A DNA stretch of 64,000 nt from an uncultured Clostridia bacterium (GTDB taxonomy: Bacteria > Bacillota > Clostridia > Christensenellales > Borkfalkiaceae), in NCBI GenBank assembly GCA_947627665.1, contig CANQWX010000005.1, positions 1-64,000 on the forward strand. Direction: 5' to 3'. Shown here piece after piece: positions 1-64,000 of the stretch (within the stretch, counting starts at the first letter, position 1; each line of letters opens with the position of its first letter). The position numbers and the translations under genes were made by a program. The notes under the pieces were generated by a model. The model saw only the letters and a list, made by a program, of their open reading frames with translations, did no database searches and was not told the origin of the DNA.

Positions 1-2
1 TT

Positions 3-353
3 ACGCCCCGTAAAAAGGGGAGCAAATGGACAGAACTAAACAAGGAGCGAGTTCGCAGATTAGAAGCTTTAGGTCTTGTGACTGATGCGGGAAGAGTAGT
101 TCTCCCTACTATGGGAATTCGCAGTTTTCATATTGATCCTGACATTAAGACGGCGTTGAAGGCTGCGCAGGCGTGGTCAAAGTTCAAATCATTTCCTCCC
201 TTATACCAAAGGGTGCGAACGGGAAATATCGCCTTCTATAAGTAACGAAACCCAGAGATGTACGACAAAATGTTGGCACACTTAATCGTGGAGACCAAAC
301 AAGGTAAAATGTTCGGCGAATGGAATGACTATGGCAGACTGTTAGATTATTAA
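3..353 (+). pseudogene. YdeI/OmpD-associated family protein, 5'-partial, internal stop
   Basis: Frame 3 encodes a C-terminal piece of a YdeI/OmpD-associated family protein: TPRKKGSKWTELNKERV, then FPPLYQRVRTGNIAFYK, then a TAA at 243-245, and the same frame continues as RNPEMYDKMLAHLIVETKQG to a TAA at 351-353. Similarity continues on both sides of the stop without a frame change, so this is a single-base nonsense change and not a natural end. The N-terminus lies outside the window. Family members are small cytoplasmic proteins of poorly defined role. Alternatives are a sequencing error or readthrough. I am confident of the family by recall of its conserved C-terminus, less so that the gene is dead. 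Confidence 0.75.
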
Positions 354-378
354 ACTTCAATTTAGTGAAATATAATAG

Positions 379-404
379 GCGAGGGCGGTTTGTCCTCGCT
401 TTTT
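379..404 (+). terminator. Rho-independent terminator
   Basis: GCGAGG and CCTCGC form a stem around a short loop and are followed by TTTTT. It lies about 25 bases after the YdeI-family stop codon, so it ends that transcript. Confidence 0.75.
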
Positions 405-410
405 GCATAG

Positions 411-448
411 AAAAAGACCAACCTAACTCGGTTCGAATCAGGTTGGTC
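411..448 (-). terminator. Terminator on the minus strand
   Basis: GACCAACCT pairs with AGGTTGGTC (9 bp). Read on the minus strand the stem is followed by a TTTTT run (the AAAAA at 411-415), which suits the end of the leftward toxin-antitoxin transcript. The loop holds GGTTCGAATC, which resembles a tRNA T-arm, but no tRNA can be folded here. Confidence 0.6.
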
Positions 449-496
449 GTGGTGCCGTGCCGAAGGGGATGATGACCCCGCCCGCCTTCTGTTTAC

Positions 497-524
497 AAAA
501 GAGATCCCCGAGAAGGTCGGGGAT
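497..524 (-). terminator. Terminator of the toxin-antitoxin operon
   Basis: ATCCCCGA and TCGGGGAT form an 8-bp stem just downstream of the toxin stop codon. On the minus strand it is followed by CTCTTTTG, a short T-run. It may act together with the second hairpin further on. Confidence 0.55.
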
Positions 525-536
525 AAGACAGATGAT

Positions 537-857
537 CTATTCTAAATTCAAATGTTGGATGTAGTCGGTCCGCCCGTATCGGATGCGCAAAACATAGACA
601 ACGCCCTGCGGCTCGTCAACGCGGTAGAATACGAGAAACTCATCCACTATCAAACGCCGCACCGCATAATCCGGCATACAGGAGAGCTTCACCTTTGCAC
701 CTGAAAACGGAAATTCTTCAAGCCGTCCGATGGCGTCTAAAACGTGCGAAACAAACGCACGCGAGGCATCAGGCGCATAAAGCGTTTCGCGGATATAGTC
801 TGCCGCTTCGTCCAGATCGAGGAGCGCGCGGGGCGCAACGATGATGTTATAAGCCAT
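537..857 (-). CDS. RelE/ParE-type toxin
   Basis: A 106-residue protein beginning MAYNIIVAPRALLDLDEAADYI, with the helix-rich start and the C-terminal beta strand FLVFYRVDE...VLRIRYGRTDY typical of the RelE/ParE toxin superfamily. Such toxins either cleave ribosome-bound mRNA (RelE) or poison gyrase (ParE); the sequence does not decide which, though the YxxxRxDY-like tail resembles ParE/YoeB relatives. The ATG at 857 is chosen over the longer ORF because it makes the usual short overlap (11 nt) with the antitoxin gene upstream. Translation is probably coupled to the antitoxin. Confidence 0.85.
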   Translation of the reverse strand: MAYNIIVAPRALLDLDEAADYIRETLYAPDASRAFVSHVLDAIGRLEEFPFSGAKVKLSCMPDYAVRRLIVDEFLVFYRVDEPQGVVYVLRIRYGRTDYIQHLNLE

Positions 858-1107
858 ATTTCGTCCGCGTCCTCTGCGCAAAGTCCTTAAAAGTCATGCC
901 CTCGCCGCGTTTGATCGAATCTTCCGCTTCTTTCAGCTCCTTACAAAGCTGCGTTTCGGCGAAAGTGCGGTTATACACTTCCATGCTCATAAGGACCATA
1001 TCCCCATAGCCGTTTTTGGTGATAAAGATCGGTTCATCGGAAGCATTGCACCGTTCCGAAATCGCCGTGGTGTTCTTCAAGTCCCGTATGGGAATGATCT
1101 GTGCCAT
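847..1107 (-). CDS. Phd/YefM-family antitoxin
   Basis: An 86-residue protein starting MAQIIPIRDLKNTTAISERC, the signature N-terminus of Phd/YefM antitoxins, with the middle segment PIFITKNGYGDMVLMSMEVY that forms the DNA-binding fold, followed by a charged C-terminal arm that would wrap the toxin. It neutralises the RelE/ParE-type toxin encoded immediately downstream and normally represses its own operon. A clear GGGAGGG ribosome site lies just before the ATG. Between the promoter and the gene there is an inverted repeat (TATAAT-N8-ATTATA) that could be the operator. Confidence 0.9.
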   Translation of the reverse strand: MAQIIPIRDLKNTTAISERCNASDEPIFITKNGYGDMVLMSMEVYNRTFAETQLCKELKEAEDSIKRGEGMTFKDFAQRTRTKYGL

Positions 1108-1134
1108 ATTTCCCTCCCGATATAATGTGGGATA

Positions 1135-1163
1135 ATTATACCACAGTTTATGCGGGAAGTCAA
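1135..1163 (-). promoter_or_regulatory. Promoter and candidate operator of the toxin-antitoxin operon
   Basis: On the minus strand TTGACT (1163-1158), 17 bases, TATAAT (1140-1135): a near-perfect housekeeping promoter pointing into the antitoxin gene. The -10 element is one arm of the perfect inverted repeat TATAAT-N8-ATTATA (1121-1140), a good place for antitoxin-mediated autorepression. Confidence 0.75.
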
Positions 1164-1311
1164 GGAAATGCAGAAAGAAAATATGCCGATCGTTGGCGCA
1201 TTCTCAAATAACTGCCTTGGCAGGACCAACCGCCGCCTGTTATGTGCAAAACGAAAAAGATTTGTGATTTCCCATAACCTACCGACATTTTTACATTTTC
1301 TATTGAATCAA
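1164..1311. other. Intergenic region between divergent promoters
   Basis: This part of the gap between the leftward antitoxin promoter and the rightward polysaccharide promoter holds only the short open frame 1150-1332, which has no ribosome site and composition unlike its neighbours. I see no other feature. Confidence 0.5.
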
Positions 1312-1340
1312 TTGACATTTCCATATATATAGGTTATAAT
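1312..1340 (+). promoter_or_regulatory. Perfect consensus promoter of the polysaccharide operon
   Basis: TTGACA (1312-1317), 17 bases, TATAAT (1335-1340) matches the vegetative sigma consensus exactly. Transcription would start near 1347, leaving an untranslated leader of about 114 nt before the first phosphoglycosyl transferase. Confidence 0.9.
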
Positions 1341-1356
1341 TGTTTCCAAAGAACGT

Positions 1357-1417
1357 AGGTTTTTCCTGTTCCGGCAAGATCATCTAAAACTACCAGAAGG
1401 GACAGACCTGCATTTTT
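1357..1417 (+). promoter_or_regulatory. Leader hairpin, possible attenuator
   Basis: CTGTTCC (1366-1372) pairs with GGGACAG (1399-1405), and the flanking AGGT and ACCT extend the stem across a bulge. A TTTTT run follows at 1413-1417. The geometry is that of a weak intrinsic terminator inside the leader of a long polysaccharide operon, where antitermination is a common control in Clostridia. The loop is long (26 nt), so this is tentative. Confidence 0.4.
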
Positions 1418-1460
1418 ATTCGCCCCGATCGGCACAACATGCGCGCCAAGGAGAAAATTC

Positions 1461-2231
1461 ATGTCGGATGAAGAGCAAGAGGATGTAATATCCGAAAACG
1501 GAAAACCCGTTCCGCACGGAAAACGGGGCTTCCGCTACGGCTGTTACCTCTTCGTAAAGCGCCTCTTCGACATTCTCTCCTCGGGCCTTTTTTTACTTTT
1601 GTTCGGCTGGCTGATCCTGCTGCTGATCCTGATCAAGTGGCTGGAGGACTTCCACAATCCCATCTATGCGTCCAAGCGGGTGGGGAAAAACGGCAAGATC
1701 TTCCGCTTCTACAAGATCCGCTCGATGTGCCCGCATGCGGAGGAAATGAAACAGAAACTCATCGAAGCGGGGCTGAACGAAGCGGACCCGCCCGCCTTCA
1801 AGATGAAGAACGATCCGCGCATCACGCGGGTGGGGCGGGTGTACCGAAAGCTGTCTTTGGACGAGCTGCCGCAGCTCTGGAACATCTTCATCGGCAATAT
1901 GAGCGTGGTCGGTCCCCGTCCGCCGCTGCCGTCCGAAGTGGCGCAGTATACCGAATACCAAAGACACCGCTTGGATGTAAAAGGCGGCCTGCTCTGCCTT
2001 TGGCAGATCAAAAAAAACCGCAACGCGCTCTCGTTCGACGAATGGGTCGCCCTCGACCTCGAGTACATCGAAAAGCGCAGCCTTTGGCTCGACATCAAGA
2101 TCATATCCCGCGCAGTATTCAATATAGTTAGCGGGGGGGGGGGAGAACATGTAGCTTCCCTTCCCGCAAAAACCGTAGAACCCATATTCTTCCTGCGGAG
2201 GCAAGCAGCTAATGCCGGCGCGGGTGTGTAA
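1461..2231 (+). CDS. Undecaprenyl-phosphate sugar phosphotransferase (first copy)
   Basis: A 256-residue Bac_transf-family (PF02397) enzyme that transfers a sugar-1-phosphate from a nucleotide sugar to undecaprenyl phosphate to start repeat-unit assembly at the inner face of the membrane. Seen: the N-terminal membrane segment after FVKRLFDILSSG (residues about 31-55), the KRVGKNGKIFRFYKIRSM block, LSLDELPQLWNIFIGNMS and VVGPRPPLP. Residues after about 228 come from reading through an 11-G tract; with 10 Gs the protein would end at SGGGENM, closer to the usual family end. The 3' end overlaps the next, paralogous gene by 20 nt. It is the first gene after the operon promoter, with GGAG upstream of the ATG. 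Confidence 0.9.
   Translation: MSDEEQEDVISENGKPVPHGKRGFRYGCYLFVKRLFDILSSGLFLLLFGWLILLLILIKWLEDFHNPIYASKRVGKNGKIFRFYKIRSMCPHAEEMKQKLIEAGLNEADPPAFKMKNDPRITRVGRVYRKLSLDELPQLWNIFIGNMSVVGPRPPLPSEVAQYTEYQRHRLDVKGGLLCLWQIKKNRNALSFDEWVALDLEYIEKRSLWLDIKIISRAVFNIVSGGGGEHVASLPAKTVEPIFFLRRQAANAGAGV
2133..2143 (+). repeat. Homopolymer tract of 11 G
   Basis: Eleven consecutive G residues lie inside the last codons of the first phosphoglycosyl transferase. Loss of one G puts a TAG at 2150-2152 in frame; with 11 the frame stays open to 2231 and overlaps the next gene. This is a candidate slippage site, or an assembly ambiguity. Confidence 0.85.
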
Positions 2232-2880
2232 GGGGGAAACGGGCGGGAAAAGAGGTTTCCGCTACCGCTGCTATCTGTTCGTGAAGCGGGCATTCGATAT
2301 ATGTTCTTCGGGGCTGGTACTTCTGTTGCTTTCGTGGCTCTACCTGATCCTTGCCGTTGTTGTCAAATGCAGCGACGGAGGTCCCGTCTTTTACCGCCAC
2401 AAGCGCGTGGGGAAGGGGGGAAAGGAGATCCTGCTCCCCAAGTTCCGCAGCATGAAGCCGAATGCCGATCGCTTAGAGGACATGCTCACGCCCGAACAGC
2501 TCGGGCAGTACCGCAGGGAATACAAGATGGACGACGATCCGCGCGTCACCAAACTCGGACGTTTTCTGCGGCGGACGAGCCTTGACGAACTTCCCAACGT
2601 CTGGGCGATCTTCACGGGTCGCATCTCGGTGATCGGACCCCGCCCGCTCATGCGGGAAGAAGTGGAGGAAAAGTACGGCAAAGACGCGGACAAGCTCCTC
2701 TCCGTCAAACCGGGCATGATCGGCTGGTGGGCGGCAAACGGCAGGAGCAACGCCACTTACGAAAGCGGCGCACGGCAAAAGCTCGAGCTTTATTATGTCG
2801 ACCACTGTTCGTGCCTGCTCGATCTCAAAATTATTTTCAAGACCGTCGTCTGCGTGTTCAAGCGCACGGGGGCAAAGTGA
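2212..2880 (+). CDS. Undecaprenyl-phosphate sugar phosphotransferase (second copy)
   Basis: A 222-residue paralogue of the preceding protein: both carry KRGFRY.CYLFVKRAFDI.SSG at the N-terminus, then the KRVGKGG, TSLDELPNVW and VIGPRPLM blocks of the Bac_transf family. It has the single N-terminal membrane segment of monotopic phosphoglycosyl transferases and ends, as is normal, soon after LDLKIIFKTV. The start ATG has GGAGG 11 nt upstream and lies inside the 3' end of the first copy, so translation may be coupled when the G-tract has 11 residues. The two enzymes may load different sugars; which ones cannot be read from the sequence. Confidence 0.9.
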   Translation: MPARVCKGETGGKRGFRYRCYLFVKRAFDICSSGLVLLLLSWLYLILAVVVKCSDGGPVFYRHKRVGKGGKEILLPKFRSMKPNADRLEDMLTPEQLGQYRREYKMDDDPRVTKLGRFLRRTSLDELPNVWAIFTGRISVIGPRPLMREEVEEKYGKDADKLLSVKPGMIGWWAANGRSNATYESGARQKLELYYVDHCSCLLDLKIIFKTVVCVFKRTGAK

Positions 2881-2885
2881 TCCAT

Positions 2886-4010
2886 ATGAAAGTTTTAACG
2901 TTTTGCGGCTATTATTTCCCGCATGTAGGGGGAATAGAACAGGTAGCGCGGGATTGTATCAACGCGCTCGCGGGGGAATGCGAGCAACGCGTGATCTGCT
3001 TCAACCACGAAAAGGGGAACGCAACCGATGAGGAGGACGGTGTACAAATTGTCCGCGCGGGGTGCTTTGCAAAAGTCGCTTCCCAGCAGCTTTCCTTCGG
3101 CTTTTACGGACTGTTGAAAAAGCAGTTCCGTGAATTTATGCCCGACGTTGTGCTCTTCCATTTCCCGAATCCCTTTGCGGCGCACTATCTTTTGAAACTT
3201 CTCAAAAAATATCCGCGCTGCAAGCTGGTGGTGTATTGGCATCTCGACATCACAAAGCAAAAACTTCTCGGGAAATTTTTCGGCGGACAGACGAAGCGGC
3301 TTTTACGGCGCGCTTCGAAAGTGGTCGCCACAAGCCCAAATTATATCGAAGGCAGTAAATTCCTGCCCGCCTTCCGCACGAAATGCACCGTCGTGCCCAA
3401 TTGCGCCAACAGCGAACGCATCACCGTTTCCGAAAGCAACCTGAGGGAAGCCGCGCGGATCCGCGAAGAGAACAAGGGAAAGACTATTTTATTTGCGCTC
3501 GGGCGGCATGTTCCCTATAAGGGGCTTGAATACCTGATCCGCGCTTCCAAACTGCTCGGGGACGGCTATCAAATCTTTATCGGAGGGGAGGGGGAGCTTA
3601 CCCCACGCCTCAAAGCGCTCGCCGAAGGTGATGAAAAAGTCGTCTTTTTGGGCAGGATCGGCGACGAAGCGCGCAAGGCGTACACCCTTGCCTGCGACAT
3701 CTTCTGCTTCCCTTCCGTGACAAAAAACGAGGCGTTCGGCCTTGCCCTTGCCGAAGCCATGGCGCTCAAAAAGCCCGCCGTCACCTTTACCATCGAGGGA
3801 AGCGGCGTCAATTATGTATCGCTCAACGGCGTCACGGGGATCGAAGTGGCAAACGCCGACGTTCCCGCCTACGCAAAGGCGATCGAAACGCTCGCGGGTG
3901 ACCCGCCGCTGCGCGAACAATACGGAAACGCCGCCCGCGAGAGGGTGGAAACCCTCTTCAGCGAGCCGGTGTTCCGTGAAAATATCCGCTCGCTCTTCCA
4001 AGAGATCTGA
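2886..4010 (+). CDS. Glycosyltransferase family 4 protein
   Basis: A 374-residue GT-B fold enzyme starting MKVLTFCGYYFPHVGGIEQV, whose HVGGIE loop is typical of GT4 acceptor domains. The C-terminal half carries FALGRHVPYKGLEYLI and the EX7E nucleotide-sugar motif NEAFGLALAEAM. It adds a sugar from a nucleotide donor, retaining its configuration, onto the lipid-linked repeat unit in the cytoplasm. The ORF track begins earlier (2727), inside the previous gene; the ATG at 2886, 5 nt after the upstream stop, gives the family-typical N-terminus. Donor and acceptor unknown. Confidence 0.9.
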   Translation: MKVLTFCGYYFPHVGGIEQVARDCINALAGECEQRVICFNHEKGNATDEEDGVQIVRAGCFAKVASQQLSFGFYGLLKKQFREFMPDVVLFHFPNPFAAHYLLKLLKKYPRCKLVVYWHLDITKQKLLGKFFGGQTKRLLRRASKVVATSPNYIEGSKFLPAFRTKCTVVPNCANSERITVSESNLREAARIREENKGKTILFALGRHVPYKGLEYLIRASKLLGDGYQIFIGGEGELTPRLKALAEGDEKVVFLGRIGDEARKAYTLACDIFCFPSVTKNEAFGLALAEAMALKKPAVTFTIEGSGVNYVSLNGVTGIEVANADVPAYAKAIETLAGDPPLREQYGNAARERVETLFSEPVFRENIRSLFQEI

Positions 4011-4041
4011 GCGCCGGAAATCCATGGATGAGGAAAAAGAG

Positions 4042-5109
4042 ATGAAAACCTTCGGGATCATAATGGCAGGCGGAGGAGGCGAACGCTTCTGGCCGCTGTC
4101 GAGAAGAGAAAGACCCAAGCAGCTACTGAACCTGAGCGGGAAGGAGGTCATGGTCAACGAGGCGATCGACAGATTGACCCATGTCTGCGCGCGCGCGGAT
4201 ATCCGCGTGGTCACGAACGCGCATCAGCTGAAGGCCATGCGCAGCGCCATTTCCAAGCGGCTCAAAGAGGAACAGATCCTCGCCGAGCCTGCTGCAAGAA
4301 ATACCGTTGCCTGCATCGGCTACGCGGCGATGGAGATCGTCAAGAAAAACGGCGGGGACGGCATCATGGTCATCACGCCCTCCGACGCCTACATCAAGGA
4401 CACCGAAACTTTTTCGAAAGTTTTGCAGACGGCGATCGACACCGCGGAGAAAAAGAACTGCCTCGTAACGGTCGGGATCACGCCCACCTTCCCCGCAACG
4501 GGCTACGGCTACATCCACTTCCGCAAGGAGGGCGGCCCCGCGAAGCAGGTGCTCCGCTTTGTGGAGAAGCCCCCGCTCAAACGCGCCAAGAGATATGTGG
4601 CGAGCGAGGATTACGTCTGGAACAGCGGCATGTTCATCTGGAAGGCCTCCGTGATCCTCGAAAAATACAAGAAATTCATCCCCGACGTCTATGAACTGCT
4701 CTGCCGAATCGGCGACGCCATGAATACGCCCGAGGAAAAGACGGTGTTGGAGGAGCTGTATCCTCTGATCCGCTCCGTTTCCATCGACTATGCCATCATG
4801 GAAAAGAGCAAGGATATCTTCGTCCTGCCGAGCGAATTCGGTTGGAGCGACGTCGGTAGCTGGGATATGCTCTCCAAACTCTACGGAGAGGACGCCAACG
4901 GCAACGTGGTCGTCAGCGACTTTATCGGCGAGGATACCCACAATTCCGTCATCTATGCCAAAAAGAAGTTCGTCGCCACCGTCGGGCTGAAAAACGTCAT
5001 CATCGTAGATACGCCCGACGCGCTCCTCGTCTGCGCCAAGGACCGCGCGCAGGAGGTCAAAAAAATCGTAGAAGATCTTCGTACGCAGGGAAGAGAGGAG
5101 CTGCTTTGA
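4042..5109 (+). CDS. manC: Mannose-1-phosphate guanylyltransferase
   Basis: Makes GDP-mannose from mannose-1-phosphate and GTP. A 355-residue protein whose start MKTFGIIMAGGGGERFWPLS.RERPKQ is the nucleotidyltransferase signature; ITPSDAYI, VRFVEKP-like VLRFVEKPPLKRA and WNSGMFIW follow, as in ManC/RfbM enzymes. It lacks the C-terminal isomerase domain of bifunctional enzymes. I chose the ATG at 4042 because GAGG sits 8 nt upstream; the in-frame ATG at 4024 would add MDEEKE. The stop codon overlaps the start of the phosphohexomutase (TGATG), which supplies its substrate, so the two act in one pathway. Confidence 0.92.
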   Translation: MKTFGIIMAGGGGERFWPLSRRERPKQLLNLSGKEVMVNEAIDRLTHVCARADIRVVTNAHQLKAMRSAISKRLKEEQILAEPAARNTVACIGYAAMEIVKKNGGDGIMVITPSDAYIKDTETFSKVLQTAIDTAEKKNCLVTVGITPTFPATGYGYIHFRKEGGPAKQVLRFVEKPPLKRAKRYVASEDYVWNSGMFIWKASVILEKYKKFIPDVYELLCRIGDAMNTPEEKTVLEELYPLIRSVSIDYAIMEKSKDIFVLPSEFGWSDVGSWDMLSKLYGEDANGNVVVSDFIGEDTHNSVIYAKKKFVATVGLKNVIIVDTPDALLVCAKDRAQEVKKIVEDLRTQGREELL

Positions 5110-6821
5110 TGAACCCAGAATACGAGCGCTGGACAAAACCTCCCTTCGACGAGGAGACCCGCCGCGAACTGCTTGCGCTCACCGACGAAAAGGAGATCGA
5201 GGACCGCTTCTACAAAAACCTCTCCTTCGGCACGGGAGGTCTGCGCGGCATCCTCGGCGCGGGCACCAACCGCATGAACCTCTATACCGTCGGGAAAGCT
5301 TCGCAGGGGCTGGCGGATTTCGTCAACGCCCGGACAAAGGACGGCAGCATCGTCATCGCCTATGACAGCCGCCACGGTTCGCGGGAATTTGCTCTCGCCT
5401 CCGCGCTGATCTTTGCGGCGAACGGCATCAAAGCGTATCTTTTCGAACAACTCCGCCCGACCCCCGAGCTATCTTTTGCCGTGCGTCTGTTGCAGGCAAC
5501 GGCGGGGATCGTTATCACGGCAAGCCACAATCCCCCCCAATATAACGGTTACAAGGTGTATTGGTCGGACGGCGGCCAGATCGTCCCGCCCTACGACATG
5601 GGCATCGCCGCCGCGATCGACGCCGTCGGCGACTATACAAACATCAAAAAGATCGGCGAGGAAGAAGCAAAACGGCGCGGTCTGCTCGAGGTGATCGGGC
5701 AAGAAATAGACGACGCCTACATCGCCGCGCTGAAATCGCTCTCGCTGGAACCCGAAGCCATCGCCAAGTGCGCGAGGGAGCTAAAGATCGTCTATACTCC
5801 CTTGAACGGGACGGGGAACCTGCCCGTGCGGCGCATCTTGCGGGAACTGGGCTTCCGCCACGTCTACGTCGTCCCCGAACAGGAGGCGCCCGACGGGGAT
5901 TTCCCCACACTTGCCTACCCGAACCCCGAGGACCCCAAGGCGTTCGAATACGCGCTGCGGCTCGCAAAGGAGAAGGACGCCGACCTCGTGCTCGCCACCG
6001 ATCCCGACGCCGACCGTTTGGGCGTTTACGCCAAGGACACCGTCACGGGGGAGTACATGCCGTTTACGGGCAATATGAGCGGTCTGCTCATCGCCGAATA
6101 CGTTCTCTCGCGCAGGGCTGCGAAGGGACTTCTGCCCAAGGAGGGGAAGGGCGCGCTCGTCACGACCATCGTGTCCTCCAAAATGGCTTACGAGATCGCC
6201 AAGCGGTACGATCTCACGGTCATCGAAGTGCTCACGGGATTTAAGTACATCGGCGAGCAGATCAAACTGCTCGAGGAAACGGGCGAACACACTTATGAGT
6301 TCGGCTATGAGGAGAGCTATGGCTGTCTTGTCGGCACGCACGCGCGGGACAAGGACGCCGTTGCCGCCGTTGCCATGCTCTGCGAAGCCGCGGCGTTTTA
6401 CCGTACGGAAGGGCGCACGCTTTGGGACCAAATGCAGACGATCTACCGCCAATACGGCTATTTCAAAGAGGGGCTGTGCGGCGTAACGCTCGGCGGCGCG
6501 GACGGGGCAAAGCGGATCGACCAAATGATATGCAAGCTCCGCGACTGCCCGCCCGAACAAATCGGCGGGGAAGCGGTAGTCGCCGTGCGCGACTACGAAT
6601 GCGGCCTCCGAAAAGAACTTGGCACGGGGGGCAGCAGCCCCTTGGAGCTGCCGAAGAGCAATGTGCTGTATTTCGAGCTGGAAAACGGCTGGTGCTGCGT
6701 GCGCCCGTCGGGCACGGAGCCGAAGATCAAATTTTACTACGGCGTGAAAGCCGACGACGGCGCCTCGGCGGCAGAAAAACTCGAAGATATCGGTTCGGCG
6801 CTCATGCAACTTGCCGTCTGA
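5109..6821 (+). CDS. Phospho-sugar mutase (phosphomannomutase/phosphoglucomutase)
   Basis: A 570-residue alpha-D-phosphohexomutase that interconverts hexose-6-phosphate and hexose-1-phosphate. The active-site serine loop ITASHNPPQYNGYKVYW, the metal loop ATDPDADRLG, the sugar loop FGYEESYG and the phosphate-binding RPSGTEPKIKFY are all present in order. The length matches the long PgcA/PGM2-like subfamily of Firmicutes, which starts with a segment like YERWTKPPFDEETR. Gene order after manC argues for mannose-1-phosphate supply, but glucose-1-phosphate is equally possible. A TTG three bases earlier (5106) is an alternative start; the ATG overlapping the manC stop is preferred. Confidence 0.92.
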   Translation: MNPEYERWTKPPFDEETRRELLALTDEKEIEDRFYKNLSFGTGGLRGILGAGTNRMNLYTVGKASQGLADFVNARTKDGSIVIAYDSRHGSREFALASALIFAANGIKAYLFEQLRPTPELSFAVRLLQATAGIVITASHNPPQYNGYKVYWSDGGQIVPPYDMGIAAAIDAVGDYTNIKKIGEEEAKRRGLLEVIGQEIDDAYIAALKSLSLEPEAIAKCARELKIVYTPLNGTGNLPVRRILRELGFRHVYVVPEQEAPDGDFPTLAYPNPEDPKAFEYALRLAKEKDADLVLATDPDADRLGVYAKDTVTGEYMPFTGNMSGLLIAEYVLSRRAAKGLLPKEGKGALVTTIVSSKMAYEIAKRYDLTVIEVLTGFKYIGEQIKLLEETGEHTYEFGYEESYGCLVGTHARDKDAVAAVAMLCEAAAFYRTEGRTLWDQMQTIYRQYGYFKEGLCGVTLGGADGAKRIDQMICKLRDCPPEQIGGEAVVAVRDYECGLRKELGTGGSSPLELPKSNVLYFELENGWCCVRPSGTEPKIKFYYGVKADDGASAAEKLEDIGSALMQLAV

Positions 6822-6836
6822 ATATAAGGGCGGGCG

Positions 6837-7910
6837 ATGGCCCGAAAAACGGAGAATACCGTGAAACAGGAAACGAAAAGGGCAACCCAAATTTTTATCA
6901 ATGGGAAATTTTGGGGACAACGCGTTACGGGGGTACAAAGATATGCGCGTGAGATCGTGGCGGAGCTTGACAAGGTCTGCCAAGGTCTTGACGTCACGAT
7001 CGTGCTCCCGAAAGACGCCGCGCAAGTCTGCCCGCCGTATCAAAACATAAAAACGGCCGTTTGCGGCAAAAAGAGTTCTACGCTCTGGGAGCAAACGACC
7101 TTTGCCCGCTATGTGCGCAAACATCATGGCGTTTCGGTCAACCTGTGCAACGCCGCTCCGCTTTTTGCCCCAAAGATCGTGTGCGTCCACGACATGAAGG
7201 CCTTTGCCCATCCCGAATATTTTACCGCAACATTCCGCCTCTGGTATCATATTCTCTTCCGCAACATCATGAAAAAAGCGAAGGCGATCTTGACCGTTTC
7301 CGAATTTTCCAAGCGGGAGATCCTCAAATATTTCCCCAAAATGAAGGCGGAAATCTATGTGGCGGAAAATGCCTGGCAACATTTCGCGCGCACGGAAAAA
7401 AACGATGCGGCGCCCGAAAAATACGGATTGAAGCCGCAGGAGTACTTTTTTGCCCTGAGCAGCCTCGAGCCGAATAAGAATCTCAAGTGGATCATCGGAA
7501 CGGCGCAAAATGCTCCAAACGAGGTATTCGCCGTTGCGGGCGGATTAAACAGCCGCGTCTTTGCGGAAAAGAAAACAGAGCTTCCGCCGAACGTAAAGCT
7601 CCTCGGATATGTGTCGGACGAAGATTCCGCGGGCTTGATGCAAAACTGCAAGGCGTTCCTTTTCGTCACCTTTTACGAGGGTTTCGGGATCCCGCCTTTG
7701 GAAGCGCTCTCGGCGGGGGCGAAGTGCGTCATCGTTTCGGATACGGAAGTCATGCACGAAGTGCTCGGCGAAAACGCCGTTTATGTTTCGCCGCAAGAAT
7801 ATTGCCGCGAACCGGGCGCATTGGCCGTCCCCGTGGGGAACGCCTGCCTCGAAAAATATTCCTGGGAAAGATCGGCGCAAAAGCTGCTTGAAGTATTGAA
7901 AAAAGTATAG
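6837..7910 (+). CDS. Glycosyltransferase family 4 protein
   Basis: A 357-residue GT4-like protein. After a short basic leader it has IFINGKFWGQRVTGVQRYAREIV, seen in mannosyl/rhamnosyl transferases of O-antigen clusters, then LEPNKNLKWII and the EX7E motif EGFGIPPLEAL. It is a paralogue of the product of the gene at 9214 (FILNGRFMEQPFTGIQRFTQEV, EGFGIPPLEAV). It lies 15 nt after the mutase and 8 nt before the polymerase gene. Acts in the cytoplasm on the growing lipid-linked glycan; a mannosyl donor is plausible given manC next door, but this is inference. Confidence 0.88.
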   Translation: MARKTENTVKQETKRATQIFINGKFWGQRVTGVQRYAREIVAELDKVCQGLDVTIVLPKDAAQVCPPYQNIKTAVCGKKSSTLWEQTTFARYVRKHHGVSVNLCNAAPLFAPKIVCVHDMKAFAHPEYFTATFRLWYHILFRNIMKKAKAILTVSEFSKREILKYFPKMKAEIYVAENAWQHFARTEKNDAAPEKYGLKPQEYFFALSSLEPNKNLKWIIGTAQNAPNEVFAVAGGLNSRVFAEKKTELPPNVKLLGYVSDEDSAGLMQNCKAFLFVTFYEGFGIPPLEALSAGAKCVIVSDTEVMHEVLGENAVYVSPQEYCREPGALAVPVGNACLEKYSWERSAQKLLEVLKKV

Positions 7911-7918
7911 AGAAAACG

Positions 7919-9217
7919 ATGGAGATCACATTCCTCGGCTATATCGCCGTTTTGCTGACAATTGTATATCTTGTTCTCCGCAAGCGCGATATGTTCCTCT
8001 ATACCGCCGTCTTTTTTTCGGGCTTCAGCGGAGCAAGCGTATTGAATATCGCAGGGGGTTCCATACAGCCTTCCTTCTTTTTTTTCATGATGTTTTTCCT
8101 CCTGACGTTGCGCGGCAATATGACCGTGCGGCTGGACGGACGGTTGATCCTCTTTTTTGTTTATTGCCTGATCAGTATCGTGTTCCCGCCCATTTTTGCG
8201 CGCACGGGCGTACAGATCATCGACCAAGAGGGCGATCTTGTCCCTTTGCACTTTTCGGCGTCGAACGTCATACACATTGCTTACCTTCTGTTTGACCTTG
8301 TTTTTCTGAACACGCTGCTCCGCTACAAGAACGACGGCAAAATTGCAGCAGGGGCCTTTGCCGCCTACCGCTACGGCTTCTATGCCGTGGTGTCGGTCTG
8401 TATTTATCAGATGCTCGCATTCCGTTTCAACCTGCCCTTCGACCGGATCTTCCGCACGGGAGTGCACGGAAATATCCAGGGCACACGGCTCTACGGGCCT
8501 TGCGACGAAGCCTCCATGCTTTGTTATTATCTCGTTCCGTCCATTCTGTTCTGCCTGCAAACCAAGCGCTCTCTTCCGAGCGTGTGTTTCGCATTCCTCG
8601 GGATCCTCGTCGGCGTCCTTTCGGAATCCTCCACATTCCTTGTCGGCATGGCGCTTTTGATCGTTTTGGCGATCCCCGCGTGCGTGCGTTTTCTGTCTGC
8701 GCCGCATTCGGTGAAGGTGTGGCGGGCGATCGCAATCGGGCTGCTTTGTTTGCTTTTCGTCCTCGTCCTTATGGCGGGACGGTTGTCGAGGCTGGTGGAG
8801 CTATTTCTTGAGAAACTCGCAAGGCAAAACGTTTCGGGAGAGGAGCGTTCGTCCACGATGCTGACCTTGATCGGCGTGGGGCTGAGGTTTCCGCTCGGGG
8901 TGGGCTTCGGCAGCGCACGCAGCGCAGACCTATTCTCGAGCTGGCTGTGCAATGTCGGGATCGTCGGCATGGCGATCTTCTTGGTATATGTGATACATTA
9001 CGCGAGAAGCGCATACAAAAACGGATATTTTTCAAGAGCGCTGCCGTTTTTGGTGACGCTCGTGCTGATGTTCATTTCCGTCCCCGAACCCTATAATTTA
9101 TTTGTTTGGTTTTTACTCTTTTACGGTTCTTGCTATATCGAAAGCTTTTCCATGCAAACGAACTGGTTACCCGAAATATCAACGAAACGGCAATGCCTTG
9201 TCAAACGAACTTTATGA
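7919..9217 (+). CDS. Wzy-like polysaccharide polymerase, membrane protein
   Basis: A 432-residue polytopic membrane protein with about ten to twelve hydrophobic segments, from the N-terminal ITFLGYIAVLLTIVYLVL to the C-terminal LFVWFLLFYGSCYIESF, and a long loop before position 210. The PLGVGFGSA segment in the second half resembles the conserved region of O-antigen ligase/polymerase (Wzy/WaaL) proteins. It would polymerise lipid-linked repeat units on the outer face of the membrane after flipping. These proteins share little sequence, so the call rests on topology and position in the cluster. Its TGA overlaps the next ATG. Confidence 0.7.
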   Translation: MEITFLGYIAVLLTIVYLVLRKRDMFLYTAVFFSGFSGASVLNIAGGSIQPSFFFFMMFFLLTLRGNMTVRLDGRLILFFVYCLISIVFPPIFARTGVQIIDQEGDLVPLHFSASNVIHIAYLLFDLVFLNTLLRYKNDGKIAAGAFAAYRYGFYAVVSVCIYQMLAFRFNLPFDRIFRTGVHGNIQGTRLYGPCDEASMLCYYLVPSILFCLQTKRSLPSVCFAFLGILVGVLSESSTFLVGMALLIVLAIPACVRFLSAPHSVKVWRAIAIGLLCLLFVLVLMAGRLSRLVELFLEKLARQNVSGEERSSTMLTLIGVGLRFPLGVGFGSARSADLFSSWLCNVGIVGMAIFLVYVIHYARSAYKNGYFSRALPFLVTLVLMFISVPEPYNLFVWFLLFYGSCYIESFSMQTNWLPEISTKRQCLVKRTL

Positions 9218-10254
9218 AAACAGAAAATAATACAATGAAATTCATTCTCAACGGCCGGTTTATGGAACAACCGTTTACCGGCATACAGCGGTTTACCCAA
9301 GAGGTCTTAAAACAATTTTCTCTGATGAAAAACCTGCAAGTGTATGTCGCCATGCCGCCGATTTCAAAATTAAGTGCGCCGAAGATAATTTCCGAAAATA
9401 TCGAATATATCACGGTGGGGAAACATACAGGAACGCGGTGGGAGCAATCCGATCTCCCCAAATTCTGTAAGGAACAAAATTTGCCGCTCCTATGCACGGG
9501 AAACAACGCCCCGATCCTGTACCGCTCTTTTGTCGTTCTCCATGATGTCCTTTGGCTCGACATGAAGCAATGCGCGCCGAAAAAATCTTGGGTGCGCAAG
9601 TCCAGACTCATGATCCGTAGCTTCATCTATCGCAGTCACAAGGTCTTTACCGTGTCGCACTTTTCAGCGGAACGCATTCATAGTCTTTTCCCCAAGCGGA
9701 AGGAGTTGCCAACGGTCGTTTACAACGGCATGGAGCATACCGCAGAATGGAAAGAAACGCCCGTTGAGGGACTTCCGCAAACATTTTATCTCTCGGTCGG
9801 CTCGGTGTACGCGCACAAAAATTTCAAGTTCGTGCTCATGCTTGCCAAACAACACCCCGAACTTTCCTTTGTCATTGCGGGCAATCAAAACATGGAATAT
9901 GATAAGTTCCTCGCCGAAAATAACATCACAAACTGCTATTTTACGGGCTATATGAACGACGGGCAGCTCGCCTATCTATACCATCGTTGCGAGGGCTTTA
10001 TCCTGCCGTCGCTCTATGAAGGATTCGGGATCCCGCCGTTGGAAGCGGTCGCCTGCGGTTGCCGCAAGATCTTTCTCTCCGACATCCCCGTTTTTCACGA
10101 GATTTACGGCGACAGCGCCATATACTTCGACCCGCACGGAGCCGGTGTTCCTTTGGAATGCGCACCGATGAGCGAACAAAGTGCTCAAGCGCTCCTTAAA
10201 AAATACTCATGGAAAAAGACGGCTGAAAAAATATTACAAGGTATGCAGATATGA
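9214..10254 (+). CDS. Glycosyltransferase family 4 protein
   Basis: A 346-residue paralogue of the transferase at 6837, with NGRFMEQPFTGIQRFTQEVL near the N-terminus, the middle SVGSVYAHKNFKFVL block and EX7E motif EGFGIPPLEAVACG. The ORF track starts at 9106, inside the polymerase gene; the ATG at 9214 makes an ATGA overlap with the polymerase stop and gives the same N-terminal layout as the paralogue. An ATG at 9235 (MKFILNG) is a second possibility. Base composition is clearly more AT-rich than that of the genes before 9100, suggesting separate origin. Confidence 0.88.
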   Translation: MKTENNTMKFILNGRFMEQPFTGIQRFTQEVLKQFSLMKNLQVYVAMPPISKLSAPKIISENIEYITVGKHTGTRWEQSDLPKFCKEQNLPLLCTGNNAPILYRSFVVLHDVLWLDMKQCAPKKSWVRKSRLMIRSFIYRSHKVFTVSHFSAERIHSLFPKRKELPTVVYNGMEHTAEWKETPVEGLPQTFYLSVGSVYAHKNFKFVLMLAKQHPELSFVIAGNQNMEYDKFLAENNITNCYFTGYMNDGQLAYLYHRCEGFILPSLYEGFGIPPLEAVACGCRKIFLSDIPVFHEIYGDSAIYFDPHGAGVPLECAPMSEQSAQALLKKYSWKKTAEKILQGMQI

Positions 10255-11129
10255 ATTTCAATGTTTGTTACGTTTTTGATAAAGACTACATCGGCCAGTT
10301 TAAGGTTTCGATTTATTCTTTGATTGTGAACAACCGCCAAGAAACGATTATGGCTCACCTATTGACTTATAGCCTTGGCCAAGACGATCGGGAAAACATC
10401 GCTTCTTTTTTGCAAAAAATGGGCGTTTCTTGCAAATTTTACGAAATAGACGAGGCTTGCTTCAAAAATCTACCGAAAATGCGGGCTTCGTCTTATGCTT
10501 GTTACTATAAATTACTTATTCCCGACTATCTGAAAGACCAAGAACGAGTCCTTTTCCTCGATTGCGACATTATTGTCCGCAAACCGATTCATGAGTTTTT
10601 CTTTATGCAAACCGACAAGCCGCTTACGGCTGTTGCGGATTCTTTTGTCGAAAAAACAGTGCCCGACCATGTCGCAAACATCGCCGGACCGGGAAGCTCT
10701 TATTTCAATTCGGGGGTCATGCTATTCGATTTTACAAAAGCCGATCATCCCTGCCTTGAAGAAATGCTTCATTATGGCGGAGTGCAATTTTCATCTTTGA
10801 TGTATCACGACCAAGATATTTTGAATCACTTCTACCAAAATCGCGTCTGCTTTATTAACGATAAATATAACTATATTACGAATTTGAATAAAATCGGTCA
10901 AATACTTACAGATAGAAGACGCCAGAAAATCATTCACTATGCGGGTACAAAACCTTGGGACCCTACATACAAGAAGAAATTCTATTCTTTATATGTAAAA
11001 TATTACAACGCATGTAAACAAGTAACGCAAGTAGATTATTTGAAAAAGAGAAAGCCCCTCGCAGTTCTTTTTTTCTCCTATTTGAAAAGCAAAGCAAGCA
11101 AAGAATCATCAGAAACGAATCGGAGATAA
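10251..11129 (+). CDS. Glycosyltransferase family 8 protein
   Basis: A 292-residue GT-A enzyme: MNFNVCYVFDKDYIGQFKVSIYSL at the start, then SYACYYKLLIPDYL and the metal-binding DXD motif in VLFLDCDIIVRKP, followed by YFNSGVMLFD and DQDILNHFY, as in GT8 galactosyl/glucosyltransferases such as LgtC-like proteins. It transfers a hexose with retention of configuration. The start overlaps the previous stop (ATGA). It is the most AT-rich gene of the cluster, probably acquired separately from the housekeeping part of the operon. Confidence 0.9.
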   Translation: MNFNVCYVFDKDYIGQFKVSIYSLIVNNRQETIMAHLLTYSLGQDDRENIASFLQKMGVSCKFYEIDEACFKNLPKMRASSYACYYKLLIPDYLKDQERVLFLDCDIIVRKPIHEFFFMQTDKPLTAVADSFVEKTVPDHVANIAGPGSSYFNSGVMLFDFTKADHPCLEEMLHYGGVQFSSLMYHDQDILNHFYQNRVCFINDKYNYITNLNKIGQILTDRRRQKIIHYAGTKPWDPTYKKKFYSLYVKYYNACKQVTQVDYLKKRKPLAVLFFSYLKSKASKESSETNRR

Positions 11130-11134
11130 GATAA

Positions 11135-12703
11135 TTGGATAAAAAGAAGGGTTTCAAAAACGTCATCGTTTCCGTGGTGTTCCGCGTACTGCTCCTCGTG
11201 GCGACCTTGCTCACGCGGCGCTTTTTGATACAGTTCGTTGGAAATGACGTCAACGGCCTCAATTCCCTCTATACAAGCATTCTCGGCTTCCTCGCCGTGG
11301 CGGAACTCGGCGTGGGTAGCGCCATCACCTTCTGCATGTACAAGCCCATCGTGGAGGGGGACGACAAAAAAGTCGCCGCGCTCTATTGCCTTTTCAAACG
11401 GCTCTATCTCATCATCGGCGGGATCATTCTCCTCGGCGGATGCGTCCTGATGCCTTTCCTCAAATTCTTCGCCAAGGATTATGCCGAACTCGACGTTGAT
11501 CTCTATCTCACCTTTGCGCTTTCGCTCGCGGCGGTGCTGATCACCTACCTTTTCAGCGCTAAGACGTCGCTCATCAACGCCTACAAAAATAATTATATCT
11601 CTACCGCCATCACCTCCTCGGGACAGCTCCTTGCCTGCGGTCTGCAGATCCTTGTGCTCTTCCTCACACGATCCTTTGTGTGGTACCTCGTGTGTGCGAT
11701 CGCAGCCGCTTTGGCACAGTGGGCGGTGACGGAGATCGTGACCCGCAAGATGTACGGCGGCATTCTCGCCCTCAAAGAAAAGATCGATCCCGAAACGAAA
11801 GGGGAGGTCGTCAAGAACGTCAAGGCGATGTTCATGCACAAGATCGGCGGGGTCCTCGTCAACACCGCAGACAGCGTGATCATCTCTGCTTTCCTCGGCG
11901 TGGCTCTCCTCGGGAAATATTCCAACTACATCGTCATCGCCTCGGCGCTGTCAAGCACGATCGCGCTCTGCTTTACGCCGCTCACCTCGATCATCGGGCA
12001 CCTGTATGTGGAGGAGAGCGGCGAATCGTTGCGCAAATATCTGCATTTCTTCCATACTTTCAATTTTGTACTCGGCGCGATCTTCTTCCTCGGCTACTAC
12101 GCCATCATTGACGATCTCGTCACCATCTTCTTCGACAGCGCCATGACGGGCGGGCTGCTCTTCGGCCGATGGGTGACCTTCGTCATCACCCTCAATTATT
12201 TTATCCAATTCATGCGGCAGGCGACCATGCTTTTCCGCGACGCCACGGGCACCTTTTATTACGATCGCTATAAGCCGCTCGTAGAGGGGACCGTCAATAT
12301 CGCGCTCTCCATCGCCTTTGTCTACCTCTTCGGGCTGATCGACGAGGAGTTCAGCGTTGTGGGCGTGATCGCGGCGACCATTCTCACCAATCTCTTTATC
12401 TGCCACATCGTAGAACCGCACGTCCTTTATAAGCATGCGATCCACTACACGCCCAAGTATTACTATATCAAAAATTACTTTTACATCGCGCTGTTCGCGG
12501 CTGCGCTCGTCGGACTGCATTTCTGCCATGTTTCCATGGAGAGCCGCTTCAACGAATTGCTCGTGAACGGCTGCATCGCGGTCGCGGTGTCGCTCGTGCC
12601 CATCCTCATCGCCGTGCTCACGGACGGGGATTTCCGCCATCACGTCAAAGCGCTCCGCGAGCGCTTCCGCCAAAAACATCGCAAACCGATCAAGGAGGAT
12701 TGA
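11135..12703 (+). CDS. Wzx-like polysaccharide flippase
   Basis: A 522-residue MOP-superfamily transporter with about 12-14 hydrophobic helices, starting KGFKNVIVSVVFRVLLLVATLLTRRFLIQFVGNDVNGLN, where the FVG...NGLNSLY loop is typical of Wzx/RfbX proteins. It would move undecaprenyl-linked repeat units across the membrane. The start is a TTG at 11135, with GGAG 11 nt upstream; the first in-frame ATG is much later. GC content returns to the high level of the operon here. It overlaps nothing and ends two bases before glf. Confidence 0.87.
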   Translation: MDKKKGFKNVIVSVVFRVLLLVATLLTRRFLIQFVGNDVNGLNSLYTSILGFLAVAELGVGSAITFCMYKPIVEGDDKKVAALYCLFKRLYLIIGGIILLGGCVLMPFLKFFAKDYAELDVDLYLTFALSLAAVLITYLFSAKTSLINAYKNNYISTAITSSGQLLACGLQILVLFLTRSFVWYLVCAIAAALAQWAVTEIVTRKMYGGILALKEKIDPETKGEVVKNVKAMFMHKIGGVLVNTADSVIISAFLGVALLGKYSNYIVIASALSSTIALCFTPLTSIIGHLYVEESGESLRKYLHFFHTFNFVLGAIFFLGYYAIIDDLVTIFFDSAMTGGLLFGRWVTFVITLNYFIQFMRQATMLFRDATGTFYYDRYKPLVEGTVNIALSIAFVYLFGLIDEEFSVVGVIAATILTNLFICHIVEPHVLYKHAIHYTPKYYYIKNYFYIALFAAALVGLHFCHVSMESRFNELLVNGCIAVAVSLVPILIAVLTDGDFRHHVKALRERFRQKHRKPIKED

Positions 12704-12704
12704 T

Positions 12705-13802
12705 ATGTACGACTATCTCATTGTAGGAAGCGGGCTTTATGGCTCCGTATGCGCATTCGAGCTGACAAAACGGGGCAAAACTTGCCTTGTGCTGGAAAAA
12801 CGCTCCCATATCGGCGGAAACGTCTATACCGAAAACATCGGGGGCGTCAACGTCCACAAGTACGGCGCGCACATCTTCCACACCTCCGATAAGGCGATCT
12901 GGGACTATGTGAATACCTTTGCGGAATTCAACAACTATATCAACTCGCCCGTGGCGCGCTATCGGGACGAATGCTACAATCTGCCCTTCAATATGAACAC
13001 CTTCACCAAGCTTTGGCGGGATGTCTTTACGCCCGAGGAGGCGCGCAAGCGGCTCGAAGAAGAGCGGAAGAGCGTATATGTCGCCGAGCCGAAAAACCTC
13101 GAGGAACAGGCGCTCAATCTCGTCGGAAAGACGATCTACGAAAAACTCATCAAGGGCTATACCGAAAAGCAGTGGGGCAGGCCCTGCCGCGAACTGCCCG
13201 CTTTCATCATCAAGCGCCTGCCGCTGAGGTACACGTTCGACAACAACTACTTCAACGACCGCTACCAAGGGATCCCGATCGGCGGCTACACGCAGATCGT
13301 CGAAAAGATGCTCGGCGGCGTTGAAGTGCGGCTCGGGTGCGACTTCCTTGCGGATAAGGAAAAGTATGCCGCGCTCGCAAAGACAGTCATTTACACGGGC
13401 GCGATCGACGCCTACTTCTGCTATAAACTCGGCGCGCTCGAATACCGCTCGGTGCGCTTCGAAACGGAAACGCTGGATACGCCCAATTACCAGGGCAACG
13501 CCGTCGTCAATTACACCGCCGCCGACGTGCCTTATACACGCGTCATCGAGCACAAACACTTTGAGTTCGGCACGCAGCCGCAGACGGTCATCTCGCGGGA
13601 GTATTCCTCGGCGTGGCGGCAGGGGGACGAGCCATACTATCCCGTGAACGACGAGCGGAACAATGCGCTCTACGCGCAGTACCAGGCGCTTGCGGCGCAG
13701 GAGAAAAACGTGCTCTTCGGCGGGCGGCTGGGGCAATATCGGTATTTCGATATGGACGACGTGATCGACGGCGCGCTGAAAGCGGTGCGTTCGCTCGGCT
13801 GA
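12705..13802 (+). CDS. glf: UDP-galactopyranose mutase
   Basis: Converts UDP-galactopyranose to UDP-galactofuranose using reduced FAD. A 365-residue protein beginning YDYLIVGSGLYGSVCAFEL, the dinucleotide-binding loop, followed by VLEKRSHIGGNVYTE and VHKYGAHIFHT, and later YTEKQWGRPC and RLPLRYTFDNNYFNDRYQGIP; all are family hallmarks. Length is normal. An AAGGAGGAT site precedes the ATG. It implies that the surface polymer contains galactofuranose, or that the enzyme acts on a related UDP-sugar. Confidence 0.96.
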   Translation: MYDYLIVGSGLYGSVCAFELTKRGKTCLVLEKRSHIGGNVYTENIGGVNVHKYGAHIFHTSDKAIWDYVNTFAEFNNYINSPVARYRDECYNLPFNMNTFTKLWRDVFTPEEARKRLEEERKSVYVAEPKNLEEQALNLVGKTIYEKLIKGYTEKQWGRPCRELPAFIIKRLPLRYTFDNNYFNDRYQGIPIGGYTQIVEKMLGGVEVRLGCDFLADKEKYAALAKTVIYTGAIDAYFCYKLGALEYRSVRFETETLDTPNYQGNAVVNYTAADVPYTRVIEHKHFEFGTQPQTVISREYSSAWRQGDEPYYPVNDERNNALYAQYQALAAQEKNVLFGGRLGQYRYFDMDDVIDGALKAVRSLG

Positions 13803-13824
13803 GTCATTCTTTGGGGAGAAAGCG

Positions 13825-16428
13825 ATGCTGCATTACACCTTGGACGCAAACAAGCGGGGCGTGGAAGTTTCCAAGCACCTTTACGGGCTGTTCTTCGAGG
13901 ACATCAACCACGCCGCGGACGGCGGTCTGAACGCCGAAATGATCGTCAATAACTCCTTTGAATTTTCTTACTATACCTACGACGGATTCGCGGTAGATGT
14001 TCCCGTTTCGGTACGCGCGAAAAAGGACGCCTATTGGGACATCTTCGGCGCGGGCAGGCACGAGATCTCGACGGAAGGGGGGATGAACGACAACAATCCG
14101 TCCTATCTGCTTCTCGAAGTCGGCGGCAGATACCGCCTCGAGAACCCGGGCTATTTCGTGACGGAGGGTTCCGAAAGATACGGCATGCCGGTTACGGAAG
14201 GGGAGAGATACGACTTTTCTGTCTATGTAAAGCGGCTTGGCTTTAAGGGGAGCGCTACGTTTTTCCTCGAGGATGCGCGCGGCAGATGCACCGCCGCCGG
14301 CAGGGCGGAGATCCCCGCGGACGGAGAGGGGGATTGGGTCAAGATCGCCGCTTCCGCCGTCGCCGAAAGAAGCACGATGGCACGCTTCTGTTTGCTTCTC
14401 GAGGGGAACGGAACGCTCGGCTTGGACTATTTTTCTCTGCTCCCCGCAACCGTTTGGGGGGATCCCGAAAAGTACCGCAACGGAAAGCTTTCTCCCAGCA
14501 TCGTCAAAGCGATCGCGGACTGTCATCCCTCCTTTTTGCGCTTCCCCGGCGGCTGCGTGGTGGAGGGCGACGTCGACTTTCCCTATCAGTACCGTTGGCG
14601 GGACACGTTGGGGCCGCTCGAACAGCGGCGGCAGATCCCCAACGTTTGGGGGTATCTGCAAAGCTATGGGATCGGCTTTTACGAATATTTCTGCCTCTGC
14701 GAGGACCTCGGCATGGCGCCGCTTCCCGTGCTCCACTGCGGGCTGCTCTGCCAGATGCGCATGGGCGAACAGCGCAAAACGGGTTACCGCCGTATTCTTC
14801 CCGATACGGAAGAATTTGAAAAAGAAGTCATCGGCAATGTTGCCGATCTCATTTTTTTCGCCAAGGGGGACGCTTTTTCCAAAGACGAAAACGAGCGCCG
14901 CTGGGCGCTGCTGCGCGCCGAAATGGGGCACCCGTGTCCCTTCCCGCTCTCCTATATCGGCATCGGAAACGAGAATTGGGGCCAGGAATATTTCGACAAC
15001 CTCGCCGCCTGTCTGCGCGGGGTGCGGCAATACCGCTACCGAGGCGTTCCAACCGACCTTTTGCAACGCTTCGGGATCACCGTTGTGACGACCGCGGGCG
15101 TGGACAACCGCCCGCAGGACAGCAACGAAAACTGGAAGATCATCAACCGGAAGTACCGCGACACCATTGTGGACGAGCACGTCTACAACACCTATCCATG
15201 GTTCATCGACAATACCGCGCGCTATGACGGCTACGACAGAAAGGGCGCAAAAGTATTCATGGGGGAATACGCCGTCCACTCGCTGGCAGACGGAAGGGGA
15301 CGGCTCAACGGACAGAGCGATCTACGCTCGGCGCTCGGAGAAGCGGCCTTTTTGACAGGTTGTGAGCGGAACTCCGATATTGTGAAAATGACCTGCTACG
15401 CGCCTCTGTTTGCCGCCTCCTACCGGCACAGCTGGACGCCCGATCTGATATGGTTCAACGCCCGCGAAGTGATGTTCACGCCGAGCTATTATGTGCAGCA
15501 GATGTTTGCGGGCAATGTGGGCAGCCATACGCTCACGGGGGTCGCGCCCCGCGACAGCGGCAATGCGGGCGGATTGCTCCTCGGCGGAAACAGAACGGCG
15601 ATCGCCGTTTCCTCCGTCGCCGTATACGGCAGAAAGGACGGAAAACTTCTCTACCTGCATACCTTTGAGAACGGCATGGGCGGTTGGAAGGTCTGCCCCG
15701 GGTGTATCGGCGGACGCATTGCGGGCGGAGAACTCATCATCGAAGCGGGCACCGCCTTCAACGGCTTTTATTACGACGGACAGGAATTCGGAGATTGCAA
15801 CGTGGAGATCTCGTTCCGCCGTCTTTCGGGGGAACAAAGCTTTATCGCGGGCGTGGGCGTCAAGGACGTGCGCGACGGCGGGACCTTGGACTGCGCCGCT
15901 TTTTCCGTCTGTTGCCAATACGGAAAGAACCGCAACGGCTTTGACGTTGCCTTTGAAAAGCAGGTCGATTTTATGCGCACCGCCTGTGAAATGATGGGGA
16001 AGGACCGCTTTCTCGGCTATTCTCCCGAAGGAAACGTCATGCGGCTCGAATACACCGAGGACCGTTTTCGGGCCTTGCTCCTCATGGACGGGGAATGGCA
16101 CGAGGTGCTCTCCAAAGCCATATGGAAAGTCAACGAACGGGTGTTCCAAAGCGCGACGGCGGACGAAAAGGGCAAGATCTATCTGAAAGTCGTCAACGTG
16201 TCGGGCAAAGACGAGGAGCTGGAAGCGTGCCTGATAAACTTCCCCGAAAAGAAGCGCGTGACGATGACCACGCTCTGCCACGAGGACCCCGCGGCGGAAA
16301 ACAAGATCGGCCTGCAAGAGGGAAAGGAGGAGCGCGTCGTTCCCACGGCGTGTACCCTTCCTTTGGAGGGAAATATCCTTCGGGCTACCGTCAAAAACAA
16401 TTCCGTAAACGTATTCGTCATCGAATAG
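13825..16428 (+). CDS. GH51-family alpha-L-arabinofuranosidase
   Basis: An 867-residue glycoside hydrolase. It starts GVEVSKHLYGLFFEDINHAADGGLNAEM, a GH51 hallmark; a beta-sandwich insert like a CBM4/9 module occupies about residues 75-210; the TIM barrel carries the acid/base glutamate in GIGNENWGQEY (about 380) and the nucleophile in FMGEYAVH (about 480); the C-terminal arabinofuranosidase domain is interrupted by a second sandwich (about 610-760). No signal peptide, so it is cytoplasmic. It removes terminal furanosyl residues, typically L-arabinose. It is the last gene before the operon terminator, and may trim imported or surface furanose-containing glycans. Confidence 0.9.
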   Translation: MLHYTLDANKRGVEVSKHLYGLFFEDINHAADGGLNAEMIVNNSFEFSYYTYDGFAVDVPVSVRAKKDAYWDIFGAGRHEISTEGGMNDNNPSYLLLEVGGRYRLENPGYFVTEGSERYGMPVTEGERYDFSVYVKRLGFKGSATFFLEDARGRCTAAGRAEIPADGEGDWVKIAASAVAERSTMARFCLLLEGNGTLGLDYFSLLPATVWGDPEKYRNGKLSPSIVKAIADCHPSFLRFPGGCVVEGDVDFPYQYRWRDTLGPLEQRRQIPNVWGYLQSYGIGFYEYFCLCEDLGMAPLPVLHCGLLCQMRMGEQRKTGYRRILPDTEEFEKEVIGNVADLIFFAKGDAFSKDENERRWALLRAEMGHPCPFPLSYIGIGNENWGQEYFDNLAACLRGVRQYRYRGVPTDLLQRFGITVVTTAGVDNRPQDSNENWKIINRKYRDTIVDEHVYNTYPWFIDNTARYDGYDRKGAKVFMGEYAVHSLADGRGRLNGQSDLRSALGEAAFLTGCERNSDIVKMTCYAPLFAASYRHSWTPDLIWFNAREVMFTPSYYVQQMFAGNVGSHTLTGVAPRDSGNAGGLLLGGNRTAIAVSSVAVYGRKDGKLLYLHTFENGMGGWKVCPGCIGGRIAGGELIIEAGTAFNGFYYDGQEFGDCNVEISFRRLSGEQSFIAGVGVKDVRDGGTLDCAAFSVCCQYGKNRNGFDVAFEKQVDFMRTACEMMGKDRFLGYSPEGNVMRLEYTEDRFRALLLMDGEWHEVLSKAIWKVNERVFQSATADEKGKIYLKVVNVSGKDEELEACLINFPEKKRVTMTTLCHEDPAAENKIGLQEGKEERVVPTACTLPLEGNILRATVKNNSVNVFVIE

Positions 16429-16462
16429 CTTTTTGCATGTTTCTCATGGCAAAGATCAAGGG

Positions 16463-16489
16463 AAAGCGGCGCCGCCGCTTTCTTTTTTT
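16463..16489 (+). terminator. Terminator of the polysaccharide operon
   Basis: AAAGCGGC and GCCGCTTT form an 8-bp GC-rich stem with a 3-nt loop, followed by CTTTTTTT. It separates the polysaccharide operon from the sporulation operon. Confidence 0.92.
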
Positions 16490-16490
16490 A

Positions 16491-16519
16491 TCATAAGCGG
16501 ACATCTTGTCCCATAAAAT
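16491..16519 (+). promoter_or_regulatory. Candidate sigma-E promoter of the spoIIIA operon
   Basis: TCATAAG (16491-16497), 14 bases, CATAAAAT (16512-16519) fits the mother-cell sigma-E pattern (ATA at -35, CATACAAT-like -10), as expected for spoIIIA. The start of transcription would fall close to the ATG at 16526, and no clear ribosome site precedes that ATG. Confidence 0.5.
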
Positions 16520-16525
16520 AGAGCG

Positions 16526-17362
16526 ATGCTGGAATTTCTTCCGCCGCGCCTTTATAACGCCGTGCGGCATGTCGACGGGAGCCGCCTGTACGAGCTTCGT
16601 ATCCGCGACGGCAAGCCGCTCGCCGCCGATCTCAACGGAGAAACCGTCTTTCTGTGCGAGAGGGGAGTGTGCTCCAAGCGTGCGGCGATCCTGCCCACGG
16701 CGGAAGAGATCGAAGAGATCCTCTTCGCGGCGAGCGGACGTTCCGTTTACTCGGTGGAGAACCAGCTCAAACAAGGATTCCTCACGGCGGAGGGAGGCGT
16801 ACGCATCGGCATCGCGGGTTCCTATGTATACGAAAACGGCAGCGTGCTCGCCGTCCGTTCCGTCACCTCGCTCTGCGTCCGCATTCCACACGAGATCTTG
16901 GGCTGCGCGGAGGAGATCTACGGGCGTTGTCTTGAGGGAGAACTCGCCTCTCTTCTCATCTTGGCGCCGCCCGGGGAAGGCAAAACCACACTTTTGCGCG
17001 ATCTTGCCCGCCTTGTTTGCGAGCGGCGTGGGTGCAACGTGCTGATCTGTGACGAGCGGGGGGAGCTTTCCGCGGGAAATTTGGGGGAAACCGCAGATTG
17101 TATGAAATTCGCCGATAAACTGACTGCCTTCACGGCGGGGATCCGCGCCATGCGGCCTGCGCTCATCGTGACGGACGAGCTTCTTCCCGACGACTATCCC
17201 GCGGTCAAGCGCGCGCTGGACGGGGGCGTACGGGTCTTTGCTTCGGCCCATCTCACGCGCTTTGCGGACGTTCCGCAAAAGCTGTTTTCCCGCTATATCC
17301 TTCTCGACGGCCTCGGAAGAGTGGGGAGCATTCTCGATGGGAGGGGAGAACCGTGTGGCTGA
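16526..17362 (+). CDS. spoIIIAA: Stage III sporulation protein AA, ATPase
   Basis: A 278-residue cytoplasmic ATPase of the mother cell that powers the SpoIIIA-SpoIIQ channel connecting mother cell and forespore. The Walker A motif LAPPGEGKTTLLRDLAR lies at about residue 145-160, followed by the Walker B-like VLICDERGEL and a secretion-ATPase-like C-terminal half. The segment GFLTAEGGVRIGIAG is characteristic of the family. Length is close to the roughly 300 residues usual. It is the first of eight tightly packed spoIIIA genes and overlaps spoIIIAB by 10 nt. Confidence 0.95.
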   Translation: MLEFLPPRLYNAVRHVDGSRLYELRIRDGKPLAADLNGETVFLCERGVCSKRAAILPTAEEIEEILFAASGRSVYSVENQLKQGFLTAEGGVRIGIAGSYVYENGSVLAVRSVTSLCVRIPHEILGCAEEIYGRCLEGELASLLILAPPGEGKTTLLRDLARLVCERRGCNVLICDERGELSAGNLGETADCMKFADKLTAFTAGIRAMRPALIVTDELLPDDYPAVKRALDGGVRVFASAHLTRFADVPQKLFSRYILLDGLGRVGSILDGRGEPCG

Positions 17363-17820
17363 AATTGCTCCTCTGCGGGCTTGCGATCGCCTTTTGCACC
17401 CTGCTCGGATATCTTGCCGCAGGGAAATACCGCGCCCGCATGCGCTTTTTTGCGCAGATATACGAACTCAACGAACGATACCTCACCGAACTCAGATACC
17501 GCCGCACGCCGCTGCCGTCCTTTCTGGCGTCCTGCAAACTGTCGGGCGACCTGCAAAAGGCTGTGGAGAGCTTTCTCGCCAAAAAACAGCCTAAAACCGA
17601 TCTCTCCTATCTCACGGCGGAGGAACGGGAGGAGATCGACGCCTACTTTGCCCAGCTCGGCCGCGGGGATGCGCGTTCGCAGCTCGCCTGCTTCGAAGGC
17701 AAGCGCGCCTTCCTGCTCGAGAGGAAGGAAAGTTCGGCAAGCGAGGCAAAAAAGAGGGGGGAGCTTTACTTGAAGCTCGGCGCCTTGGCGGGGCTTGCCA
17801 TTGTCATTCTTATCGTATAG
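17353..17820 (+). CDS. spoIIIAB: Stage III sporulation protein AB
   Basis: A 155-residue protein with one N-terminal membrane helix (LKLLLCGLAIAFCTLLGYLAAGKY), a helical domain that resembles the cytoplasmic domain of type II secretion GspF proteins (RMRFFAQIYELNERYLTELRYRRTPLP) and a C-terminal helix. It anchors the AA ATPase to the membrane channel. GTG start, overlapping spoIIIAA. ELRYRRTPLP corresponds to the conserved LRYS.TPL region of the family. Confidence 0.92.
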   Translation: MWLKLLLCGLAIAFCTLLGYLAAGKYRARMRFFAQIYELNERYLTELRYRRTPLPSFLASCKLSGDLQKAVESFLAKKQPKTDLSYLTAEEREEIDAYFAQLGRGDARSQLACFEGKRAFLLERKESSASEAKKRGELYLKLGALAGLAIVILIV

Positions 17821-17824
17821 CGTC

Positions 17825-18025
17825 ATGGATATTTCTGTCATCTTCAAACTCGCAGCGGTCGGCATCCTGATAACGGTCGTTTGCCAGCTGCTCAAAAAGT
17901 CCGACCGCGACGACATTGCCACCGTCGTTTCGGTCGTCGGGCTTGTGATCGCGCTCACCATCGCGGTCACCATGATCGGAGATCTGTTCTCGACGATCAA
18001 AGAGATCTTCGATCTCACCGTATAG
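17825..18025 (+). CDS. spoIIIAC: Stage III sporulation protein AC
   Basis: A 66-residue protein with two membrane helices (VIFKLAAVGILITVVCQLL and IATVVSVVGLVIALTIAVTMI), the normal size and topology of SpoIIIAC, a membrane part of the mother cell-forespore channel. The ATG at 17825 is used instead of the longer ORF start because it gives the conserved MDIS..FKLA beginning and avoids overlap with spoIIIAB. Confidence 0.95.
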   Translation: MDISVIFKLAAVGILITVVCQLLKKSDRDDIATVVSVVGLVIALTIAVTMIGDLFSTIKEIFDLTV

Positions 18026-18029
18026 CGCC

Positions 18030-18425
18030 ATGGACATCTTTCAGCTCGTCGGCGTCGCATTCATCACGGCCGTCGCCGCCTTACTCCTCAAGTCGACAAA
18101 ACCCGAACTCGCGCTCGCCGTCACCATCGCGGGGAGCATCATCCTGCTTCTGTTTGTATTCGATATGCTGCGCGGAAGCCTGTCTATCTTTCAGAAGATC
18201 GCTTCCGCGACAGGGATCGAGTTTTCTCTGGTAAAGATCGTATTGAAGATGATCGGCATCGGCTACCTCGTGGAATTCAGCGCGGGGATCTTGCACGATT
18301 TCGGGCAAAATTCCCTTGCGGACAAGCTGGTGTTTTGCGGAAAAGCGGTCATTCTGGTCCTTGCGATCCCCATTCTCGAAAACGTACTTTCGCTCATCGT
18401 AAAACTTTTGGGGCTGATCAAATGA
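18030..18425 (+). CDS. spoIIIAD: Stage III sporulation protein AD
   Basis: A 131-residue membrane protein with four hydrophobic helices, starting MDIFQLVGVAFITAVAALLLKSTKPELA, the conserved opening of SpoIIIAD, which shares ancestry with SpoIIIAC. Part of the membrane portion of the feeding channel. It starts 4 nt after spoIIIAC and its stop overlaps the spoIIIAE start (ATGA). Confidence 0.95.
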   Translation: MDIFQLVGVAFITAVAALLLKSTKPELALAVTIAGSIILLLFVFDMLRGSLSIFQKIASATGIEFSLVKIVLKMIGIGYLVEFSAGILHDFGQNSLADKLVFCGKAVILVLAIPILENVLSLIVKLLGLIK

Positions 18426-19630
18426 AGCAAAAAAACAGACAACACAAGCGGCGGCTCTTCTTTTCCGCGCTCGCCGTCCTCGCGCTGCTTCTTCTCTTCG
18501 CGCTCTGCCCGCGCACACCGATGACGGCAAGCGCAGCGGCGCCGGAAGAGGAGGCGATGCGCGAGCTGGAAAAAAATATTGACGGACTTCTCGGCGCGCT
18601 CGATACGAAAGAGCTGCAAGACTATCTCGACCGCATTGCTTCCTTCCGCGGCATCTCGGTAAAAGAGAAGCTGCGGGCGTTGATCTCAGGCGATCTCGCG
18701 CTGGATTACGAAAATATGGGGGAAGCCGTTTTCGGACTTTTATGGGATGAAGCGGCGCTGCTTTTGCCCGCATTTGCGGTCATTTTGGCCGTTTCTCTCC
18801 TCTGTGGGATATTGAACTCTGCGAAAAGCGGATTTTTACATAGTACTATGTCAGACATAATCGGCTTCGTTGGCTACCTTGCGGTGGGTGCGGTGGTGCT
18901 CTCCTGCCTTGCACGGGCGATTGCAGAATGCTTCGAAACCGTCGGCAACATGCGGACGCAGATGGAGATCGTCTATCCGCTTTTGCTCACTCTCATGGCG
19001 GCAAGCGGCGGGACGGTATCCGCGGCGGTCTACCGACCGGCGGTGGCGTTTATGAGCGGTGGGATCTGCGCGCTTTTTTCAAGCGTTGTGCTGCCCGTCG
19101 CGGTCGTTGTCGTCGTGCTCGGCTTTGTGGGGAATCTCTCCGACGGTGTCGGGACGGAGAAGCTCGGGGACTTTTTCAAGAGCGTCACCAAGTGGCTCAT
19201 CGGTCTGTGCCTCGGGCTTTTCAGCCTCTTTCTCACCGTGCAGGGGATCACCTCGGCACAGTACGACGGACTCTCCCTGCGCGCGGCAAAATATGTCGTA
19301 TCGGGTTCCGTGCCCATGGTGGGCGGCTTTCTCTCGGGGGGAATGGACCTCATCGTCGCGGGCAGCGTTCTCATCAAAAACGCGCTCGGCGCCTTTGCCG
19401 TGTTCTTGCTCGCAGGAACGGTCGCAAAGCCCGTCTTGCTGTTCGGCGTGATCCAGCTCTTTCTCCGCCTGTCTGCCGCCGTGACCGAACCCGTGGGGGG
19501 CAAGATCCCCGCGCTACTGTCCCGCCTTGCGGGCGATTTCGGCTATTTTGTCGCCGCGATGCTCTGCGTCGCCTTTTTATACTTTCTCACGCTGCTTTTG
19601 CTCGTATGCTCCTCGGGGGCGATCCTGTGA
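18422..19630 (+). CDS. spoIIIAE: Stage III sporulation protein AE
   Basis: A 402-residue channel protein with an N-terminal signal-like helix (RLFFSALAVLALLLLFALC), an extracytoplasmic part, and about seven membrane helices after residue 110. Segments such as GVGTEKLGDFFKSVTKWLIGLCLGLFSLFLTVQGI are typical of SpoIIIAE. The start at 18422 (ATGA overlap with spoIIIAD) replaces the longer ORF start. Around codons 139-146 the coding sequence contains the 24-bp repeat described separately (encoding LHSTMSDI), which lies at the start of the second membrane segment and keeps the frame. Confidence 0.95.
   Translation: MKQKNRQHKRRLFFSALAVLALLLLFALCPRTPMTASAAAPEEEAMRELEKNIDGLLGALDTKELQDYLDRIASFRGISVKEKLRALISGDLALDYENMGEAVFGLLWDEAALLLPAFAVILAVSLLCGILNSAKSGFLHSTMSDIIGFVGYLAVGAVVLSCLARAIAECFETVGNMRTQMEIVYPLLLTLMAASGGTVSAAVYRPAVAFMSGGICALFSSVVLPVAVVVVVLGFVGNLSDGVGTEKLGDFFKSVTKWLIGLCLGLFSLFLTVQGITSAQYDGLSLRAAKYVVSGSVPMVGGFLSGGMDLIVAGSVLIKNALGAFAVFLLAGTVAKPVLLFGVIQLFLRLSAAVTEPVGGKIPALLSRLAGDFGYFVAAMLCVAFLYFLTLLLLVCSSGAIL
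18837..18860 (+). repeat. Short palindromic repeat, copy 1 (in spoIIIAE)
   Basis: TACATAGTACTATGTCAGACATAA. It combines two palindromes, CATAGTACTATG and TATGTCAGACATA, and is AT-rich within a GC-rich gene. The in-frame peptide is LHSTMSDI. Confidence 0.8.
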
Positions 19631-20100
19631 GCGGCTATATCCTCGCCGTGGCGGGCGCCGTACTGCTCTCCGCGGTCTTTTCCGTCCTTCTCCCCGGCGG
19701 AAAGACAGGTCCGTTCCTGAAAGGGATCAGCCGCCTCTTTGTATTTGCCGTCCTTGTCGCCCCGCTCGTTTCCTTGCTCACGGGGCAAAAGCCCGTCTTT
19801 GACCTGCCCGACGTGAAAGAGGACAGCGGCTATCTTGTCCAATGCGCGCGTCTGCTCTCCGAACAGGACGGTGAGGAGATCGCCCGCTATCTCGGCGAAG
19901 AATTTTCTCTTCCCGCCGTTGCGGAAACGGAGCGGAGCGCCGAAGAGGGGTTCCCCGTCATAAAAATCGAGGTAAAAGTTCATGCGGACGGCATAACGGG
20001 AGAAGAAGCGCATATAGATATGACAGGCCGCGTCAAAGCCGCGCTCGCCCGAAAATATCATTGCGAAGAGGGGCTTGTGGAGGTAAAATGGGAAGATTGA
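19627..20100 (+). CDS. spoIIIAF: Stage III sporulation protein AF
   Basis: A 157-residue protein with two N-terminal membrane helices (YILAVAGAVLLSAVFSVLLP and LFVFAVLVAPLVSLL) and an extracytoplasmic ring-building domain towards the C-terminus (IKIEVKVHADG...ARKYHCEEGLVEVKW). The GTG at 19627 overlaps the spoIIIAE stop (GTGA) and is the sensible start; the ORF track start at 18928 lies inside spoIIIAE. Forms one of the stacked rings of the SpoIIIA channel. Confidence 0.93.
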   Translation: MSGYILAVAGAVLLSAVFSVLLPGGKTGPFLKGISRLFVFAVLVAPLVSLLTGQKPVFDLPDVKEDSGYLVQCARLLSEQDGEEIARYLGEEFSLPAVAETERSAEEGFPVIKIEVKVHADGITGEEAHIDMTGRVKAALARKYHCEEGLVEVKWED

Positions 20101-20426
20101 AAGAGCTTCTGCAAAACCGCACCCTTCGGGCAGTGCTTCTTGCGGCGGCAGCGCTCTTGCTTTTGATCGCGCTTTGGGCGGTATTCGGGCGGAAAGCGCA
20201 GACCTACGAACCGACGCAGACGGAAGCGCGCCTGATACAGCTCCTCACCCAAATCGAGGGGGTCGACGGCGCGACGGCCATGGTCGCCGAAGAGGAGGGG
20301 AAGGCAGTGAGCGCGGTCATCGTGTTCGAGGGAAGGGACAGCCTTCTCACCCGCTCCCGCATCCTCGACATCGCCTCGGGCCTGCTCCGCCTCGATAAGC
20401 GGAACGTACAGGTCTACCCCGCATGA
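20088..20426 (+). CDS. spoIIIAG: Stage III sporulation protein AG, short form
   Basis: A 112-residue protein: cytoplasmic RLKELLQNRTLRA, one membrane helix (AVLLAAAALLLLIALWAVF), then a ring-building domain starting ARLIQLLTQIEGVDGATAMV and ending IASGLLRLDKRNVQVYPA. SpoIIIAG proteins are usually about 190-230 residues because a long insert (the beta-triangle region, known from B. subtilis) splits the ring-building domain. Here the two halves are nearly adjacent, so that insert is missing. The ATG at 20088 overlaps the end of spoIIIAF. Confidence 0.88.
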   Translation: MGRLKELLQNRTLRAVLLAAAALLLLIALWAVFGRKAQTYEPTQTEARLIQLLTQIEGVDGATAMVAEEEGKAVSAVIVFEGRDSLLTRSRILDIASGLLRLDKRNVQVYPA

Positions 20427-20456
20427 TCTTGAAAATTATGAAAAGGAGATAAAAGT

Positions 20457-20945
20457 ATGTCTAACACCAAAAAAATCGCACTGATGTCTACCCTCGTTCT
20501 GCTTCTCGCAGTCACTGCCGTGTTCAATTTTGTGCTCGCAGGCAACCGGACCACCGACGTCGACGCAGAGGGCGCGCAAAGCGTGAACTTCTTCACCTCC
20601 CACCGCGCCGAACGCAGCTCCACGAGAAGCGAGGAGTTCGTCCAGCTCGACGGCATCATCTCTGCCTACGCCGCGGATACGCAGGAGTACGCCGAAGCCG
20701 TTGCCGAAAAGCAGAAGATGGTCGCCCTGATGGAGGAGGAGCTTGTGCTCGAAACGATGATCCGCTCCCTCGGCTTCTCGGACGCGGTCGTCATCATCGG
20801 CTCCGATTCGGACAACGTGAACATTTTTATCAATTCAAATGAACTCACCGCCGAAACCGCTCTCAAGATCTATTCCATCTTCGAGGACGAAAAAGATATC
20901 CGCGAAGGAAATGTTGTAATTATGCCCATTTACGCGGAAAGTTGA
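20457..20945 (+). CDS. spoIIIAH: SpoIIIAH-like protein
   Basis: A 162-residue protein with an N-terminal membrane helix (IALMSTLVLLLAVTAVFNFVLAG) and a YscJ/FliF-like ring-building domain in the C-terminal half (LVLETMIRSLGFSDAVVIIGSDSDNVNIFINSNELT). It forms the mother-cell side of the channel by binding SpoIIQ in the intermembrane space. The AAAAGGAGATAAAAGT site gives a strong ribosome site before the ATG. SpoIIQ itself is not in this window. Confidence 0.93.
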   Translation: MSNTKKIALMSTLVLLLAVTAVFNFVLAGNRTTDVDAEGAQSVNFFTSHRAERSSTRSEEFVQLDGIISAYAADTQEYAEAVAEKQKMVALMEEELVLETMIRSLGFSDAVVIIGSDSDNVNIFINSNELTAETALKIYSIFEDEKDIREGNVVIMPIYAES

Positions 20946-21003
20946 GCAAAAACAGTGGTAAAATGAAAAAAGATGTGCTATAATGCTACCATAGAGGTGT
21001 ATT

Positions 21004-21381
21004 ATGGCAAGTATCAGATACAATCCCAACGGACAAAAAGGCAGAATTTCTTACAATGCGGATATCGTGAGCGGCATCGTCGTGTTGAGCCTTCAGGAAA
21101 CCGAGGGCATCGAGTTGATCCCCTCCAAGAGCAAAGGCATCAAGATCTGCTTTGAAAAGGAAGGCATCTTTGCGGACATCTCCGTGATCGCCCACTACGG
21201 CTACAACGTGCCCGAACTCGCCTATTCCATCCAGCAGACCGTAAAGCAGATGGTAGAATCCATGACGAAGTTCAAGATCGCCAAGATCGATATCCATGTA
21301 CAGAGCGTGGTGTTTCCCGCGGCGCCTGCGTCCGCTCCCGCGCCCGCGGATGAGAACGGCGAACAAGAAAAAATCGGTTGA
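21004..21381 (+). CDS. Asp23/Gls24 family protein
   Basis: A 125-residue Asp23/Gls24 (DUF322, YqhY-like) protein: GRISYNADIVSGIVVLSLQETEGI and VIAHYGYNVPELAYSIQQTVKQMVE are family hallmarks, followed by an Ala/Pro-rich acidic tail. In Bacillus, YqhY sits between the accBC genes and nusB and is linked to control of acetyl-CoA carboxylase; here accBC are absent from the locus. AGAGGTG provides the ribosome site. A TATAAT at 20979-20984 with a poor -35 could start the transcript of this and the following genes. Confidence 0.9.
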   Translation: MASIRYNPNGQKGRISYNADIVSGIVVLSLQETEGIELIPSKSKGIKICFEKEGIFADISVIAHYGYNVPELAYSIQQTVKQMVESMTKFKIAKIDIHVQSVVFPAAPASAPAPADENGEQEKIG

Positions 21382-21429
21382 GAAACATTCCCTTTCCGTG
21401 CGGAAGGGGAATTTCTCGTAAGGAGCAAT

Positions 21430-21822
21430 ATGAGAAGCGACGCGAGAGAGGCGGCGTTCCAGATCGTCTTTGCTTCCCTGTTCGGCGGGGACAGCGGAGA
21501 AGGCTTCCGTAGGAGGCTGTACCGAAAATTCAAACTGAACGAAGAAGAAACCGCCTTCGCCGGCAAGCTTGTTTCGCTTGCGGAGGAACATGCCGAAGAA
21601 CTCAGGCAAAAACTTGCGGAAAAAGTCACCCGCTTTGCGGAGTACCGCATCTTTCCCGTGGACAAGGCGATCATGCTCGTAGCGCTCGCGGAGATCCTCT
21701 ATGTCGAGGACGTCCCGCCCGTCGTTTCGGTGAGCGAAGCGGCAGCGCTTGCCCGCAAATACTCCGCGGAGAGTTCGGCGGGCTTTGTCAACGGCGTACT
21801 CGGAGGATTTATCAACCAATGA
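21430..21822 (+). CDS. nusB: Transcription antitermination factor NusB
   Basis: A 130-residue all-helical RNA-binding protein that with NusE (S10) promotes antitermination on rRNA operons. Seen: SDAREAAFQIVFASLF at the start, then FPVDKAIMLVALAEILYVEDVPPVVSVSEAAALARKYS and the ending SAGFVNGVLGGFI, all conserved in NusB. It overlaps folD by 4 nt and follows the Asp23 gene in the order common in Bacillota. Confidence 0.96.
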   Translation: MRSDAREAAFQIVFASLFGGDSGEGFRRRLYRKFKLNEEETAFAGKLVSLAEEHAEELRQKLAEKVTRFAEYRIFPVDKAIMLVALAEILYVEDVPPVVSVSEAAALARKYSAESSAGFVNGVLGGFINQ

Positions 21823-22661
21823 TCATCGACGGAAAAGCGGTCGCAGACGGCATCCGCGCGGAGCTGCTTGCACGCACCGCGCGTTTCTTTCAAATTGCGG
21901 GACGCAAACCCGCTCTTGCGGTCGTCCTCATCGGAAACGATCCCGCCTCGGAGATCTATGTCCGCAACAAGCTCCGCGCCTGCGCGGAAGCCGGCATACG
22001 CTCCGTGGACGTGCGGATGCCCGCGGAAGTTTCCACGCAGGAGGCTACTGAGGCGGTCAGACGGCTGGCGGCCGACGGGGAAATAGACGGCATTTTGGTG
22101 CAGCTGCCTCTTCCCAAGCATCTCGATCCCCGCGTCATCCTCGCGGAGATCCCCGCCGAAAAGGACGTGGACGGCTTTTCGGAAGAAAATATCGGCGCGC
22201 TCGCGCTCGGACGAGAGGGGACCGTTGCCTGTACCCCCCTCGGCGTCATGGAACTTTTGAAACGGTACCGCATCCCGACAAGCGGCAAACACGCCGTCGT
22301 TGTCGGGCGGAGCAACATCGTGGGAAAGCCGATGGCGCTTCTGCTGCTCAACGCCGACGCCACCGTCACGGTGTGCCACTCGCATACCCGCGGATTGAAA
22401 GAGATCTGCCTGCAAGCGGACATTCTCGTCGCGGCGGCAGGCAAACCGAAACTCATCACCGCCGACATGGTGAAGGAGGGCGCCGTCGTCATCGACGTGG
22501 GCACGAACCGCGAAGGCGGAAAGCTCTGCGGCGACGTGGATTTCGGGGAAGTGGAGAAGAAAGCTTCCTACATCACTCCCGTGCCCGGCGGCGTAGGCCC
22601 CATGACCGTCGCCATGTTGCTCTCCAACGTGTGCGCAGCGGCGGAAAAGAGGATCCGATGA
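21819..22661 (+). CDS. folD: Bifunctional methylenetetrahydrofolate dehydrogenase/cyclohydrolase
   Basis: A 280-residue enzyme of one-carbon metabolism that oxidises 5,10-methylene-THF to 10-formyl-THF with NADP. Catalytic lysine region YVRNKLRACAEAGI, substrate site DGILVQLPLPKHLD, and the NADP loop VVGRSNIVGKPMALLLL plus PVPGGVGPMTVAMLL are all present. ATGA overlaps at both ends (nusB and ispA) show tight translational coupling. Confidence 0.97.
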   Translation: MIIDGKAVADGIRAELLARTARFFQIAGRKPALAVVLIGNDPASEIYVRNKLRACAEAGIRSVDVRMPAEVSTQEATEAVRRLAADGEIDGILVQLPLPKHLDPRVILAEIPAEKDVDGFSEENIGALALGREGTVACTPLGVMELLKRYRIPTSGKHAVVVGRSNIVGKPMALLLLNADATVTVCHSHTRGLKEICLQADILVAAAGKPKLITADMVKEGAVVIDVGTNREGGKLCGDVDFGEVEKKASYITPVPGGVGPMTVAMLLSNVCAAAEKRIR

Positions 22662-23527
22662 ATACGTTCCGCAAACAGTATAGCAAATATCATGCTCTCT
22701 TTGAGGAAGCGCTCAAACGCTTCTGCGCCGACATGCGGCATGAGCCGCCCGTCTTGACGGAGAGCATGTGTTACTCCCTTCTGTCGGGCGGAAAGCGGGT
22801 GCGCCCCGTGCTTTTCTTCGGTGCGCTCGATCTTTTCGGCGTCGACCCTTCCGCCGAAACGGGGCTTGCGATCGCCCTCGAATGCATTCATACATATTCG
22901 CTCATCCACGACGATCTGCCCGCCATGGACAACGACGATTTCCGCCGCGGCAATCCCTCCAGCCACAAGGTTTTCGGCGAGGCGAATGCTATCCTTGCGG
23001 GGGACGCGCTTCTCTCCGAGGCGATGTGCCTGTTGCTGCGGGAAGCGGGGCGCGGAGAGCGTCACCGTAGCGCCGCCTGCTGTCTGGCGGAAGCCGCGGG
23101 CGCGGACGGCATGATCGCGGGGCAATCCGCCGATCTTCTCTACACGGGAAAAGCGGGCGGGGAAAAGGAACTGCAATTTATCTATTCCCGCAAAACGGGA
23201 AAACTGATCGCCGCGCCCATCGTGATGGCAGCGCACCTCGGCGGCGGGGACGTCGCAGCGGCGGAGGCCTTCGGGCAGGCGCTCGGCTTCCTGTTTCAGC
23301 TGACGGACGATCTCCTCGACGAAAGGGGGGAGAGCGCCAAAATGGGCAAGACCGTCGGGAAGGATAGGGAGGAGGACAAGCTCACCTGCGTGAAGGTGTA
23401 CGGCATGGAGCGCGCCGAACTGCAAGTAAGGCAGACGGCGGAGCACTGCCGCCAACGGCTGGCGGCATTCGGCGGGAACGAATTTCTTTCTTCCTTCATC
23501 GACCTTGTGCAAAACAGGGACAATTAA
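22658..23527 (+). CDS. ispA: Polyprenyl (farnesyl) diphosphate synthase
   Basis: A 289-residue trans-prenyltransferase condensing IPP with allylic diphosphates. First aspartate-rich motif in IHDDLPAMDNDDFRRG, second in QLTDDLLDERG, and LLSGGKRVRPVLFF near the N-terminus. It lies next to dxs, joining synthesis of the C5 precursor with chain elongation. The ORF track start (22373) lies inside folD; the ATG overlapping the folD stop gives the right length. Farnesyl versus geranylgeranyl product length cannot be fixed from sequence here. Confidence 0.95.
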   Translation: MNTFRKQYSKYHALFEEALKRFCADMRHEPPVLTESMCYSLLSGGKRVRPVLFFGALDLFGVDPSAETGLAIALECIHTYSLIHDDLPAMDNDDFRRGNPSSHKVFGEANAILAGDALLSEAMCLLLREAGRGERHRSAACCLAEAAGADGMIAGQSADLLYTGKAGGEKELQFIYSRKTGKLIAAPIVMAAHLGGGDVAAAEAFGQALGFLFQLTDDLLDERGESAKMGKTVGKDREEDKLTCVKVYGMERAELQVRQTAEHCRQRLAAFGGNEFLSSFIDLVQNRDN

Positions 23528-23530
23528 GGC

Positions 23531-25246
23531 ATGATGAAACAAATTACGGACGGGGATCTGAAGGCGGCTTCCCCCGCACAATTAAAGGAATACTGCAACG
23601 CGCTGCGGGAGGAGATCTTCCGCACCGTTTCCGTTTGCGGCGGACATCTTTCTTCCAATCTCGGCACGGTGGAGCTGACCGTTGCCCTGCACCGTGTGTT
23701 CGACCTCCCGCACGACAAGCTGATCTTCGACGTCGGGCACCAATGCTATACCCATAAACTGCTCTCGGGACGGGCGAACACTTTCCATACCCTGCGAAAA
23801 AGAGGGGGACTTTCGGGCTTTCCGAAGCGCAGCGAGAGCGAATATGACTGCTACGACACGGGGCATGCGGGAACGGCGATCTCCGCGGCGCTCGGCTTTG
23901 CGAAGGCGCGCGATCTGAAAGGGGAAACCTACAACGTGATCGCCCTCGTGGGGGACGGTTCCTTCAACAACGGGCTTGTCTATGAGGCGCTCAACAGCAT
24001 CAAGATCCTCGGCAGCCGCGTGCTCATCGTGCTCAACGACAACGGAATGTCCATCTCGCCCACCGTGGGGGGGATGCACGAACTGCTCGGGGAAATGAAG
24101 GGGAAGCCTCCTCTCGACGATGTGCGGCTCTTTGAACGGTTCGGGCTTTCCTACCGCGGCGTAGTGAACGGGAACGATCTAAACGAACTTCTTCCCGCAC
24201 TGGAAGAGGCAAAAAACGACCTGCGGCACGGAAGCGTCCTGCTACACGTTTCCACCAAAAAAGGGCAGGGCTATTCTTTCTGCGAATGCGCCCCTGTGGA
24301 AACGCACGGCGTAAGCCCTTCCCAAAAACAAAGCGAATACAACGCGGCGCTCGGAGAAGAGCTTTGCCGCTTGGCGGAACTTCACCCCGAGATCGTGGCA
24401 GTGACCGCCGCAATGACGGATAACCTCGGGCTTCGTCCCTTCTTTGAAAAGTATCCCGCGCGCGCCTTCGACGTCGGCATCTGCGAAGAGCACGCCTCGG
24501 TCCTGTGCGCTTCGATGGCAGCCGCGGGCATGAAACCGTACTATGCCATCTTCTCCACCTTTTTGGAACGCGCCTTCGACGAGATCATCCACGACATCTG
24601 CGCGCAAGAACTGCCCGTTACGCTTTGCATCGATCGGGCAGGGGTTTCGGGGGCGGACGGGGAAACCCATCAAGGCGTGTTCGACCTGAGCTTTCTCTCC
24701 TTCATCCCGAACCTCACGGTTGCGATCCCCAAAGACATCGGGGAATTTCGCGCCATGTTGCGCGCGAGCGCCGACTTTCGCGGTCCGCTTGCCATTCGTT
24801 ACCCCCGCGAGGGGTCGGAAGGCGCGATTTCCGATGTCAAGATCGGGAAATTCGAGGTTTTACATAGTACTATGTCTGACATAACCATGTTGGCAGCGGG
24901 AGAGAGATGCCTGCGGATCGCCGAAGAGGTGCGCGGAAACGCGCTTGCCGAGGGGCTGGATGTGGGGCTTATCAATGCCCGCTTTTTGCGCCCGCTCGAC
25001 GAGGAGCTGCTCCTTTCCCTGCCGCAAAATACCCTCATTACGTTGGAGGACAACGCGCTCATCGGCGGGCTTGGCGATGCCGTCGCGCGCTTCTATCGGG
25101 CAAGAGGCATCGAAAAAACGGTCTTGAACTTCGGCGTCGGCGACCGTTTCCTGCCGCACGGAGAGCCAAAGGAATTGATGGACGATTTCGGGCTTGGGAA
25201 GGCGGACATTCTCGCCGCCATGCGGAAACATTATGCGCGCGGATAA
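23531..25246 (+). CDS. dxs: 1-deoxy-D-xylulose-5-phosphate synthase
   Basis: A 571-residue thiamine-diphosphate enzyme joining pyruvate and glyceraldehyde-3-phosphate, first step of the MEP isoprenoid route. Seen: GGHLSSNLGTVELTVALH, the ThDP motif GDGSFNNGLVYEALN, DRAGVSGADGETHQGVFD and the C-terminal transketolase domain. It is a little shorter than the roughly 620 residues of E. coli Dxs. At about residues 444-451 the repeat TACATAGTACTATGTCTGACATAA encodes LHSTMSDI just before the conserved ITMLAAG strand. It shares 14 nt with the next gene. Confidence 0.95.
   Translation: MMKQITDGDLKAASPAQLKEYCNALREEIFRTVSVCGGHLSSNLGTVELTVALHRVFDLPHDKLIFDVGHQCYTHKLLSGRANTFHTLRKRGGLSGFPKRSESEYDCYDTGHAGTAISAALGFAKARDLKGETYNVIALVGDGSFNNGLVYEALNSIKILGSRVLIVLNDNGMSISPTVGGMHELLGEMKGKPPLDDVRLFERFGLSYRGVVNGNDLNELLPALEEAKNDLRHGSVLLHVSTKKGQGYSFCECAPVETHGVSPSQKQSEYNAALGEELCRLAELHPEIVAVTAAMTDNLGLRPFFEKYPARAFDVGICEEHASVLCASMAAAGMKPYYAIFSTFLERAFDEIIHDICAQELPVTLCIDRAGVSGADGETHQGVFDLSFLSFIPNLTVAIPKDIGEFRAMLRASADFRGPLAIRYPREGSEGAISDVKIGKFEVLHSTMSDITMLAAGERCLRIAEEVRGNALAEGLDVGLINARFLRPLDEELLLSLPQNTLITLEDNALIGGLGDAVARFYRARGIEKTVLNFGVGDRFLPHGEPKELMDDFGLGKADILAAMRKHYARG
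24861..24884 (+). repeat. Short palindromic repeat, copy 2 (in dxs)
   Basis: TACATAGTACTATGTCTGACATAA differs from copy 1 in spoIIIAE at a single base and encodes the same peptide, LHSTMSDI, although the two proteins are unrelated. Confidence 0.8.
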
Positions 25247-25994
25247 ATTTTTTGCGGAGCGTTTCGGCTCGCGCAGCAAAGCAGCGGCGGCGCTGAAGGA
25301 GGGGCTTGTCCTCCGCGGCGGCAAACCCGTTCCCCCCGACGGTGAGATCCGTGAGGGGGATCTCTTTACTTTTCTTGCGCGAAAGGAAGAATTTGTTTCG
25401 GGCGGTGGATATAAGCTCGCGCGCGGTCTGGACGTGTTCGGATGCTCCGTTGCAGGTTTGGTTTTTGCCGATCTGGGCGCAAGTACGGGAGGGTTCACGG
25501 ACTGTCTTTTGCAGCGCGGCGCAAAGAAAGTCTATTGCGTAGACGTGGGGTGCAGCCAGCTGGCGCCGACGCTTGCGCGCAATCCGCGGGTCTGCGTCAT
25601 GGATCATGTCAACGCGCGCTATCTGAAGCCGTCCGATTTCCCTGTGCAGCCAGACGGCGCGGTGTGCGATCTGAGCTTTATTTCGCTCCGTCTTATCCTT
25701 CCCGCCGTCCAAGCGATCTTACCCGAACAGGGCAGCGCATATGTGCTCTTCAAGCCGCAGTTCGAATGCGGAAGAGAGGGGATCTCCAAAAACGGCATCT
25801 GCCCGCGCGGGCTACACAAACGGTTGCTTGCGGCGTTTTACGACTTCTGTCTTTCTCTTCCGCTTGCCCCGGTCGCGCTTACCAACGCTCCCGTCCGCCC
25901 GCAAAAAAACGTGGAGTATATCGTTTGGCTGCAAAAGGGCGGCGTCCCTGCGGGAAAGGAAGATTTTCTATCTCCGCTGTCGCTTATAAAATAA
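25233..25994 (+). CDS. tlyA: TlyA-family rRNA methyltransferase / S4-domain protein
   Basis: A 253-residue protein with an N-terminal S4 RNA-binding domain (MRADKFFAERFGSRSKAAAALKEG) and a Rossmann methyltransferase domain with the SAM loop ADLGASTGGFTDCLLQRGA, then DHVNARYL and VCDLSFISLRLILPA. TlyA/YqxC proteins methylate the 2'-OH of rRNA riboses in some species. Position between dxs and nadK is the standard one in Clostridia. The ATG at 25233 overlaps the dxs end and replaces the ORF track start. Confidence 0.93.
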   Translation: MRADKFFAERFGSRSKAAAALKEGLVLRGGKPVPPDGEIREGDLFTFLARKEEFVSGGGYKLARGLDVFGCSVAGLVFADLGASTGGFTDCLLQRGAKKVYCVDVGCSQLAPTLARNPRVCVMDHVNARYLKPSDFPVQPDGAVCDLSFISLRLILPAVQAILPEQGSAYVLFKPQFECGREGISKNGICPRGLHKRLLAAFYDFCLSLPLAPVALTNAPVRPQKNVEYIVWLQKGGVPAGKEDFLSPLSLIK

Positions 25995-26034
25995 AAATTT
26001 TCGGGAAATTTTCCGACTTTTTTTGCAAAACTAC

Positions 26035-26062
26035 TTGATTTTATTCATATATACGTTATAAT
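26035..26062 (+). promoter_or_regulatory. Promoter of nadK, close to the start codon
   Basis: TTGATT (26035-26040), 16 bases, TATAAT (26057-26062). The predicted start site (about 26069) falls 2 nt before a GTG and 8 nt before the ATG of nadK, and there is no ribosome binding sequence, so the message would be nearly leaderless. Confidence 0.7.
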
Positions 26063-26076
26063 AGTACTCAGTGTAT

Positions 26077-26862
26077 ATGACCGTCGGTATCTATTATCAC
26101 GAACAAAAAGTCCCCGAAAAAGAGGTAAAAGCGCTCGAAGCGTTGCTTAGCGCCGCGGGCGCTTTTGTGCGCGCCTTTTCCGTGGCGGAAGAGATCGCAG
26201 ACGTTGACCGCCTCGTCGTGCTCGGCGGCGACGGAGCGATGCTCCGCGCAGCGCGCAGGGCTTCCGAGATCGGGATCCCGATCGTGGGCGTCAACTACGG
26301 GACGATCGGCTTCCTCACGGAGTTCGAACGCGGGGAAGAGGCTTTGGCCGCCGCGCTCGTCCTGGACGAAAACTGCGGACGCACGGAGCGGACGATGCTC
26401 GAAGCCGACTTGTGCGGGACCGTCCGCCACTGTCTGAACGAAGTCGCGTTCATGCGGCGCATCGCACCCGGCATAAAGGACGGCGTCATCCGCATTGCCG
26501 TGGAGATCGACGGGCTACCCGCGGGCGAATTCACCGCCGACGGGCTTATTCTCGCCACGCCGACGGGTTCCACCGCTTATTCGCTGTCGGCGGGGGGTAG
26601 CATCCTGACCCCGGAGTGCGGCGCCTTTTTGCTCACGCCCGTCAACGCCTTCTCGCTCAGGAGCCGTCCCATCGTGCTTTCGGACAGAAGCGCACTCACC
26701 TTTTCTTTCCCCGACGGAGCGATCGCGCATGCGGACGGGGAATTTTTGGGCGAACTCGGCTTCGGCGGCGCGGTCACCGTAAAGAAGTCTTTGCGGCACG
26801 CGACCTTTCTTGCCAAGGAAAAACAGGATTTCTTCCGCCATCTTACGGAAAAAATAAATTGA
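26077..26862 (+). CDS. nadK: NAD kinase
   Basis: A 261-residue enzyme that phosphorylates NAD to NADP. The GGDG motif is in VVLGGDGAMLRAAR, the NAD site in VNYGTIGFLTEF, and the second conserved block in LATPTGSTAYSLSAGG. Length is normal. The in-frame GTG at 26071 (MYMTVG) is an alternative start. No Shine-Dalgarno sequence precedes either. The promoter just upstream separates it from dxs-tlyA, and argR and recN probably follow in the same transcript. Confidence 0.95.
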   Translation: MTVGIYYHEQKVPEKEVKALEALLSAAGAFVRAFSVAEEIADVDRLVVLGGDGAMLRAARRASEIGIPIVGVNYGTIGFLTEFERGEEALAAALVLDENCGRTERTMLEADLCGTVRHCLNEVAFMRRIAPGIKDGVIRIAVEIDGLPAGEFTADGLILATPTGSTAYSLSAGGSILTPECGAFLLTPVNAFSLRSRPIVLSDRSALTFSFPDGAIAHADGEFLGELGFGGAVTVKKSLRHATFLAKEKQDFFRHLTEKIN

Positions 26863-26888
26863 ATCTATTATGAATAAGGGAGAATAAC

Positions 26889-27344
26889 ATGCTGAGAAAC
26901 GCAAGGCACACCAAGATCCTCGAGCTGATCGAGGAGAAGGAGATCGAAACGCAGGAGGAACTCTGCAAGGAGCTTTCGGACGCACATTTCAACGTAACGC
27001 AGGCGACCGTTTCGCGCGACGTGCGGGAACTTCGCCTCTTCAAAGTGGCAGGCACTTCCAAACGCTACCGCTACGCCGCCATCAGTAAGAGCGAAGGGGA
27101 ACTGTCCGACAAAATGCGTTCGCTCTTCCAAGCCTGCCTCGAATCCATACAGGTGGTCGGCAATATCGTCATCACAAAGACCATGAACGGCAACGGCGCC
27201 AATGCGGGCGTCGTGATCGACCGGCTCAACTATGCCGAGGTCGCGGGGAGCATCGCAGGCGACGATACCGTGATCACGGTCTGCAAGACGCCGGAAGGCG
27301 CGCAAGAGGTTTCGGAACGGCTCATGCGCATTGCAAAACTTTGA
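26889..27344 (+). CDS. argR: Arginine repressor ArgR/AhrC
   Basis: A 151-residue regulator. The N-terminal winged helix (RHTKILELIEEKEIETQEELCKEL, then TQATVSRDVRELRLFKV) binds ARG boxes; the C-terminal domain (NYAEVAGSIAGDDTVITVC) forms the hexamer and binds arginine, with the GDDT motif intact. It represses arginine synthesis genes when arginine is abundant; none of its usual targets lies in the window. Conserved position before recN. GGGAGAATAAC is the ribosome site. Confidence 0.96.
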   Translation: MLRNARHTKILELIEEKEIETQEELCKELSDAHFNVTQATVSRDVRELRLFKVAGTSKRYRYAAISKSEGELSDKMRSLFQACLESIQVVGNIVITKTMNGNGANAGVVIDRLNYAEVAGSIAGDDTVITVCKTPEGAQEVSERLMRIAKL

Positions 27345-27356
27345 TCGGGCGAATTC

Positions 27357-29030
27357 ATGCTGAAAAGTCTTTCCATCCGAAATATCGCTCTCATCGACCG
27401 AGCCGACCTTGAATTCTCGGAGGGCTTGAATGTCCTCTCGGGAGAAACGGGCGCGGGCAAATCGGTCATACTCGACTCGATCGACTTTGTCCTCGGGGCA
27501 AAAGCGGACAAGAGCATGATCCGCTTCGGCCAGACGGAGTGCTCGGTGCGCGCGGAATTCTCGGCGGACAAAGAACTGGATGCTTTGCTCGGGGAGCTTG
27601 ACATCGAACCCGACGACGTGCTCGTCCTGTCGCGTAAGTTTACGCAGGACGGCAAGGGGAGCGCCAAGGTAAACGGTTGCACCGTTTCCGCCGCCATGTT
27701 GCGGCGCATCACCTCCCGCCTTGTGGACGTCCACGGCCAGAGCGAGCATTTCTTTTTGCTCAAAGAAAGCAACCAGCTCCGCCTGCTCGACCGCATATCG
27801 GGGGTCGGCGCGCAAAAAAAACGCGTCGAGGAACTCGTTTCCGCCCGCAAAGAGCTTCTCAAATCGCTTTCGCTGATCGGCGGCGACGAGGGGGAGCGGT
27901 CGCGGCGGCTCGACATCCTGCGCTTCCAAATTGACGAGATCGGGCGTGCGGACGTCAAAGAGGGGGAGGAAGAGTCCCTTCTCGCTCTCCGCGCCAAATA
28001 CCAAAACGCGGAAAAGATCCTCGGCGGGCTGAACACCGCGCGGGAATGTTTGGAAACGGACGGGGGCGCCACGGACGCCGTCAACACCGCCCTGCGCGCG
28101 CTGCGCTCCATCGCCCGCTTCGGGGATTACGAAGGGCTTTGCGAGCGGCTTGAAAACGTACTTGCTGAACTTTCGGACCTCGGCGGCGAAACCGGCTCCC
28201 TTGCGGGGGAACTCGAGGTCGACGAGGGCGCGCTTGAACGGGTGGAAAACCGCATCGACGAGATCCGCTCCCTCAAAAAGAAGTACGGCAATTCGGTGAC
28301 GGAGATCTCCGCTTTTCTCAAACGCGCCGAGGAGGAGCGGGAACTGCTCGAAAACAGCGGGGCACGCTACGAAAAACTGACGACAGAGCTTGCCGAAACG
28401 GACGAGGCGCTGCATGCCGCCTGCGTCGCGCTCACCGAAGCGCGCAAAAAGGGCGCGAAAGGATTCACGGAACGGGTCATCGGGGAGCTTAAAACGCTCA
28501 ATATCCCTTCGGCACGCTTTTCGGTGGAATTCGATCCCTATACGCGCGAGGATGTTCCCAAGGCGACTTCCGAAGGTCTGGGCGGCGTGCGCTTCCTCTT
28601 TTCCGCCAATGCGGGAGAGCCTTTGAAGGAGCTTGGCAAGATCATTTCCGGCGGTGAAATGAGCCGCTTTATGCTTGCGATCAAGGCGCAGCTCTCGTCG
28701 GTGAACGGGATCGGCACCTACATCTTCGACGAGATCGACGCGGGCATCGGCGGTAAGACTGCCAAGGTCGTGGCGGAAAAATTTGCCGCGATCTCCAAGA
28801 CCACGCAGGTCATCGCCGTTTCCCATCTCGCGCAGATCGCCGCCGCGGCAGACAGGCAATTCCTCATCGAAAAAACGGAGGCGGGGGAAAAGACCCGCAC
28901 GTCCGTCCATGCGCTCGACGCAGAGGCGAGGCGGTTGGAACTTGCGCGCCTGCTTTCGGGCGATACGGACGAACTTTCCCTTCAACATGCCGACGCGCTG
29001 CTCGAAGAGGGCAAAAAACTCCGCAAATAA
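27357..29030 (+). CDS. recN: DNA repair protein RecN
   Basis: A 557-residue SMC-like ATPase acting at double-strand breaks. Walker A in SGETGAGKSVILDSIDF at the N-terminus, long coiled coils between about residues 150 and 380, ABC signature in KIISGGEMSRFMLAIK and Walker B in YIFDEIDAGIGG. Length matches the family. It starts 12 nt after argR. In many Bacillota recN belongs to the SOS regulon; no LexA box is visible directly before it here. Confidence 0.96.
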   Translation: MLKSLSIRNIALIDRADLEFSEGLNVLSGETGAGKSVILDSIDFVLGAKADKSMIRFGQTECSVRAEFSADKELDALLGELDIEPDDVLVLSRKFTQDGKGSAKVNGCTVSAAMLRRITSRLVDVHGQSEHFFLLKESNQLRLLDRISGVGAQKKRVEELVSARKELLKSLSLIGGDEGERSRRLDILRFQIDEIGRADVKEGEEESLLALRAKYQNAEKILGGLNTARECLETDGGATDAVNTALRALRSIARFGDYEGLCERLENVLAELSDLGGETGSLAGELEVDEGALERVENRIDEIRSLKKKYGNSVTEISAFLKRAEEERELLENSGARYEKLTTELAETDEALHAACVALTEARKKGAKGFTERVIGELKTLNIPSARFSVEFDPYTREDVPKATSEGLGGVRFLFSANAGEPLKELGKIISGGEMSRFMLAIKAQLSSVNGIGTYIFDEIDAGIGGKTAKVVAEKFAAISKTTQVIAVSHLAQIAAAADRQFLIEKTEAGEKTRTSVHALDAEARRLELARLLSGDTDELSLQHADALLEEGKKLRK

Positions 29031-29064
29031 AGGAATCTTCCCCAACAAGAGGAAGCCAGGGAAC

Positions 29065-29094
29065 GCATAGAAAACATTCGGCTTACGCAAATTA
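29065..29094 (+). promoter_or_regulatory. Possible forespore (sigma-G/F) promoter of spoIVB
   Basis: GCATA (29065-29069), 18 bases, CAAATTA (29088-29094) partly fits the sigma-G pattern (GHATR, N18, CATNNTA), which is the expected control for spoIVB. Two -10 positions deviate, so the call is tentative. Confidence 0.35.
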
Positions 29095-29136
29095 GCTTCG
29101 TTGAGTCTGCCACGCGGCGGACATCGGAGGACTACA

Positions 29137-30144
29137 TTGCGTAAGCTGAAATTTTATATCGCCGCGCTCGCCATCGCGCTCTGTTGCGTCTGCTTCGGGC
29201 AGCAGACAGTCACGGCGGACGCGGCGGGCGGCAAATACTATTTGGGAGGAATGACGGCGGGCTTTATGCTCGGCGCGGGAGGCGCGCAAGTCATCGACCT
29301 CAGTGAAGTCAACGCGGAGGAGGGCGCACGCCGTCCCGCAGAGGAAGCGGGGCTGAAAGCGGGCGACTGCATCTGCGCCGTAGACGGCATTGCCGTAAAG
29401 ACCATAAAAGATCTCAATGACGCGCTCGCCCGTTGCGGCGGGAAGGAAGTCGTGCTCACTGTCAAAAGGGCAGGGGAGAATGCCGAGGTGCGCGTGCTTC
29501 CCGCCAAGGAGAAAAAGAGCGGAAAATACAAGATCGGCGTACTCATCCGCGACACGCTCTCCGGCATCGGCACGGTGACCTATATCGACCGCGAATCGGG
29601 CCGCTTCGGCGCGCTCGGGCACAAGGTCGCCGACGAAGGGAACAATATGCTCGAGATCTCGGATAACAAAGTCTATCTTTGCAGCATCGTCGGCGTCAAC
29701 AAAGGGGCGCGCGGACGGGCGGGGGAGCTGAGAGGGCTATTCCTCAACGACAAGCCCATCGCCTACGCCGAGAAGGTCTGCTCCACGGGTCTGTACGGAA
29801 AGTTTGAGGCATACGACTTCTCCCATTGCGCCTCCATTGACATCGCCCCGCTTGCGGAGGCGACCATCGGGAAGGCGACCATCTATTCCACGGTGGACGG
29901 CACCTATCCGCAGGCTTATGACATCGCCATCGCCAAGGTGGACGAGGGAAACCGCGAAAACAAAAATTTTGTGATCAAAGTGACGGACGAAAAACTCATT
30001 GAGGAAACGGGCGGCATCGTACAGGGCATGAGCGGAAGTCCCATTGTCCAAAACGGAAAGCTGATCGGCGCGGTGACGCACGTCTTTATCAACGACCCGA
30101 CGCGCGGCTACGGCATCGGCATCGAAAAAATGATAGGGGAATAA
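29137..30144 (+). CDS. spoIVB: SpoIVB peptidase (family S55)
   Basis: A 335-residue forespore-secreted serine protease that signals to activate sigma-K in the mother cell. Signal-like helix (KFYIAALAIALCCVCFG), PDZ domain (GLKAGDCICAVDGIAVKTIKDLNDAL, about residues 65-130) and S55 domain with GALGHKVADEG and the catalytic serine in VQGMSGSPIVQNGKLIGAVTHV. I use the TTG at 29137 because GGAGG lies 6 nt upstream; the ORF track start at 29101 has no ribosome site. spo0A, the usual next gene, is missing. Confidence 0.94.
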   Translation: MRKLKFYIAALAIALCCVCFGQQTVTADAAGGKYYLGGMTAGFMLGAGGAQVIDLSEVNAEEGARRPAEEAGLKAGDCICAVDGIAVKTIKDLNDALARCGGKEVVLTVKRAGENAEVRVLPAKEKKSGKYKIGVLIRDTLSGIGTVTYIDRESGRFGALGHKVADEGNNMLEISDNKVYLCSIVGVNKGARGRAGELRGLFLNDKPIAYAEKVCSTGLYGKFEAYDFSHCASIDIAPLAEATIGKATIYSTVDGTYPQAYDIAIAKVDEGNRENKNFVIKVTDEKLIEETGGIVQGMSGSPIVQNGKLIGAVTHVFINDPTRGYGIGIEKMIGE

Positions 30145-30232
30145 CGAAAAAACGTATACGCAAAAGCGGATGCTGCTCGGGGCGTCCATAGGGGAATGAA
30201 GCGGTTTGGCGATCGGCCGAGCCGCTTTTCCG

Positions 30233-30420
30233 GTACTTTTTGAGTTCCGCACCGAGATTTTTCAGTTGGTCTTTTCCGAAATAAACCTTTGTGGGCGGAT
30301 TAGGTCTACTCCCGAAAGTTCAAAACATTCCAGCCCCGCGCCCGCAATTTCTTTCAGCACCTTATTATAAAGTCCTATTTTCTTGATCGAGCCGCCGCCG
30401 TAGACAAGAAGGACTCTTTG
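30233..30420 (-). pseudogene. Permuted fragment of an iron-containing alcohol dehydrogenase
   Basis: On the minus strand the segment 30420-30304 encodes QRVLLVYGGGSIKKIGLYNK..GLECFELSGVD, the NAD-binding start of butanol dehydrogenase-like enzymes. It is directly followed, in another frame (30301-30233), by NPPTKVYFGKDQLKNLGAELKKY, which in intact enzymes comes immediately before the first segment. The two pieces are therefore in swapped order and out of frame, as left by a tandem-duplication junction or illegitimate joining at the shared sequence for NP. Nothing downstream of these about 60 codons is present, so there is no function. Confidence 0.75.
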
Positions 30421-30427
30421 TCCCCTC

Positions 30428-33400
30428 TCATACCCAATCGCCGTAATGGGTGGATAGATTGGTTTGATAGGGGAACGCCTGCCCCGCAAGCGTTTGGCTG
30501 TTATAGGGGTGGGCAACGCACTTCGGTTCCGAAGCGATCACTTTTTCTACTTCGACTAAATAATTTTCCACACGCGGAGTGCCTTGGGTATAAAACGTAT
30601 AATTCGTTCCTTGAAATGTTTGTGAACTGCCCGTCTTGGAGATCGCAACGCCCGTTGCATACAGGGTCGCTTCCGTCTTGTATCCCTCGGGGGAATCGCC
30701 CGCAAACAATCCCATGGGCGCGAATACGGAGCAGGTGGAGTAACAGATCCCCTGAAAAACAGCGCCGACGTCCACGCTCCCGACAAAACCGCCTGACGTG
30801 CTCCTGCCGTCGACATTGACGGTGTTGCTTCCCGGCGCATCCGAGTAGGCGGGATAGCCGCCGACATTGCCGTAGACCGTACCGCCGATCTCACACCGGT
30901 CGGCATACTTCGTATAACCGCCCGAATAACAATCGGAAACGGTAACGCCGCTTCCCATTTCCCCGATGAAGCCGCCCGCCGTGGCGCCGTAGACTTTGAC
31001 AGCGGCAAAACTTTTCGATATCGTACAGGCGCCCTCGGCTTTGCCGATCAACCCGCCGACTACGATATTTTCGTCGTTGCTGTTGACGGCGCGATGGCGA
31101 TAGTAGGGGCGATCGGTGTCGGGGCGATCGGTGTCAACGGCGGCAGAGTAATTCGGGTCGTCTTTATTTTCCACATAGATGCCGCAATTCTCCACCGTTC
31201 CTCTGTCGATATATCCGACAAGTCCGCCCATGCTATATTTGACATTCTTTTTGTCGACGTAGCCCGTCGCATTGACGAGGAAAATGTTGCGAAGGTCCGA
31301 CTCAACGGCTTTTCCGAACAACCCCATGCCCTTCGGCGTTCCCTCCTCACCTGCCACATCTCTGTTCAGATAAGCGTTGCGGATCAGATGACTGTTTCCG
31401 TCGTAAGTCGCTCTCCAAAGCAGTGCGGGCGTCAAGCGATCCTCTCTACCGCTTCCGCCCGAGAGCTTGCTCTTGGCTTCGTACATTTCAAAGTCGATAT
31501 CGAGCAGCTGGTGGATGGTCGCGCTCTTGACGCCGCTCACGCCCGCGCCCGTGTTCGTATAGGCATGTAGGTTCGAAAACTGGCGCGCCGTGCGGATCAC
31601 GACCGTATTTTCATAGTTCTCTTCCTTCCCCAAGCCCGCGGCGCCCGGTTTTGCCCCGTAAGACGTTGTGGGACGGCTGTCGTAGAGTTCACAGGCAAAA
31701 TGGGGGTTAAAGAAATATGTCCGTTCGGCGAAAGGCATCGCGTAGCCATAGTTTTTATCCGCATCGCTCACGGGATATGCGAGAGTGGTATAAAACGGAT
31801 CGAGGGGGGCCTTGGCGCCCGTTGCGCTGCCATCTGCGGGGATGGAGATCGCTTCGCCCAAAACAAACGCGGTGCATGCGATCGTCTTGCCTTCGTAGAG
31901 GAGAGAAAAGCTCTGTTCTGTAAGAGTTGTAGGAGTTACATCCTCACCTCCGATCTTTGCCGCACGCGGAAGCTGCTTTCGCGTTTCCTCGGAAACCGCA
32001 AGAATGAGGAAAGCATAGCCGTCGTCCAACGCATACACCCGTTTGTCGAGGTCATCGTCCGAATTGGCAGTCTTGAGCGTATTCACCTTGAAGCGGTCAT
32101 TATTTGCATAGACGCCCACCCCGTCGGCGTACTTTTCGTAATAAACGGGATAGACCTCTACCTCTTCGAGCCAATCGCCGTAGTGCGGAAGAAGCTCCGC
32201 GCCCGTCCCGACCGCACGGTAGGGGTAATCCTTTGAGAGGCTGCATTCCTTTTGGGTGGCGGAAAGAAGGCGGTAGGGGTTCCCCTGCACAACGCCCGTT
32301 CCCCGCTCCAAAGAGAGCGCAAATGCGTTCAAAGGAGTGCCGCAGGAAGCCTCATACGTCATGCCGGTCTGGGCGACATAGGGGGTAGGGGCGACGGCGT
32401 CGCCCGAGAAAGTCCCGTACACCGTGGGTATCCCGCTGCCGTAACGGACGGCGGCATAGCACCTGTCGGCAACGGGAGAAACAGCTGCCGTCTTCTCTGC
32501 GATCAAGCCGCCCGCGCTCTCCGCCGAGGCGATGGCGCCCGCGGCATAGCAATTTGTCATTTTTATGTCGACGTTTCCCGCATCGATCTTCCCGATCAGC
32601 CCGCCGACCGTCTTTCCCGAAAGGTGGCCCGCCGCATAGCTATTTTCGATCGCCACCGTATCGCCGCAGACGCCGACAAGACCGCCGACGACGGTATCGC
32701 CTTCCAGCACCGTAGCGGCAAAGCTGTTTTTCACGGTCAGATTTTTATTGGAAATGCCGAAGAAACCGCCGACGTTCGTCCCGCGTAGACGGGGGTCCGG
32801 CGCGAGAAAGCCGGAAGCATCCTTATTTTCAAGATAGACCCGACAGTTTTCGACGGTCGCCGCATTCACGGCGCCCGCCAAAGCGCCCGCTGCGGTTACA
32901 GCCGCGCTCTCCGACGTCAGATCGATAAGCCGCATATTTTTGAAAACGACGCCCTCGTGCGTCATGTCGGCAAACAGTCCCGCATAGTTCCCGTCCGCCT
33001 TCAAGGTGATGCCGCGCAGCTCGTGTCCCTGTCCGTCATAGACATAGTCCGAACCCGTATCGAGCTTCGTTTCGATGGGGCGGAACGCCCTGTCCTTGTA
33101 GGTATCCTGCCAGGAGAATACACCGTTCCCGCTATCCGAGAAGTCAATGTCTTTCGTCTGTTTTGCAAAAATCGGGAGGGGCAGTCCGTCGGGCAATACG
33201 GCGGTCGGCCCAAGCAGACGGCTATCCCATACCGAGGTCGCCACATCCAAATTTTGCAGATGCCGCCCGTAAGCGATCTTGGCGGTATAGGTAGGGTCGC
33301 CCGCCGCCCGCTCCACAGAGGCGAACAGGCTGTTCACGCCGTTTTTGTAGCTATATTGCGGCAGGTATTCCTCGCCCGCAAGGCAGACCTTCACCTCGAG

Positions 33401-34273
33401 GTCGAAGTCCGTTCCCGGATAGATGAGATATTTGAGATCGTCTTCCGCATCGGGGAGATCGTCCCGGCACACCCAATCCTTAAAGCGGCGCGCGAGCCTG
33501 CCGTCCGAGCCGTCCCGATCCTCCGTTTCCGCAAGGCTGTCGAGCGCGATCTCGGCAACGTAATTCCCCCCGGAAGAGGGGACAAGACGCATCTCCGTCA
33601 CGATGGGAACGGTCTTTCTGCCCGATTCGCCCTCTCCTGTGACCGATACGCTCAACAAAGCCTCCGCGGGCATTGTGACGGTGAGCCGCAGCTCCTCCGC
33701 ATTCTCGAGAAGAACGGTGGGGAGGGGAGTCTGTTTCACGGAGGGGCGGTCCACCGCCGTACCGCCGTAATATCCTACCTTGCGGTTCTTGCCAAGCCGC
33801 TCCGAACGTTTGGACGAAACCACGCGGTACGCTTCTTCGGCGTAAGAGAAGGCGCCGGCATCCTCCCAAAACCATACGGCATACACAGCGCCCGTCCTTC
33901 TGTCGATCTCCACCACATAATTCGCCCGATAGAGTTCCCCGTCGACCGAGCCTGCGGGCACAAGGCGCGCAAGTTGCTCCGGGTCCGTCACGGCATGGTA
34001 TTCGCCCGTGACCGCCGTACCGTCCGCAGGCAGCGCCACCTTTGCGCTGCCGAGCGCGGAGAGGTCCTCGCCCGCGTTCTTCATGGCGGTGAGATTGTTT
34101 TGCGCCGCCAGAAAGACGGTATGCGCGCTGTCGTCAAGGGCAGTGAGCGCGATCCCGCGGGACAGCGCAAGAACGCCCGGCACCGCGATCGCCGCCAAGA
34201 CGGCGATGATGGCAACGATGACGAGCAGCTCCACAAGCGTAAAGCCTTTTCTTCCTGTCCCTGTCCTGCGCAT
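30428..34273 (-). CDS. Giant prepilin-like protein with GLUG-repeat modules
   Basis: A 1281-residue protein with a class III prepilin signal (GRKGFTLVELLVIVAIIAVLAAIAVPG): cleavage after the Gly before Phe, Glu at +5, then the hydrophobic spine that packs in a pilus. The rest is extracellular. Two similar modules (about 320-760 and 850-1281) each begin with a RHLQNLD/RQFSNLH-like segment, pass through repeated GGLVG/GGLIG (GLUG) units and end PY....HYGDW. GLUG repeats occur in bacterial adhesins, so a tip adhesin on a pilus is the best guess. It is the last gene of the leftward pseudopilin operon, starting 1 nt after the previous stop. Confidence 0.85.
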   Translation of the reverse strand: MRRTGTGRKGFTLVELLVIVAIIAVLAAIAVPGVLALSRGIALTALDDSAHTVFLAAQNNLTAMKNAGEDLSALGSAKVALPADGTAVTGEYHAVTDPEQLARLVPAGSVDGELYRANYVVEIDRRTGAVYAVWFWEDAGAFSYAEEAYRVVSSKRSERLGKNRKVGYYGGTAVDRPSVKQTPLPTVLLENAEELRLTVTMPAEALLSVSVTGEGESGRKTVPIVTEMRLVPSSGGNYVAEIALDSLAETEDRDGSDGRLARRFKDWVCRDDLPDAEDDLKYLIYPGTDFDLEVKVCLAGEEYLPQYSYKNGVNSLFASVERAAGDPTYTAKIAYGRHLQNLDVATSVWDSRLLGPTAVLPDGLPLPIFAKQTKDIDFSDSGNGVFSWQDTYKDRAFRPIETKLDTGSDYVYDGQGHELRGITLKADGNYAGLFADMTHEGVVFKNMRLIDLTSESAAVTAAGALAGAVNAATVENCRVYLENKDASGFLAPDPRLRGTNVGGFFGISNKNLTVKNSFAATVLEGDTVVGGLVGVCGDTVAIENSYAAGHLSGKTVGGLIGKIDAGNVDIKMTNCYAAGAIASAESAGGLIAEKTAAVSPVADRCYAAVRYGSGIPTVYGTFSGDAVAPTPYVAQTGMTYEASCGTPLNAFALSLERGTGVVQGNPYRLLSATQKECSLSKDYPYRAVGTGAELLPHYGDWLEEVEVYPVYYEKYADGVGVYANNDRFKVNTLKTANSDDDLDKRVYALDDGYAFLILAVSEETRKQLPRAAKIGGEDVTPTTLTEQSFSLLYEGKTIACTAFVLGEAISIPADGSATGAKAPLDPFYTTLAYPVSDADKNYGYAMPFAERTYFFNPHFACELYDSRPTTSYGAKPGAAGLGKEENYENTVVIRTARQFSNLHAYTNTGAGVSGVKSATIHQLLDIDFEMYEAKSKLSGGSGREDRLTPALLWRATYDGNSHLIRNAYLNRDVAGEEGTPKGMGLFGKAVESDLRNIFLVNATGYVDKKNVKYSMGGLVGYIDRGTVENCGIYVENKDDPNYSAAVDTDRPDTDRPYYRHRAVNSNDENIVVGGLIGKAEGACTISKSFAAVKVYGATAGGFIGEMGSGVTVSDCYSGGYTKYADRCEIGGTVYGNVGGYPAYSDAPGSNTVNVDGRSTSGGFVGSVDVGAVFQGICYSTCSVFAPMGLFAGDSPEGYKTEATLYATGVAISKTGSSQTFQGTNYTFYTQGTPRVENYLVEVEKVIASEPKCVAHPYNSQTLAGQAFPYQTNLSTHYGDWV

Positions 34274-34274
34274 G

Positions 34275-34790
34275 TTATATTCCCCGTATCCCGTTGAGGG
34301 GTTGTACCGACATCTCGGCGGTATACGGCTCGTTTCCGCCGCCCGCCACGGTGAGAGAGAGCGTGATCAGATCGCCCGCCGCACCGTCGCGCTTTGCCGA
34401 AAAGGCTTGCACCGAGAGGGTGCCGTAGAAGCTCTCCGGCATGAGGTCGAAATCTTTTTCGCCGCGCACCGCCTTGATCCGCCCGTCCTTGGCTTCAAAA
34501 GAAACTTCCGCGCCGAAATCGGTGCTGTCAAGCAGAAGCACGCCGTTCTCCTCGTGGATATTTTGCCCGTAGCGCATCTCGTCGGCGACAGTGAGCAGCA
34601 AAGAGGAGGCGACGCTCCTGCATTCGGCCGCTTCCATCGCGCGGTTTTTTGTCGAAAGAACGGTAGCGGAAAGCGCGGCGACGCCCGCCGCAAACAGCGC
34701 AAGGATGCCCACTGCGATCAAGGACTCCACCAGTGTGAAGCCCGCGCGCAGCCGCATCAAATATCTGCGTTTCATTGCGCATTTTCTCAT
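34275..34790 (-). CDS. Pseudopilin (minor pilin)
   Basis: A 171-residue protein with the prepilin signal LRAGFTLVESLIAVGILALFAAGVAAL: Gly-Phe cleavage site and Glu at +5. The remaining part has a beta-rich stretch (YGQNIHEENGVLLLDSTDFGAEVSF) and an ending typical of minor pilins of the GspI/PilV kind. Processed by PilD, then assembled into or at the tip of the pilus. An ATG at 34775 is an alternative start; neither has a strong ribosome site, so coupling with the gene 4 nt upstream is likely. Confidence 0.85.
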   Translation of the reverse strand: MRKCAMKRRYLMRLRAGFTLVESLIAVGILALFAAGVAALSATVLSTKNRAMEAAECRSVASSLLLTVADEMRYGQNIHEENGVLLLDSTDFGAEVSFEAKDGRIKAVRGEKDFDLMPESFYGTLSVQAFSAKRDGAAGDLITLSLTVAGGGNEPYTAEMSVQPLNGIRGI

Positions 34791-34794
34791 TCCG

Positions 34795-35031
34795 TCAGTC
34801 CTCCGTCTTGAATTCTCCGATCGTCCATTCCCCGGGGGCGGCCTGTTCCTCTTCGGTCACCGCATCGTAAAAATCCCTGTCTAAATCGCGGGCGGCGTCC
34901 CCCACGCGGTAAGCCGCCTGATACAGCGACGCGAGTAACAATGCGGACAGCGCGATGATGAGGACGCTCACCAAAAGCTCCGCGAACGTTTCGCCCCTGC
35001 GGGAACTTCTTCTCTTTAACAAGCGCTTCAT
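34795..35031 (-). CDS. Small pseudopilin-like protein
   Basis: A 78-residue protein with RRGETFAELLVSVLIIALSALLLASLY, which resembles a class III signal in which the residue after the processing Gly is Glu and not Phe, with another Glu at +5. Only about 45 residues follow the helix, so it would form little more than the N-terminal helix of a pilin. The start at 35031 overlaps the previous stop (ATGA) and is preferred over the ORF track start. Its processing by PilD is uncertain because of the unusual +1 residue. Confidence 0.65.
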   Translation of the reverse strand: MKRLLKRRSSRRGETFAELLVSVLIIALSALLLASLYQAAYRVGDAARDLDRDFYDAVTEEEQAAPGEWTIGEFKTED

Positions 35032-35588
35032 CCCATGGCCTCCGTTTTCCGCTCGATCTGCGCGCTGCGGACATCCCAAGAAAAGGTGCCTTCCTCCTCA
35101 TTTGCCTGCGGGACCGTCATCTGCGAACGGTAACGCAGATCGCCGCGGTGGGAAAATACATAAGTCAGGGAAAGATCTTCCTTGACGGTGCAGCTCACTT
35201 CCACGGTCTTTCCCTCCGCGGACATGGCAAAGGAGAGCTTTCTTTCACGGCCTTTCCCTTCCGCAAAAGCGCTGCAACACTCCGCGAGCTGTTTGTTCAT
35301 CTCCTCCAAAGCGTCCGTCGGCGCGCTCACGGAAGCCGAAGCGCCTCCTGTTTCCGCCGTGACCGTGATTTTTAAGCCGTCAAGCCCCGCGCGGACATAT
35401 TTGATCGCCGAAGCAATGGTAAGATAGGCCTCCTGCTCCTCGCGGGCGTCGGTATGCCGCCCGAGATCGGCGGAGGACATCGCAAGCACCGCCGAGCCTG
35501 TAAACGCCGCCAAAAGAAAGACGAGCATGGCGATCAGGACGGAGGCGCCGCGGCGGCCTGTGAAATTGTTTCTCTTGCTTTTCCGCAT
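35028..35588 (-). CDS. PilX-like minor pilus assembly protein
   Basis: A 186-residue protein with a basic N-terminus and one membrane helix (GRRGASVLIAMLVFLLAAFTGSAVLAMSSADLGRH), the pattern of PilX/PilX_N proteins that have Arg-Gly-Ala/Ser-x-Leu in place of the classical GFTLxE site, followed by AYLTIASAIKYVRAGLD and a beta-rich C-terminal half. It is first in the leftward pseudopilin operon. ATG 35588 has AGGAGAG close upstream, so I use it over the ORF track start at 35645. Role likely in pilus initiation, by context. Confidence 0.7.
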   Translation of the reverse strand: MRKSKRNNFTGRRGASVLIAMLVFLLAAFTGSAVLAMSSADLGRHTDAREEQEAYLTIASAIKYVRAGLDGLKITVTAETGGASASVSAPTDALEEMNKQLAECCSAFAEGKGRERKLSFAMSAEGKTVEVSCTVKEDLSLTYVFSHRGDLRYRSQMTVPQANEEEGTFSWDVRSAQIERKTEAMG

Positions 35589-35659
35589 CTGGCTCTCCTC
35601 TGCCGCGCGCTTCTTACGGGAAGCAACGGGACCGCAGATCCGCATACTTATTCAGTATT

Positions 35660-35688
35660 ATTATACTTCATTGCGTTTATTCTGTCAA
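35660..35688 (-). promoter_or_regulatory. Perfect consensus promoter of the pseudopilin operon
   Basis: Minus strand TTGACA (35688-35683), 17 bases, TATAAT (35665-35660): an exact match to the vegetative consensus. It lies about 70 nt upstream of the PilX-like start. Confidence 0.9.
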
Positions 35689-35833
35689 TGGGATCGCGGC
35701 CATTTTTTCGACGATTTTCGCCGAAAGGGATAGGGGACGCACAAGAAAATGGAAGCGCTTCCAGATTTTTCCCGCCGATGGCGCAATTTGGCGAATTGTT
35801 CGGGAAAATGCGGGAAATATTCCGTCAAAAGCC

Positions 35834-35862
35834 TTGCATTTTCTCATAAATTAAATTATAAT
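35834..35862 (+). promoter_or_regulatory. Promoter of the c-di-GMP regulator operon
   Basis: TTGCAT (35834-35839), 17 bases, TATAAT (35857-35862), about 30 nt before the small membrane protein gene. It is back to back with the pseudopilin promoter, 145 bp away. Confidence 0.8.
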
Positions 35863-35893
35863 CGAAGGGATCGGACATTTTGGGAGTTGGAGT

Positions 35894-36157
35894 ATGATGG
35901 AATTTTGCATGGCAGCGGCGGGGATCCTCGACCTCGGAAAGACCTCCTCCGTTGTGTTGTTGCTCATCATCATTCAGGCGGCAATCGCAGCCGTAGCGCT
36001 GGCCGCGTTTGTTTGTCTTGCCTTGCGGAAGTATTTCCGCTCCAAAAACAGGCAAGACTTTTTCGCACAGTCCGCCGAAGAGCGGCTCGTGTACGACGCG
36101 GAAGATGCGGAAGACGTAGCGCCTTCGGACGGTCCGCGGACGGGCGGACGGGAGTAA
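35894..36157 (+). CDS. Small single-pass membrane protein
   Basis: An 87-residue protein of unknown function: a hydrophobic segment (SSVVLLLIIIQAAIAAVALAAFVCLAL, about residues 18-44), then a basic stretch RKYFRSKNRQ and an acidic tail rich in Asp and Glu. GGGAGTTGGAG precedes the ATG. It is 4 nt from the REC-HD-GYP-GGDEF gene and surely in the same transcript, so it could be a membrane partner of that regulator; I recognise no family. Confidence 0.6.
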   Translation: MMEFCMAAAGILDLGKTSSVVLLLIIIQAAIAAVALAAFVCLALRKYFRSKNRQDFFAQSAEERLVYDAEDAEDVAPSDGPRTGGRE

Positions 36158-36161
36158 CGGC

Positions 36162-38294
36162 ATGGATACGTCGCGGCGCACACAACGGGAGAAGATCCTG
36201 ATCGTAGACGATTCCGAGATGAACCGCTCCATCCTCGCCGACATGTTGGGGGAAGAATTCGACGTGCGGGAAGCGGAGGACGGAGAGGCGGCGATCGGGA
36301 TCCTTGCGGAGGAGGGAAGTTCTTTTTCGCTCGTCCTTCTCGACATCGTCATGCCGCGGAAGAACGGCTTCGACGTGCTCCGCGAGATGAACCGCACCCG
36401 CCTGATCGACGATCTCCCCGTGATCATGGTGTCGTCGGAAACCGCTTCCGACCAGATCGAACAGGCTTATGAGCTGGGCGCGACCGACTTCATCATGCGT
36501 CCCTTCGACGCGTCCATCGTCCACCGCCGCGTGCTCAATACTATTTTGTTGTACGCCAAGCAGAAGAAACTGCTCGGCATCATCGAAGAACAATTGGACG
36601 AAAAGGAGCAGTACAGCGCCATGATGGTGGACATTTTGAGCCACATCGTGGAATTCCGCAACGGCGAGAGCGGACTGCATATCCTGCATGTACGCACCAT
36701 CACCGATTTTCTGCTCCGTAAACTTCTCAAAAAGACAGATAAATATGCTTTCTCGGAGGCAGACATCTCCATCATCAGCATGGCGTCTGCACTCCACGAC
36801 ATCGGAAAGATCGCCATAGACGACAAGATCCTCAACAAGCCAGGAAAGCTCACGGACGAGGAATTCGCCATCATGAAGAGCCACAGCATGATCGGGGCGA
36901 AGATGCTGGAGGGCCTCACCGCGCACAAGAACGACCCGCTCGTCAAACGCGCCTACGAGATCTGCCGCTGGCACCATGAGCGCTTCGACGGAAGGGGGTA
37001 CCCCGACGGACGGAAGGGGGACGAAATTCCGATCTCCGCTCAGATCGTAGCGCTCGCCGACGTATACGACGCCCTGACCAGCCAGCGGGTCTACAAGCCC
37101 GCCTATACGCCCGAAGAGGCAAAGGAGATGATCCTCGGCGGCAAATGCGGCGCCTTCAACCCGCTCCTGCTCGAGATCCTCTCGGAGGAATTTTCTTCCC
37201 TCAAAGAGGCCATCAAGGACGAAACGGGAAGAAACGCGGGAAAGCGGGATATACGGAATTTTGCGGACGCCATGCTGCACGCGCGCGGAACGTCCGCGTC
37301 CGACCGCACACTCAAACTGCTCGACTACGAGCGCATGAAGTTCAACTTTTATGCCGAACTCACCGAAGAGATACAGTTCGAATACGTCTTTGCGGAGGAC
37401 CTGCTCAAGCTCTCGCCGTGGGGCGCCAAAAAGCTCGGCGTGACGGAGGAACTCGTGGACCCCGCGCACAACGAGGCGCTCTGCGCCCAGTTCGGCGCTC
37501 GTTGGTTCGAAGAGCTTGGTGAACTTTTGGCGCAGACGACGGTGGAAAACCCCGAGATCCGCCATGAGTTCCCGCTCGCCATCGGGGGGGAGGAGCGTTG
37601 GTACGATCTCATTATCCGCACCATACGTTCGGACGACATCCCGCCCAAGATCGACAGTGCGATCGGCAAGCTCGTGGACGTCCACGACGTGCACACCACC
37701 CTGATGCAGCTCAAAGAAAGCTCCATCCGCGACCCGCTGACTGGGCTGCTCAACCGCACGGGCGTGGCGGAGGAGATCGCCGAAAAGCTCAAGGGATTTC
37801 CCGAAAAACAGTACGCTTTCGCCGTTTTCGACATCGATGAATTCAAGAGCGCAAACGACGTCTACGGACATCTGTTCGGCGACAAAGTGCTCTGCGAAGT
37901 CGCCGAGCGGCTCATGCACAACACCCGCGCGGGCGATGTCTGCGCGCGCATCGGCGGCGATGAATTTTTGGTCGTATTCGAATACAACGTAGACCTTCAC
38001 CCGATCATTGCCCGTATCTTCAAGTCGGTGTGCGGCAAGGTCGGGCCATTCGATATGACGGTCAGCATGGGCGTCGCCGAAATGACGGAGAAGAACGAGC
38101 CGTACAACGAGATCTTCCAAAAGGCGGATATCGCGCTGTATGTATCCAAAAATTCGGGCCGCGCGACCTACCGTTTTTACGACGCCTCCATGGTCGGAAA
38201 GATCGCGGCAAACGCGGCGGACGCGGGACACGGGCGGATCCTTGCCGATGAAAGCGGCGCGGACGCACCGCAAGATCAAGAGAAACTTTCATAA
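36162..38294 (+). CDS. Response regulator with HD-GYP and GGDEF domains
   Basis: A 710-residue c-di-GMP enzyme. Receiver domain at residues 10-130 with the phosphorylated Asp in LVLLDIVMPRKNG; HD-GYP phosphodiesterase at about 155-345 with ALHDIGKIAI and HHERFDGRGYP intact; a PAS-like region at about 380-520; GGDEF cyclase at about 525-675 with RIGGDEFLVVFEY and an intact inhibitory RxxD site (RAGD, five residues before GGDEF). Both activities may therefore work, switched by phosphorylation. It precedes an Hpt gene and the pilus operon, and likely controls pili. Confidence 0.93.
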   Translation: MDTSRRTQREKILIVDDSEMNRSILADMLGEEFDVREAEDGEAAIGILAEEGSSFSLVLLDIVMPRKNGFDVLREMNRTRLIDDLPVIMVSSETASDQIEQAYELGATDFIMRPFDASIVHRRVLNTILLYAKQKKLLGIIEEQLDEKEQYSAMMVDILSHIVEFRNGESGLHILHVRTITDFLLRKLLKKTDKYAFSEADISIISMASALHDIGKIAIDDKILNKPGKLTDEEFAIMKSHSMIGAKMLEGLTAHKNDPLVKRAYEICRWHHERFDGRGYPDGRKGDEIPISAQIVALADVYDALTSQRVYKPAYTPEEAKEMILGGKCGAFNPLLLEILSEEFSSLKEAIKDETGRNAGKRDIRNFADAMLHARGTSASDRTLKLLDYERMKFNFYAELTEEIQFEYVFAEDLLKLSPWGAKKLGVTEELVDPAHNEALCAQFGARWFEELGELLAQTTVENPEIRHEFPLAIGGEERWYDLIIRTIRSDDIPPKIDSAIGKLVDVHDVHTTLMQLKESSIRDPLTGLLNRTGVAEEIAEKLKGFPEKQYAFAVFDIDEFKSANDVYGHLFGDKVLCEVAERLMHNTRAGDVCARIGGDEFLVVFEYNVDLHPIIARIFKSVCGKVGPFDMTVSMGVAEMTEKNEPYNEIFQKADIALYVSKNSGRATYRFYDASMVGKIAANAADAGHGRILADESGADAPQDQEKLS

Positions 38295-38329
38295 TATCAA
38301 ATATCAAATTATAAGGGAGCCATATTATC

Positions 38330-38692
38330 GTGACGATCCGGGAATGCTACGCCGCGCTCGGCGGCGACTATGACGATGTGATCGGCAGACTGCGCAGCGA
38401 GCGGCTGGTGCAGAAATTCGTGCTCAAGTTCCCCGAGGACGGGAGCTATGCGCTTCTGCACAGTTCACTCGAAGCGGGAAACACGGAGGAAGCCTTCCGC
38501 GCGGCGCATACCATCAAGGGAATGTGCCAAAATCTCGGCTTTACGCAGCTGGCGGATTCGGGGAGCGCGCTGACCGAGGCGCTCCGCCACGGCGACGCCG
38601 CACAGGCTGCGGCGCTTCTTCCCAAGGTGGACGAGGACTACGCCGCCGTCACAGCGGCGATCCTCGCTTTCAAGGAGAGCAACGGGCTGTAA
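38330..38692 (+). CDS. Histidine phosphotransfer (Hpt) domain protein
   Basis: A 120-residue helical-bundle protein with the phosphorylatable histidine in FRAAHTIKGMCQNLGF. It passes phosphate between receiver domains in multistep relays. The GTG start has AAGGGAG upstream at a slightly long spacing. It lies 35 nt after the REC-HD-GYP-GGDEF gene; the only hybrid kinase in the window, with two receiver domains, is at 47950-50988. These three could form one relay, which is inference from content and proximity. Confidence 0.88.
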   Translation: MTIRECYAALGGDYDDVIGRLRSERLVQKFVLKFPEDGSYALLHSSLEAGNTEEAFRAAHTIKGMCQNLGFTQLADSGSALTEALRHGDAAQAAALLPKVDEDYAAVTAAILAFKESNGL

Positions 38693-38744
38693 AACGGTTT
38701 TGGGCCGTGCCCGCCGCCCGCATCGCACGCCGTACGGGACGGAA

Positions 38745-38762
38745 AACCCGCCTCAGAGGCGG
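38745..38762 (+). terminator. Hairpin after the Hpt gene
   Basis: CCCGCCT and AGGCGGG form a GC-rich stem with only a weak following T-run (AATTTGCC). It probably ends or slows the regulator transcript before the pilus promoter. Confidence 0.4.
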
Positions 38763-38811
38763 GAATTTGCCCATAGCAAAATTTTCTTGGGCGCGAAATC
38801 ATAAAAGACGC

Positions 38812-38840
38812 TTGACAACGCGCCCGATCGCCTTTATACT
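38812..38840 (+). promoter_or_regulatory. Promoter of the type IV pilus operon
   Basis: TTGACA (38812-38817), 17 bases, TATACT (38835-38840), about 60 nt upstream of pilB. It has one mismatch to consensus. Confidence 0.85.
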
Positions 38841-38904
38841 ATTATATTGTAGGGAATATGCGACGCGCGGCATTTGCTCACGCCGGAGCGTCGGGAGGGA
38901 AAGG

Positions 38905-40596
38905 ATGCAATATCTCCGTTTGGGCGATATCCTCGTCAACAACGGCGCGATTACGCAAGAACAGTTAGACCGCGCGTTGGAGGTACAAAAATCGCGCCAC
39001 GAGCGTTTGGGCACGATCCTCATCGACGAGGGCATCATCAACGAACAGCGGCTCATCGAAACGCTCGAATTGCAACTCGGGATCGACTTTATCGACCTGA
39101 GCAAGATCCGCATCCCGCTCGAACTCGCTTCCGTCGTTCCCAAGAACATCGCGCGCAGACACGGCGTGGTGCCCGTCCGCCTCAACAAGGACGAGCTTAC
39201 CCTCGCCATGTCCGATCCGCTCAACTTTGTGGCGCTCGAAGAGGTACGCGCGGCGACCCGCAAGCGCATCCTGCCCAAAATTGCAACGATGGCCGCGGTC
39301 AACAAAGCAATCTCCACGCTCTACGGGAACGAGGGCGTTGCCCGTGCGATCGAGGAACTGCGCTACGACGGCGCCATGCGGGAAGCGCCCGCGCAGCCCG
39401 TCAGCGAAGAGGTGACGGAAGATCTGCAATCCGCACCCGCCATACGGCTCGTCAATTCCATTCTCGAACGCGCTTCCACCGAGCGGGCGAGCGACATCCA
39501 CCTCGAAGCCCGCGCAGACGAAATGGTCGTCCGCATGCGGATCGACGGCAATTTGCGCACGATACTCAGCGTACCCGAGGAACTCAAGCGCACGGTCGTT
39601 TCCCGCTTGAAGATCATGGGCGGCATGGACATCGCCGAATCCCGCATTCCGCAGGACGGCCGCGCGAACGTGATGATCAAGGGGCACAACATCGACCTGC
39701 GTATGTCTACGCTTCCCACGATGTACGGCGAAAAGGTCGTCATCCGCCTTCTCGACAAATCCACCCAGCTCTTGAACGCGGCGGCGCTCGGGCTGGAGGG
39801 AGAAAATCTCGAAAAATACAACGCGCTGCTCACCAACGCGCACGGCATGATCCTCATCGTCGGTCCCACGGGGTCGGGCAAATCGTCTACGATGTACACG
39901 ATGATCCGCTCCCTCAACACCGAAGAGGTCAATCTCGTCACGCTGGAGAACCCCGTAGAGTACGATATCGACGGCGTCAACCAGGTGCAGATCAACGAAA
40001 AGGTGGGAATGACCTTTGCGAGCGGTCTGCGTTCGGTGCTCCGCCAAGACCCCGACATCATTGCGGTGGGGGAGATCCGCGACGGCGAAACGGCGGAGAT
40101 CGCCATCCGCGCGGCGATCACGGGGCATTTGGTGCTCTCCACCGTACACACGAACGACGCATTCTCGGCGATCGACCGTCTGATCGACATCGGCGTCGCG
40201 CCCTATCTGTTGGCGGACGCCCTCAACGGCATCATTTCGCAACGGCTCGTGCGGCGCATCTGCCCGCACTGCAAGACGGCGTACCGTCCCACGGACGCGG
40301 AGCTTGAAAAACTCGGGCTTGCGGGCGGGACAAAGGATGTGACCTTCTACCGCGGCAAGGGCTGCCCGCAGTGCTTCCACACGGGGTACATCGGGCGCAC
40401 GGCGGTGTTCGAGATCCTCGTGCTCGACAGGGATCTCAAGCACGCCATCTCGGCGGGACAGCATCTGACCGAGCTTACCGCCAACGTCAAGGAGGGGAGC
40501 TTCACCTCCCTGCGGGAAGAGGGTCGCCGTCTGGTACTCAAAGGCGTCACCTCTGCGGACGAAGTGCTCCGCGTGCTGAACACCACGGCGGATTAA
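38905..40596 (+). CDS. pilB: Type IV pilus extension ATPase PilB
   Basis: A 563-residue GspE/PilB ATPase that drives pilus growth. The N-terminal MshEN domain has two intact 24-residue c-di-GMP motifs (RLGxxLxxxGxxxxxxLxxxLxxQ): RLGDILVNNG... and RLGTILIDEG.... Then VGPTGSGKSSTMYTM (Walker A), GEIRDGETAEIAIRAAITGHLVLSTVHTND (Walker B and His box), and a zinc tetrad CPHC...CPQC. GGGAGGGAAAGG precedes the ATG at 38905; the ORF track start overlaps other genes. First gene of the pilus operon. Confidence 0.96.
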   Translation: MQYLRLGDILVNNGAITQEQLDRALEVQKSRHERLGTILIDEGIINEQRLIETLELQLGIDFIDLSKIRIPLELASVVPKNIARRHGVVPVRLNKDELTLAMSDPLNFVALEEVRAATRKRILPKIATMAAVNKAISTLYGNEGVARAIEELRYDGAMREAPAQPVSEEVTEDLQSAPAIRLVNSILERASTERASDIHLEARADEMVVRMRIDGNLRTILSVPEELKRTVVSRLKIMGGMDIAESRIPQDGRANVMIKGHNIDLRMSTLPTMYGEKVVIRLLDKSTQLLNAAALGLEGENLEKYNALLTNAHGMILIVGPTGSGKSSTMYTMIRSLNTEEVNLVTLENPVEYDIDGVNQVQINEKVGMTFASGLRSVLRQDPDIIAVGEIRDGETAEIAIRAAITGHLVLSTVHTNDAFSAIDRLIDIGVAPYLLADALNGIISQRLVRRICPHCKTAYRPTDAELEKLGLAGGTKDVTFYRGKGCPQCFHTGYIGRTAVFEILVLDRDLKHAISAGQHLTELTANVKEGSFTSLREEGRRLVLKGVTSADEVLRVLNTTAD

Positions 40597-40609
40597 GGAG
40601 AAGAGCATC

Positions 40610-41659
40610 ATGCAGATGGAGCTGAACGAGATCATCACGGCGGCAAAGGAGCTGCACGCTTCGGACATCCACCTCGTGCGCGGGCTTCCGCCGCGGCTGA
40701 GGATCGACGGACTTTTGAAAAATTTCGGCACCGAGCTTTCGGCCGCCGACTGCGAATCCTACGCAAAACTTATGGCGGGGGAAGAGTACGCCGCCATTGA
40801 AAAGAGAGGGGAACTCGATCTTGCGATCACCTTCCCGGGACACATCCGCTGCCGTATCAACCTGTTCCGCCAGCAAGGGGCGGTTTCGGCGGCGATCCGC
40901 ATTTTGTCCGACAGGATCCCCGACCTCGACGAGCTGGGGCTTCCGCCCAAGGTGCAATCCCTTCCCGAACTCAACCGCGGCATCGTGTTGGTGACGGGGG
41001 AAACAGGCTCGGGCAAGTCTACCACCCTCGCCGCGATGCTCGACAGGATCAACCACACCTTCGACGGGCACATCATCACCCTCGAGGACCCCATCGAATA
41101 TATCTATGAACCCGACCGCTGCGTCATCAACCAGCGCGAAGTGGGGGCGGACACGGAGAGCTACGCAAGCGGCCTGCGGGCTGTCCTGCGCGAGGACCCC
41201 GACGTCATCCTCATCGGCGAGATGCGCGACCTCAACACCATAGAAACGGCGCTCACGGCTGCGGAAACAGGGCATCTGGTATTCGCCACCCTGCACACCA
41301 ATTCCGCACCCGATTCCATCGACCGCATCGTGTCCGTCTTTCCCGAGATGCGGCAAAAACAGATCCGCTTACAGCTTTCCACCACCCTCATGGCGGTGCT
41401 TTCGCAACAGCTCCTTCCCCGCAGGACGGGGGGACGGGTCGCGGCATGCGAACTCATGATGGTGACGCCCGCCATCCGCAACCTCATCCGCGAGGCAAAG
41501 ACGCCCCAGATCGCCAGCGCGATGGCGACCTCGGCGGCCGAAGGCTCGGTGACGATGGACAATTCTCTCATTGCGCTCTACCGCCAAAAGATCATTTCGG
41601 CGGAAACGGCAAAGAGTGCCGCCCACGACGCGGACTATGTGCGCAAGAACGTGTTTTGA
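40610..41659 (+). CDS. pilT: Type IV pilus retraction ATPase PilT
   Basis: A 349-residue hexameric ATPase that depolymerises the pilus, the motor of twitching. N-terminal ASDIHLVRGLPPRLRIDG, Walker A VTGETGSGKSTTLAAML, the AIRALREDPDVIL-like block AVLREDPDVILIGEMRDL, and ETALTAAETGHLVFATLHTNSA. Length is normal. It follows pilB by 13 nt with AAGGAGAAG as ribosome site. Its presence indicates retractable pili and not only a secretion pseudopilus. Confidence 0.95.
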   Translation: MQMELNEIITAAKELHASDIHLVRGLPPRLRIDGLLKNFGTELSAADCESYAKLMAGEEYAAIEKRGELDLAITFPGHIRCRINLFRQQGAVSAAIRILSDRIPDLDELGLPPKVQSLPELNRGIVLVTGETGSGKSTTLAAMLDRINHTFDGHIITLEDPIEYIYEPDRCVINQREVGADTESYASGLRAVLREDPDVILIGEMRDLNTIETALTAAETGHLVFATLHTNSAPDSIDRIVSVFPEMRQKQIRLQLSTTLMAVLSQQLLPRRTGGRVAACELMMVTPAIRNLIREAKTPQIASAMATSAAEGSVTMDNSLIALYRQKIISAETAKSAAHDADYVRKNVF

Positions 41660-41678
41660 GCTTCTCGAAGGAGGGTAG

Positions 41679-42896
41679 ATGAATACCTACAAATACCGTG
41701 CCATCGCCCAAGACGGATCCAAAGTAAACGGCGTGATCGAAGCCTACGATGAATTCGAAGCCGTCAACGAGATCCGCAAGAGCTATGAGGTGGTGGAGGA
41801 CATCAAGCCCGTACGCAAGGAGCGGCGCTTCAATATCGACCTCAACGAGCCGCTGTGGGTGAGCAATAAGACGTTGGCGCTCACGGCGAACCAATTCTGC
41901 ATCATGCTCAAGGCGGGGCTATCCATGACGCGCACGATCGAGATCGTGGCGGAACAATGCGAAGATAAGCTCATGCGGCGCATCCTCAAAGCCACCGCAA
42001 AGGACGTGGAGGCGGGCTATTCCCTCGCGGGAAGTCTGGAAAAGAACGGGAAAAAGGTCCCCGTCGTGTTCATCGAAACGGTGCGCGCGGGGGAGGAATC
42101 GGGGACGCTCGAACAGGCGTTCCAGAGCCTCGAAACCTACTTCACCCGCGCCCACAAGTCCAACAAAAAGGTCAAGTCCGCCATGACCTATCCCATCATG
42201 GTGCTCATCATCGCCGTGATCGTCATCGGCATCGTCATGGTGGTGCTCGTGCCGCGCATGACGGAATCTCTCCGGTCCATGGGCAGCGACCTGCCGCTCA
42301 TCACCAAAATCCTCATTGCGATCTCCGACTTCTTTGCGAAATGGTGGTACCTCGTGCTCGGCGTCATTGCGGCGCTCGTGCTCGCGCTCTTCCTTTACGG
42401 CAGGACGGAAAAGGGCAAAATGCTCTATTCCAAGATCCGCATCAAACTTCCCGTACTCGGGAAGATCACCAAATTCAATGCGGCGGCGCAGACGGCAAAC
42501 ACCCTTGCGACCCTGCTCGCGGCGGGGATCCCCGTCACCAAAGCGCTCGACATCGTCAGCCGCGTGGTGGATTGCCGCTGTGTGGGCAAGGAACTCAACG
42601 AGGCGATCGTCAAGCTCGAGAGCGGCATGAGCCTCGGCGAGGCGCTGAAAACGTCGCAGTATCTTCCGCCGATGCTCATCGAAATGATCACGGTGGGGGA
42701 AACCTCGGGCATGCTCGAAGAAACGCTCCGCACGATCGGCCTCTTTTATACCGACGAGGCGGCGTCCGCTTCGGACAGGGCGCTCAGCCTGCTGGAACCG
42801 ACCATCACCATCATCCTCGGCGTCGTGGTGGGATTTATCGTCATCGCCATCTACGTTCCCATCTTCACCATGTCCGCAGGCCAAGGCGGGCTTTAA
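41679..42896 (+). CDS. pilC: Type IV pilus platform protein PilC
   Basis: A 405-residue GspF/PilC inner-membrane platform with two repeated helical domains (QFCIMLKAGLSMTRTIEIVAEQ and TLATLLAAGIPVTKALDIVSRV), each ending in a membrane segment, and a last helix (TIILGVVVGFIVIAIYVPIF). It transmits motor action to the pilin subunits. AAGGAGGG before the ATG. N-terminal MNTYKYRAIAQDGSKVNG is the usual beginning. Confidence 0.95.
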   Translation: MNTYKYRAIAQDGSKVNGVIEAYDEFEAVNEIRKSYEVVEDIKPVRKERRFNIDLNEPLWVSNKTLALTANQFCIMLKAGLSMTRTIEIVAEQCEDKLMRRILKATAKDVEAGYSLAGSLEKNGKKVPVVFIETVRAGEESGTLEQAFQSLETYFTRAHKSNKKVKSAMTYPIMVLIIAVIVIGIVMVVLVPRMTESLRSMGSDLPLITKILIAISDFFAKWWYLVLGVIAALVLALFLYGRTEKGKMLYSKIRIKLPVLGKITKFNAAAQTANTLATLLAAGIPVTKALDIVSRVVDCRCVGKELNEAIVKLESGMSLGEALKTSQYLPPMLIEMITVGETSGMLEETLRTIGLFYTDEAASASDRALSLLEPTITIILGVVVGFIVIAIYVPIFTMSAGQGGL

Positions 42897-42981
42897 GGCG
42901 CCGCAAGACAAAGGTTTCGATCGCCGTTTCATCCCGACGGCGTGAAAAATACATCTAAAACTTTCATGAAAGGAGTAAAAA

Positions 42982-43404
42982 ATGAAAAGAAACAACCGTA
43001 AGGGCTTTACCCTTGCCGAACTCTTGATCGTTGTTGCGATCATCGCGGTCATCTCGGCGATCGCAGTCCCGCTCTTTTTCGGCGGCGTGAGAAAGGCGCA
43101 GGAAGCGACCTACTCCGCAAACGTACAAGCGGTCAGATCTGCCGCGGCAGCCAAGCTGCTGTCCGACGACACCGATCTTGAAGCGCTGTTCAAGGACGGT
43201 ACAGACGTTCATATCTATGCCGATGCCGCAGTGGATGAACAGGGCAATATCAGCGGTTTAAGAATCTTTATAAACAAAGATGGCGAACGCAAAGCAGTTA
43301 CAAACAGTTACGACGACTGGAAAAATGGTAAGGAGGGCGCCATTGACGCCGGTCATATCGTCGTCGAACTTGCCTTGAACGACATCGGCGGTGTAATCGT
43401 ATAA
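42982..43404 (+). CDS. pilA: Major type IV prepilin PilA
   Basis: A 140-residue prepilin: leader MKRNNRKG, cleavage before Phe, FTLAELLIVVAIIAVISAIAVPLFF with Glu at +5, then a small globular domain ending DAGHIVVELALNDIGGVIV. GAAAGGAGTAAAAA gives a very strong ribosome site. There are no cysteines for a disulfide loop. Cluster position between the platform gene and pilD marks it as the main subunit. The 195 nt that follow may form structured RNA. Confidence 0.93.
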   Translation: MKRNNRKGFTLAELLIVVAIIAVISAIAVPLFFGGVRKAQEATYSANVQAVRSAAAAKLLSDDTDLEALFKDGTDVHIYADAAVDEQGNISGLRIFINKDGERKAVTNSYDDWKNGKEGAIDAGHIVVELALNDIGGVIV

Positions 43405-43441
43405 ACTCATAAAACCGTTCAAGGAGATCTACATGATTTTT

Positions 43442-43581
43442 TCCCGCTCTGCCGAACGGGACGACGGGATGAGGCGGAGCGGAAATGGCGGAAGGAGGGC
43501 GCAAGCCCCCCGATGTCATAACATTCGCGGCAGCGCGGGTGTTATCACATCGCGGAACGCCCGGAAAGCGGCGAAGCTCCC
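43442..43581 (+). ncRNA. Candidate structured RNA between pilA and pilD
   Basis: The spacer folds by eye into a closing stem GGAGC (43476-43480) with GCTCC (43576-43580), a hairpin GGGC-GCAA-GCCC with a GNRA tetraloop (near 43497-43508), and a long hairpin 43511-43552: CGATGT-c-ATAACA pairs with TGTTAT-c-ACATCG and is capped by CGCG-GCAG-CGCG. I recognise no known riboswitch. It could stabilise the pilA message or limit readthrough into pilD. It overlaps an ATG (43433) with an excellent AAGGAGAT site whose frame does not lead into pilD. Confidence 0.45.
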
Positions 43582-43599
43582 TGCGACAGACAAAGCGAT

Positions 43600-44373
43600 A
43601 TGCCTTTTTTGCAGATATATATCGGGATCATTCTGTTCGTCCTCGGCGCATGTATGGGAAGTTTTCTCACCTGCGCCGCCGACCGCTATCTCGCAAAGGA
43701 GAGCGTGCTCAAGGGCAGAAGCCACTGTCCCGCTTGCGGAAAGACGCTCACTTTTTTTGAGCTTATTCCCATCTTCGGGTACCTCTTCCTGCGCGGAAGA
43801 TGCCGCAAATGCGGCGCGCCCATCCCCATCCGCTGCCTCTTTACCGAACTGCTCGGCGGGCTTGTGTACGTTGCCGTCTATTGCAAATTCGGGTGGAGCT
43901 TTGTCACGCTCGAATATCTTCTGCTCTTTTCCGCGCTTCTCCCCGTCGCCCTGATCGACGCCGACCAAATGGAGATCCCGGACGGCATCCTGCTCTTCCT
44001 CGTCGTCGTGTTCGCGGCTTTTTTCTACCCGCACGGCAATGTGAAGGACCGCGCCGAGAGCGCGCTTTACGGCTCCGTACTCATCGGCGGGGGGCTGTTC
44101 GTCATCTCTTTGCTCCTCGCGTCCCTTCTCAAAAAGGAAACGCTCGGTGGGGGAGATGTAAAGCTCTTTTTTGTGCTCGCGCTCTTTACGGGCTTGGGGC
44201 AGGGGTTGCTCCTCGTCATCTTTTCGTGTATCGCGGGGCTGCTCTTTGCCCTCACGCGGAGAAAGGGGCGGGAACGGGAATTCCCCTTCGGGCCTGCCAT
44301 CGCCGCCGCCGCGCTGTTCACCCTGCTCGCAGGGCAAGAGCTTATAGACTTCTATTTATCCCTCATACTATAA
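43600..44373 (+). CDS. pilD: Prepilin peptidase PilD
   Basis: A 257-residue membrane aspartic protease that cleaves and N-methylates prepilins. Zinc-binding pairs in HCPACGKTLTFFELIPIFGYLFLRGRCRKCG, first catalytic Asp in LIDADQMEIPDG and second in LGGGDVKLFF; about seven or eight hydrophobic helices. It should process PilA and the pseudopilins of the leftward operon. No start codon lies upstream in this frame back to the stop at 43519, so 43600 is the start despite lacking a ribosome site; expression may depend on coupling or on the upstream structure. Confidence 0.93.
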   Translation: MPFLQIYIGIILFVLGACMGSFLTCAADRYLAKESVLKGRSHCPACGKTLTFFELIPIFGYLFLRGRCRKCGAPIPIRCLFTELLGGLVYVAVYCKFGWSFVTLEYLLLFSALLPVALIDADQMEIPDGILLFLVVVFAAFFYPHGNVKDRAESALYGSVLIGGGLFVISLLLASLLKKETLGGGDVKLFFVLALFTGLGQGLLLVIFSCIAGLLFALTRRKGREREFPFGPAIAAAALFTLLAGQELIDFYLSLIL

Positions 44374-44389
44374 TTCAAGGAGAACGTTC

Positions 44390-45367
44390 ATGAAAAATTG
44401 CATCGGTTTCGACATCGGAAATCATGCGATCCATATCGCCGTTCAAAAGAAGGACGAGCTTGCGCGCGGCGTCTGTGTGCGGATCCCCGAGGACCTTGTC
44501 AAAAACGGCGTCGTCGTTTCTTACGAGGCGATGGCGGATTTTCTCAAACATCTCAGGCGGGAATATAAGTTCCATACGCGCAACGCGGCGCTCGTGTTGC
44601 CCGCCGCCCACTGCTACTGCCGCCGCTTCTATGTGACCGCCAAGACGCGCGAACAGCTCATGTTCAATCTTCCCTACGGCTTTAAGGACTTCATCACGGA
44701 CGATAAATCCAATTATTTCTTCGACTGTGCCGTCCTCGGCGCTTCTCCGAGAGGGGAGGGGCTTCCCCCCGAGCTGGACGTGTTCGCCGCCGCCTCCCGA
44801 AAGTCGGTCATCGTGGAGTACATCTCCGCCTTTTCCCGCGCGGGGTTCAAGCTCAAGACGATCATTCCCGAGGAATTTGCCTATATCAACCTGCTGCGCC
44901 GCTACAACGGCGAAGCGCACCGCCACGGCATCCTCGACATCGGGCACAACGCCGTAAAGCTGTTCCTCTTCAACGGCACGCTGTTCGAGAGCGTCCGCAT
45001 CATCGACTACGGCTGCAACGCGCTCGACGGGATCGTTGCCGAGCACTTCGGGGTGGATACCTACATGGCAGCCACCTACCGCGAGAGCGACCACGGCGGC
45101 GCCAACGAACTGGAACGCTGCTATGCCGTGTACAACGCCATGGCGATCGAGGTGCTGAAAGCGGTCAATTTCTACCGCTTCAACGGGGGCGGAACGCTCG
45201 AACACCTGCATTGTTGCGGCGGAGGCGCCCACAACGCGGCACTCATGGATACGCTGAAAAACACGTTGCCCGTTCCGCTGACCGGTATGGAAGAAATGTC
45301 GGCAGGGGCGGAAGGGGAGATCGATTTCCCGCTCATTGCCGCCGCCGCAGGCGCCGCAATGCAATAA
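44390..45367 (+). CDS. pilM: Type IV pilus assembly protein PilM
   Basis: A 325-residue actin-like (FtsA fold) cytoplasmic protein: CIGFDIGNHAIHIAV at the start is the first phosphate loop, with HGILDIGHNAVKLFLFNG as the second and CCGGGAHNAAL near the end. With PilN and PilO it forms the alignment complex linking the motor to the membrane. AAGGAGAAC lies before the ATG. The order pilD-pilM-pilN-pilO is kept. Confidence 0.88.
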   Translation: MKNCIGFDIGNHAIHIAVQKKDELARGVCVRIPEDLVKNGVVVSYEAMADFLKHLRREYKFHTRNAALVLPAAHCYCRRFYVTAKTREQLMFNLPYGFKDFITDDKSNYFFDCAVLGASPRGEGLPPELDVFAAASRKSVIVEYISAFSRAGFKLKTIIPEEFAYINLLRRYNGEAHRHGILDIGHNAVKLFLFNGTLFESVRIIDYGCNALDGIVAEHFGVDTYMAATYRESDHGGANELERCYAVYNAMAIEVLKAVNFYRFNGGGTLEHLHCCGGGAHNAALMDTLKNTLPVPLTGMEEMSAGAEGEIDFPLIAAAAGAAMQ

Positions 45368-45379
45368 GGAGGAAGGGAT

Positions 45380-45991
45380 ATGCCCAAAAACGATGCCGCG
45401 ACCGACGCGGAGATCAGATTTTTCGACGCCGCCGAGCCGCATGCCGCTTCTGCGGGTCACGTTTCAAAGGAAACCGTCAATCTGTGCAAAAAGGACAGAA
45501 AAGACATTTCCCCGGGGGCGTTCTGCCTGCTTTTGACCGTCTTTTTGGCGGTGCTCATTCTCATCGAATTTTTCTTCGCCTATTTGCCTTACCGCGATCT
45601 GGAGGTGTTGGAAAGCTCGCTCGGAGAGGCGCAGCAGCAATATGAACAGCTTCAGAGCAGCATGAGCGACTATGACGCGGTGCGCGACGATTACCGCAAA
45701 TATAACTACGAAAAATATGACAAAACGATCGTGGACCGCGAGGATATCCTCGACTTGCTCGAAGTGGCCGTGTTCCCGATGGGAAAAGTGCTTACCCTGA
45801 ATATTTCCAACAATACGATCACGCTGAGCCTTTCGGGCGTACTCAATACCGATATCGACGTCATGCAAAAGGGGCTGCGCGAACATGCGCTCGTCCAAAA
45901 TGTGATCATCTCGCGCACAAGCCTCGTCGGCGATGAAGCGACCGTTGCCATGACGATCATTCTGAAGGACGCGGAAGGAGGGAAAAACTGA
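45380..45991 (+). CDS. pilN: PilN-like pilus assembly protein
   Basis: A 203-residue bitopic protein: about 45 cytoplasmic residues, one membrane helix (FCLLLTVFLAVLILIEFFFAYL), a coiled-coil stretch (LEVLESSLGEAQQQYEQLQSSM) and a small periplasm-side domain. That is the PilN plan, although the N-terminal PilM-binding motif (INLLP) is not obvious; FFDAAEPH might stand in for it. Overlap of 1 nt with the next gene. Assignment rests on topology and gene order. Confidence 0.72.
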   Translation: MPKNDAATDAEIRFFDAAEPHAASAGHVSKETVNLCKKDRKDISPGAFCLLLTVFLAVLILIEFFFAYLPYRDLEVLESSLGEAQQQYEQLQSSMSDYDAVRDDYRKYNYEKYDKTIVDREDILDLLEVAVFPMGKVLTLNISNNTITLSLSGVLNTDIDVMQKGLREHALVQNVIISRTSLVGDEATVAMTIILKDAEGGKN

Positions 45992-46578
45992 TGGCGAAAA
46001 CTCCCCGTGCCCACCGCCTTTCGCTGCGGGAAACCATTCTCATCGTCGTACTCATCATCGTGCTCGTCATCGGGCTGTATTTCGGATTGGTGTACTACCC
46101 GATCCAATCCCGCACCACCGAGCTGGAAGCGCAGCGCATCGAACTTCAGACGCAGCGCGCTGCCGCTGACGTCAAAAAGGCGGATTACGACCGCATGAAG
46201 GCCGCGCTCGACGAGATCCACAGCGGCGACGAACCCGCCAGCGAAATGCCGCTCTACAACAACAATGGCCAGCAGGAAGTGCTTGCGGCTTGCTTTACGA
46301 CGATCTTTTCGGGCGTCGACGTCACGATCACCTATTCCACACCCGCCCTCGAAGGCAATATCTACTCCCGCACCGTGCAATTTACCTTCCGCGTGAACGA
46401 GGAGAACAAGGGCGCAGAGCAAACGGTATACGACAAGACGCGCTCCCTGTTGCATGCGCTCCTGCATACGGGCTACCGCTGCCTGATGACGTCGCTCACG
46501 TTCAATACGGGAAACAGCGGCGATCTCAACGGGACCGTAAACGTTTCCACGACCGTCGTATTCTATGAGCGTGCGTAA
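45991..46578 (+). CDS. pilO: PilO-like pilus assembly protein
   Basis: A 195-residue protein with a short basic N-terminus, one membrane helix (TILIVVLIIVLVIGLYFGLVYYPI), a coiled coil (TELEAQRIELQTQRAAADVKKADYDRMKAAL) and a ferredoxin-like C-terminal domain, as in PilO. It would pair with PilN. Last gene of the pilus operon; it is followed by a strong terminator. No secretin (PilQ) or PilP is encoded, as expected for a single-membrane bacterium. Confidence 0.75.
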   Translation: MAKTPRAHRLSLRETILIVVLIIVLVIGLYFGLVYYPIQSRTTELEAQRIELQTQRAAADVKKADYDRMKAALDEIHSGDEPASEMPLYNNNGQQEVLAACFTTIFSGVDVTITYSTPALEGNIYSRTVQFTFRVNEENKGAEQTVYDKTRSLLHALLHTGYRCLMTSLTFNTGNSGDLNGTVNVSTTVVFYERA

Positions 46579-46602
46579 CGCCGCTCCCGATCCCCGAACG
46601 CC

Positions 46603-46640
46603 AAGCGTCCCCCGAGGAAAACCCTCGGGGGACGCTTTTT
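46603..46640 (+). terminator. Strong terminator of the pilus operon
   Basis: AAGCGTCCCCCGAGG and CCTCGGGGGACGCTT form a 15-bp perfect stem followed by a run of T. Confidence 0.95.
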
Positions 46641-46662
46641 CTCTGTTTTCTTATCGCGCGGC

Positions 46663-47940
46663 TCAGAAGCCCGCCGCGCCCTGCTCCTGTGCGTGCATGA
46701 TGCGGTTCTCATTCATCTTCCGCAGGCATTCCGCCGTCGAATATTTGTGGCGGAAGAGATCGCTCAAAAGCACCGCAAGGTCGTCCGCACTGTACCCGAC
46801 GATCTTTGTGGACGCGGTGGAAACGCGCTCTTTGCGGGAGATGGACGCCTGTGCCTCGGTGACCATCTTCGACTGGATATTGCTTGTCAGCCCCTTGAAG
46901 CAGCTCACCGTGGCGATCCCCTCAAACGCGGCGTTGTAGTTTTCGGGCGTGGCGCAGAATGAGAGGAATGCAAGCGCTTCGTCGCATTTCGCGCTATTCT
47001 TGTTCACCATCATCATGTTGAGATTGCCGCCCTCGTAGGTACCCTCGGGCACGGTGTTGAGGAAGGCGGGCATGAGCGCGAAATCGTCTATGGAATATTT
47101 CCCCGCCTTAAAATCGGTATAAAACCAGCTGTCCCAGATAAAGGTCATGGCGGCTTCGCCCGAACTCAGCTTCCCCGAGATGTCGTCCCAACCCGTGTCG
47201 AGATAGTCCTCCCCGAACCAACCTTTTTCCGCCGCGTCCGCGATCCACTGCACCATATTCTTGACCGCGGGGATCTCGTCCAGCCCCGTTTCGTTGCGGT
47301 TGAGCGACGCGAGCAGCTCGGGATCGTCCGCAAAGACGGGATCAAGCCCAAATTGCATCATCCACGAACATTGCGCGGGCCAGCAGATGGGGACCTGCCC
47401 GAGGTCTGCAAGCGCGGCGCAAAGCCCGTTGAAATCCTCCTGCGTCGCAGAGGCTTCGAAGCCTTTCTCTTTGAGCAGCGTCTTATTGTAATAACAACCC
47501 GAAACGGAACTTTCCCAGAAAGGTAGCCCGATGATGTTGGCGTTGCCGTCCGAACAATACGCTTTTGCGCTGTCGGTCAAATCGTCCACCCAGCTCTCGC
47601 CGTTCAACACGGCAAAGGTGTTCCCGAGATCGAAGCTGTTGAGGTCCGCGTTGTGGAAATGCAGGAAGATGTCCGGCGCCTTTCCCTTGCGAAAATAGTC
47701 TTGCGCCTTGGCCTCATACACCGCGTCCTCGATCGCCATGATGTTCAGTTCCCCCTGTCCCGACTCCTCGTAACGTTGGAAGATGCGGGTCATGTAGGGC
47801 TTTTGCAGATCGCTTCGCTTGCCCATGATGTTGAGCTTATCGGGATCCGGAAGGGGATCCGTGCTGCATGCGGATAGGGAAAGCGGGGAGAGCGCCGCAA
47901 ACAGGAACGCCGCGGCAATGCATAACTGTTTTTTCACCAT
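46663..47940 (-). CDS. Extracellular solute-binding lipoprotein, sugar type
   Basis: A 425-residue family 1 solute-binding protein. Lipoprotein signal with lipobox LSACS (Cys about 25); LNIMAIEDAVYEAKAQDYFRKGKAPDIFLHF and GLPFWESSVSGCYYNKTLLKEKGF are typical of carbohydrate-binding proteins. No ABC permease or ATPase gene is nearby; instead it follows, 9 nt behind, the gene for a hybrid histidine kinase with an extracellular sensor. It may present a ligand to that kinase. GGAGG precedes its ATG. Confidence 0.88.
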   Translation of the reverse strand: MVKKQLCIAAAFLFAALSPLSLSACSTDPLPDPDKLNIMGKRSDLQKPYMTRIFQRYEESGQGELNIMAIEDAVYEAKAQDYFRKGKAPDIFLHFHNADLNSFDLGNTFAVLNGESWVDDLTDSAKAYCSDGNANIIGLPFWESSVSGCYYNKTLLKEKGFEASATQEDFNGLCAALADLGQVPICWPAQCSWMMQFGLDPVFADDPELLASLNRNETGLDEIPAVKNMVQWIADAAEKGWFGEDYLDTGWDDISGKLSSGEAAMTFIWDSWFYTDFKAGKYSIDDFALMPAFLNTVPEGTYEGGNLNMMMVNKNSAKCDEALAFLSFCATPENYNAAFEGIATVSCFKGLTSNIQSKMVTEAQASISRKERVSTASTKIVGYSADDLAVLLSDLFRHKYSTAECLRKMNENRIMHAQEQGAAGF

Positions 47941-47949
47941 GTCCTCCGT

Positions 47950-50900
47950 TTATTGGTTTTCCTGGCTGTCGTTACGGTGCAAAAGCTGCGCCACCGTCTT
48001 TCGCACGGCGTCCATGTTGATGGGCTTTGCAAGATGCCCGTCCATGCCCGCGTCAAAGGCGTTTTGCACGTCTTCGGCAAAGGTATTCGCCGTCATGGCT
48101 ACGATGGGAATCGTCTGTGCGTCGGGATGCGGGCAGGCGCGGATCGCCTTGGTCGCCTCGTACCCGTTCATCACGGGCATCTGGACATCCATCAGGATCA
48201 TGTCGAAATGTCCCGCCTCCGAACGCTCGAACAGCTCGAGGGCCTGTTTGCCGTTGGCGGCAAGCTCGCAGCGCGCACCCTCCATATCGAGCATTTCCGT
48301 CAAGATCTCGGCGTTGAGTTCGTTGTCCTCCGCCACGAGGAAGAGCCGCCCCTCCATCACGCTCTCGGAGGGCGCTACGGGTTCGGGGATCGGCGATGCG
48401 CTGTCGGGGAAGAGGGGCTTCAACGTCTGCCAGAGGGTAGAGGTGAAGAAGGGCTTGGACATAAACGCGTTGATGCCCGCCTCCCGCGCTTCCGCTTCGA
48501 TCTCGCTCCAATCGTAGGAGGTGAGCACAAGGATGGGAATATCCTTGACCACCTTCCGTATCCTCCGCGCCGTTTCCACGCCGTCCATCCCCGGCATCTT
48601 CCAATCGAGCAGAATAACGTTGAAGTCGTTGCCTTCCTTGTGCGCGCGGACCGTGGCGTCCACCGCAGCGCTGCCGCTCGTGACATAATTCACGTCCACG
48701 CCCGTTTCCCGCATCATTTCGCGGATATTGAGGCAGATATCCTCCTCGTCGTCCGCGACGAGCAGGCGGGTGATCTTCTGCCGATACCAAGTGTCGCCCG
48801 ATTCGTCCGGTTCGGCGAGCGCAAAGGACAGCTCTACGGTGAAAGTGCTTCCCTTGCCGGGGGCGCTCTCCACCTGTATGATGCCGCCCATGAGGTCGAC
48901 GAGATTTTTGGTGATCGCCATGCCAAGCCCCGTTCCCTGGATGGAATTGACCACGGAATTTTTTTCGCGGCTGAAGGGCTGGAAAATCTTCTCCTGGAAC
49001 TCCTCGCTCATCCCGATCCCATCGTCCTTTACGATAAAGCGCAGCTTGGAATACTGCGGCGAGGCCTCGACCTCCGAGATCGTGAAGTCGATGTGACCGC
49101 CCACTTGCGTGTATTTGATGGCGTTGGAGAGCAGATTGATGAGGATCTGGTTCAAACGCAGTTTATCGCCCATCAGAAGCTCGGGAGGGGTGCCCTGCGT
49201 GTGGATGGAGAACTCCTGTTCCTTCGCCTTTGCCTGCGGCAAAAGAATGATGCCGAGTTCTTCCAAAAGTTCGGGAAGGCTGAAGCGGCCCACGTTGAGA
49301 GAGGTCTTTCCGCTCTCGATCTTGCTCATGTCGAGAACGTCGTTGATGAGGCTGAGAAGGTGATGGCTCGACGCCATGATCTTATGCGTATATTCGCGCA
49401 CTTTCTCGGGATCGTCCGCGCTGCGGTCGAGAAGCACCGAGAAGCCGACGATGGCGTTCATCGGGGTGCGGATGTCGTGCGACATGTTGGAGAGGAAATT
49501 GCTCTTTGCCTCGTTCGCGCTCTTGGCGGCGTCGAGCGCCTCCTGCAATTTTTGGTTCATCTGCTGCTCGAGCGTGCGGTCGGACATGACGACGATATAC
49601 TTCTTCACGCGGTTGATGTCCATGTGGTAGATCGTCACGCGGTACCAGCGGCGCTCGCCCGTCGCCTGGTGCATGTACTCGCATTCCCAATGCTTGTTTC
49701 CGTTCATCGAGATGGCGTCAAGTTCCTCCTTGGGAACGACGATGTTGCGGTCCACGGCGCATTTCGCCATCTCGCGGATGCTCTTTTTCACGGTTTCGTT
49801 CTTGATGCCGAGCAACCTCTCCACGTTGGGGGAGAGGTAATCCACCCGCTCGCTTTCGGGATCGAGCATGATAAAGATGTCGTCGACGCTGCCCGAAAGG
49901 ACATCGAACATGCGCTCGCGGTAGCGCAATTCGGTCTTGCTTCTGCGCGATTGATTGACGATACGCGCCACGAGCAGGACGATGATGGCGACGCCCACGA
50001 TCGAGAAGATGCTGAGCATGACCCACATCGTGGCGCTCTGCGCGGAGAGGAAGCCCTTGCTCACCGTTTCCTGCGGCACATCGCTCAAAAGGAAATAATC
50101 GCCATAGTCGCCGTAATTGCCGCCGCCCACGGGCATATAGACGATACAGTGCACATCGCCGCTCTTGCCGAGCGGCGTCTGCAGATAGCCGCCTTCGCCG
50201 TCCGCCGCTTCTCCCTGCAAGATCTGCTCCATATCCTGCGAAATTTGGGTGGTGATCTCCTTCTGCCGTTTTTCCCCGATCCCCGCCGCGGCGAGCGAAT
50301 TGGACAGGTAGGTGAAATAATTGGCATAGGAGCCGCCGCCCTCGAAGGTCGTAAACAACACGCTTCCGTCACGGGAGATAATGAAGCACTTCGCGCTCGA
50401 ATCGAACGCGTTCGCGTTGAGTGCGGCTGCGATGCCCGTATTGGTGTAACTGATCGCAATCGCTTCGTAGGAAAAGTCCTTATACACGCCCGCCTGCGCG
50501 GCGATCGCAAACATCGTGAATTTTTGCCCGCCGATTTCCTCGCTCGCAATGATGTCGCGGCCGCTTGCGATCACGCCGTCCCACGAAGCGGCGAGGGAAA
50601 GCTGTCCCGTTTCTCCCTCCGAAGTGACGAAGTTGCGCGCCTTGTCGAGGAAATAGAATTTGGAAAATCCCCAGACCTCTTTTCTGCCGTCTACATACGC
50701 CTTGATGTACGGTTCCGCCTCCTCGGAAGGGGCATTGCTGTCCGCAAAGAAGGCAAAATAGTCGTTACAGCCTCTGAGAAGGCCCCAGTTCTTGTCGATA
50801 AAGGCGCTGAACGAGTGATTGACCTGCCCGTAGATCTCTTTGAGGTGATGCCTGCCGTCCGACTCGATATTATCGGAGATCAGGCCGAAATAGTAGACAA

Positions 50901-50988
50901 GAATGCTGATGACCGCCGCCAAAGCGATCAAGATCGAAAAGACGGGGATTAAATATTTGAGCCATTTTTTCATCGGACTGCTCTTCAT
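47950..50988 (-). CDS. Hybrid sensor histidine kinase with two receiver domains
   Basis: A 1012-residue membrane kinase: helix 1 (YLIPVFSILIALAAVISILVYYF), an extracellular sensor of about 280 residues (Cache-like), helix 2 (WVMLSIFSIVGVAIIVLLVARIV), a PAS domain, HisKA with the phosphorylated His in NMSHDIRTPMNAIVGF (about 500), HATPase with DDGIGMS and GTGLGMAITKNLV, then receivers at about 750-870 (LLDWKMPGMDG) and 880-1005 (LMDVQMPVMNG). ATG 50988 has AAGGAG at good distance. With two receivers and no Hpt of its own it needs an external Hpt, such as the one at 38330. Confidence 0.93.
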   Translation of the reverse strand: MKSSPMKKWLKYLIPVFSILIALAAVISILVYYFGLISDNIESDGRHHLKEIYGQVNHSFSAFIDKNWGLLRGCNDYFAFFADSNAPSEEAEPYIKAYVDGRKEVWGFSKFYFLDKARNFVTSEGETGQLSLAASWDGVIASGRDIIASEEIGGQKFTMFAIAAQAGVYKDFSYEAIAISYTNTGIAAALNANAFDSSAKCFIISRDGSVLFTTFEGGGSYANYFTYLSNSLAAAGIGEKRQKEITTQISQDMEQILQGEAADGEGGYLQTPLGKSGDVHCIVYMPVGGGNYGDYGDYFLLSDVPQETVSKGFLSAQSATMWVMLSIFSIVGVAIIVLLVARIVNQSRRSKTELRYRERMFDVLSGSVDDIFIMLDPESERVDYLSPNVERLLGIKNETVKKSIREMAKCAVDRNIVVPKEELDAISMNGNKHWECEYMHQATGERRWYRVTIYHMDINRVKKYIVVMSDRTLEQQMNQKLQEALDAAKSANEAKSNFLSNMSHDIRTPMNAIVGFSVLLDRSADDPEKVREYTHKIMASSHHLLSLINDVLDMSKIESGKTSLNVGRFSLPELLEELGIILLPQAKAKEQEFSIHTQGTPPELLMGDKLRLNQILINLLSNAIKYTQVGGHIDFTISEVEASPQYSKLRFIVKDDGIGMSEEFQEKIFQPFSREKNSVVNSIQGTGLGMAITKNLVDLMGGIIQVESAPGKGSTFTVELSFALAEPDESGDTWYRQKITRLLVADDEEDICLNIREMMRETGVDVNYVTSGSAAVDATVRAHKEGNDFNVILLDWKMPGMDGVETARRIRKVVKDIPILVLTSYDWSEIEAEAREAGINAFMSKPFFTSTLWQTLKPLFPDSASPIPEPVAPSESVMEGRLFLVAEDNELNAEILTEMLDMEGARCELAANGKQALELFERSEAGHFDMILMDVQMPVMNGYEATKAIRACPHPDAQTIPIVAMTANTFAEDVQNAFDAGMDGHLAKPINMDAVRKTVAQLLHRNDSQENQ

Positions 50989-51181
50989 CGGACAGCTCCT
51001 TGGCAAATAGGATCGGGCGCATCGGCGCCTTATAGTTTTATTTTAACATATCCGCGCCAAAAATGCAATGCTTATTCGGCAGGAAATGCTTATATTCCTT
51101 AAAATGTTGATACATGTGCGCCCGCCCGACCACTTTTTTGGAATGTCATCGGAAGGGGGAGCGGGGGCATACAATGGAACT

Positions 51182-51781
51182 ATGGACCCGATTTTTTTCT
51201 TCAAAAACTGCATTTCGCGCGCTTTTTCCCGAAAATGGTGCATGGTCGTTTTGATTTTAGCCCTTTTGTGTAGTACTATGTGTGGCATAATATTTATCAA
51301 AACGCCCGTTTTTTATGATTATCATCTGAAATTGTGCGACCGCTTCCTCGACCGCGTCTGCTATTCCGACCGCAGCGTCTTTCTCATCTTCCTCGAACGC
51401 ACGGCGGGAAACGCGCTTCTGCTCGCGCTCGTTTGCATAGGCGGGTTGCATCCCGTCTGCCTGCCGCTGCCCGCGGTCGTGCTCCTATACCGGTCCTATA
51501 CCTTCGGCGGCACGATCGCCGTCCTGTTTTCCGCCTACGCGTTCCCCGGCGCGGCGGTCGCCGTTGCGCTCTACATTCCCATCCACCTGCTGATCGACTG
51601 CATCCTTTTCATCGCCGCGGGGGCGGCGCTTACGCGTGCCTTTTCCTTTTCTTTCTGCGCCGATGACCGCCGTGAACTCGCCTTGGAATACCTCTGTTTC
51701 CTCGCCTGCGTCGTTCTCGTGTGCCTGTTGGAGATGGTGCTGCTCCTCGCGCTCTTTCACCCGATGGGAAATTTGCTGTGA
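51182..51781 (+). CDS. SpoIIM-like polytopic membrane protein
   Basis: A 199-residue protein with about five hydrophobic helices; the central part (ERTAGNALLLALVCIGGLHPVCLPLPAVVLLYRSYTFGGTIAVLF) resembles SpoIIM/DUF95 proteins, in which a similar loop precedes helix 3. SpoIIM works with SpoIIP and SpoIID in engulfment. Position just before a dacF-type gene fits sporulation regions of other Bacillota. The start is uncertain: ATG 51182 (MDPIFF) or 51143; the ORF track start at 51068 is unlikely. A repeat copy lies in the first membrane helix. Confidence 0.5.
   Translation: MDPIFFFKNCISRAFSRKWCMVVLILALLCSTMCGIIFIKTPVFYDYHLKLCDRFLDRVCYSDRSVFLIFLERTAGNALLLALVCIGGLHPVCLPLPAVVLLYRSYTFGGTIAVLFSAYAFPGAAVAVALYIPIHLLIDCILFIAAGAALTRAFSFSFCADDRRELALEYLCFLACVVLVCLLEMVLLLALFHPMGNLL
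51267..51290 (+). repeat. Short palindromic repeat, copy 3 (in the SpoIIM-like gene)
   Basis: TGTGTAGTACTATGTGTGGCATAA keeps TAGTACTATGT and CATAA of copies 1 and 2, with changes in the second palindrome. In frame it encodes LCSTMCGI. Confidence 0.65.
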
Positions 51782-51820
51782 TAGTATGATATTTTTTCAG
51801 AAAGCGGGCAAACTGCGGTT

Positions 51821-52966
51821 ATGAAAAGATTGATTTTGGCGGCGCTGGCGGCTTCGCTCTGCCTTGCGCCGATGTCATGGAAGGAAACGTCCGCGGAAGC
51901 GGAGGCGGCTGTCCGCTGTAAGGCCGCATATCTGTGCGACGAGGCGAGCGGCGTCTGCGCCTACTCGGAGAACGAAACGGAGCGGCTGCCCATTGCCAGC
52001 ATCTGCAAGGTCATGACGCTGATCTTGAGCTTTGAAGCGGTGGAAAACGGCTCGCTCCGATACGATGAAACAATTTCCGTCAGCAAAAACGCGGCGGGCA
52101 TGGGCGGCTCGCAAGTGTTTCTCGGCAGCGGGCTTTCCTACCGCGCCGAGGACCTGATGAAGAGCATCGCGGTTTGCTCCGCGAACGATTCCTGCGTCGC
52201 CATGGCGGAGCGGATCGGCGGGAGCGAAAGCCTCTTCGTCGAAAAAATGAATGCGCGCGCCAAGGAGATCGGCGCGGATAACACGCTGTTTGCCAATTGC
52301 ACGGGACTTCCCAAGGAGCCGCAGTACTCCTGCGCCAAGGATGTGGCGATGATGCTCCGTGAGCTTCTCCGCCACCAAAAATATTTTGAATTTTCCAAAG
52401 TGTGGCTGGAGGACTTCGTCCATCCCGACGGACGGACGACGACCATGACCAACACCAACAAACTCATCCGCTTTTACGACGGCTGCGACGGCGGAAAGAC
52501 GGGCTTTACCAACCAAGCGGGATTCTGCCTCGCGGCGACCGCCAAGAGGGGAGATACCCGCCTCATCTCCGTCGTCATCGGCTCTGCAAGCTCCGACGAC
52601 CGCTTCCAAAGCGTAAAGAACCTCTTCGAATATGGCTTCTCCGAATACGAGAGCCGCAAATTCGTGGAGGCGGGCAAGCCGCTCGAAAACAAGCTGCCCG
52701 TGCGCGGCGGAAAGCAGAAGGAAATTGCTCTGTGCGCGGAGCGCGACCTTTCGCTCTTCTGCAAGCGGGGAGAGGAAGTGAACTGCGAAACGCAGTTCGA
52801 GCTTGCCGAAGGTTTCCGCGCTCCCCTGGAGGCGGGCACCGAAGTGGGAACGGCGATCCTCTACCGCGACGGCGTGGAGGTGAGCCGCTGCAAGCTCCTC
52901 GCGGCGGAACCCGCCGAACGCCTCGGCTATGGCGACGCTTTCCGCGAGATCGCGGGCAAGTGGTAA
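51821..52966 (+). CDS. D-alanyl-D-alanine carboxypeptidase (DacF type)
   Basis: A 381-residue penicillin-binding protein of family S11 that trims the terminal D-Ala of peptidoglycan stem peptides. Signal peptide (LILAALAASLCLAPMS), SxxK motif in PIASICKVM, SxN in CSANDSCVAM and KTG in GCDGGKTGFTNQAG; a C-terminal domain follows. Secreted and probably membrane-anchored by its tail. Position next to a SpoIIM-like gene and lysA suggests a sporulation DacF, though vegetative use is equally possible. No strong ribosome site is visible before the ATG. Confidence 0.92.
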   Translation: MKRLILAALAASLCLAPMSWKETSAEAEAAVRCKAAYLCDEASGVCAYSENETERLPIASICKVMTLILSFEAVENGSLRYDETISVSKNAAGMGGSQVFLGSGLSYRAEDLMKSIAVCSANDSCVAMAERIGGSESLFVEKMNARAKEIGADNTLFANCTGLPKEPQYSCAKDVAMMLRELLRHQKYFEFSKVWLEDFVHPDGRTTTMTNTNKLIRFYDGCDGGKTGFTNQAGFCLAATAKRGDTRLISVVIGSASSDDRFQSVKNLFEYGFSEYESRKFVEAGKPLENKLPVRGGKQKEIALCAERDLSLFCKRGEEVNCETQFELAEGFRAPLEAGTEVGTAILYRDGVEVSRCKLLAAEPAERLGYGDAFREIAGKW

Positions 52967-52973
52967 AATTTTC

Positions 52974-53003
52974 TTGACCGCCGCCTTCCAACGGTGCTAT
53001 AAT
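52974..53003 (+). promoter_or_regulatory. Promoter of lysA
   Basis: TTGACC (52974-52979), 18 bases, TATAAT (52998-53003), 30 nt before the lysA ATG. Confidence 0.8.
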
Positions 53004-53032
53004 GTTGCCATTCCAAAAGGGGAAGGCAACCA

Positions 53033-54355
53033 ATGAACACAAGAAAAACACTCTGCGTCAACCGAGAAGGGCACCTCGAGATCGGCGGCTGCGACTGTAC
53101 GGCGCTTGCCAAGACGTTCGGAACGCCGCTCTACGTCTTTGACGAGGACTATATCCGCGGAATGATGAAGATCTACCGCGACACCATTGCGGGGGAGTAC
53201 GGCGACGGGCTTGTCCTGTATGCAAGCAAGGCGTTTGCCTGCGAAGCGATGTATGCGATCGCCAAGCAGGAGAAGATCGGCGCCGACGTCGTTTCGGGAG
53301 GGGAACTGTACACCGCCATGCAGGCGGGTTTCCCCGCGAAGGACATCTGCATGCACGGCAACAACAAGCTCCCGCGGGAGATCGACTATGCGCTCGACTG
53401 CGGCGTAGGGCTTCTCGTCGTCGATAACCCCGCCGAGGCGGACTATCTCGACCGCGCCTGCGGGGAGAGGGGAATGGTGCAGGACGTGCTCCTGCGCATC
53501 AATCCCGGGGTAGAGGCGCACACCCACAAGTTCGTGCAGACGGCGACCCCCGACAGCAAGTTCGGCTTCTCCGTCCAGAGCGGCGCCGCGGCGGAGATGG
53601 TCGGGCATATCCTCCCGAAAAAGCATCTGCGTCTGCGCGGCTTCCACTGCCACATCGGCTCGCAGATCTTCGAAAAGCAATCGTTCTGCCTTGCGGCGGA
53701 AAAGTGCCTCGCCTTTGCGGCGGACATGAAGAAAGAGTACGGGTTCGAGGCGGATACCCTCAACCTCGGGGGCGGGTTCGGCATCTGGTACACCGACGAG
53801 GACGAAAAATTCACGGCGGAGGGATACGCCGACTATCTCAGGGCGCTCATCGGCGCGGTGAAGGAGGGGTGCGCGAAATACGGTCTGAAGCAGCCGAGGC
53901 TTATGATCGAACCGGGGCGCTCGGTCGTCGGCGAGGCGGGGATCACCCTCTATACGGTGGGGGCGATCAAGGACATCCCCGGCATACGGAAATATGTGGC
54001 GGTCGACGGAGGGATGTTCGACAACCCGCGTTTCTGCCTCTACGGGAGCAAATACACGGCGTTGCTCGCCAACCGGGCGGACGAACGTCCCACGGAGCTT
54101 GTTTCCGTCGCAGGAAAATGCTGCGAGAGCGGCGATCTCATCGGCGTCGGTATGAACCTGCCCGAGGCACACACGGGGGACATCCTTGCGGTGCTTTCGA
54201 CGGGCGCATACAACTACTCCATGGCGAGCAACTACAACCGCAATTTCATTCCGCCCGCCGTCCTTGTAAAAGACGGGAAGGCGGACTACATCGTAAAGCC
54301 GCAGTCTTACGCGGACCTCGTCCGCAACGACGTCGTGCCCGAACGGCTGAAATAA
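53033..54355 (+). CDS. lysA: Diaminopimelate decarboxylase
   Basis: A 440-residue PLP enzyme making lysine from meso-diaminopimelate. The Schiff-base lysine is in LYASKAFAC, the PLP phosphate site in GGGFGIWY, HCHIGSQIF marks the alanine-racemase-like barrel, and CCESGDLIG carries the catalytic Cys of the dimer partner. Length is normal. It has its own promoter and is followed by a GC-rich hairpin, so it is probably transcribed alone. GGAAGGCAACC gives the ribosome site. Confidence 0.96.
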   Translation: MNTRKTLCVNREGHLEIGGCDCTALAKTFGTPLYVFDEDYIRGMMKIYRDTIAGEYGDGLVLYASKAFACEAMYAIAKQEKIGADVVSGGELYTAMQAGFPAKDICMHGNNKLPREIDYALDCGVGLLVVDNPAEADYLDRACGERGMVQDVLLRINPGVEAHTHKFVQTATPDSKFGFSVQSGAAAEMVGHILPKKHLRLRGFHCHIGSQIFEKQSFCLAAEKCLAFAADMKKEYGFEADTLNLGGGFGIWYTDEDEKFTAEGYADYLRALIGAVKEGCAKYGLKQPRLMIEPGRSVVGEAGITLYTVGAIKDIPGIRKYVAVDGGMFDNPRFCLYGSKYTALLANRADERPTELVSVAGKCCESGDLIGVGMNLPEAHTGDILAVLSTGAYNYSMASNYNRNFIPPAVLVKDGKADYIVKPQSYADLVRNDVVPERLK

Positions 54356-54368
54356 GGCGCACGCTTAG

Positions 54369-54407
54369 GCGCCGCCCGCCCGCAAAAATGCGGGCGGGCG
54401 GCGCTTT
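54369..54407 (+). terminator. Terminator of lysA
   Basis: GCGCCGCCCGCCCGCA and TGCGGGCGGGCGGCGC form a 16-bp perfect stem with a 4-A loop. Only three T residues follow, but the stem is very stable. Confidence 0.7.
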
Positions 54408-54482
54408 GCCTATATCTTGACAAATTTTTCCGCCCGAACGCCACTCATTGTGGAATTTTTTTGCCGCGGTCCGCTCTTTCGG

Positions 54483-54511
54483 TTGCTTTCCGCGGGAAAT
54501 TTTGCTATAAT
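54483..54511 (+). promoter_or_regulatory. Promoter of the M50 protease gene
   Basis: TTGCTT (54483-54488), 17 bases, TATAAT (54506-54511). The predicted start (about 54518) is 3 nt from the ATG at 54521 and no ribosome site exists, so a leaderless message is predicted. Confidence 0.75.
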
Positions 54512-54520
54512 AATTGCACA

Positions 54521-55255
54521 ATGCATTTTGATCCCGAAAGATTCATCGAGCTTCTTGCAAGCTTTCTTGCCGTGACGGTCGTCTTGACCCTCCACGAATT
54601 TTCGCATGCGCTCGTTGCCTATAAGTGCGGCGACCCCACGCCGAAGTGGGCAAAGCGGCTCTCGCTCAATCCGCTGCGCCATTTCGACATCGTGGGGCTG
54701 ATCTGCTTTACCCTCGTCGGCTTCGGCTGGGCGAAACCCGTGCCGATCGACCCAAACAACTTCAAAAAATACCGCCTCGGGCTGGGGCTTACGGCGAGCG
54801 CGGGCGTCATCACGAACTATATCTCGGCATTCTTGTTCTATCCGCTCGCTCTCCTTGTCATCAACTTCATGCCCGAAATCCCCTTCCTCACCACCTTTTT
54901 GCGCTTTCTCACCTCCGCGCTCTACGCATACAGCCTCGGCTTTTGCGTGTTCAACCTTTTGCCATTCTATCCGCTCGACGGCTTCCGCATCGTGGAGGCA
55001 ACGAGCAAACGGCACGGCAAGGTCTATCAGTTCCTGCGGAAATACGGCTATTATATCCTGCTCTTCCTCATCATTGAGAGCTTCATTTGCAGGATCTTCT
55101 CGGAAAATCTCGGCATCTATCAGATGGATTGGTTCAACATCCTTGGCTGGATCATGCAGTTCGCGGAAAAATATCTCGGATTTCCCATTCTTGCGGTCTG
55201 GGGATTGGCGTTCGGCATGCCCGTGGAAGCGCTGTGGGGGTTACTTGCATGGTAA
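54521..55255 (+). CDS. Site-2 protease family (M50) membrane metalloprotease
   Basis: A 244-residue polytopic protein with the zinc motif HEFSH (in VVLTLHEFSHALVAYKCGDPTPK, His about 25) in the first membrane segment and the second motif NLLPFYPLDGFRI. These place it among the short site-2 proteases (YwhC type) common beside scpA in Bacillota. Cleaves within the membrane; substrate unknown. The ATG at 54521 replaces the ORF track start at 54461, which lies upstream of the promoter. It overlaps scpA by 7 nt. Confidence 0.9.
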   Translation: MHFDPERFIELLASFLAVTVVLTLHEFSHALVAYKCGDPTPKWAKRLSLNPLRHFDIVGLICFTLVGFGWAKPVPIDPNNFKKYRLGLGLTASAGVITNYISAFLFYPLALLVINFMPEIPFLTTFLRFLTSALYAYSLGFCVFNLLPFYPLDGFRIVEATSKRHGKVYQFLRKYGYYILLFLIIESFICRIFSENLGIYQMDWFNILGWIMQFAEKYLGFPILAVWGLAFGMPVEALWGLLAW

Positions 55256-56046
55256 ACCGCGAAAATTTCGAATCGGTGGTGGACTATACCACCGTGCTCA
55301 ACGGCTTCGAAGGCCCGCTCGACCTGCTTCTGTTCCTCATCAACAAGGAGGAGATCGAGATCAAGGACGTGTTCGTTTCGCAGGTCACGGAGCAATTCCT
55401 CGATTACATGAAGGGGCTTCCTTACCTCGACGTGGATAAGGTGACCGACTACCTCAACATCGCGGCGACGATCCTCAAGATCAAGGCGCAGAGCCTCGTT
55501 CCCAACCTCGAGGAGGACCCCGAGCTTGACATGGAGATCGAGGAGGACAAGGCGCAGCTCATCCGTGCGCTCGAGGAATTCCGCCTCATCAAAGAGGAAA
55601 CGAAAAAGCTCAAGGAGCTTGAAACGATCGGCTACTTCTTCAAGGAACCCGACAAGAGCGTAGGGGAAACAAAGACGGTCTTTTCCCTCGATAATCTCAC
55701 GCTCGACGGGCTTGTCACCGCCTTCTCCACCCTCATGATGAAGCGGGAAGAGCGGCGGGCGGCGACCGAGGAACGCGAGATCCCGCGCGACGAATTCACC
55801 GTGGCGCAAAAGGTAAAGACCATTCTCGAGACCCTCGAAAGCCGCAAGACGGTGGAATTCGAACAGCTCTTTACCCGCGATTTCACCCGCAGTGAGGTCG
55901 TCACCACCTTCCAGGCATTATTGGAACTTCTCAAATACCAATATCTGCGCGTTTCGCAGAACACCGCGTTCGGCAGCATCTCCATTTCGCTCAACCCCGA
56001 CCGGGGAGAGGAGGACTATCTTGGACAAATTGACGAATATAATTGA
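55249..56046 (+). CDS. scpA: Segregation and condensation protein A
   Basis: A 265-residue kleisin that links the heads of SMC. N-terminal FEGPLDLLLFLINKEEIEIKDVFVSQVTEQFLDYM and LNIAATILKIKAQSLVP are hallmarks; the C-terminal winged helix (ETLESRKTVEFEQLF...RSEVVTTFQALLELLKYQYLRVSQ) is complete. With ScpB and SMC it condenses and separates chromosomes. The ATG at 55249 (MVNREN) inside the end of the protease gene is chosen over the ORF track start. Confidence 0.95.
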   Translation: MVNRENFESVVDYTTVLNGFEGPLDLLLFLINKEEIEIKDVFVSQVTEQFLDYMKGLPYLDVDKVTDYLNIAATILKIKAQSLVPNLEEDPELDMEIEEDKAQLIRALEEFRLIKEETKKLKELETIGYFFKEPDKSVGETKTVFSLDNLTLDGLVTAFSTLMMKREERRAATEEREIPRDEFTVAQKVKTILETLESRKTVEFEQLFTRDFTRSEVVTTFQALLELLKYQYLRVSQNTAFGSISISLNPDRGEEDYLGQIDEYN

Positions 56047-56698
56047 AGCGATCCTGTTCGCCTCGGGAAAGAGCGTGGAGCTTTCGATGATCGCGGAAAA
56101 GCTCGAAGTTTCCATGCGCGAAGTCAAAAAGGCGCTCGGCGAGCTGGAAGAGCGCTATGGGAGCGACGGGGGACTCAAACTCCTCCAATTCAACAACAAG
56201 GCGCAGCTCGCCTCCAATCCCGATTATAAGGCGAGCGTAGAGGCGGTGCTCAATCCCATCCGCGAAAAGGAACTCACTCGCACCATTTTGGAGTGCGCGG
56301 CGATCGTCGCCTACAAGCAACCCATCACCAAGACGGAGATCGAAATGCTGCGCGGGCTTAACAGCGACTATGCAGTGCACGCCCTCGTGGAGCTAAAACT
56401 TATCTATCCCTGCGGCAGAAAGGACACCGTCGGCCGTCCTATTCTCTATGCCACGACGGACGAATTCCTCAAGCGCTTCAAGCTGAATTCTCTTGCGGAT
56501 CTGCCCGACTACGACGCGCTCATGGCGGCGATCACCCGTCCCGAAACGGACAGCTATCTCTATGCGCGCGAGGAATATCACAGCGAAGAGGAGAGCGCCG
56601 CCGAAGAAAGCGAGGAAGAGGAGGAAACGGAGGGCGGATACGAGATCCCCGATTTCCTGCGCGGGCTTGACGAGAGCGATCTCGTCAAGATCGGCTAA
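56021..56698 (+). CDS. scpB: Segregation and condensation protein B
   Basis: A 225-residue protein with paired winged helices: LTNIIEAILFASGKSVELSMIAEKL, RTILECAAIVAYKQPITKTEIEMLRG and YATTDEFLKRFKLNSLADLP. It binds ScpA. The acidic tail (about residues 190-215) is long but ordinary for the family. The TTG at 56021 has GGAGG 7 nt upstream and lies inside scpA, giving translational coupling; no ATG fits. Confidence 0.94.
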   Translation: MDKLTNIIEAILFASGKSVELSMIAEKLEVSMREVKKALGELEERYGSDGGLKLLQFNNKAQLASNPDYKASVEAVLNPIREKELTRTILECAAIVAYKQPITKTEIEMLRGLNSDYAVHALVELKLIYPCGRKDTVGRPILYATTDEFLKRFKLNSLADLPDYDALMAAITRPETDSYLYAREEYHSEEESAAEESEEEEETEGGYEIPDFLRGLDESDLVKIG

Positions 56699-56724
56699 AT
56701 CCGTCCGCAAGGCTCCCAAAACCG

Positions 56725-56753
56725 TTGCCAACCGGCGCATAAAATGTTATAAT
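56725..56753 (+). promoter_or_regulatory. Promoter of the zinc-ribbon membrane protein gene
   Basis: TTGCCA (56725-56730), 17 bases, TATAAT (56748-56753), with a leader of about 65 nt to the ATG. Confidence 0.75.
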
Positions 56754-56825
56754 GTGTCCGTAAGTTTTATTTCTACACGAATGAACGGGCAAAGACCGTC
56801 ATATAAAGCTTACGAAGGAGAAAGA

Positions 56826-57155
56826 ATGAAATACTGTAAAAATTGCGGGACCCAGCTCGACGACAGCGCCTATGTGTGCCCGACCTGCGGCATGCGGGCA
56901 GACCCCGTTTCGGCGCCCGCTCCCACCAGCATCACCAATACTTTTGCCATCGTCGGCTTTATCCTTGCCTTTTTCTTCCCTTTGCTCGGCTTGATCTTTT
57001 CGATCATCGGGCTAAACAAGGTAAAGGAATGCAACAGCGGCAGGGGGCTTGCGATCGCGGGGATCGTCATCAGCGCCGTGATATGGTTCATCGAGTTCCT
57101 TGTCGTCTTTCTTTTGATCTGGGGCGGCCTCTTCCTCAGCGCCGGGTTCCTTTAA
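56826..57155 (+). CDS. Zinc-ribbon membrane protein with DUF4190-like domain
   Basis: A 109-residue protein: N-terminal zinc ribbon (MKYCKNCGTQLDDSAYVCPTCG, four Cys), a linker, and two membrane helices (FAIVGFILAFFFPLLGLIFSIIGL and AIAGIVISAVIWFIEFLVVFLLIW), separated by NKVKECNSGRGLA, the layout of DUF4190-type proteins. Function unknown; the ribbon should be cytoplasmic. GAAGGAGAAAG precedes the ATG. A related gene with a broken N-terminus lies at 57642. Confidence 0.8.
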   Translation: MKYCKNCGTQLDDSAYVCPTCGMRADPVSAPAPTSITNTFAIVGFILAFFFPLLGLIFSIIGLNKVKECNSGRGLAIAGIVISAVIWFIEFLVVFLLIWGGLFLSAGFL

Positions 57156-57162
57156 CGGCAGA

Positions 57163-57203
57163 TAAAAAAATGCGGCTTGTCTTTGCGGACAGCCGTTTTT
57201 TTT
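57163..57203. terminator. Bidirectional terminator between convergent genes
   Basis: CGGCT and AGCCG (extended by GTC and GAC across a bulge) are flanked by a run of A upstream and a run of eight T downstream, so the hairpin can serve both the zinc-ribbon gene and the leftward repressor gene. Confidence 0.8.
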
Positions 57204-57204
57204 G

Positions 57205-57546
57205 TTATTTTTTTGCCGAAAGAAACTCCGCGTAACTTACAAGTTCCCGCCTGCAAGGCTCCGGAAGGGTAGCGTAGAGGTCAAGCATTTTTCGTTCTTC
57301 GGACGTCAAACCGCCCTCGATGCGCACCACCCCGAAGTCGTCCTCCCGTCCGAGCAAATAGTCCGTCGAGCAGGAAAAACAGTCGGCAAGGGCGCAGATA
57401 AAACCCGCCGTCGGCTCGCTCAGCCCTTTTTCCCAAAAGTCCACGGACTTTTGGCTGCACCCGATCGCCGCCGCGAGCGCCCGCTGGCTCAGGTTGTTTT
57501 CCAAACGCAATGTTTTGATCCGATTTTTTACCATGATTTTACTCAT
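57205..57546 (-). CDS. XRE-family helix-turn-helix regulator
   Basis: A 113-residue protein with an N-terminal HTH (NRIKTLRLENNLSQRALAAAIGCSQKSVDFWEKGLSEPT), followed by ICALADCFSCSTDYLLGRED, as in SinR/Cro-type repressors, and a C-terminal helix pair. It is divergent from the interrupted zinc-ribbon gene, and repeats of ATATTACT lie between them, likely its operators. The ATG at 57546 and the one at 57534 both lack a ribosome site. Confidence 0.9.
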   Translation of the reverse strand: MSKIMVKNRIKTLRLENNLSQRALAAAIGCSQKSVDFWEKGLSEPTAGFICALADCFSCSTDYLLGREDDFGVVRIEGGLTSEERKMLDLYATLPEPCRRELVSYAEFLSAKK

Positions 57547-57553
57547 ATTAGAA

Positions 57554-57626
57554 AATATTACTCAAAATTGCTTGACAAAGAATAATATTACTCTTATAAT
57601 GGAACCACATAGAGAAATATATTACT
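57554..57626. promoter_or_regulatory. Repeated ATATTACT motifs, candidate operators
   Basis: AATATTACTC at 57554-57563 and at 57584-57593, and TATATTACT ending at 57626, all in the same direction. The second sits in the promoter spacer. Spacing of 30 and 34 bp suggests cooperative binding, probably by the divergent XRE regulator. Confidence 0.55.
57572..57600 (+). promoter_or_regulatory. Perfect consensus promoter of the interrupted zinc-ribbon gene
   Basis: TTGACA (57572-57577), 17 bases, TATAAT (57595-57600): an exact match to consensus, overlapped by an ATATTACT repeat. Confidence 0.9.
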
Positions 57627-57641
57627 AAAAGGAGCAAAGTG

Positions 57642-57971
57642 ATGTATTGCAAGAATTGCGGATAGGAAATCAATGACAATGCCTACGTCTGCCCGAACTG
57701 CGGCGTAAAGGTGAAAGACGAACTGGCGGAACGGCGGGAACAGCAAACTGCCGCCAATCTCGAAGCGGATTCGGGATCCAAAGCGGGGTGGGGGATCCTG
57801 TCCTTCTTTATTCCGCTCGTGGGACTGATCTTGTTTTTGATGTGGAAAACCGACCGTCCCAAGACGGCAAGCGTTTGCGGAAAGTGCGCGCTTGCGGCGG
57901 TGATCGTCGATGTCGTGGTCGTGATCCTCTATGTGATCATCGCCGTTTCGGTGATCGGCGCGCTTGTCTGA
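57642..57971 (+). pseudogene. Zinc-ribbon membrane protein gene with an amber codon at codon 8
   Basis: From the ATG at 57642 (AAAAGGAG upstream) the frame reads MYCKNCG, TAG (57663-57665), then EINDNAYVCPNCGVKVKDEL, a hydrophobic segment (GWGILSFFIPLVGLILFLMW) and a second (CALAAVIVDVVVVILYVIIAVSVIGALV) to 57971. The four ribbon cysteines are all there; family members have Lys or another residue at the TAG. A GTG at 57711 could restart translation without the ribbon (86 residues). Either a recent nonsense mutation, readthrough or sequencing error. Promoter and ribosome site are intact. Confidence 0.7.
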
Positions 57972-58012
57972 AATCAGCTTATAAAAATTTTACGCTCGCT
58001 CATACTGACGGT

Positions 58013-58603
58013 ATGGGCGAGCTTTTTGTTTACTCCGCATTTTTCGGGGCGCTGTTGTTCTTCTTCCCCGTATTCGTCTATGTCGACGCTTTCGCCGACG
58101 TGCGGGAAAACAAATGTTGGTTCGCGCTCAGCCTGTTCAAGCTGTGGAAGGTGTTCGGCGGCTATCTTCAGGTGAAGAAGGAGGGCATCGTCTTTCATCT
58201 CACCAAGAAAAAGGCAGTGATATTGCCCTATCAAGAGATGGCGCCCATGCGGAAAAAGTTCGAGGTGACCAAGGGCTTTCAGCTCTACCGCTTCCACCAG
58301 ATCGTGGAAACGGGAGGGGAAGGGGAGCCATACGGCGTATTCATCGGGGCGCTCTTTATGGCCCTCGGCGGGCAGATCTGTTCCGTCCTGCACACGCTGC
58401 ATCCCTTTCTCTCCCTCAAAAACGGGGTACTCCTCACCCAAACGCCGAATTTCAAACTCACGCTACAGGCGGTCACCGTGTTCAACGGGCTTATTCTCTC
58501 GGTTGCGATCGGGAAAAAACTATTGGAGGCATTCTTAAATTGGATCAGAAAAAAAAGATCGACAGCATCATGGAAAAAACGGCACAGCAGCTCATTAGCC
58601 TGA
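58013..58603 (+). CDS. DUF2953-like membrane protein
   Basis: A 196-residue protein with one N-terminal helix (LFVYSAFFGALLFFFPVFVYVDAF), a beta-rich middle (FGGYLQVKKEGIVFHLTKKKAVILPYQEM) and an amphipathic C-terminal part with a further hydrophobic stretch. In Bacillota the gene before ytfJ encodes a DUF2953 (YtfI-like) protein of similar layout, which is the basis of the call; no motif is decisive. The ATG at 58013 replaces the ORF track start. It overlaps ytfJ by about 60 nt. Function unknown. Confidence 0.5.
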   Translation: MGELFVYSAFFGALLFFFPVFVYVDAFADVRENKCWFALSLFKLWKVFGGYLQVKKEGIVFHLTKKKAVILPYQEMAPMRKKFEVTKGFQLYRFHQIVETGGEGEPYGVFIGALFMALGGQICSVLHTLHPFLSLKNGVLLTQTPNFKLTLQAVTVFNGLILSVAIGKKLLEAFLNWIRKKRSTASWKKRHSSSLA

Positions 58604-58923
58604 TCGACGTAAACACCGTCATCGGCAAACCCCTGTTCTCCGCAAGCGGGGCGCAGATCATTCCCTTCACCAAAGTCACGATGGGGTACCTCTCGGGAGG
58701 CGGCGAATACGGGGAAGTCAAGGCCATCAAAGAGGACGAATGCTTTCCCTTTGCGGGCGGCGCAGGCACCGTCATCAATCTGAAGCCCGCGGGCTTTCTG
58801 GTGGACGACGGCACGCACTGCCGCCTCATCAAAGTGACGGACGACCCTTTGGACAGCGTCATCGAAAAGGCGGGGGAACTGCTCGGTTCGCTCTCGCGGA
58901 AGGTCACGGAAAGCGATGAGTAA
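58540..58923 (+). CDS. ytfJ: GerW-family sporulation protein YtfJ
   Basis: A 127-residue protein with the family core LISLIDVNTVIGKPLFSASGAQIIPFTKVTMGYLSGGGEY and the Gly-rich FAGGAGTVINLKPAGFLV. YtfJ/GerW is made in the forespore and is needed in Bacillus for response to germinants. I prefer the TTG at 58540 (GGAGG 11 nt upstream) to the ATG at 58570, because the family has about 15-20 residues before the core. It overlaps the previous gene and the following dacB by 8 nt. Confidence 0.9.
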   Translation: MDQKKKIDSIMEKTAQQLISLIDVNTVIGKPLFSASGAQIIPFTKVTMGYLSGGGEYGEVKAIKEDECFPFAGGAGTVINLKPAGFLVDDGTHCRLIKVTDDPLDSVIEKAGELLGSLSRKVTESDE

Positions 58924-59923
58924 ACCTGTCTTACGCGCTCTGTTTTGCGGGCTGCTCGCCTTTTTGCTCGCGCTTTGCGTGAATTTTACAAGAAAAACGC
59001 CCGCAAGCGCCGCAACGGAGAGCGAGGCGGAATGCGTGATCGAGGTGTCGTCCCGCCGCTTCCTCCACGAAAAAAACGCCCGCGACTGTCTGCCCATGGC
59101 AAGCACGACCAAGATCATGACCGCCATTCTCATTCTGGACGGCTGCGATCTTGGCGAGGAGGTCGTCATTCCCAAGGCTGCGGAGGGGATCGAAGGCTCG
59201 AGCGTCTATCTGAAGGCAGGGGATAGCTATACGGTGGAAGAGCTTTTGTACGGCCTGATGCTGCGCTCGGGCAACGATTGCGCCGTCGCGCTCGCGCTGC
59301 ACCACAGCGGCAGCGTGGAAGCGTTTGCTCGAAAAATGAATGAAAAGGCGGCTCTGCTCGGCGCGGAGGATACCTTCTTTGTCAATCCGCACGGGCTTCC
59401 CGCCAAAGGGCACCACACCACTGCCAGGGACTTAGCGATGATCGCCGCCTACGCCATGGAAAACCCGACTTTTGAAAAAATCGTTTCTACGAAGTACTAT
59501 GCCAGACATAATTGGCAAAATAAGAACAAAATGTTGTGGAAATTCGAGGGTGCGTGCGGGGTAAAGACGGGATTTACTCTCCATGCGGGGCGCTGCCTTG
59601 TGACGAGCGCGGAGCGCAACGGCATGAAGCTTGTATCCGTCGTCTTGAATTCACCGCAGATGTACGAGCGGACCACCGAGCTATTGGAAAGCGCGTTCGA
59701 AAATTACCGCATGACAAAAATTTTCGACCACACGCAGCCCGTGGAGGGACTTGCGGCGCGGCGCAGCTTTTGCTATCCGCTCGCCGAAAACGAGCTTGAA
59801 AAAATTTCGCTCCGCGTGGAAAAGTGCGATCCGCTTCCCGAGAAAAGAGGAGATTTCGCGGGAGTCATGCGGATCCTGCTCGAAAAGAGCTTGATTTTTT
59901 CCCAAAATTTGTATATCATGTAA
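58916..59923 (+). CDS. dacB: D-alanyl-D-alanine carboxypeptidase (DacB type)
   Basis: A 335-residue S11 peptidase with a signal helix (LFCGLLAFLLALCVNF), SxxK in PMASTTKIMTAI, SxN in LRSGNDCAVALA and KTG in CGVKTGFTLHAG. It trims peptidoglycan; DacB of Bacillus shapes the spore cortex, and the ytfJ-dacB-rluB neighbourhood supports that. At codons 192-198 a divergent copy of the short repeat encodes YYARHN just before the conserved WQNKNKML segment. Second enzyme of its kind in the window after 51821. Confidence 0.92.
   Translation: MSKPVLRALFCGLLAFLLALCVNFTRKTPASAATESEAECVIEVSSRRFLHEKNARDCLPMASTTKIMTAILILDGCDLGEEVVIPKAAEGIEGSSVYLKAGDSYTVEELLYGLMLRSGNDCAVALALHHSGSVEAFARKMNEKAALLGAEDTFFVNPHGLPAKGHHTTARDLAMIAAYAMENPTFEKIVSTKYYARHNWQNKNKMLWKFEGACGVKTGFTLHAGRCLVTSAERNGMKLVSVVLNSPQMYERTTELLESAFENYRMTKIFDHTQPVEGLAARRSFCYPLAENELEKISLRVEKCDPLPEKRGDFAGVMRILLEKSLIFSQNLYIM
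59488..59511 (+). repeat. Short palindromic repeat, copy 4 (in dacB)
   Basis: TACGAAGTACTATGCCAGACATAA matches copies 1 and 2 at AGTACTATG and CAGACATAA. It is read in a different frame from those copies (TAC TAT GCC AGA CAT), which shows the conservation is at DNA level. Confidence 0.65.
59891..59919 (+). promoter_or_regulatory. Possible promoter of rluB
   Basis: TTGATT (59891-59896), 17 bases, TATCAT (59914-59919), inside the 3' end of dacB. Confidence 0.5.
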
Positions 59924-59940
59924 GTACCGAGAGGTACTGC

Positions 59941-60645
59941 ATGAGGATCAATAAATTTTTGGCGGAACAGGGCGTTGCTTCCCGCAGAGGGGCGGACGAA
60001 CTCATCGCGGCGGGCAGGATCACGGTCAACGGGCATCCCGCAAAGGCGGGGGACGATATTTCGCCCTCCGACGTCGTCATGCTCGACGGCGCCATTCTTT
60101 CCCACAAGGTCAAGACGGAATATTATATCCTGAACAAACCCAAGGGATACGTCTGCACGGTAAAAGACGACAAGGACAGAAAGACCGTCCTCGACCTGCT
60201 GCCGGCGGGTGCGGGAAGGGTGTTTCCCGTCGGACGGCTCGACTACGCCACGGAGGGATTGCTCATTCTGACCAACGATGGCGCGCTTGCCTATCGTCTG
60301 ACCGCGCCGCAGAGCGAGATCCCCAAGACCTATCTCGTGCGGGTGGAGGGCAGCGTTTCTCCCGCCTCGCTCAACCGTCTGCGCGCGGGGGTCGAGATCG
60401 AGAAAGGCGTTATGACGGGCAAGTGCAAGGTGACCGTCATCGAAACGGATAAGAATTTTACGAAACTCCACGTCACGCTCACCGAGGGAAAAAACCGCGA
60501 GATCAGGCGCATGTTCGAAGCGGTGGGGAGCCATGTGGATTTCCTCAAACGCATCAAGATAGGGGACTTGGCGCTCACGGGCTTAGACCGCGGCGCCTGC
60601 CGCAAACTTACCCCCGAAGAGGTCTTTTACTTACAAAATTTATAA
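59941..60645 (+). CDS. rluB: 23S rRNA pseudouridine synthase, RluB/RsuA family
   Basis: A 234-residue enzyme. The S4 domain (MRINKFLAEQGVASRRGADELI) binds rRNA; the catalytic Asp is in GRLDYATEGLLILTNDG; KPKGYVCT and GKNREIRRMFEAVG are further family motifs. It isomerises a uridine of 23S rRNA, probably the RluB position by gene context (YpuL in Bacillus). GAGAGGT before the ATG; the ORF track start lies inside dacB. Confidence 0.95.
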   Translation: MRINKFLAEQGVASRRGADELIAAGRITVNGHPAKAGDDISPSDVVMLDGAILSHKVKTEYYILNKPKGYVCTVKDDKDRKTVLDLLPAGAGRVFPVGRLDYATEGLLILTNDGALAYRLTAPQSEIPKTYLVRVEGSVSPASLNRLRAGVEIEKGVMTGKCKVTVIETDKNFTKLHVTLTEGKNREIRRMFEAVGSHVDFLKRIKIGDLALTGLDRGACRKLTPEEVFYLQNL

Positions 60646-60654
60646 AGCGAAATG

Positions 60655-60696
60655 AGAAAAGCGCCGCCGCGGGCAGATTGCCCGCGGCGGCTTTCC
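60655..60696. terminator. Bidirectional terminator between rluB and lexA
   Basis: GCCGCCGCGGGC and GCCCGCGGCGGC form a 12-bp stem; TTTCC follows on the plus strand and GCTTTTCTC on the minus strand. Confidence 0.8.
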
Positions 60697-60709
60697 GATC
60701 TATCCTCTT

Positions 60710-61315
60710 TCAATAACTTCTCAAAAGGCCGATCACTTTTCCCAAAATCTGCACGCCGCTGCTTTCATCGAGCACAAAGTCGCTCAACGCGGCGTTCTCG
60801 GGATGAAGAATGACCTTGCCGTCGCGGCGGAAGAAACGCTTTACCGTCGCTCCCTCGTTCATGCCGTCGTCGAACATGGCGACCACGATGTCGCCGTTCT
60901 CGGCCGCGTCCTGCTTCTTGACGACGACTTTATCGCCGTCGAAGATGCCCGCCTCGATCATGCTATCGCCGCTCACGCGGAGCAGAAAGAGATCCTCGCC
61001 CCTGAATTCTGCGGCGGGAAGGGTATACATGTCCTCGAAATTCTCCTGCGCCAAAATGGGCTGGCCTGCGGTGACAACGCCGACCAAAGGCGCTTTTACG
61101 GTCGCCGAGCTGCGCACGGAAACCGCGCGTTTCTTTCGGTCCGCCTTGTTCAGGTAACCCTGTTCGCGCAGGCGGTTGACGTAGCTGTACGCCGTCGCCG
61201 TGGAGCGGATGCCTAAATCGCGGCACATATCCCGGACCGTGGGGGGAAAACCGTTTTCCTCACAATAGCGGTCGATATAGCGGACGACCTCTTCGAGCTT
61301 CTTTTGATCGATCAT
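60710..61315 (-). CDS. lexA: LexA repressor
   Basis: A 201-residue SOS repressor. Winged-helix N-terminus (VVRYIDRYCEENGFPPTVRDMCRDLGIRSTATAYSYVNRL), cleavage site in VVTAGQPI (Ala-Gly), catalytic Ser in VSGDSMIEAGIFDGD and Lys in ATVKRFF. RecA-stimulated self-cleavage releases DNA-damage genes. GGAGGTG is the ribosome site. Its promoter carries a LexA box, so it is autoregulated. Confidence 0.97.
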   Translation of the reverse strand: MIDQKKLEEVVRYIDRYCEENGFPPTVRDMCRDLGIRSTATAYSYVNRLREQGYLNKADRKKRAVSVRSSATVKAPLVGVVTAGQPILAQENFEDMYTLPAAEFRGEDLFLLRVSGDSMIEAGIFDGDKVVVKKQDAAENGDIVVAMFDDGMNEGATVKRFFRRDGKVILHPENAALSDFVLDESSGVQILGKVIGLLRSY

Positions 61316-61332
61316 TTTTCACCTCCAATGGC

Positions 61333-61361
61333 ATTATAGCACAGATGAAAATAAATTGCAA
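61333..61361 (-). promoter_or_regulatory. Promoter of lexA
   Basis: Minus strand TTGCAA (61361-61356), 17 bases, TATAAT (61338-61333). Its -35 element overlaps the LexA box. Confidence 0.8.
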
Positions 61362-61372
61362 ACAAACGTTCT
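61359..61372. promoter_or_regulatory. LexA box
   Basis: CAAACAAACGTTCT fits the Gram-positive consensus CGAACRNRYGTTYG at its core AACRNRYGTTC. It overlaps the lexA -35 element and lies about 30 bp upstream of the promoter of the rightward Cys-rich peptide gene. Confidence 0.75.
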
Positions 61373-61403
61373 ATGTTTTTCGAAAATTTTTATAATTTTT
61401 TTC

Positions 61404-61432
61404 TTGTTTTTTTCAAGGAGAAGCACTATAAT
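61404..61432 (+). promoter_or_regulatory. Promoter of the Cys-rich peptide gene
   Basis: TTGTTT (61404-61409), 17 bases, TATAAT (61427-61432), 18 nt before the ATG at 61451. Confidence 0.7.
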
Positions 61433-61450
61433 AAGGCAGAGGGGAATGAC

Positions 61451-61636
61451 ATGGAAACAAAAATGTGCATTTTGGACGAAACCAAGGAATGCGACGGCTG
61501 CCTCGAATGCGAGGTGTGCGATCTCGATCCCAACAAGATCTGCGACAACTGCGGCAAGTGCCTCGACATCAAAGAATTTGCAACGATCAAGATCGACAAA
61601 ATCTATACCGATCCCGACGAATACCACGAGAAATAG
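61451..61636 (+). CDS. Small cysteine-rich protein
   Basis: A 61-residue protein with cysteines in ECDGCLECEVCDLD and ICDNCGKCLD, which could bind zinc or an iron-sulfur cluster, followed by an acidic tail ending PDEYHEK. I recognise no named family, although similar small proteins occur in Clostridia. AGAGGGG precedes the ATG; the ORF track start at 61373 lies upstream of the promoter. Divergent from lexA. The stop codon (TAG 61634-61636) is immediately followed by a divergent repeat copy. Confidence 0.75.
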   Translation: METKMCILDETKECDGCLECEVCDLDPNKICDNCGKCLDIKEFATIKIDKIYTDPDEYHEK

Positions 61637-61640
61637 TGTA

Positions 61641-61661
61641 GTGTGTCAGACATAGTAACTA
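61641..61661 (-). repeat. Short palindromic repeat, copy 5 (intergenic, divergent)
   Basis: On the minus strand TAGTTACTATGTCTGACACAC, which is TAGTACTATGTCTGACATAA with one inserted T and changes at the end. It lies between the convergent Cys-rich peptide and hflX genes. Confidence 0.55.
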
Positions 61662-62891
61662 ATTGTGGTAGAATTCGCGGAATTGCTCCGCATAAATGGC
61701 GGGAATGATCGCCGCGATCTCCGTGCCGCCGTCGGTATATTTTAACGTCTGCGCATAGAGCAAGGGGCGCAGTGCGGAAAATTTCTTTTCCGCGGTATAC
61801 GGAATAAAGAGCTTCGCGCGGACAAATTTATCTTCCAGCGCTTGGAAAATGCGTTTTTTGAGGGTGTCAAGCCCTCTTTTTTCTTTTGCGGAAATAAACA
61901 CGGCGCCGCGCGGGGCGTCGATGTCCTGCTCGGCTTTCAAGTCGCATTTGTTCATGACGACCAGGAAGGGTGCGGCAAACCCCATGCCGTTCAAAGTATC
62001 GAGCGTCGTCGCGTACTGGGTCTGAAAATCTCCCGCCGCGTCGCAGACGATGAGCGCCAGATCGCAATGCAGCGCGCTTTCGAGCGTAGAGCGGAACGCC
62101 TTGATGAGGTCGTGGGGCAAATTTTGCAGAAAACCGACGGTGTCAACGAGCAAGAGGGGAACGCCGTCGATCTCAAAAGAGCGCGCGGTGGGGTCCAGCG
62201 TGGCGAACAGTGCGTCCTTGGTCAAAACGTCCGCGCCCGTCAGCGCGTTCAGCAGGGTAGATTTTCCCGTGTTCGTATACCCGACGAGGGCGACGGTGAG
62301 GACTTTGTCCTTTTTTCTCCGCTCCACCTGGAACGCTCTGCGGCGTTCCGTTTCCTTTAATTTTTCTTCCAGCGTATGGATGCGCGCGCGGATATGACGG
62401 CGGTCGGTTTCAAGCTGTGTTTCCCCGGGACCGCGCGTCCCGATCCCGCCGCCGAGCCGGGAGAGCGCCTCGCCTTTCCCTTTTAACCGCGGATAGAGGT
62501 ATTTTAGCTGGGCAAGTTCCACCTGCAGCCTGCCTTCGCTGCTCTCCGCGCGAAGGGCAAAGATATCGAGAATGAGCGTGGTGCGGTCGATGACCTTCTT
62601 TCCACCGATGGCATTTGAAATATTGAGCGTCTGGGAAGGGGAAAGCTCCCCGTTGAAGAGCACGGTAAGTTCGAGGTCCCCGACGCGCTCCTTAAGCTCT
62701 TCCAGCTTCCCCGAGCCGATATAGGTAGCGGGATCGACCGTGCGGATATTCTGGTAGATCGTGCCTGCGTACTCGGCGCCCGCGCTCTCGATGAGCGCCA
62801 CCGCTTCCTCATGTAAAATTTTATAGTTTTCGCTCTCGATCGGCTGGATCACATAGACGATCTCCGCCTTTTTTACCGAATTATTCGTCAT
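61659..62891 (-). CDS. hflX: Ribosome-associated GTPase HflX
   Basis: A 410-residue GTPase that splits stalled or hibernating ribosomes. N-terminal domain with DPATYIGSGKLEEL and FNGELSPSQTLNISNAIGGKKVIDRTTLILDIFA, then the linker LSRLGGGIGTRGPGETQLETDRR, P-loop ALVGYTNTGKSTLLNAL, and switch region DTVGFLQNLPHDLIKAFRSTLE, with NKCD. Length is normal. It overlaps the recombinase gene upstream by 11 nt and is transcribed with it. Confidence 0.96.
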   Translation of the reverse strand: MTNNSVKKAEIVYVIQPIESENYKILHEEAVALIESAGAEYAGTIYQNIRTVDPATYIGSGKLEELKERVGDLELTVLFNGELSPSQTLNISNAIGGKKVIDRTTLILDIFALRAESSEGRLQVELAQLKYLYPRLKGKGEALSRLGGGIGTRGPGETQLETDRRHIRARIHTLEEKLKETERRRAFQVERRKKDKVLTVALVGYTNTGKSTLLNALTGADVLTKDALFATLDPTARSFEIDGVPLLLVDTVGFLQNLPHDLIKAFRSTLESALHCDLALIVCDAAGDFQTQYATTLDTLNGMGFAAPFLVVMNKCDLKAEQDIDAPRGAVFISAKEKRGLDTLKKRIFQALEDKFVRAKLFIPYTAEKKFSALRPLLYAQTLKYTDGGTEIAAIIPAIYAEQFREFYHN

Positions 62892-63939
62892 TTTCGTCCT
62901 TTTTGTGCAATTTTACGGCGTTTGCGACCGAACGGCGGTGATCCTCCGTGATCGCCGCATAGTGCTTTCTCGTCGTGTTCACGTCCTTGTGTCCCAAAAC
63001 GTCCGCAACGATATAAATGTCGCCCGTTTCGCGGTAGAGATTGGTGCCGTAGGTGGAACGCAGCTTGTGGGGGGTGATCTTTTTGAGCGGCGAAACGATC
63101 TTTGCGTACTTCTTTACGAGGTTTTCCACAGCGCGCACGGTGATGCGCTTATATTGCATCGAGAGAAAGAGGGCATGTTCGCCCTGCGGCACGCGGGGGT
63201 CTTCCTCCTTTTGGGCGAGATAGGCGGCAAGCGCGTCACCGACTTCCCCGGAAAAGTATAAAATGGCTTGGTTGCCGCCCTTGCGCGTCACCAAAAACGA
63301 GTTATCGCTGAAATTGATGCTCTCGTTGTTGAGGCCGACAAGCTCGGAAATACGGATCCCCGTGCCCAAAAAGAGGGTGAGAATGGCGGTATCGCGGATC
63401 TTGGTCTTTTCGTGATAGCCGCCGGCGTGAGAGGGGAGTCCGCTGCCGTCCTCGGCAATATCCAGGATCGCGGAAACCTCGTCGCCCTCCAAGCGGATGA
63501 TCTCTTTCTCGTGCAGCTTGGGCGTCGGGACCTTGGTGGTGTGATTGACTTCGATCAAACCCTTGTTGAAGAAATATTTGAAGAGCGACCGCACGGTGGA
63601 GAGCTTGCGGGCCTTCGCGCGCTCATCGCAGGAAAGCCGCCGTCCGCCGTACTGGTAATTGGAAAGATAGCTCAAATAGATCTCGAGGTCGATCTCGGTG
63701 ACGCGTTCGAGGTCCTCGAGCGTGAGCTGAAGGACAGACTTGCCGCGAAATTTCTTTTTGCAGAGAAAATCGAAAAAAATGCGTAGGTCGTAGCAATAAT
63801 TGAGGCGGGTGAGTACGCTCGTGCGGTTTTCCACGCCGCGCAAAAAATCCTCGCAGAACGCGGGGAGCGTTTCGAGCAGGCTGTCGATCTTGTCGAGATT
63901 TTTCAGGTTTCGCTCCTGATAGTAGTTATCGGACTTCAT
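62881..63939 (-). CDS. Tyrosine recombinase, XerC/XerD type
   Basis: A 352-residue site-specific recombinase with the N-terminal SAM-like core-binding domain (FLRGVENRTSVLTRLNYCYDLRIFFDFL) and a catalytic domain with Arg in LGTGIRISELVGL, HKLRSTYGT, HKD in VLGHKDVNTTRKHYA (catalytic Tyr at the end). It is likely involved in chromosome dimer resolution, but could be of mobile-element origin; no dif site or element ends were found near it. ATG 63939 falls exactly at the predicted transcription start. Confidence 0.9.
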   Translation of the reverse strand: MKSDNYYQERNLKNLDKIDSLLETLPAFCEDFLRGVENRTSVLTRLNYCYDLRIFFDFLCKKKFRGKSVLQLTLEDLERVTEIDLEIYLSYLSNYQYGGRRLSCDERAKARKLSTVRSLFKYFFNKGLIEVNHTTKVPTPKLHEKEIIRLEGDEVSAILDIAEDGSGLPSHAGGYHEKTKIRDTAILTLFLGTGIRISELVGLNNESINFSDNSFLVTRKGGNQAILYFSGEVGDALAAYLAQKEEDPRVPQGEHALFLSMQYKRITVRAVENLVKKYAKIVSPLKKITPHKLRSTYGTNLYRETGDIYIVADVLGHKDVNTTRKHYAAITEDHRRSVANAVKLHKKDENDE

Positions 63940-63945
63940 AGCGCC

Positions 63946-63974
63946 ATTATAGCACAAGCGCAGGGGAATGTCAA
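63946..63974 (-). promoter_or_regulatory. Perfect consensus promoter of the recombinase gene
   Basis: Minus strand TTGACA (63974-63969), 17 bases, TATAAT (63951-63946). The seventh base after the -10 element is the A of the ATG at 63939 and there is no ribosome site, so the message is predicted to be leaderless. Confidence 0.88.
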
Positions 63975-64000
63975 TTTTACGAATAGTTATCGGGGGAGAA

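Follow-up and report, generated by a model that had tools for sequence, protein, structure and literature searches.

Close to the beginning of a 64,000-nt stretch of DNA from an uncultured Clostridia bacterium (this whole stretch is the window referred to below), two phosphoglycosyl transferase genes, PGT1 and PGT2, follow one another, and a run of 11 Gs lies at the end of the first. The question raised by this locus is whether the length of the run sets the C-terminus of PGT1 and its coupling to PGT2, as the initial annotation had proposed. We read the run directly in the window at 2133-2143, where that annotation had placed it (this and all other features lie on the forward strand unless noted), and found that it covers glycine codons 225-228 of PGT1. 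It is the longest G run of the 1.8-Mb host genome. The counts per length, derived from overlapping pattern matches over the genome, were 66 runs of 7 Gs, 6 of 8, one of 9, none of 10 and one of 11. Since the decay of run length in this genome predicts about 0.01-0.04 runs of at least 11 Gs (an estimate), compared with the one observed, the tract is an outlier and more than a chance occurrence.

PGT1 (1461-2231; 256 aa in the assembled 11-G frame) is a monotopic phosphoglycosyl transferase of the Bac_transf family (PF02397, 2.3e-58), and PGT2 (2212-2880; 222 aa; PF02397, 3.3e-57) is about 45% identical to it. The Bac_transf domain is full-length in both proteins, which score 197 and 193 bits, respectively, against a gathering cut-off of 27. 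In PGT1 the match extends over residues 33-223 (profile positions 1-178 of 179) and ends ahead of the tract; PGT1 also partially matches TIGR03025. No WcaJ, WbaP or EpsZ equivalog call was obtained for PGT1 or PGT2, the NCBIfam scores all being under the curated cut-offs. Because the catalytic domain of PGT1 is complete 5' of the tract, the tract length cannot turn PGT1 off, and since both catalytic domains are whole at every length, the tract does not work as an on/off switch for PGT1. The layout is as expected for C-terminal phase variation, in which a long homopolymer lies behind the functional domain, close to where the gene ends.

The two genes head a polysaccharide operon and are transcribed together. 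The only strong promoter, TTGACA-17 nt-TATAAT at 1312-1340, agrees with the consensus at 12 of 12 positions, and PGT1 orthologues have similar promoters upstream. A promoter-like site was looked for in the interval between PGT1 and PGT2 and none was found. The ribosome binding site of PGT2, GGAGG at 2197-2201, lies ten bases 5' of its start codon within a conserved block, TTCCTGCGGAGGC. The rest of the operon (2886-13802) encodes a GT4, a ManC-like GMP transferase, a phosphomannomutase-like protein, two more GT4-like proteins, a GT8, a putative polymerase and flippase, and a UDP-galactopyranose mutase; the polymerase and flippase gave no family match and were identified from their translations. 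The operon is adjoined by a gene pair for a ParE-like toxin (PF05016) and a Phd/YefM-like antitoxin (PF02604), at 537-1107 on the reverse strand.

Translating the junction at alternative G counts, we found that the tract length picks one of three PGT1 ends. With 11 Gs, as assembled, and also with 8 or 14, PGT1 stops at TAA 2229-2231 and overlaps PGT2, which starts at 2212, by 20 nt, as the initial annotation had stated. With 10 or 13 Gs the protein has a short end, ..SGGGENM, about 57 nt 5' of PGT2. The annotation had correctly predicted this end and the loss of the overlap for 10 Gs; its stop codon, however, is the TAG at 2152-2154 and not at 2150-2152. A third frame had escaped notice: with 9 or 12 Gs PGT1 ends in ..ILPAEASS at TAA 2210-2212, which lies within TAATG and overlaps the PGT2 start codon. 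Beyond residue 224, PGT1 has 6 residues at 10 Gs, 26 at 12 Gs and 32 at 11 Gs, and all of these ends are open. The proposal that the tract sets both the PGT1 end and the coupling to PGT2 is thus supported in part: the two ends it named are as predicted, a third has to be added, and an influence on PGT2 would follow if the genes are coupled. The overlap of stop and start expected of translationally coupled genes is present in that third frame of the window and in the 8-G frame of a related species described below, where it takes the form ATGA. Because PGT2 has its own binding site, coupling may nevertheless matter little.

The same PGT1-PGT2 pair occurs in a second species, in a metagenome-assembled genome (MAG) from rabbit gut (G100; contig CANQOX010000052.1), with 8 Gs at the equivalent place. 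Although the two PGT1 genes are only 74% identical in DNA, the block TTCAATAT directly 5' of the tract (2118-2125, codons F-N-I) is identical in both, while the 36 nt ahead of it are only 64% identical. Two further blocks are common to the two junctions, A.AA.ATGTA. 3' of the tract and TTCCTGCGGAGGC at the PGT2 binding site; between the shared blocks the sequences have diverged and differ in length. The 12 nt 3' of the tract differ at 3 sites, each a third codon position when read in the short frame, for which the probability by chance is about 1 in 27, and conservation after the tract ends at the short-frame stop codon (TAA in G100, where the equivalent end is ..GGDNM). The long-frame tails lack conservation beyond the ribosome binding site. 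Given this pattern of third-position changes, ..G(E/D)NM is probably the end on which selection acted, in line with the original suggestion that the short end is close to the usual one of the family. Neither assembly is in the short frame: the 11 Gs of the window give the overlap frame and the 8 Gs of G100 the coupled one, in which ATGA falls on the start of PGT2.

About 30 solitary PGT1 orthologues, with no adjacent PGT2, lack the tract and end in FDRSGE, FDHSGE or near variants. An extended tail in a protein whose gene is free of the tract, which according to the initial annotation would speak against its proposal, was looked for among the PGT1 orthologues and not found. The tract with its right flank, GGGGGGGANAAYATGTAR, is present only in the window and G100 among 103 genomes of the genus. 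In a tree of the PGT domain, G100 PGT1 grouped with the protein of another genome (G031) and not with PGT1 of the window, a placement that bootstrapping left unsettled. Because the two PGT1 proteins do not group together, the junction would be either ancestral and often lost or exchanged between species.

A tandem pair of another kind of PGT, found in two further species (G099 and G090), has 9 and 8 Gs, respectively, at the end of its first gene, whereas in its single-copy relatives (G008 and G006) the 450 nt behind the domain are free of runs of at least 7 Gs. A run of at least 8 Gs at the gene end was present in the first genes of 4 of 4 PGT pairs, which represent only two independent lineages, and in 1 of 155 single PGTs (Fisher 2e-7). 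Counted by lineage, the association has a probability of about 2e-4, and of about 0.013 when the discovery lineage is left out (one of one). All frames of the G099/G090 pair stop 73-115 nt ahead of the second PGT. What the two kinds of pair have in common is thus a switch of the tail only, coupling being special to the pair of the window type. Together, the four species have 11, 8, 9 and 8 Gs and are assembled in different frames (overlap in the window, coupled in G100, short in G099 and another in G090), which is what a variable tract would give. In three genomes a single PGT is followed, at a distance of about 265 nt, by a run of 8-9 Gs (L030 in G008, L031 in G006 and L357 in G117); those of G008 and G006 end in a GTG that could be the start codon of the next gene, as if the run were part of that gene's ribosome binding site.

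Established for the tract, then, are its anatomy and frames, its conservation together with its flanks in a second species and its recurrence at another PGT pair. Because two different PGT pairs in related species carry such a run, we read it as a probable mutable switch of the PGT1 end and perhaps of PGT2 output. Our preferred, though tentative, explanation is that C-terminal phase variation by slippage is joined here to a frame-dependent coupling of two initiating transferases. The tract would be a contingency site prone to slippage, situated where the genes of two co-transcribed initiating enzymes meet, and replication slippage would create a mixed population of tract lengths. Each length would place the end of PGT1 at the short stop (10 or 13 Gs), on the PGT2 start (9 or 12 Gs) or 20 nt into PGT2 (11 Gs). 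This would probably change the tail of PGT1 and, if expression responds, the delivery of ribosomes to PGT2, which could alter the proportion of the two enzymes that start the surface polymer and, through it, the polymer itself.

It is possible, if rather unlikely, that the tract is simply a tolerated low-complexity tail, which mutates under no selection while the PGT1 end and the coupling are of no importance. The assembled frames do differ across species, the long-frame tails are not conserved and both enzymes are intact in every frame, all of which would be expected of such a tail. It would not explain why the tract has held its position in two species despite the divergence of PGT1, why it recurs at an unrelated PGT pair while being nearly absent from single PGTs, or why the three post-tract changes all preserve the short frame. 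In another account the assembled length is off by one and the true gene has 10 Gs, ends in GENM like its relatives and is invariant. Homopolymers are prone to length errors in sequencing, the host genome is a fragmented MAG and selection seems to have acted on the short frame; the assembled tract may be wrong by one base, and to this extent the artefact considered in the initial annotation stays in play. As an explanation of the locus, an invariant 10-G gene is nonetheless quite unlikely: G100, with 8 instead of 9 Gs, does not fall in the short frame either and would need a second error, as would G090, and at 10 Gs the tract would still be the longest of the genome. The junction itself is no assembly accident, since it is also present in the independent MAG of a second species.

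Two further accounts would assign the tract a role at the level of RNA. If transcription slipped, or ribosomes shifted frame, on the G run, a single DNA length could yield all three products; the sequence would permit this, as the long run has a stop in one frame and a predicted hairpin behind it. The tract is itself one arm of that hairpin, however, unlike a downstream stimulator, and its length differs between species, and we regard such a mechanism as improbable. The hairpin could instead be the functional element, with the tract as a regulatory arm that pairs with the pyrimidine-rich stretch at 2155-2167 and tunes PGT2 translation. The predicted structure has 13 bp around the short stop (z -2.27), and a shorter and weaker one is predicted in G100 (z -1.13). 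The z value of only -1.1 in G100, the lack of covariation support for the predicted hairpin, the ability of a G run to pair with nearly any pyrimidine run and the absence of such a hairpin from G099 and G090 make this role very improbable.

Several other readings were considered and set aside. The tract is not a promoter spacer of the PorA type, there being no -35/-10 pair at it, and no TTGAC-G8-TANAAT sites were found in the window's own genome. A two-colour poly-G sequencing artefact or a chimeric join was rejected, as the tract is internal and the junction is seen again in the independent MAG; a mobile or repeated element was likewise rejected on the distribution of GGGGGGGANAAYATGTAR given above. 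Tandem duplication is a poor fit as the cause of the tract, given the identity of only about 45% between PGT1 and PGT2 and their position in separate clades with single-copy relatives.

Both PGT pairs belong to a genus with long G tracts in promoter spacers and in coding genes. The pattern TTGAC..G8+..TANAAT gave 261 matches (a total that counts a few sites with overlapping -10 boxes twice) in 78 of 103 genomes of the genus, and its reversed control gave none. In an even sample of the order it was found in 72 of 396 genomes (30 of 142 genera), and in a sample of the class in 9 of 391, at least 4 of them from the same order; the control was again 0 in both samples. At the same loci, which were not sampled randomly, the first gene encoded a predicted lipoprotein, as called by a simple pattern rule, behind 62 of 98 G-tract promoters compared with 6 of 71 ordinary promoters (p 1e-13). 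A spacer of 17 nt was present in 117 of 139 ordinary promoters but in only 8 of 116 G-tract promoters, whose spacers peak at 15-16 and 19-20 nt. Example loci are L096, L100, L122, L132, L145, L152, L303-L309 and L440-L499. Across the genus, these poly-G spacers look like a lineage-wide promoter-spacing contingency system, and the promoters resemble the PorA type of promoter switching (PMC3639595). A limited literature search by title and abstract found no description of a G-tract promoter system in this group.

What is seemingly the same G-tract promoter has spacers with 12 and 13 Gs in two species (L145 in G007 and L152 in G006). One genome, G002, contains 27 pattern matches with nearly identical promoters (L303-L306), and those that were read precede a family of related large lipoproteins (MNTKKWLALGLSVALA..). 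Intragenic runs of 11-16 Gs with a frame change at the run were seen at L117 (G106), L121 (G020), L114 (G101), L108 (G012) and L151 (G123). One of the genes has a DNA methylase half (PF01555), another codes for a secreted protein interrupted directly behind its signal peptide and a third for a surface-like protein, while a pilin-like protein is affected in two species. Very long G runs located exactly at contig ends (L101, L102, L111, L130, L131 and L148) are probably sequencing artefacts of the MAGs. Long G tracts in this lineage are either common devices or common accidents.

A broader proposal, which we consider doubtful, is that the PGT1 tract acts as a stochastic selector of the polymer-starting transferase. 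Slippage would move cells between PGT1-dominated and PGT1-plus-PGT2 states through stop-start coupling, as part of a lineage-wide poly-G contingency system of Christensenellales-type gut Clostridia that elsewhere acts through lipoprotein promoter spacers. If the switch at the transferase pair is real, an uncultured gut commensal would change the first sugar, or the amount, of its surface polymer by slippage between two initiating enzymes; no report of phase-variable polymer initiation at such transferases was found in a limited literature search. The wider context weighs more, with hundreds of poly-G tracts between promoter boxes in the genus and the order, mostly 5' of lipoprotein genes. Contingency loci have been studied chiefly in pathogens, and if these tracts function as such they would be a main means of regulation in common gut Clostridia.

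Among known systems, the Bac_transf transferases (PF02397) of the EpsZ, WbaP and WcaJ families share with PGT1 and PGT2 the complete catalytic domain; here two of them stand in tandem, joined by a G tract, and score below the curated cut-offs of those families. The porA promoter of Neisseria meningitidis (PMC3639595) has a hypermutable poly-G that resembles the promoter-spacer tracts elsewhere in the genus, whereas the PGT1 tract lies outside a promoter. In the pilus locus of Bifidobacterium breve (PMC9187656) a G tract also lies within a gene of a gut commensal and undergoes replication slippage, as we infer for PGT1. That system, however, is an on/off switch of the pilus documented by deep sequencing, while the domain of PGT1 is complete in all frames and our case is built on sequence comparison. 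In Helicobacter canadensis, C-terminal phase variation was described and reads showed length variation (PMC2823697). There, too, a long poly-G near the 3' end of a gene alters only the end of the protein, and in one case could merge two neighbouring genes. The window differs in that slippage is deduced from the assembled sequence, the host is a member of the Clostridia, and the tract joins two paralogous initiating transferases, with one of its three stops falling on the start codon of the next gene.
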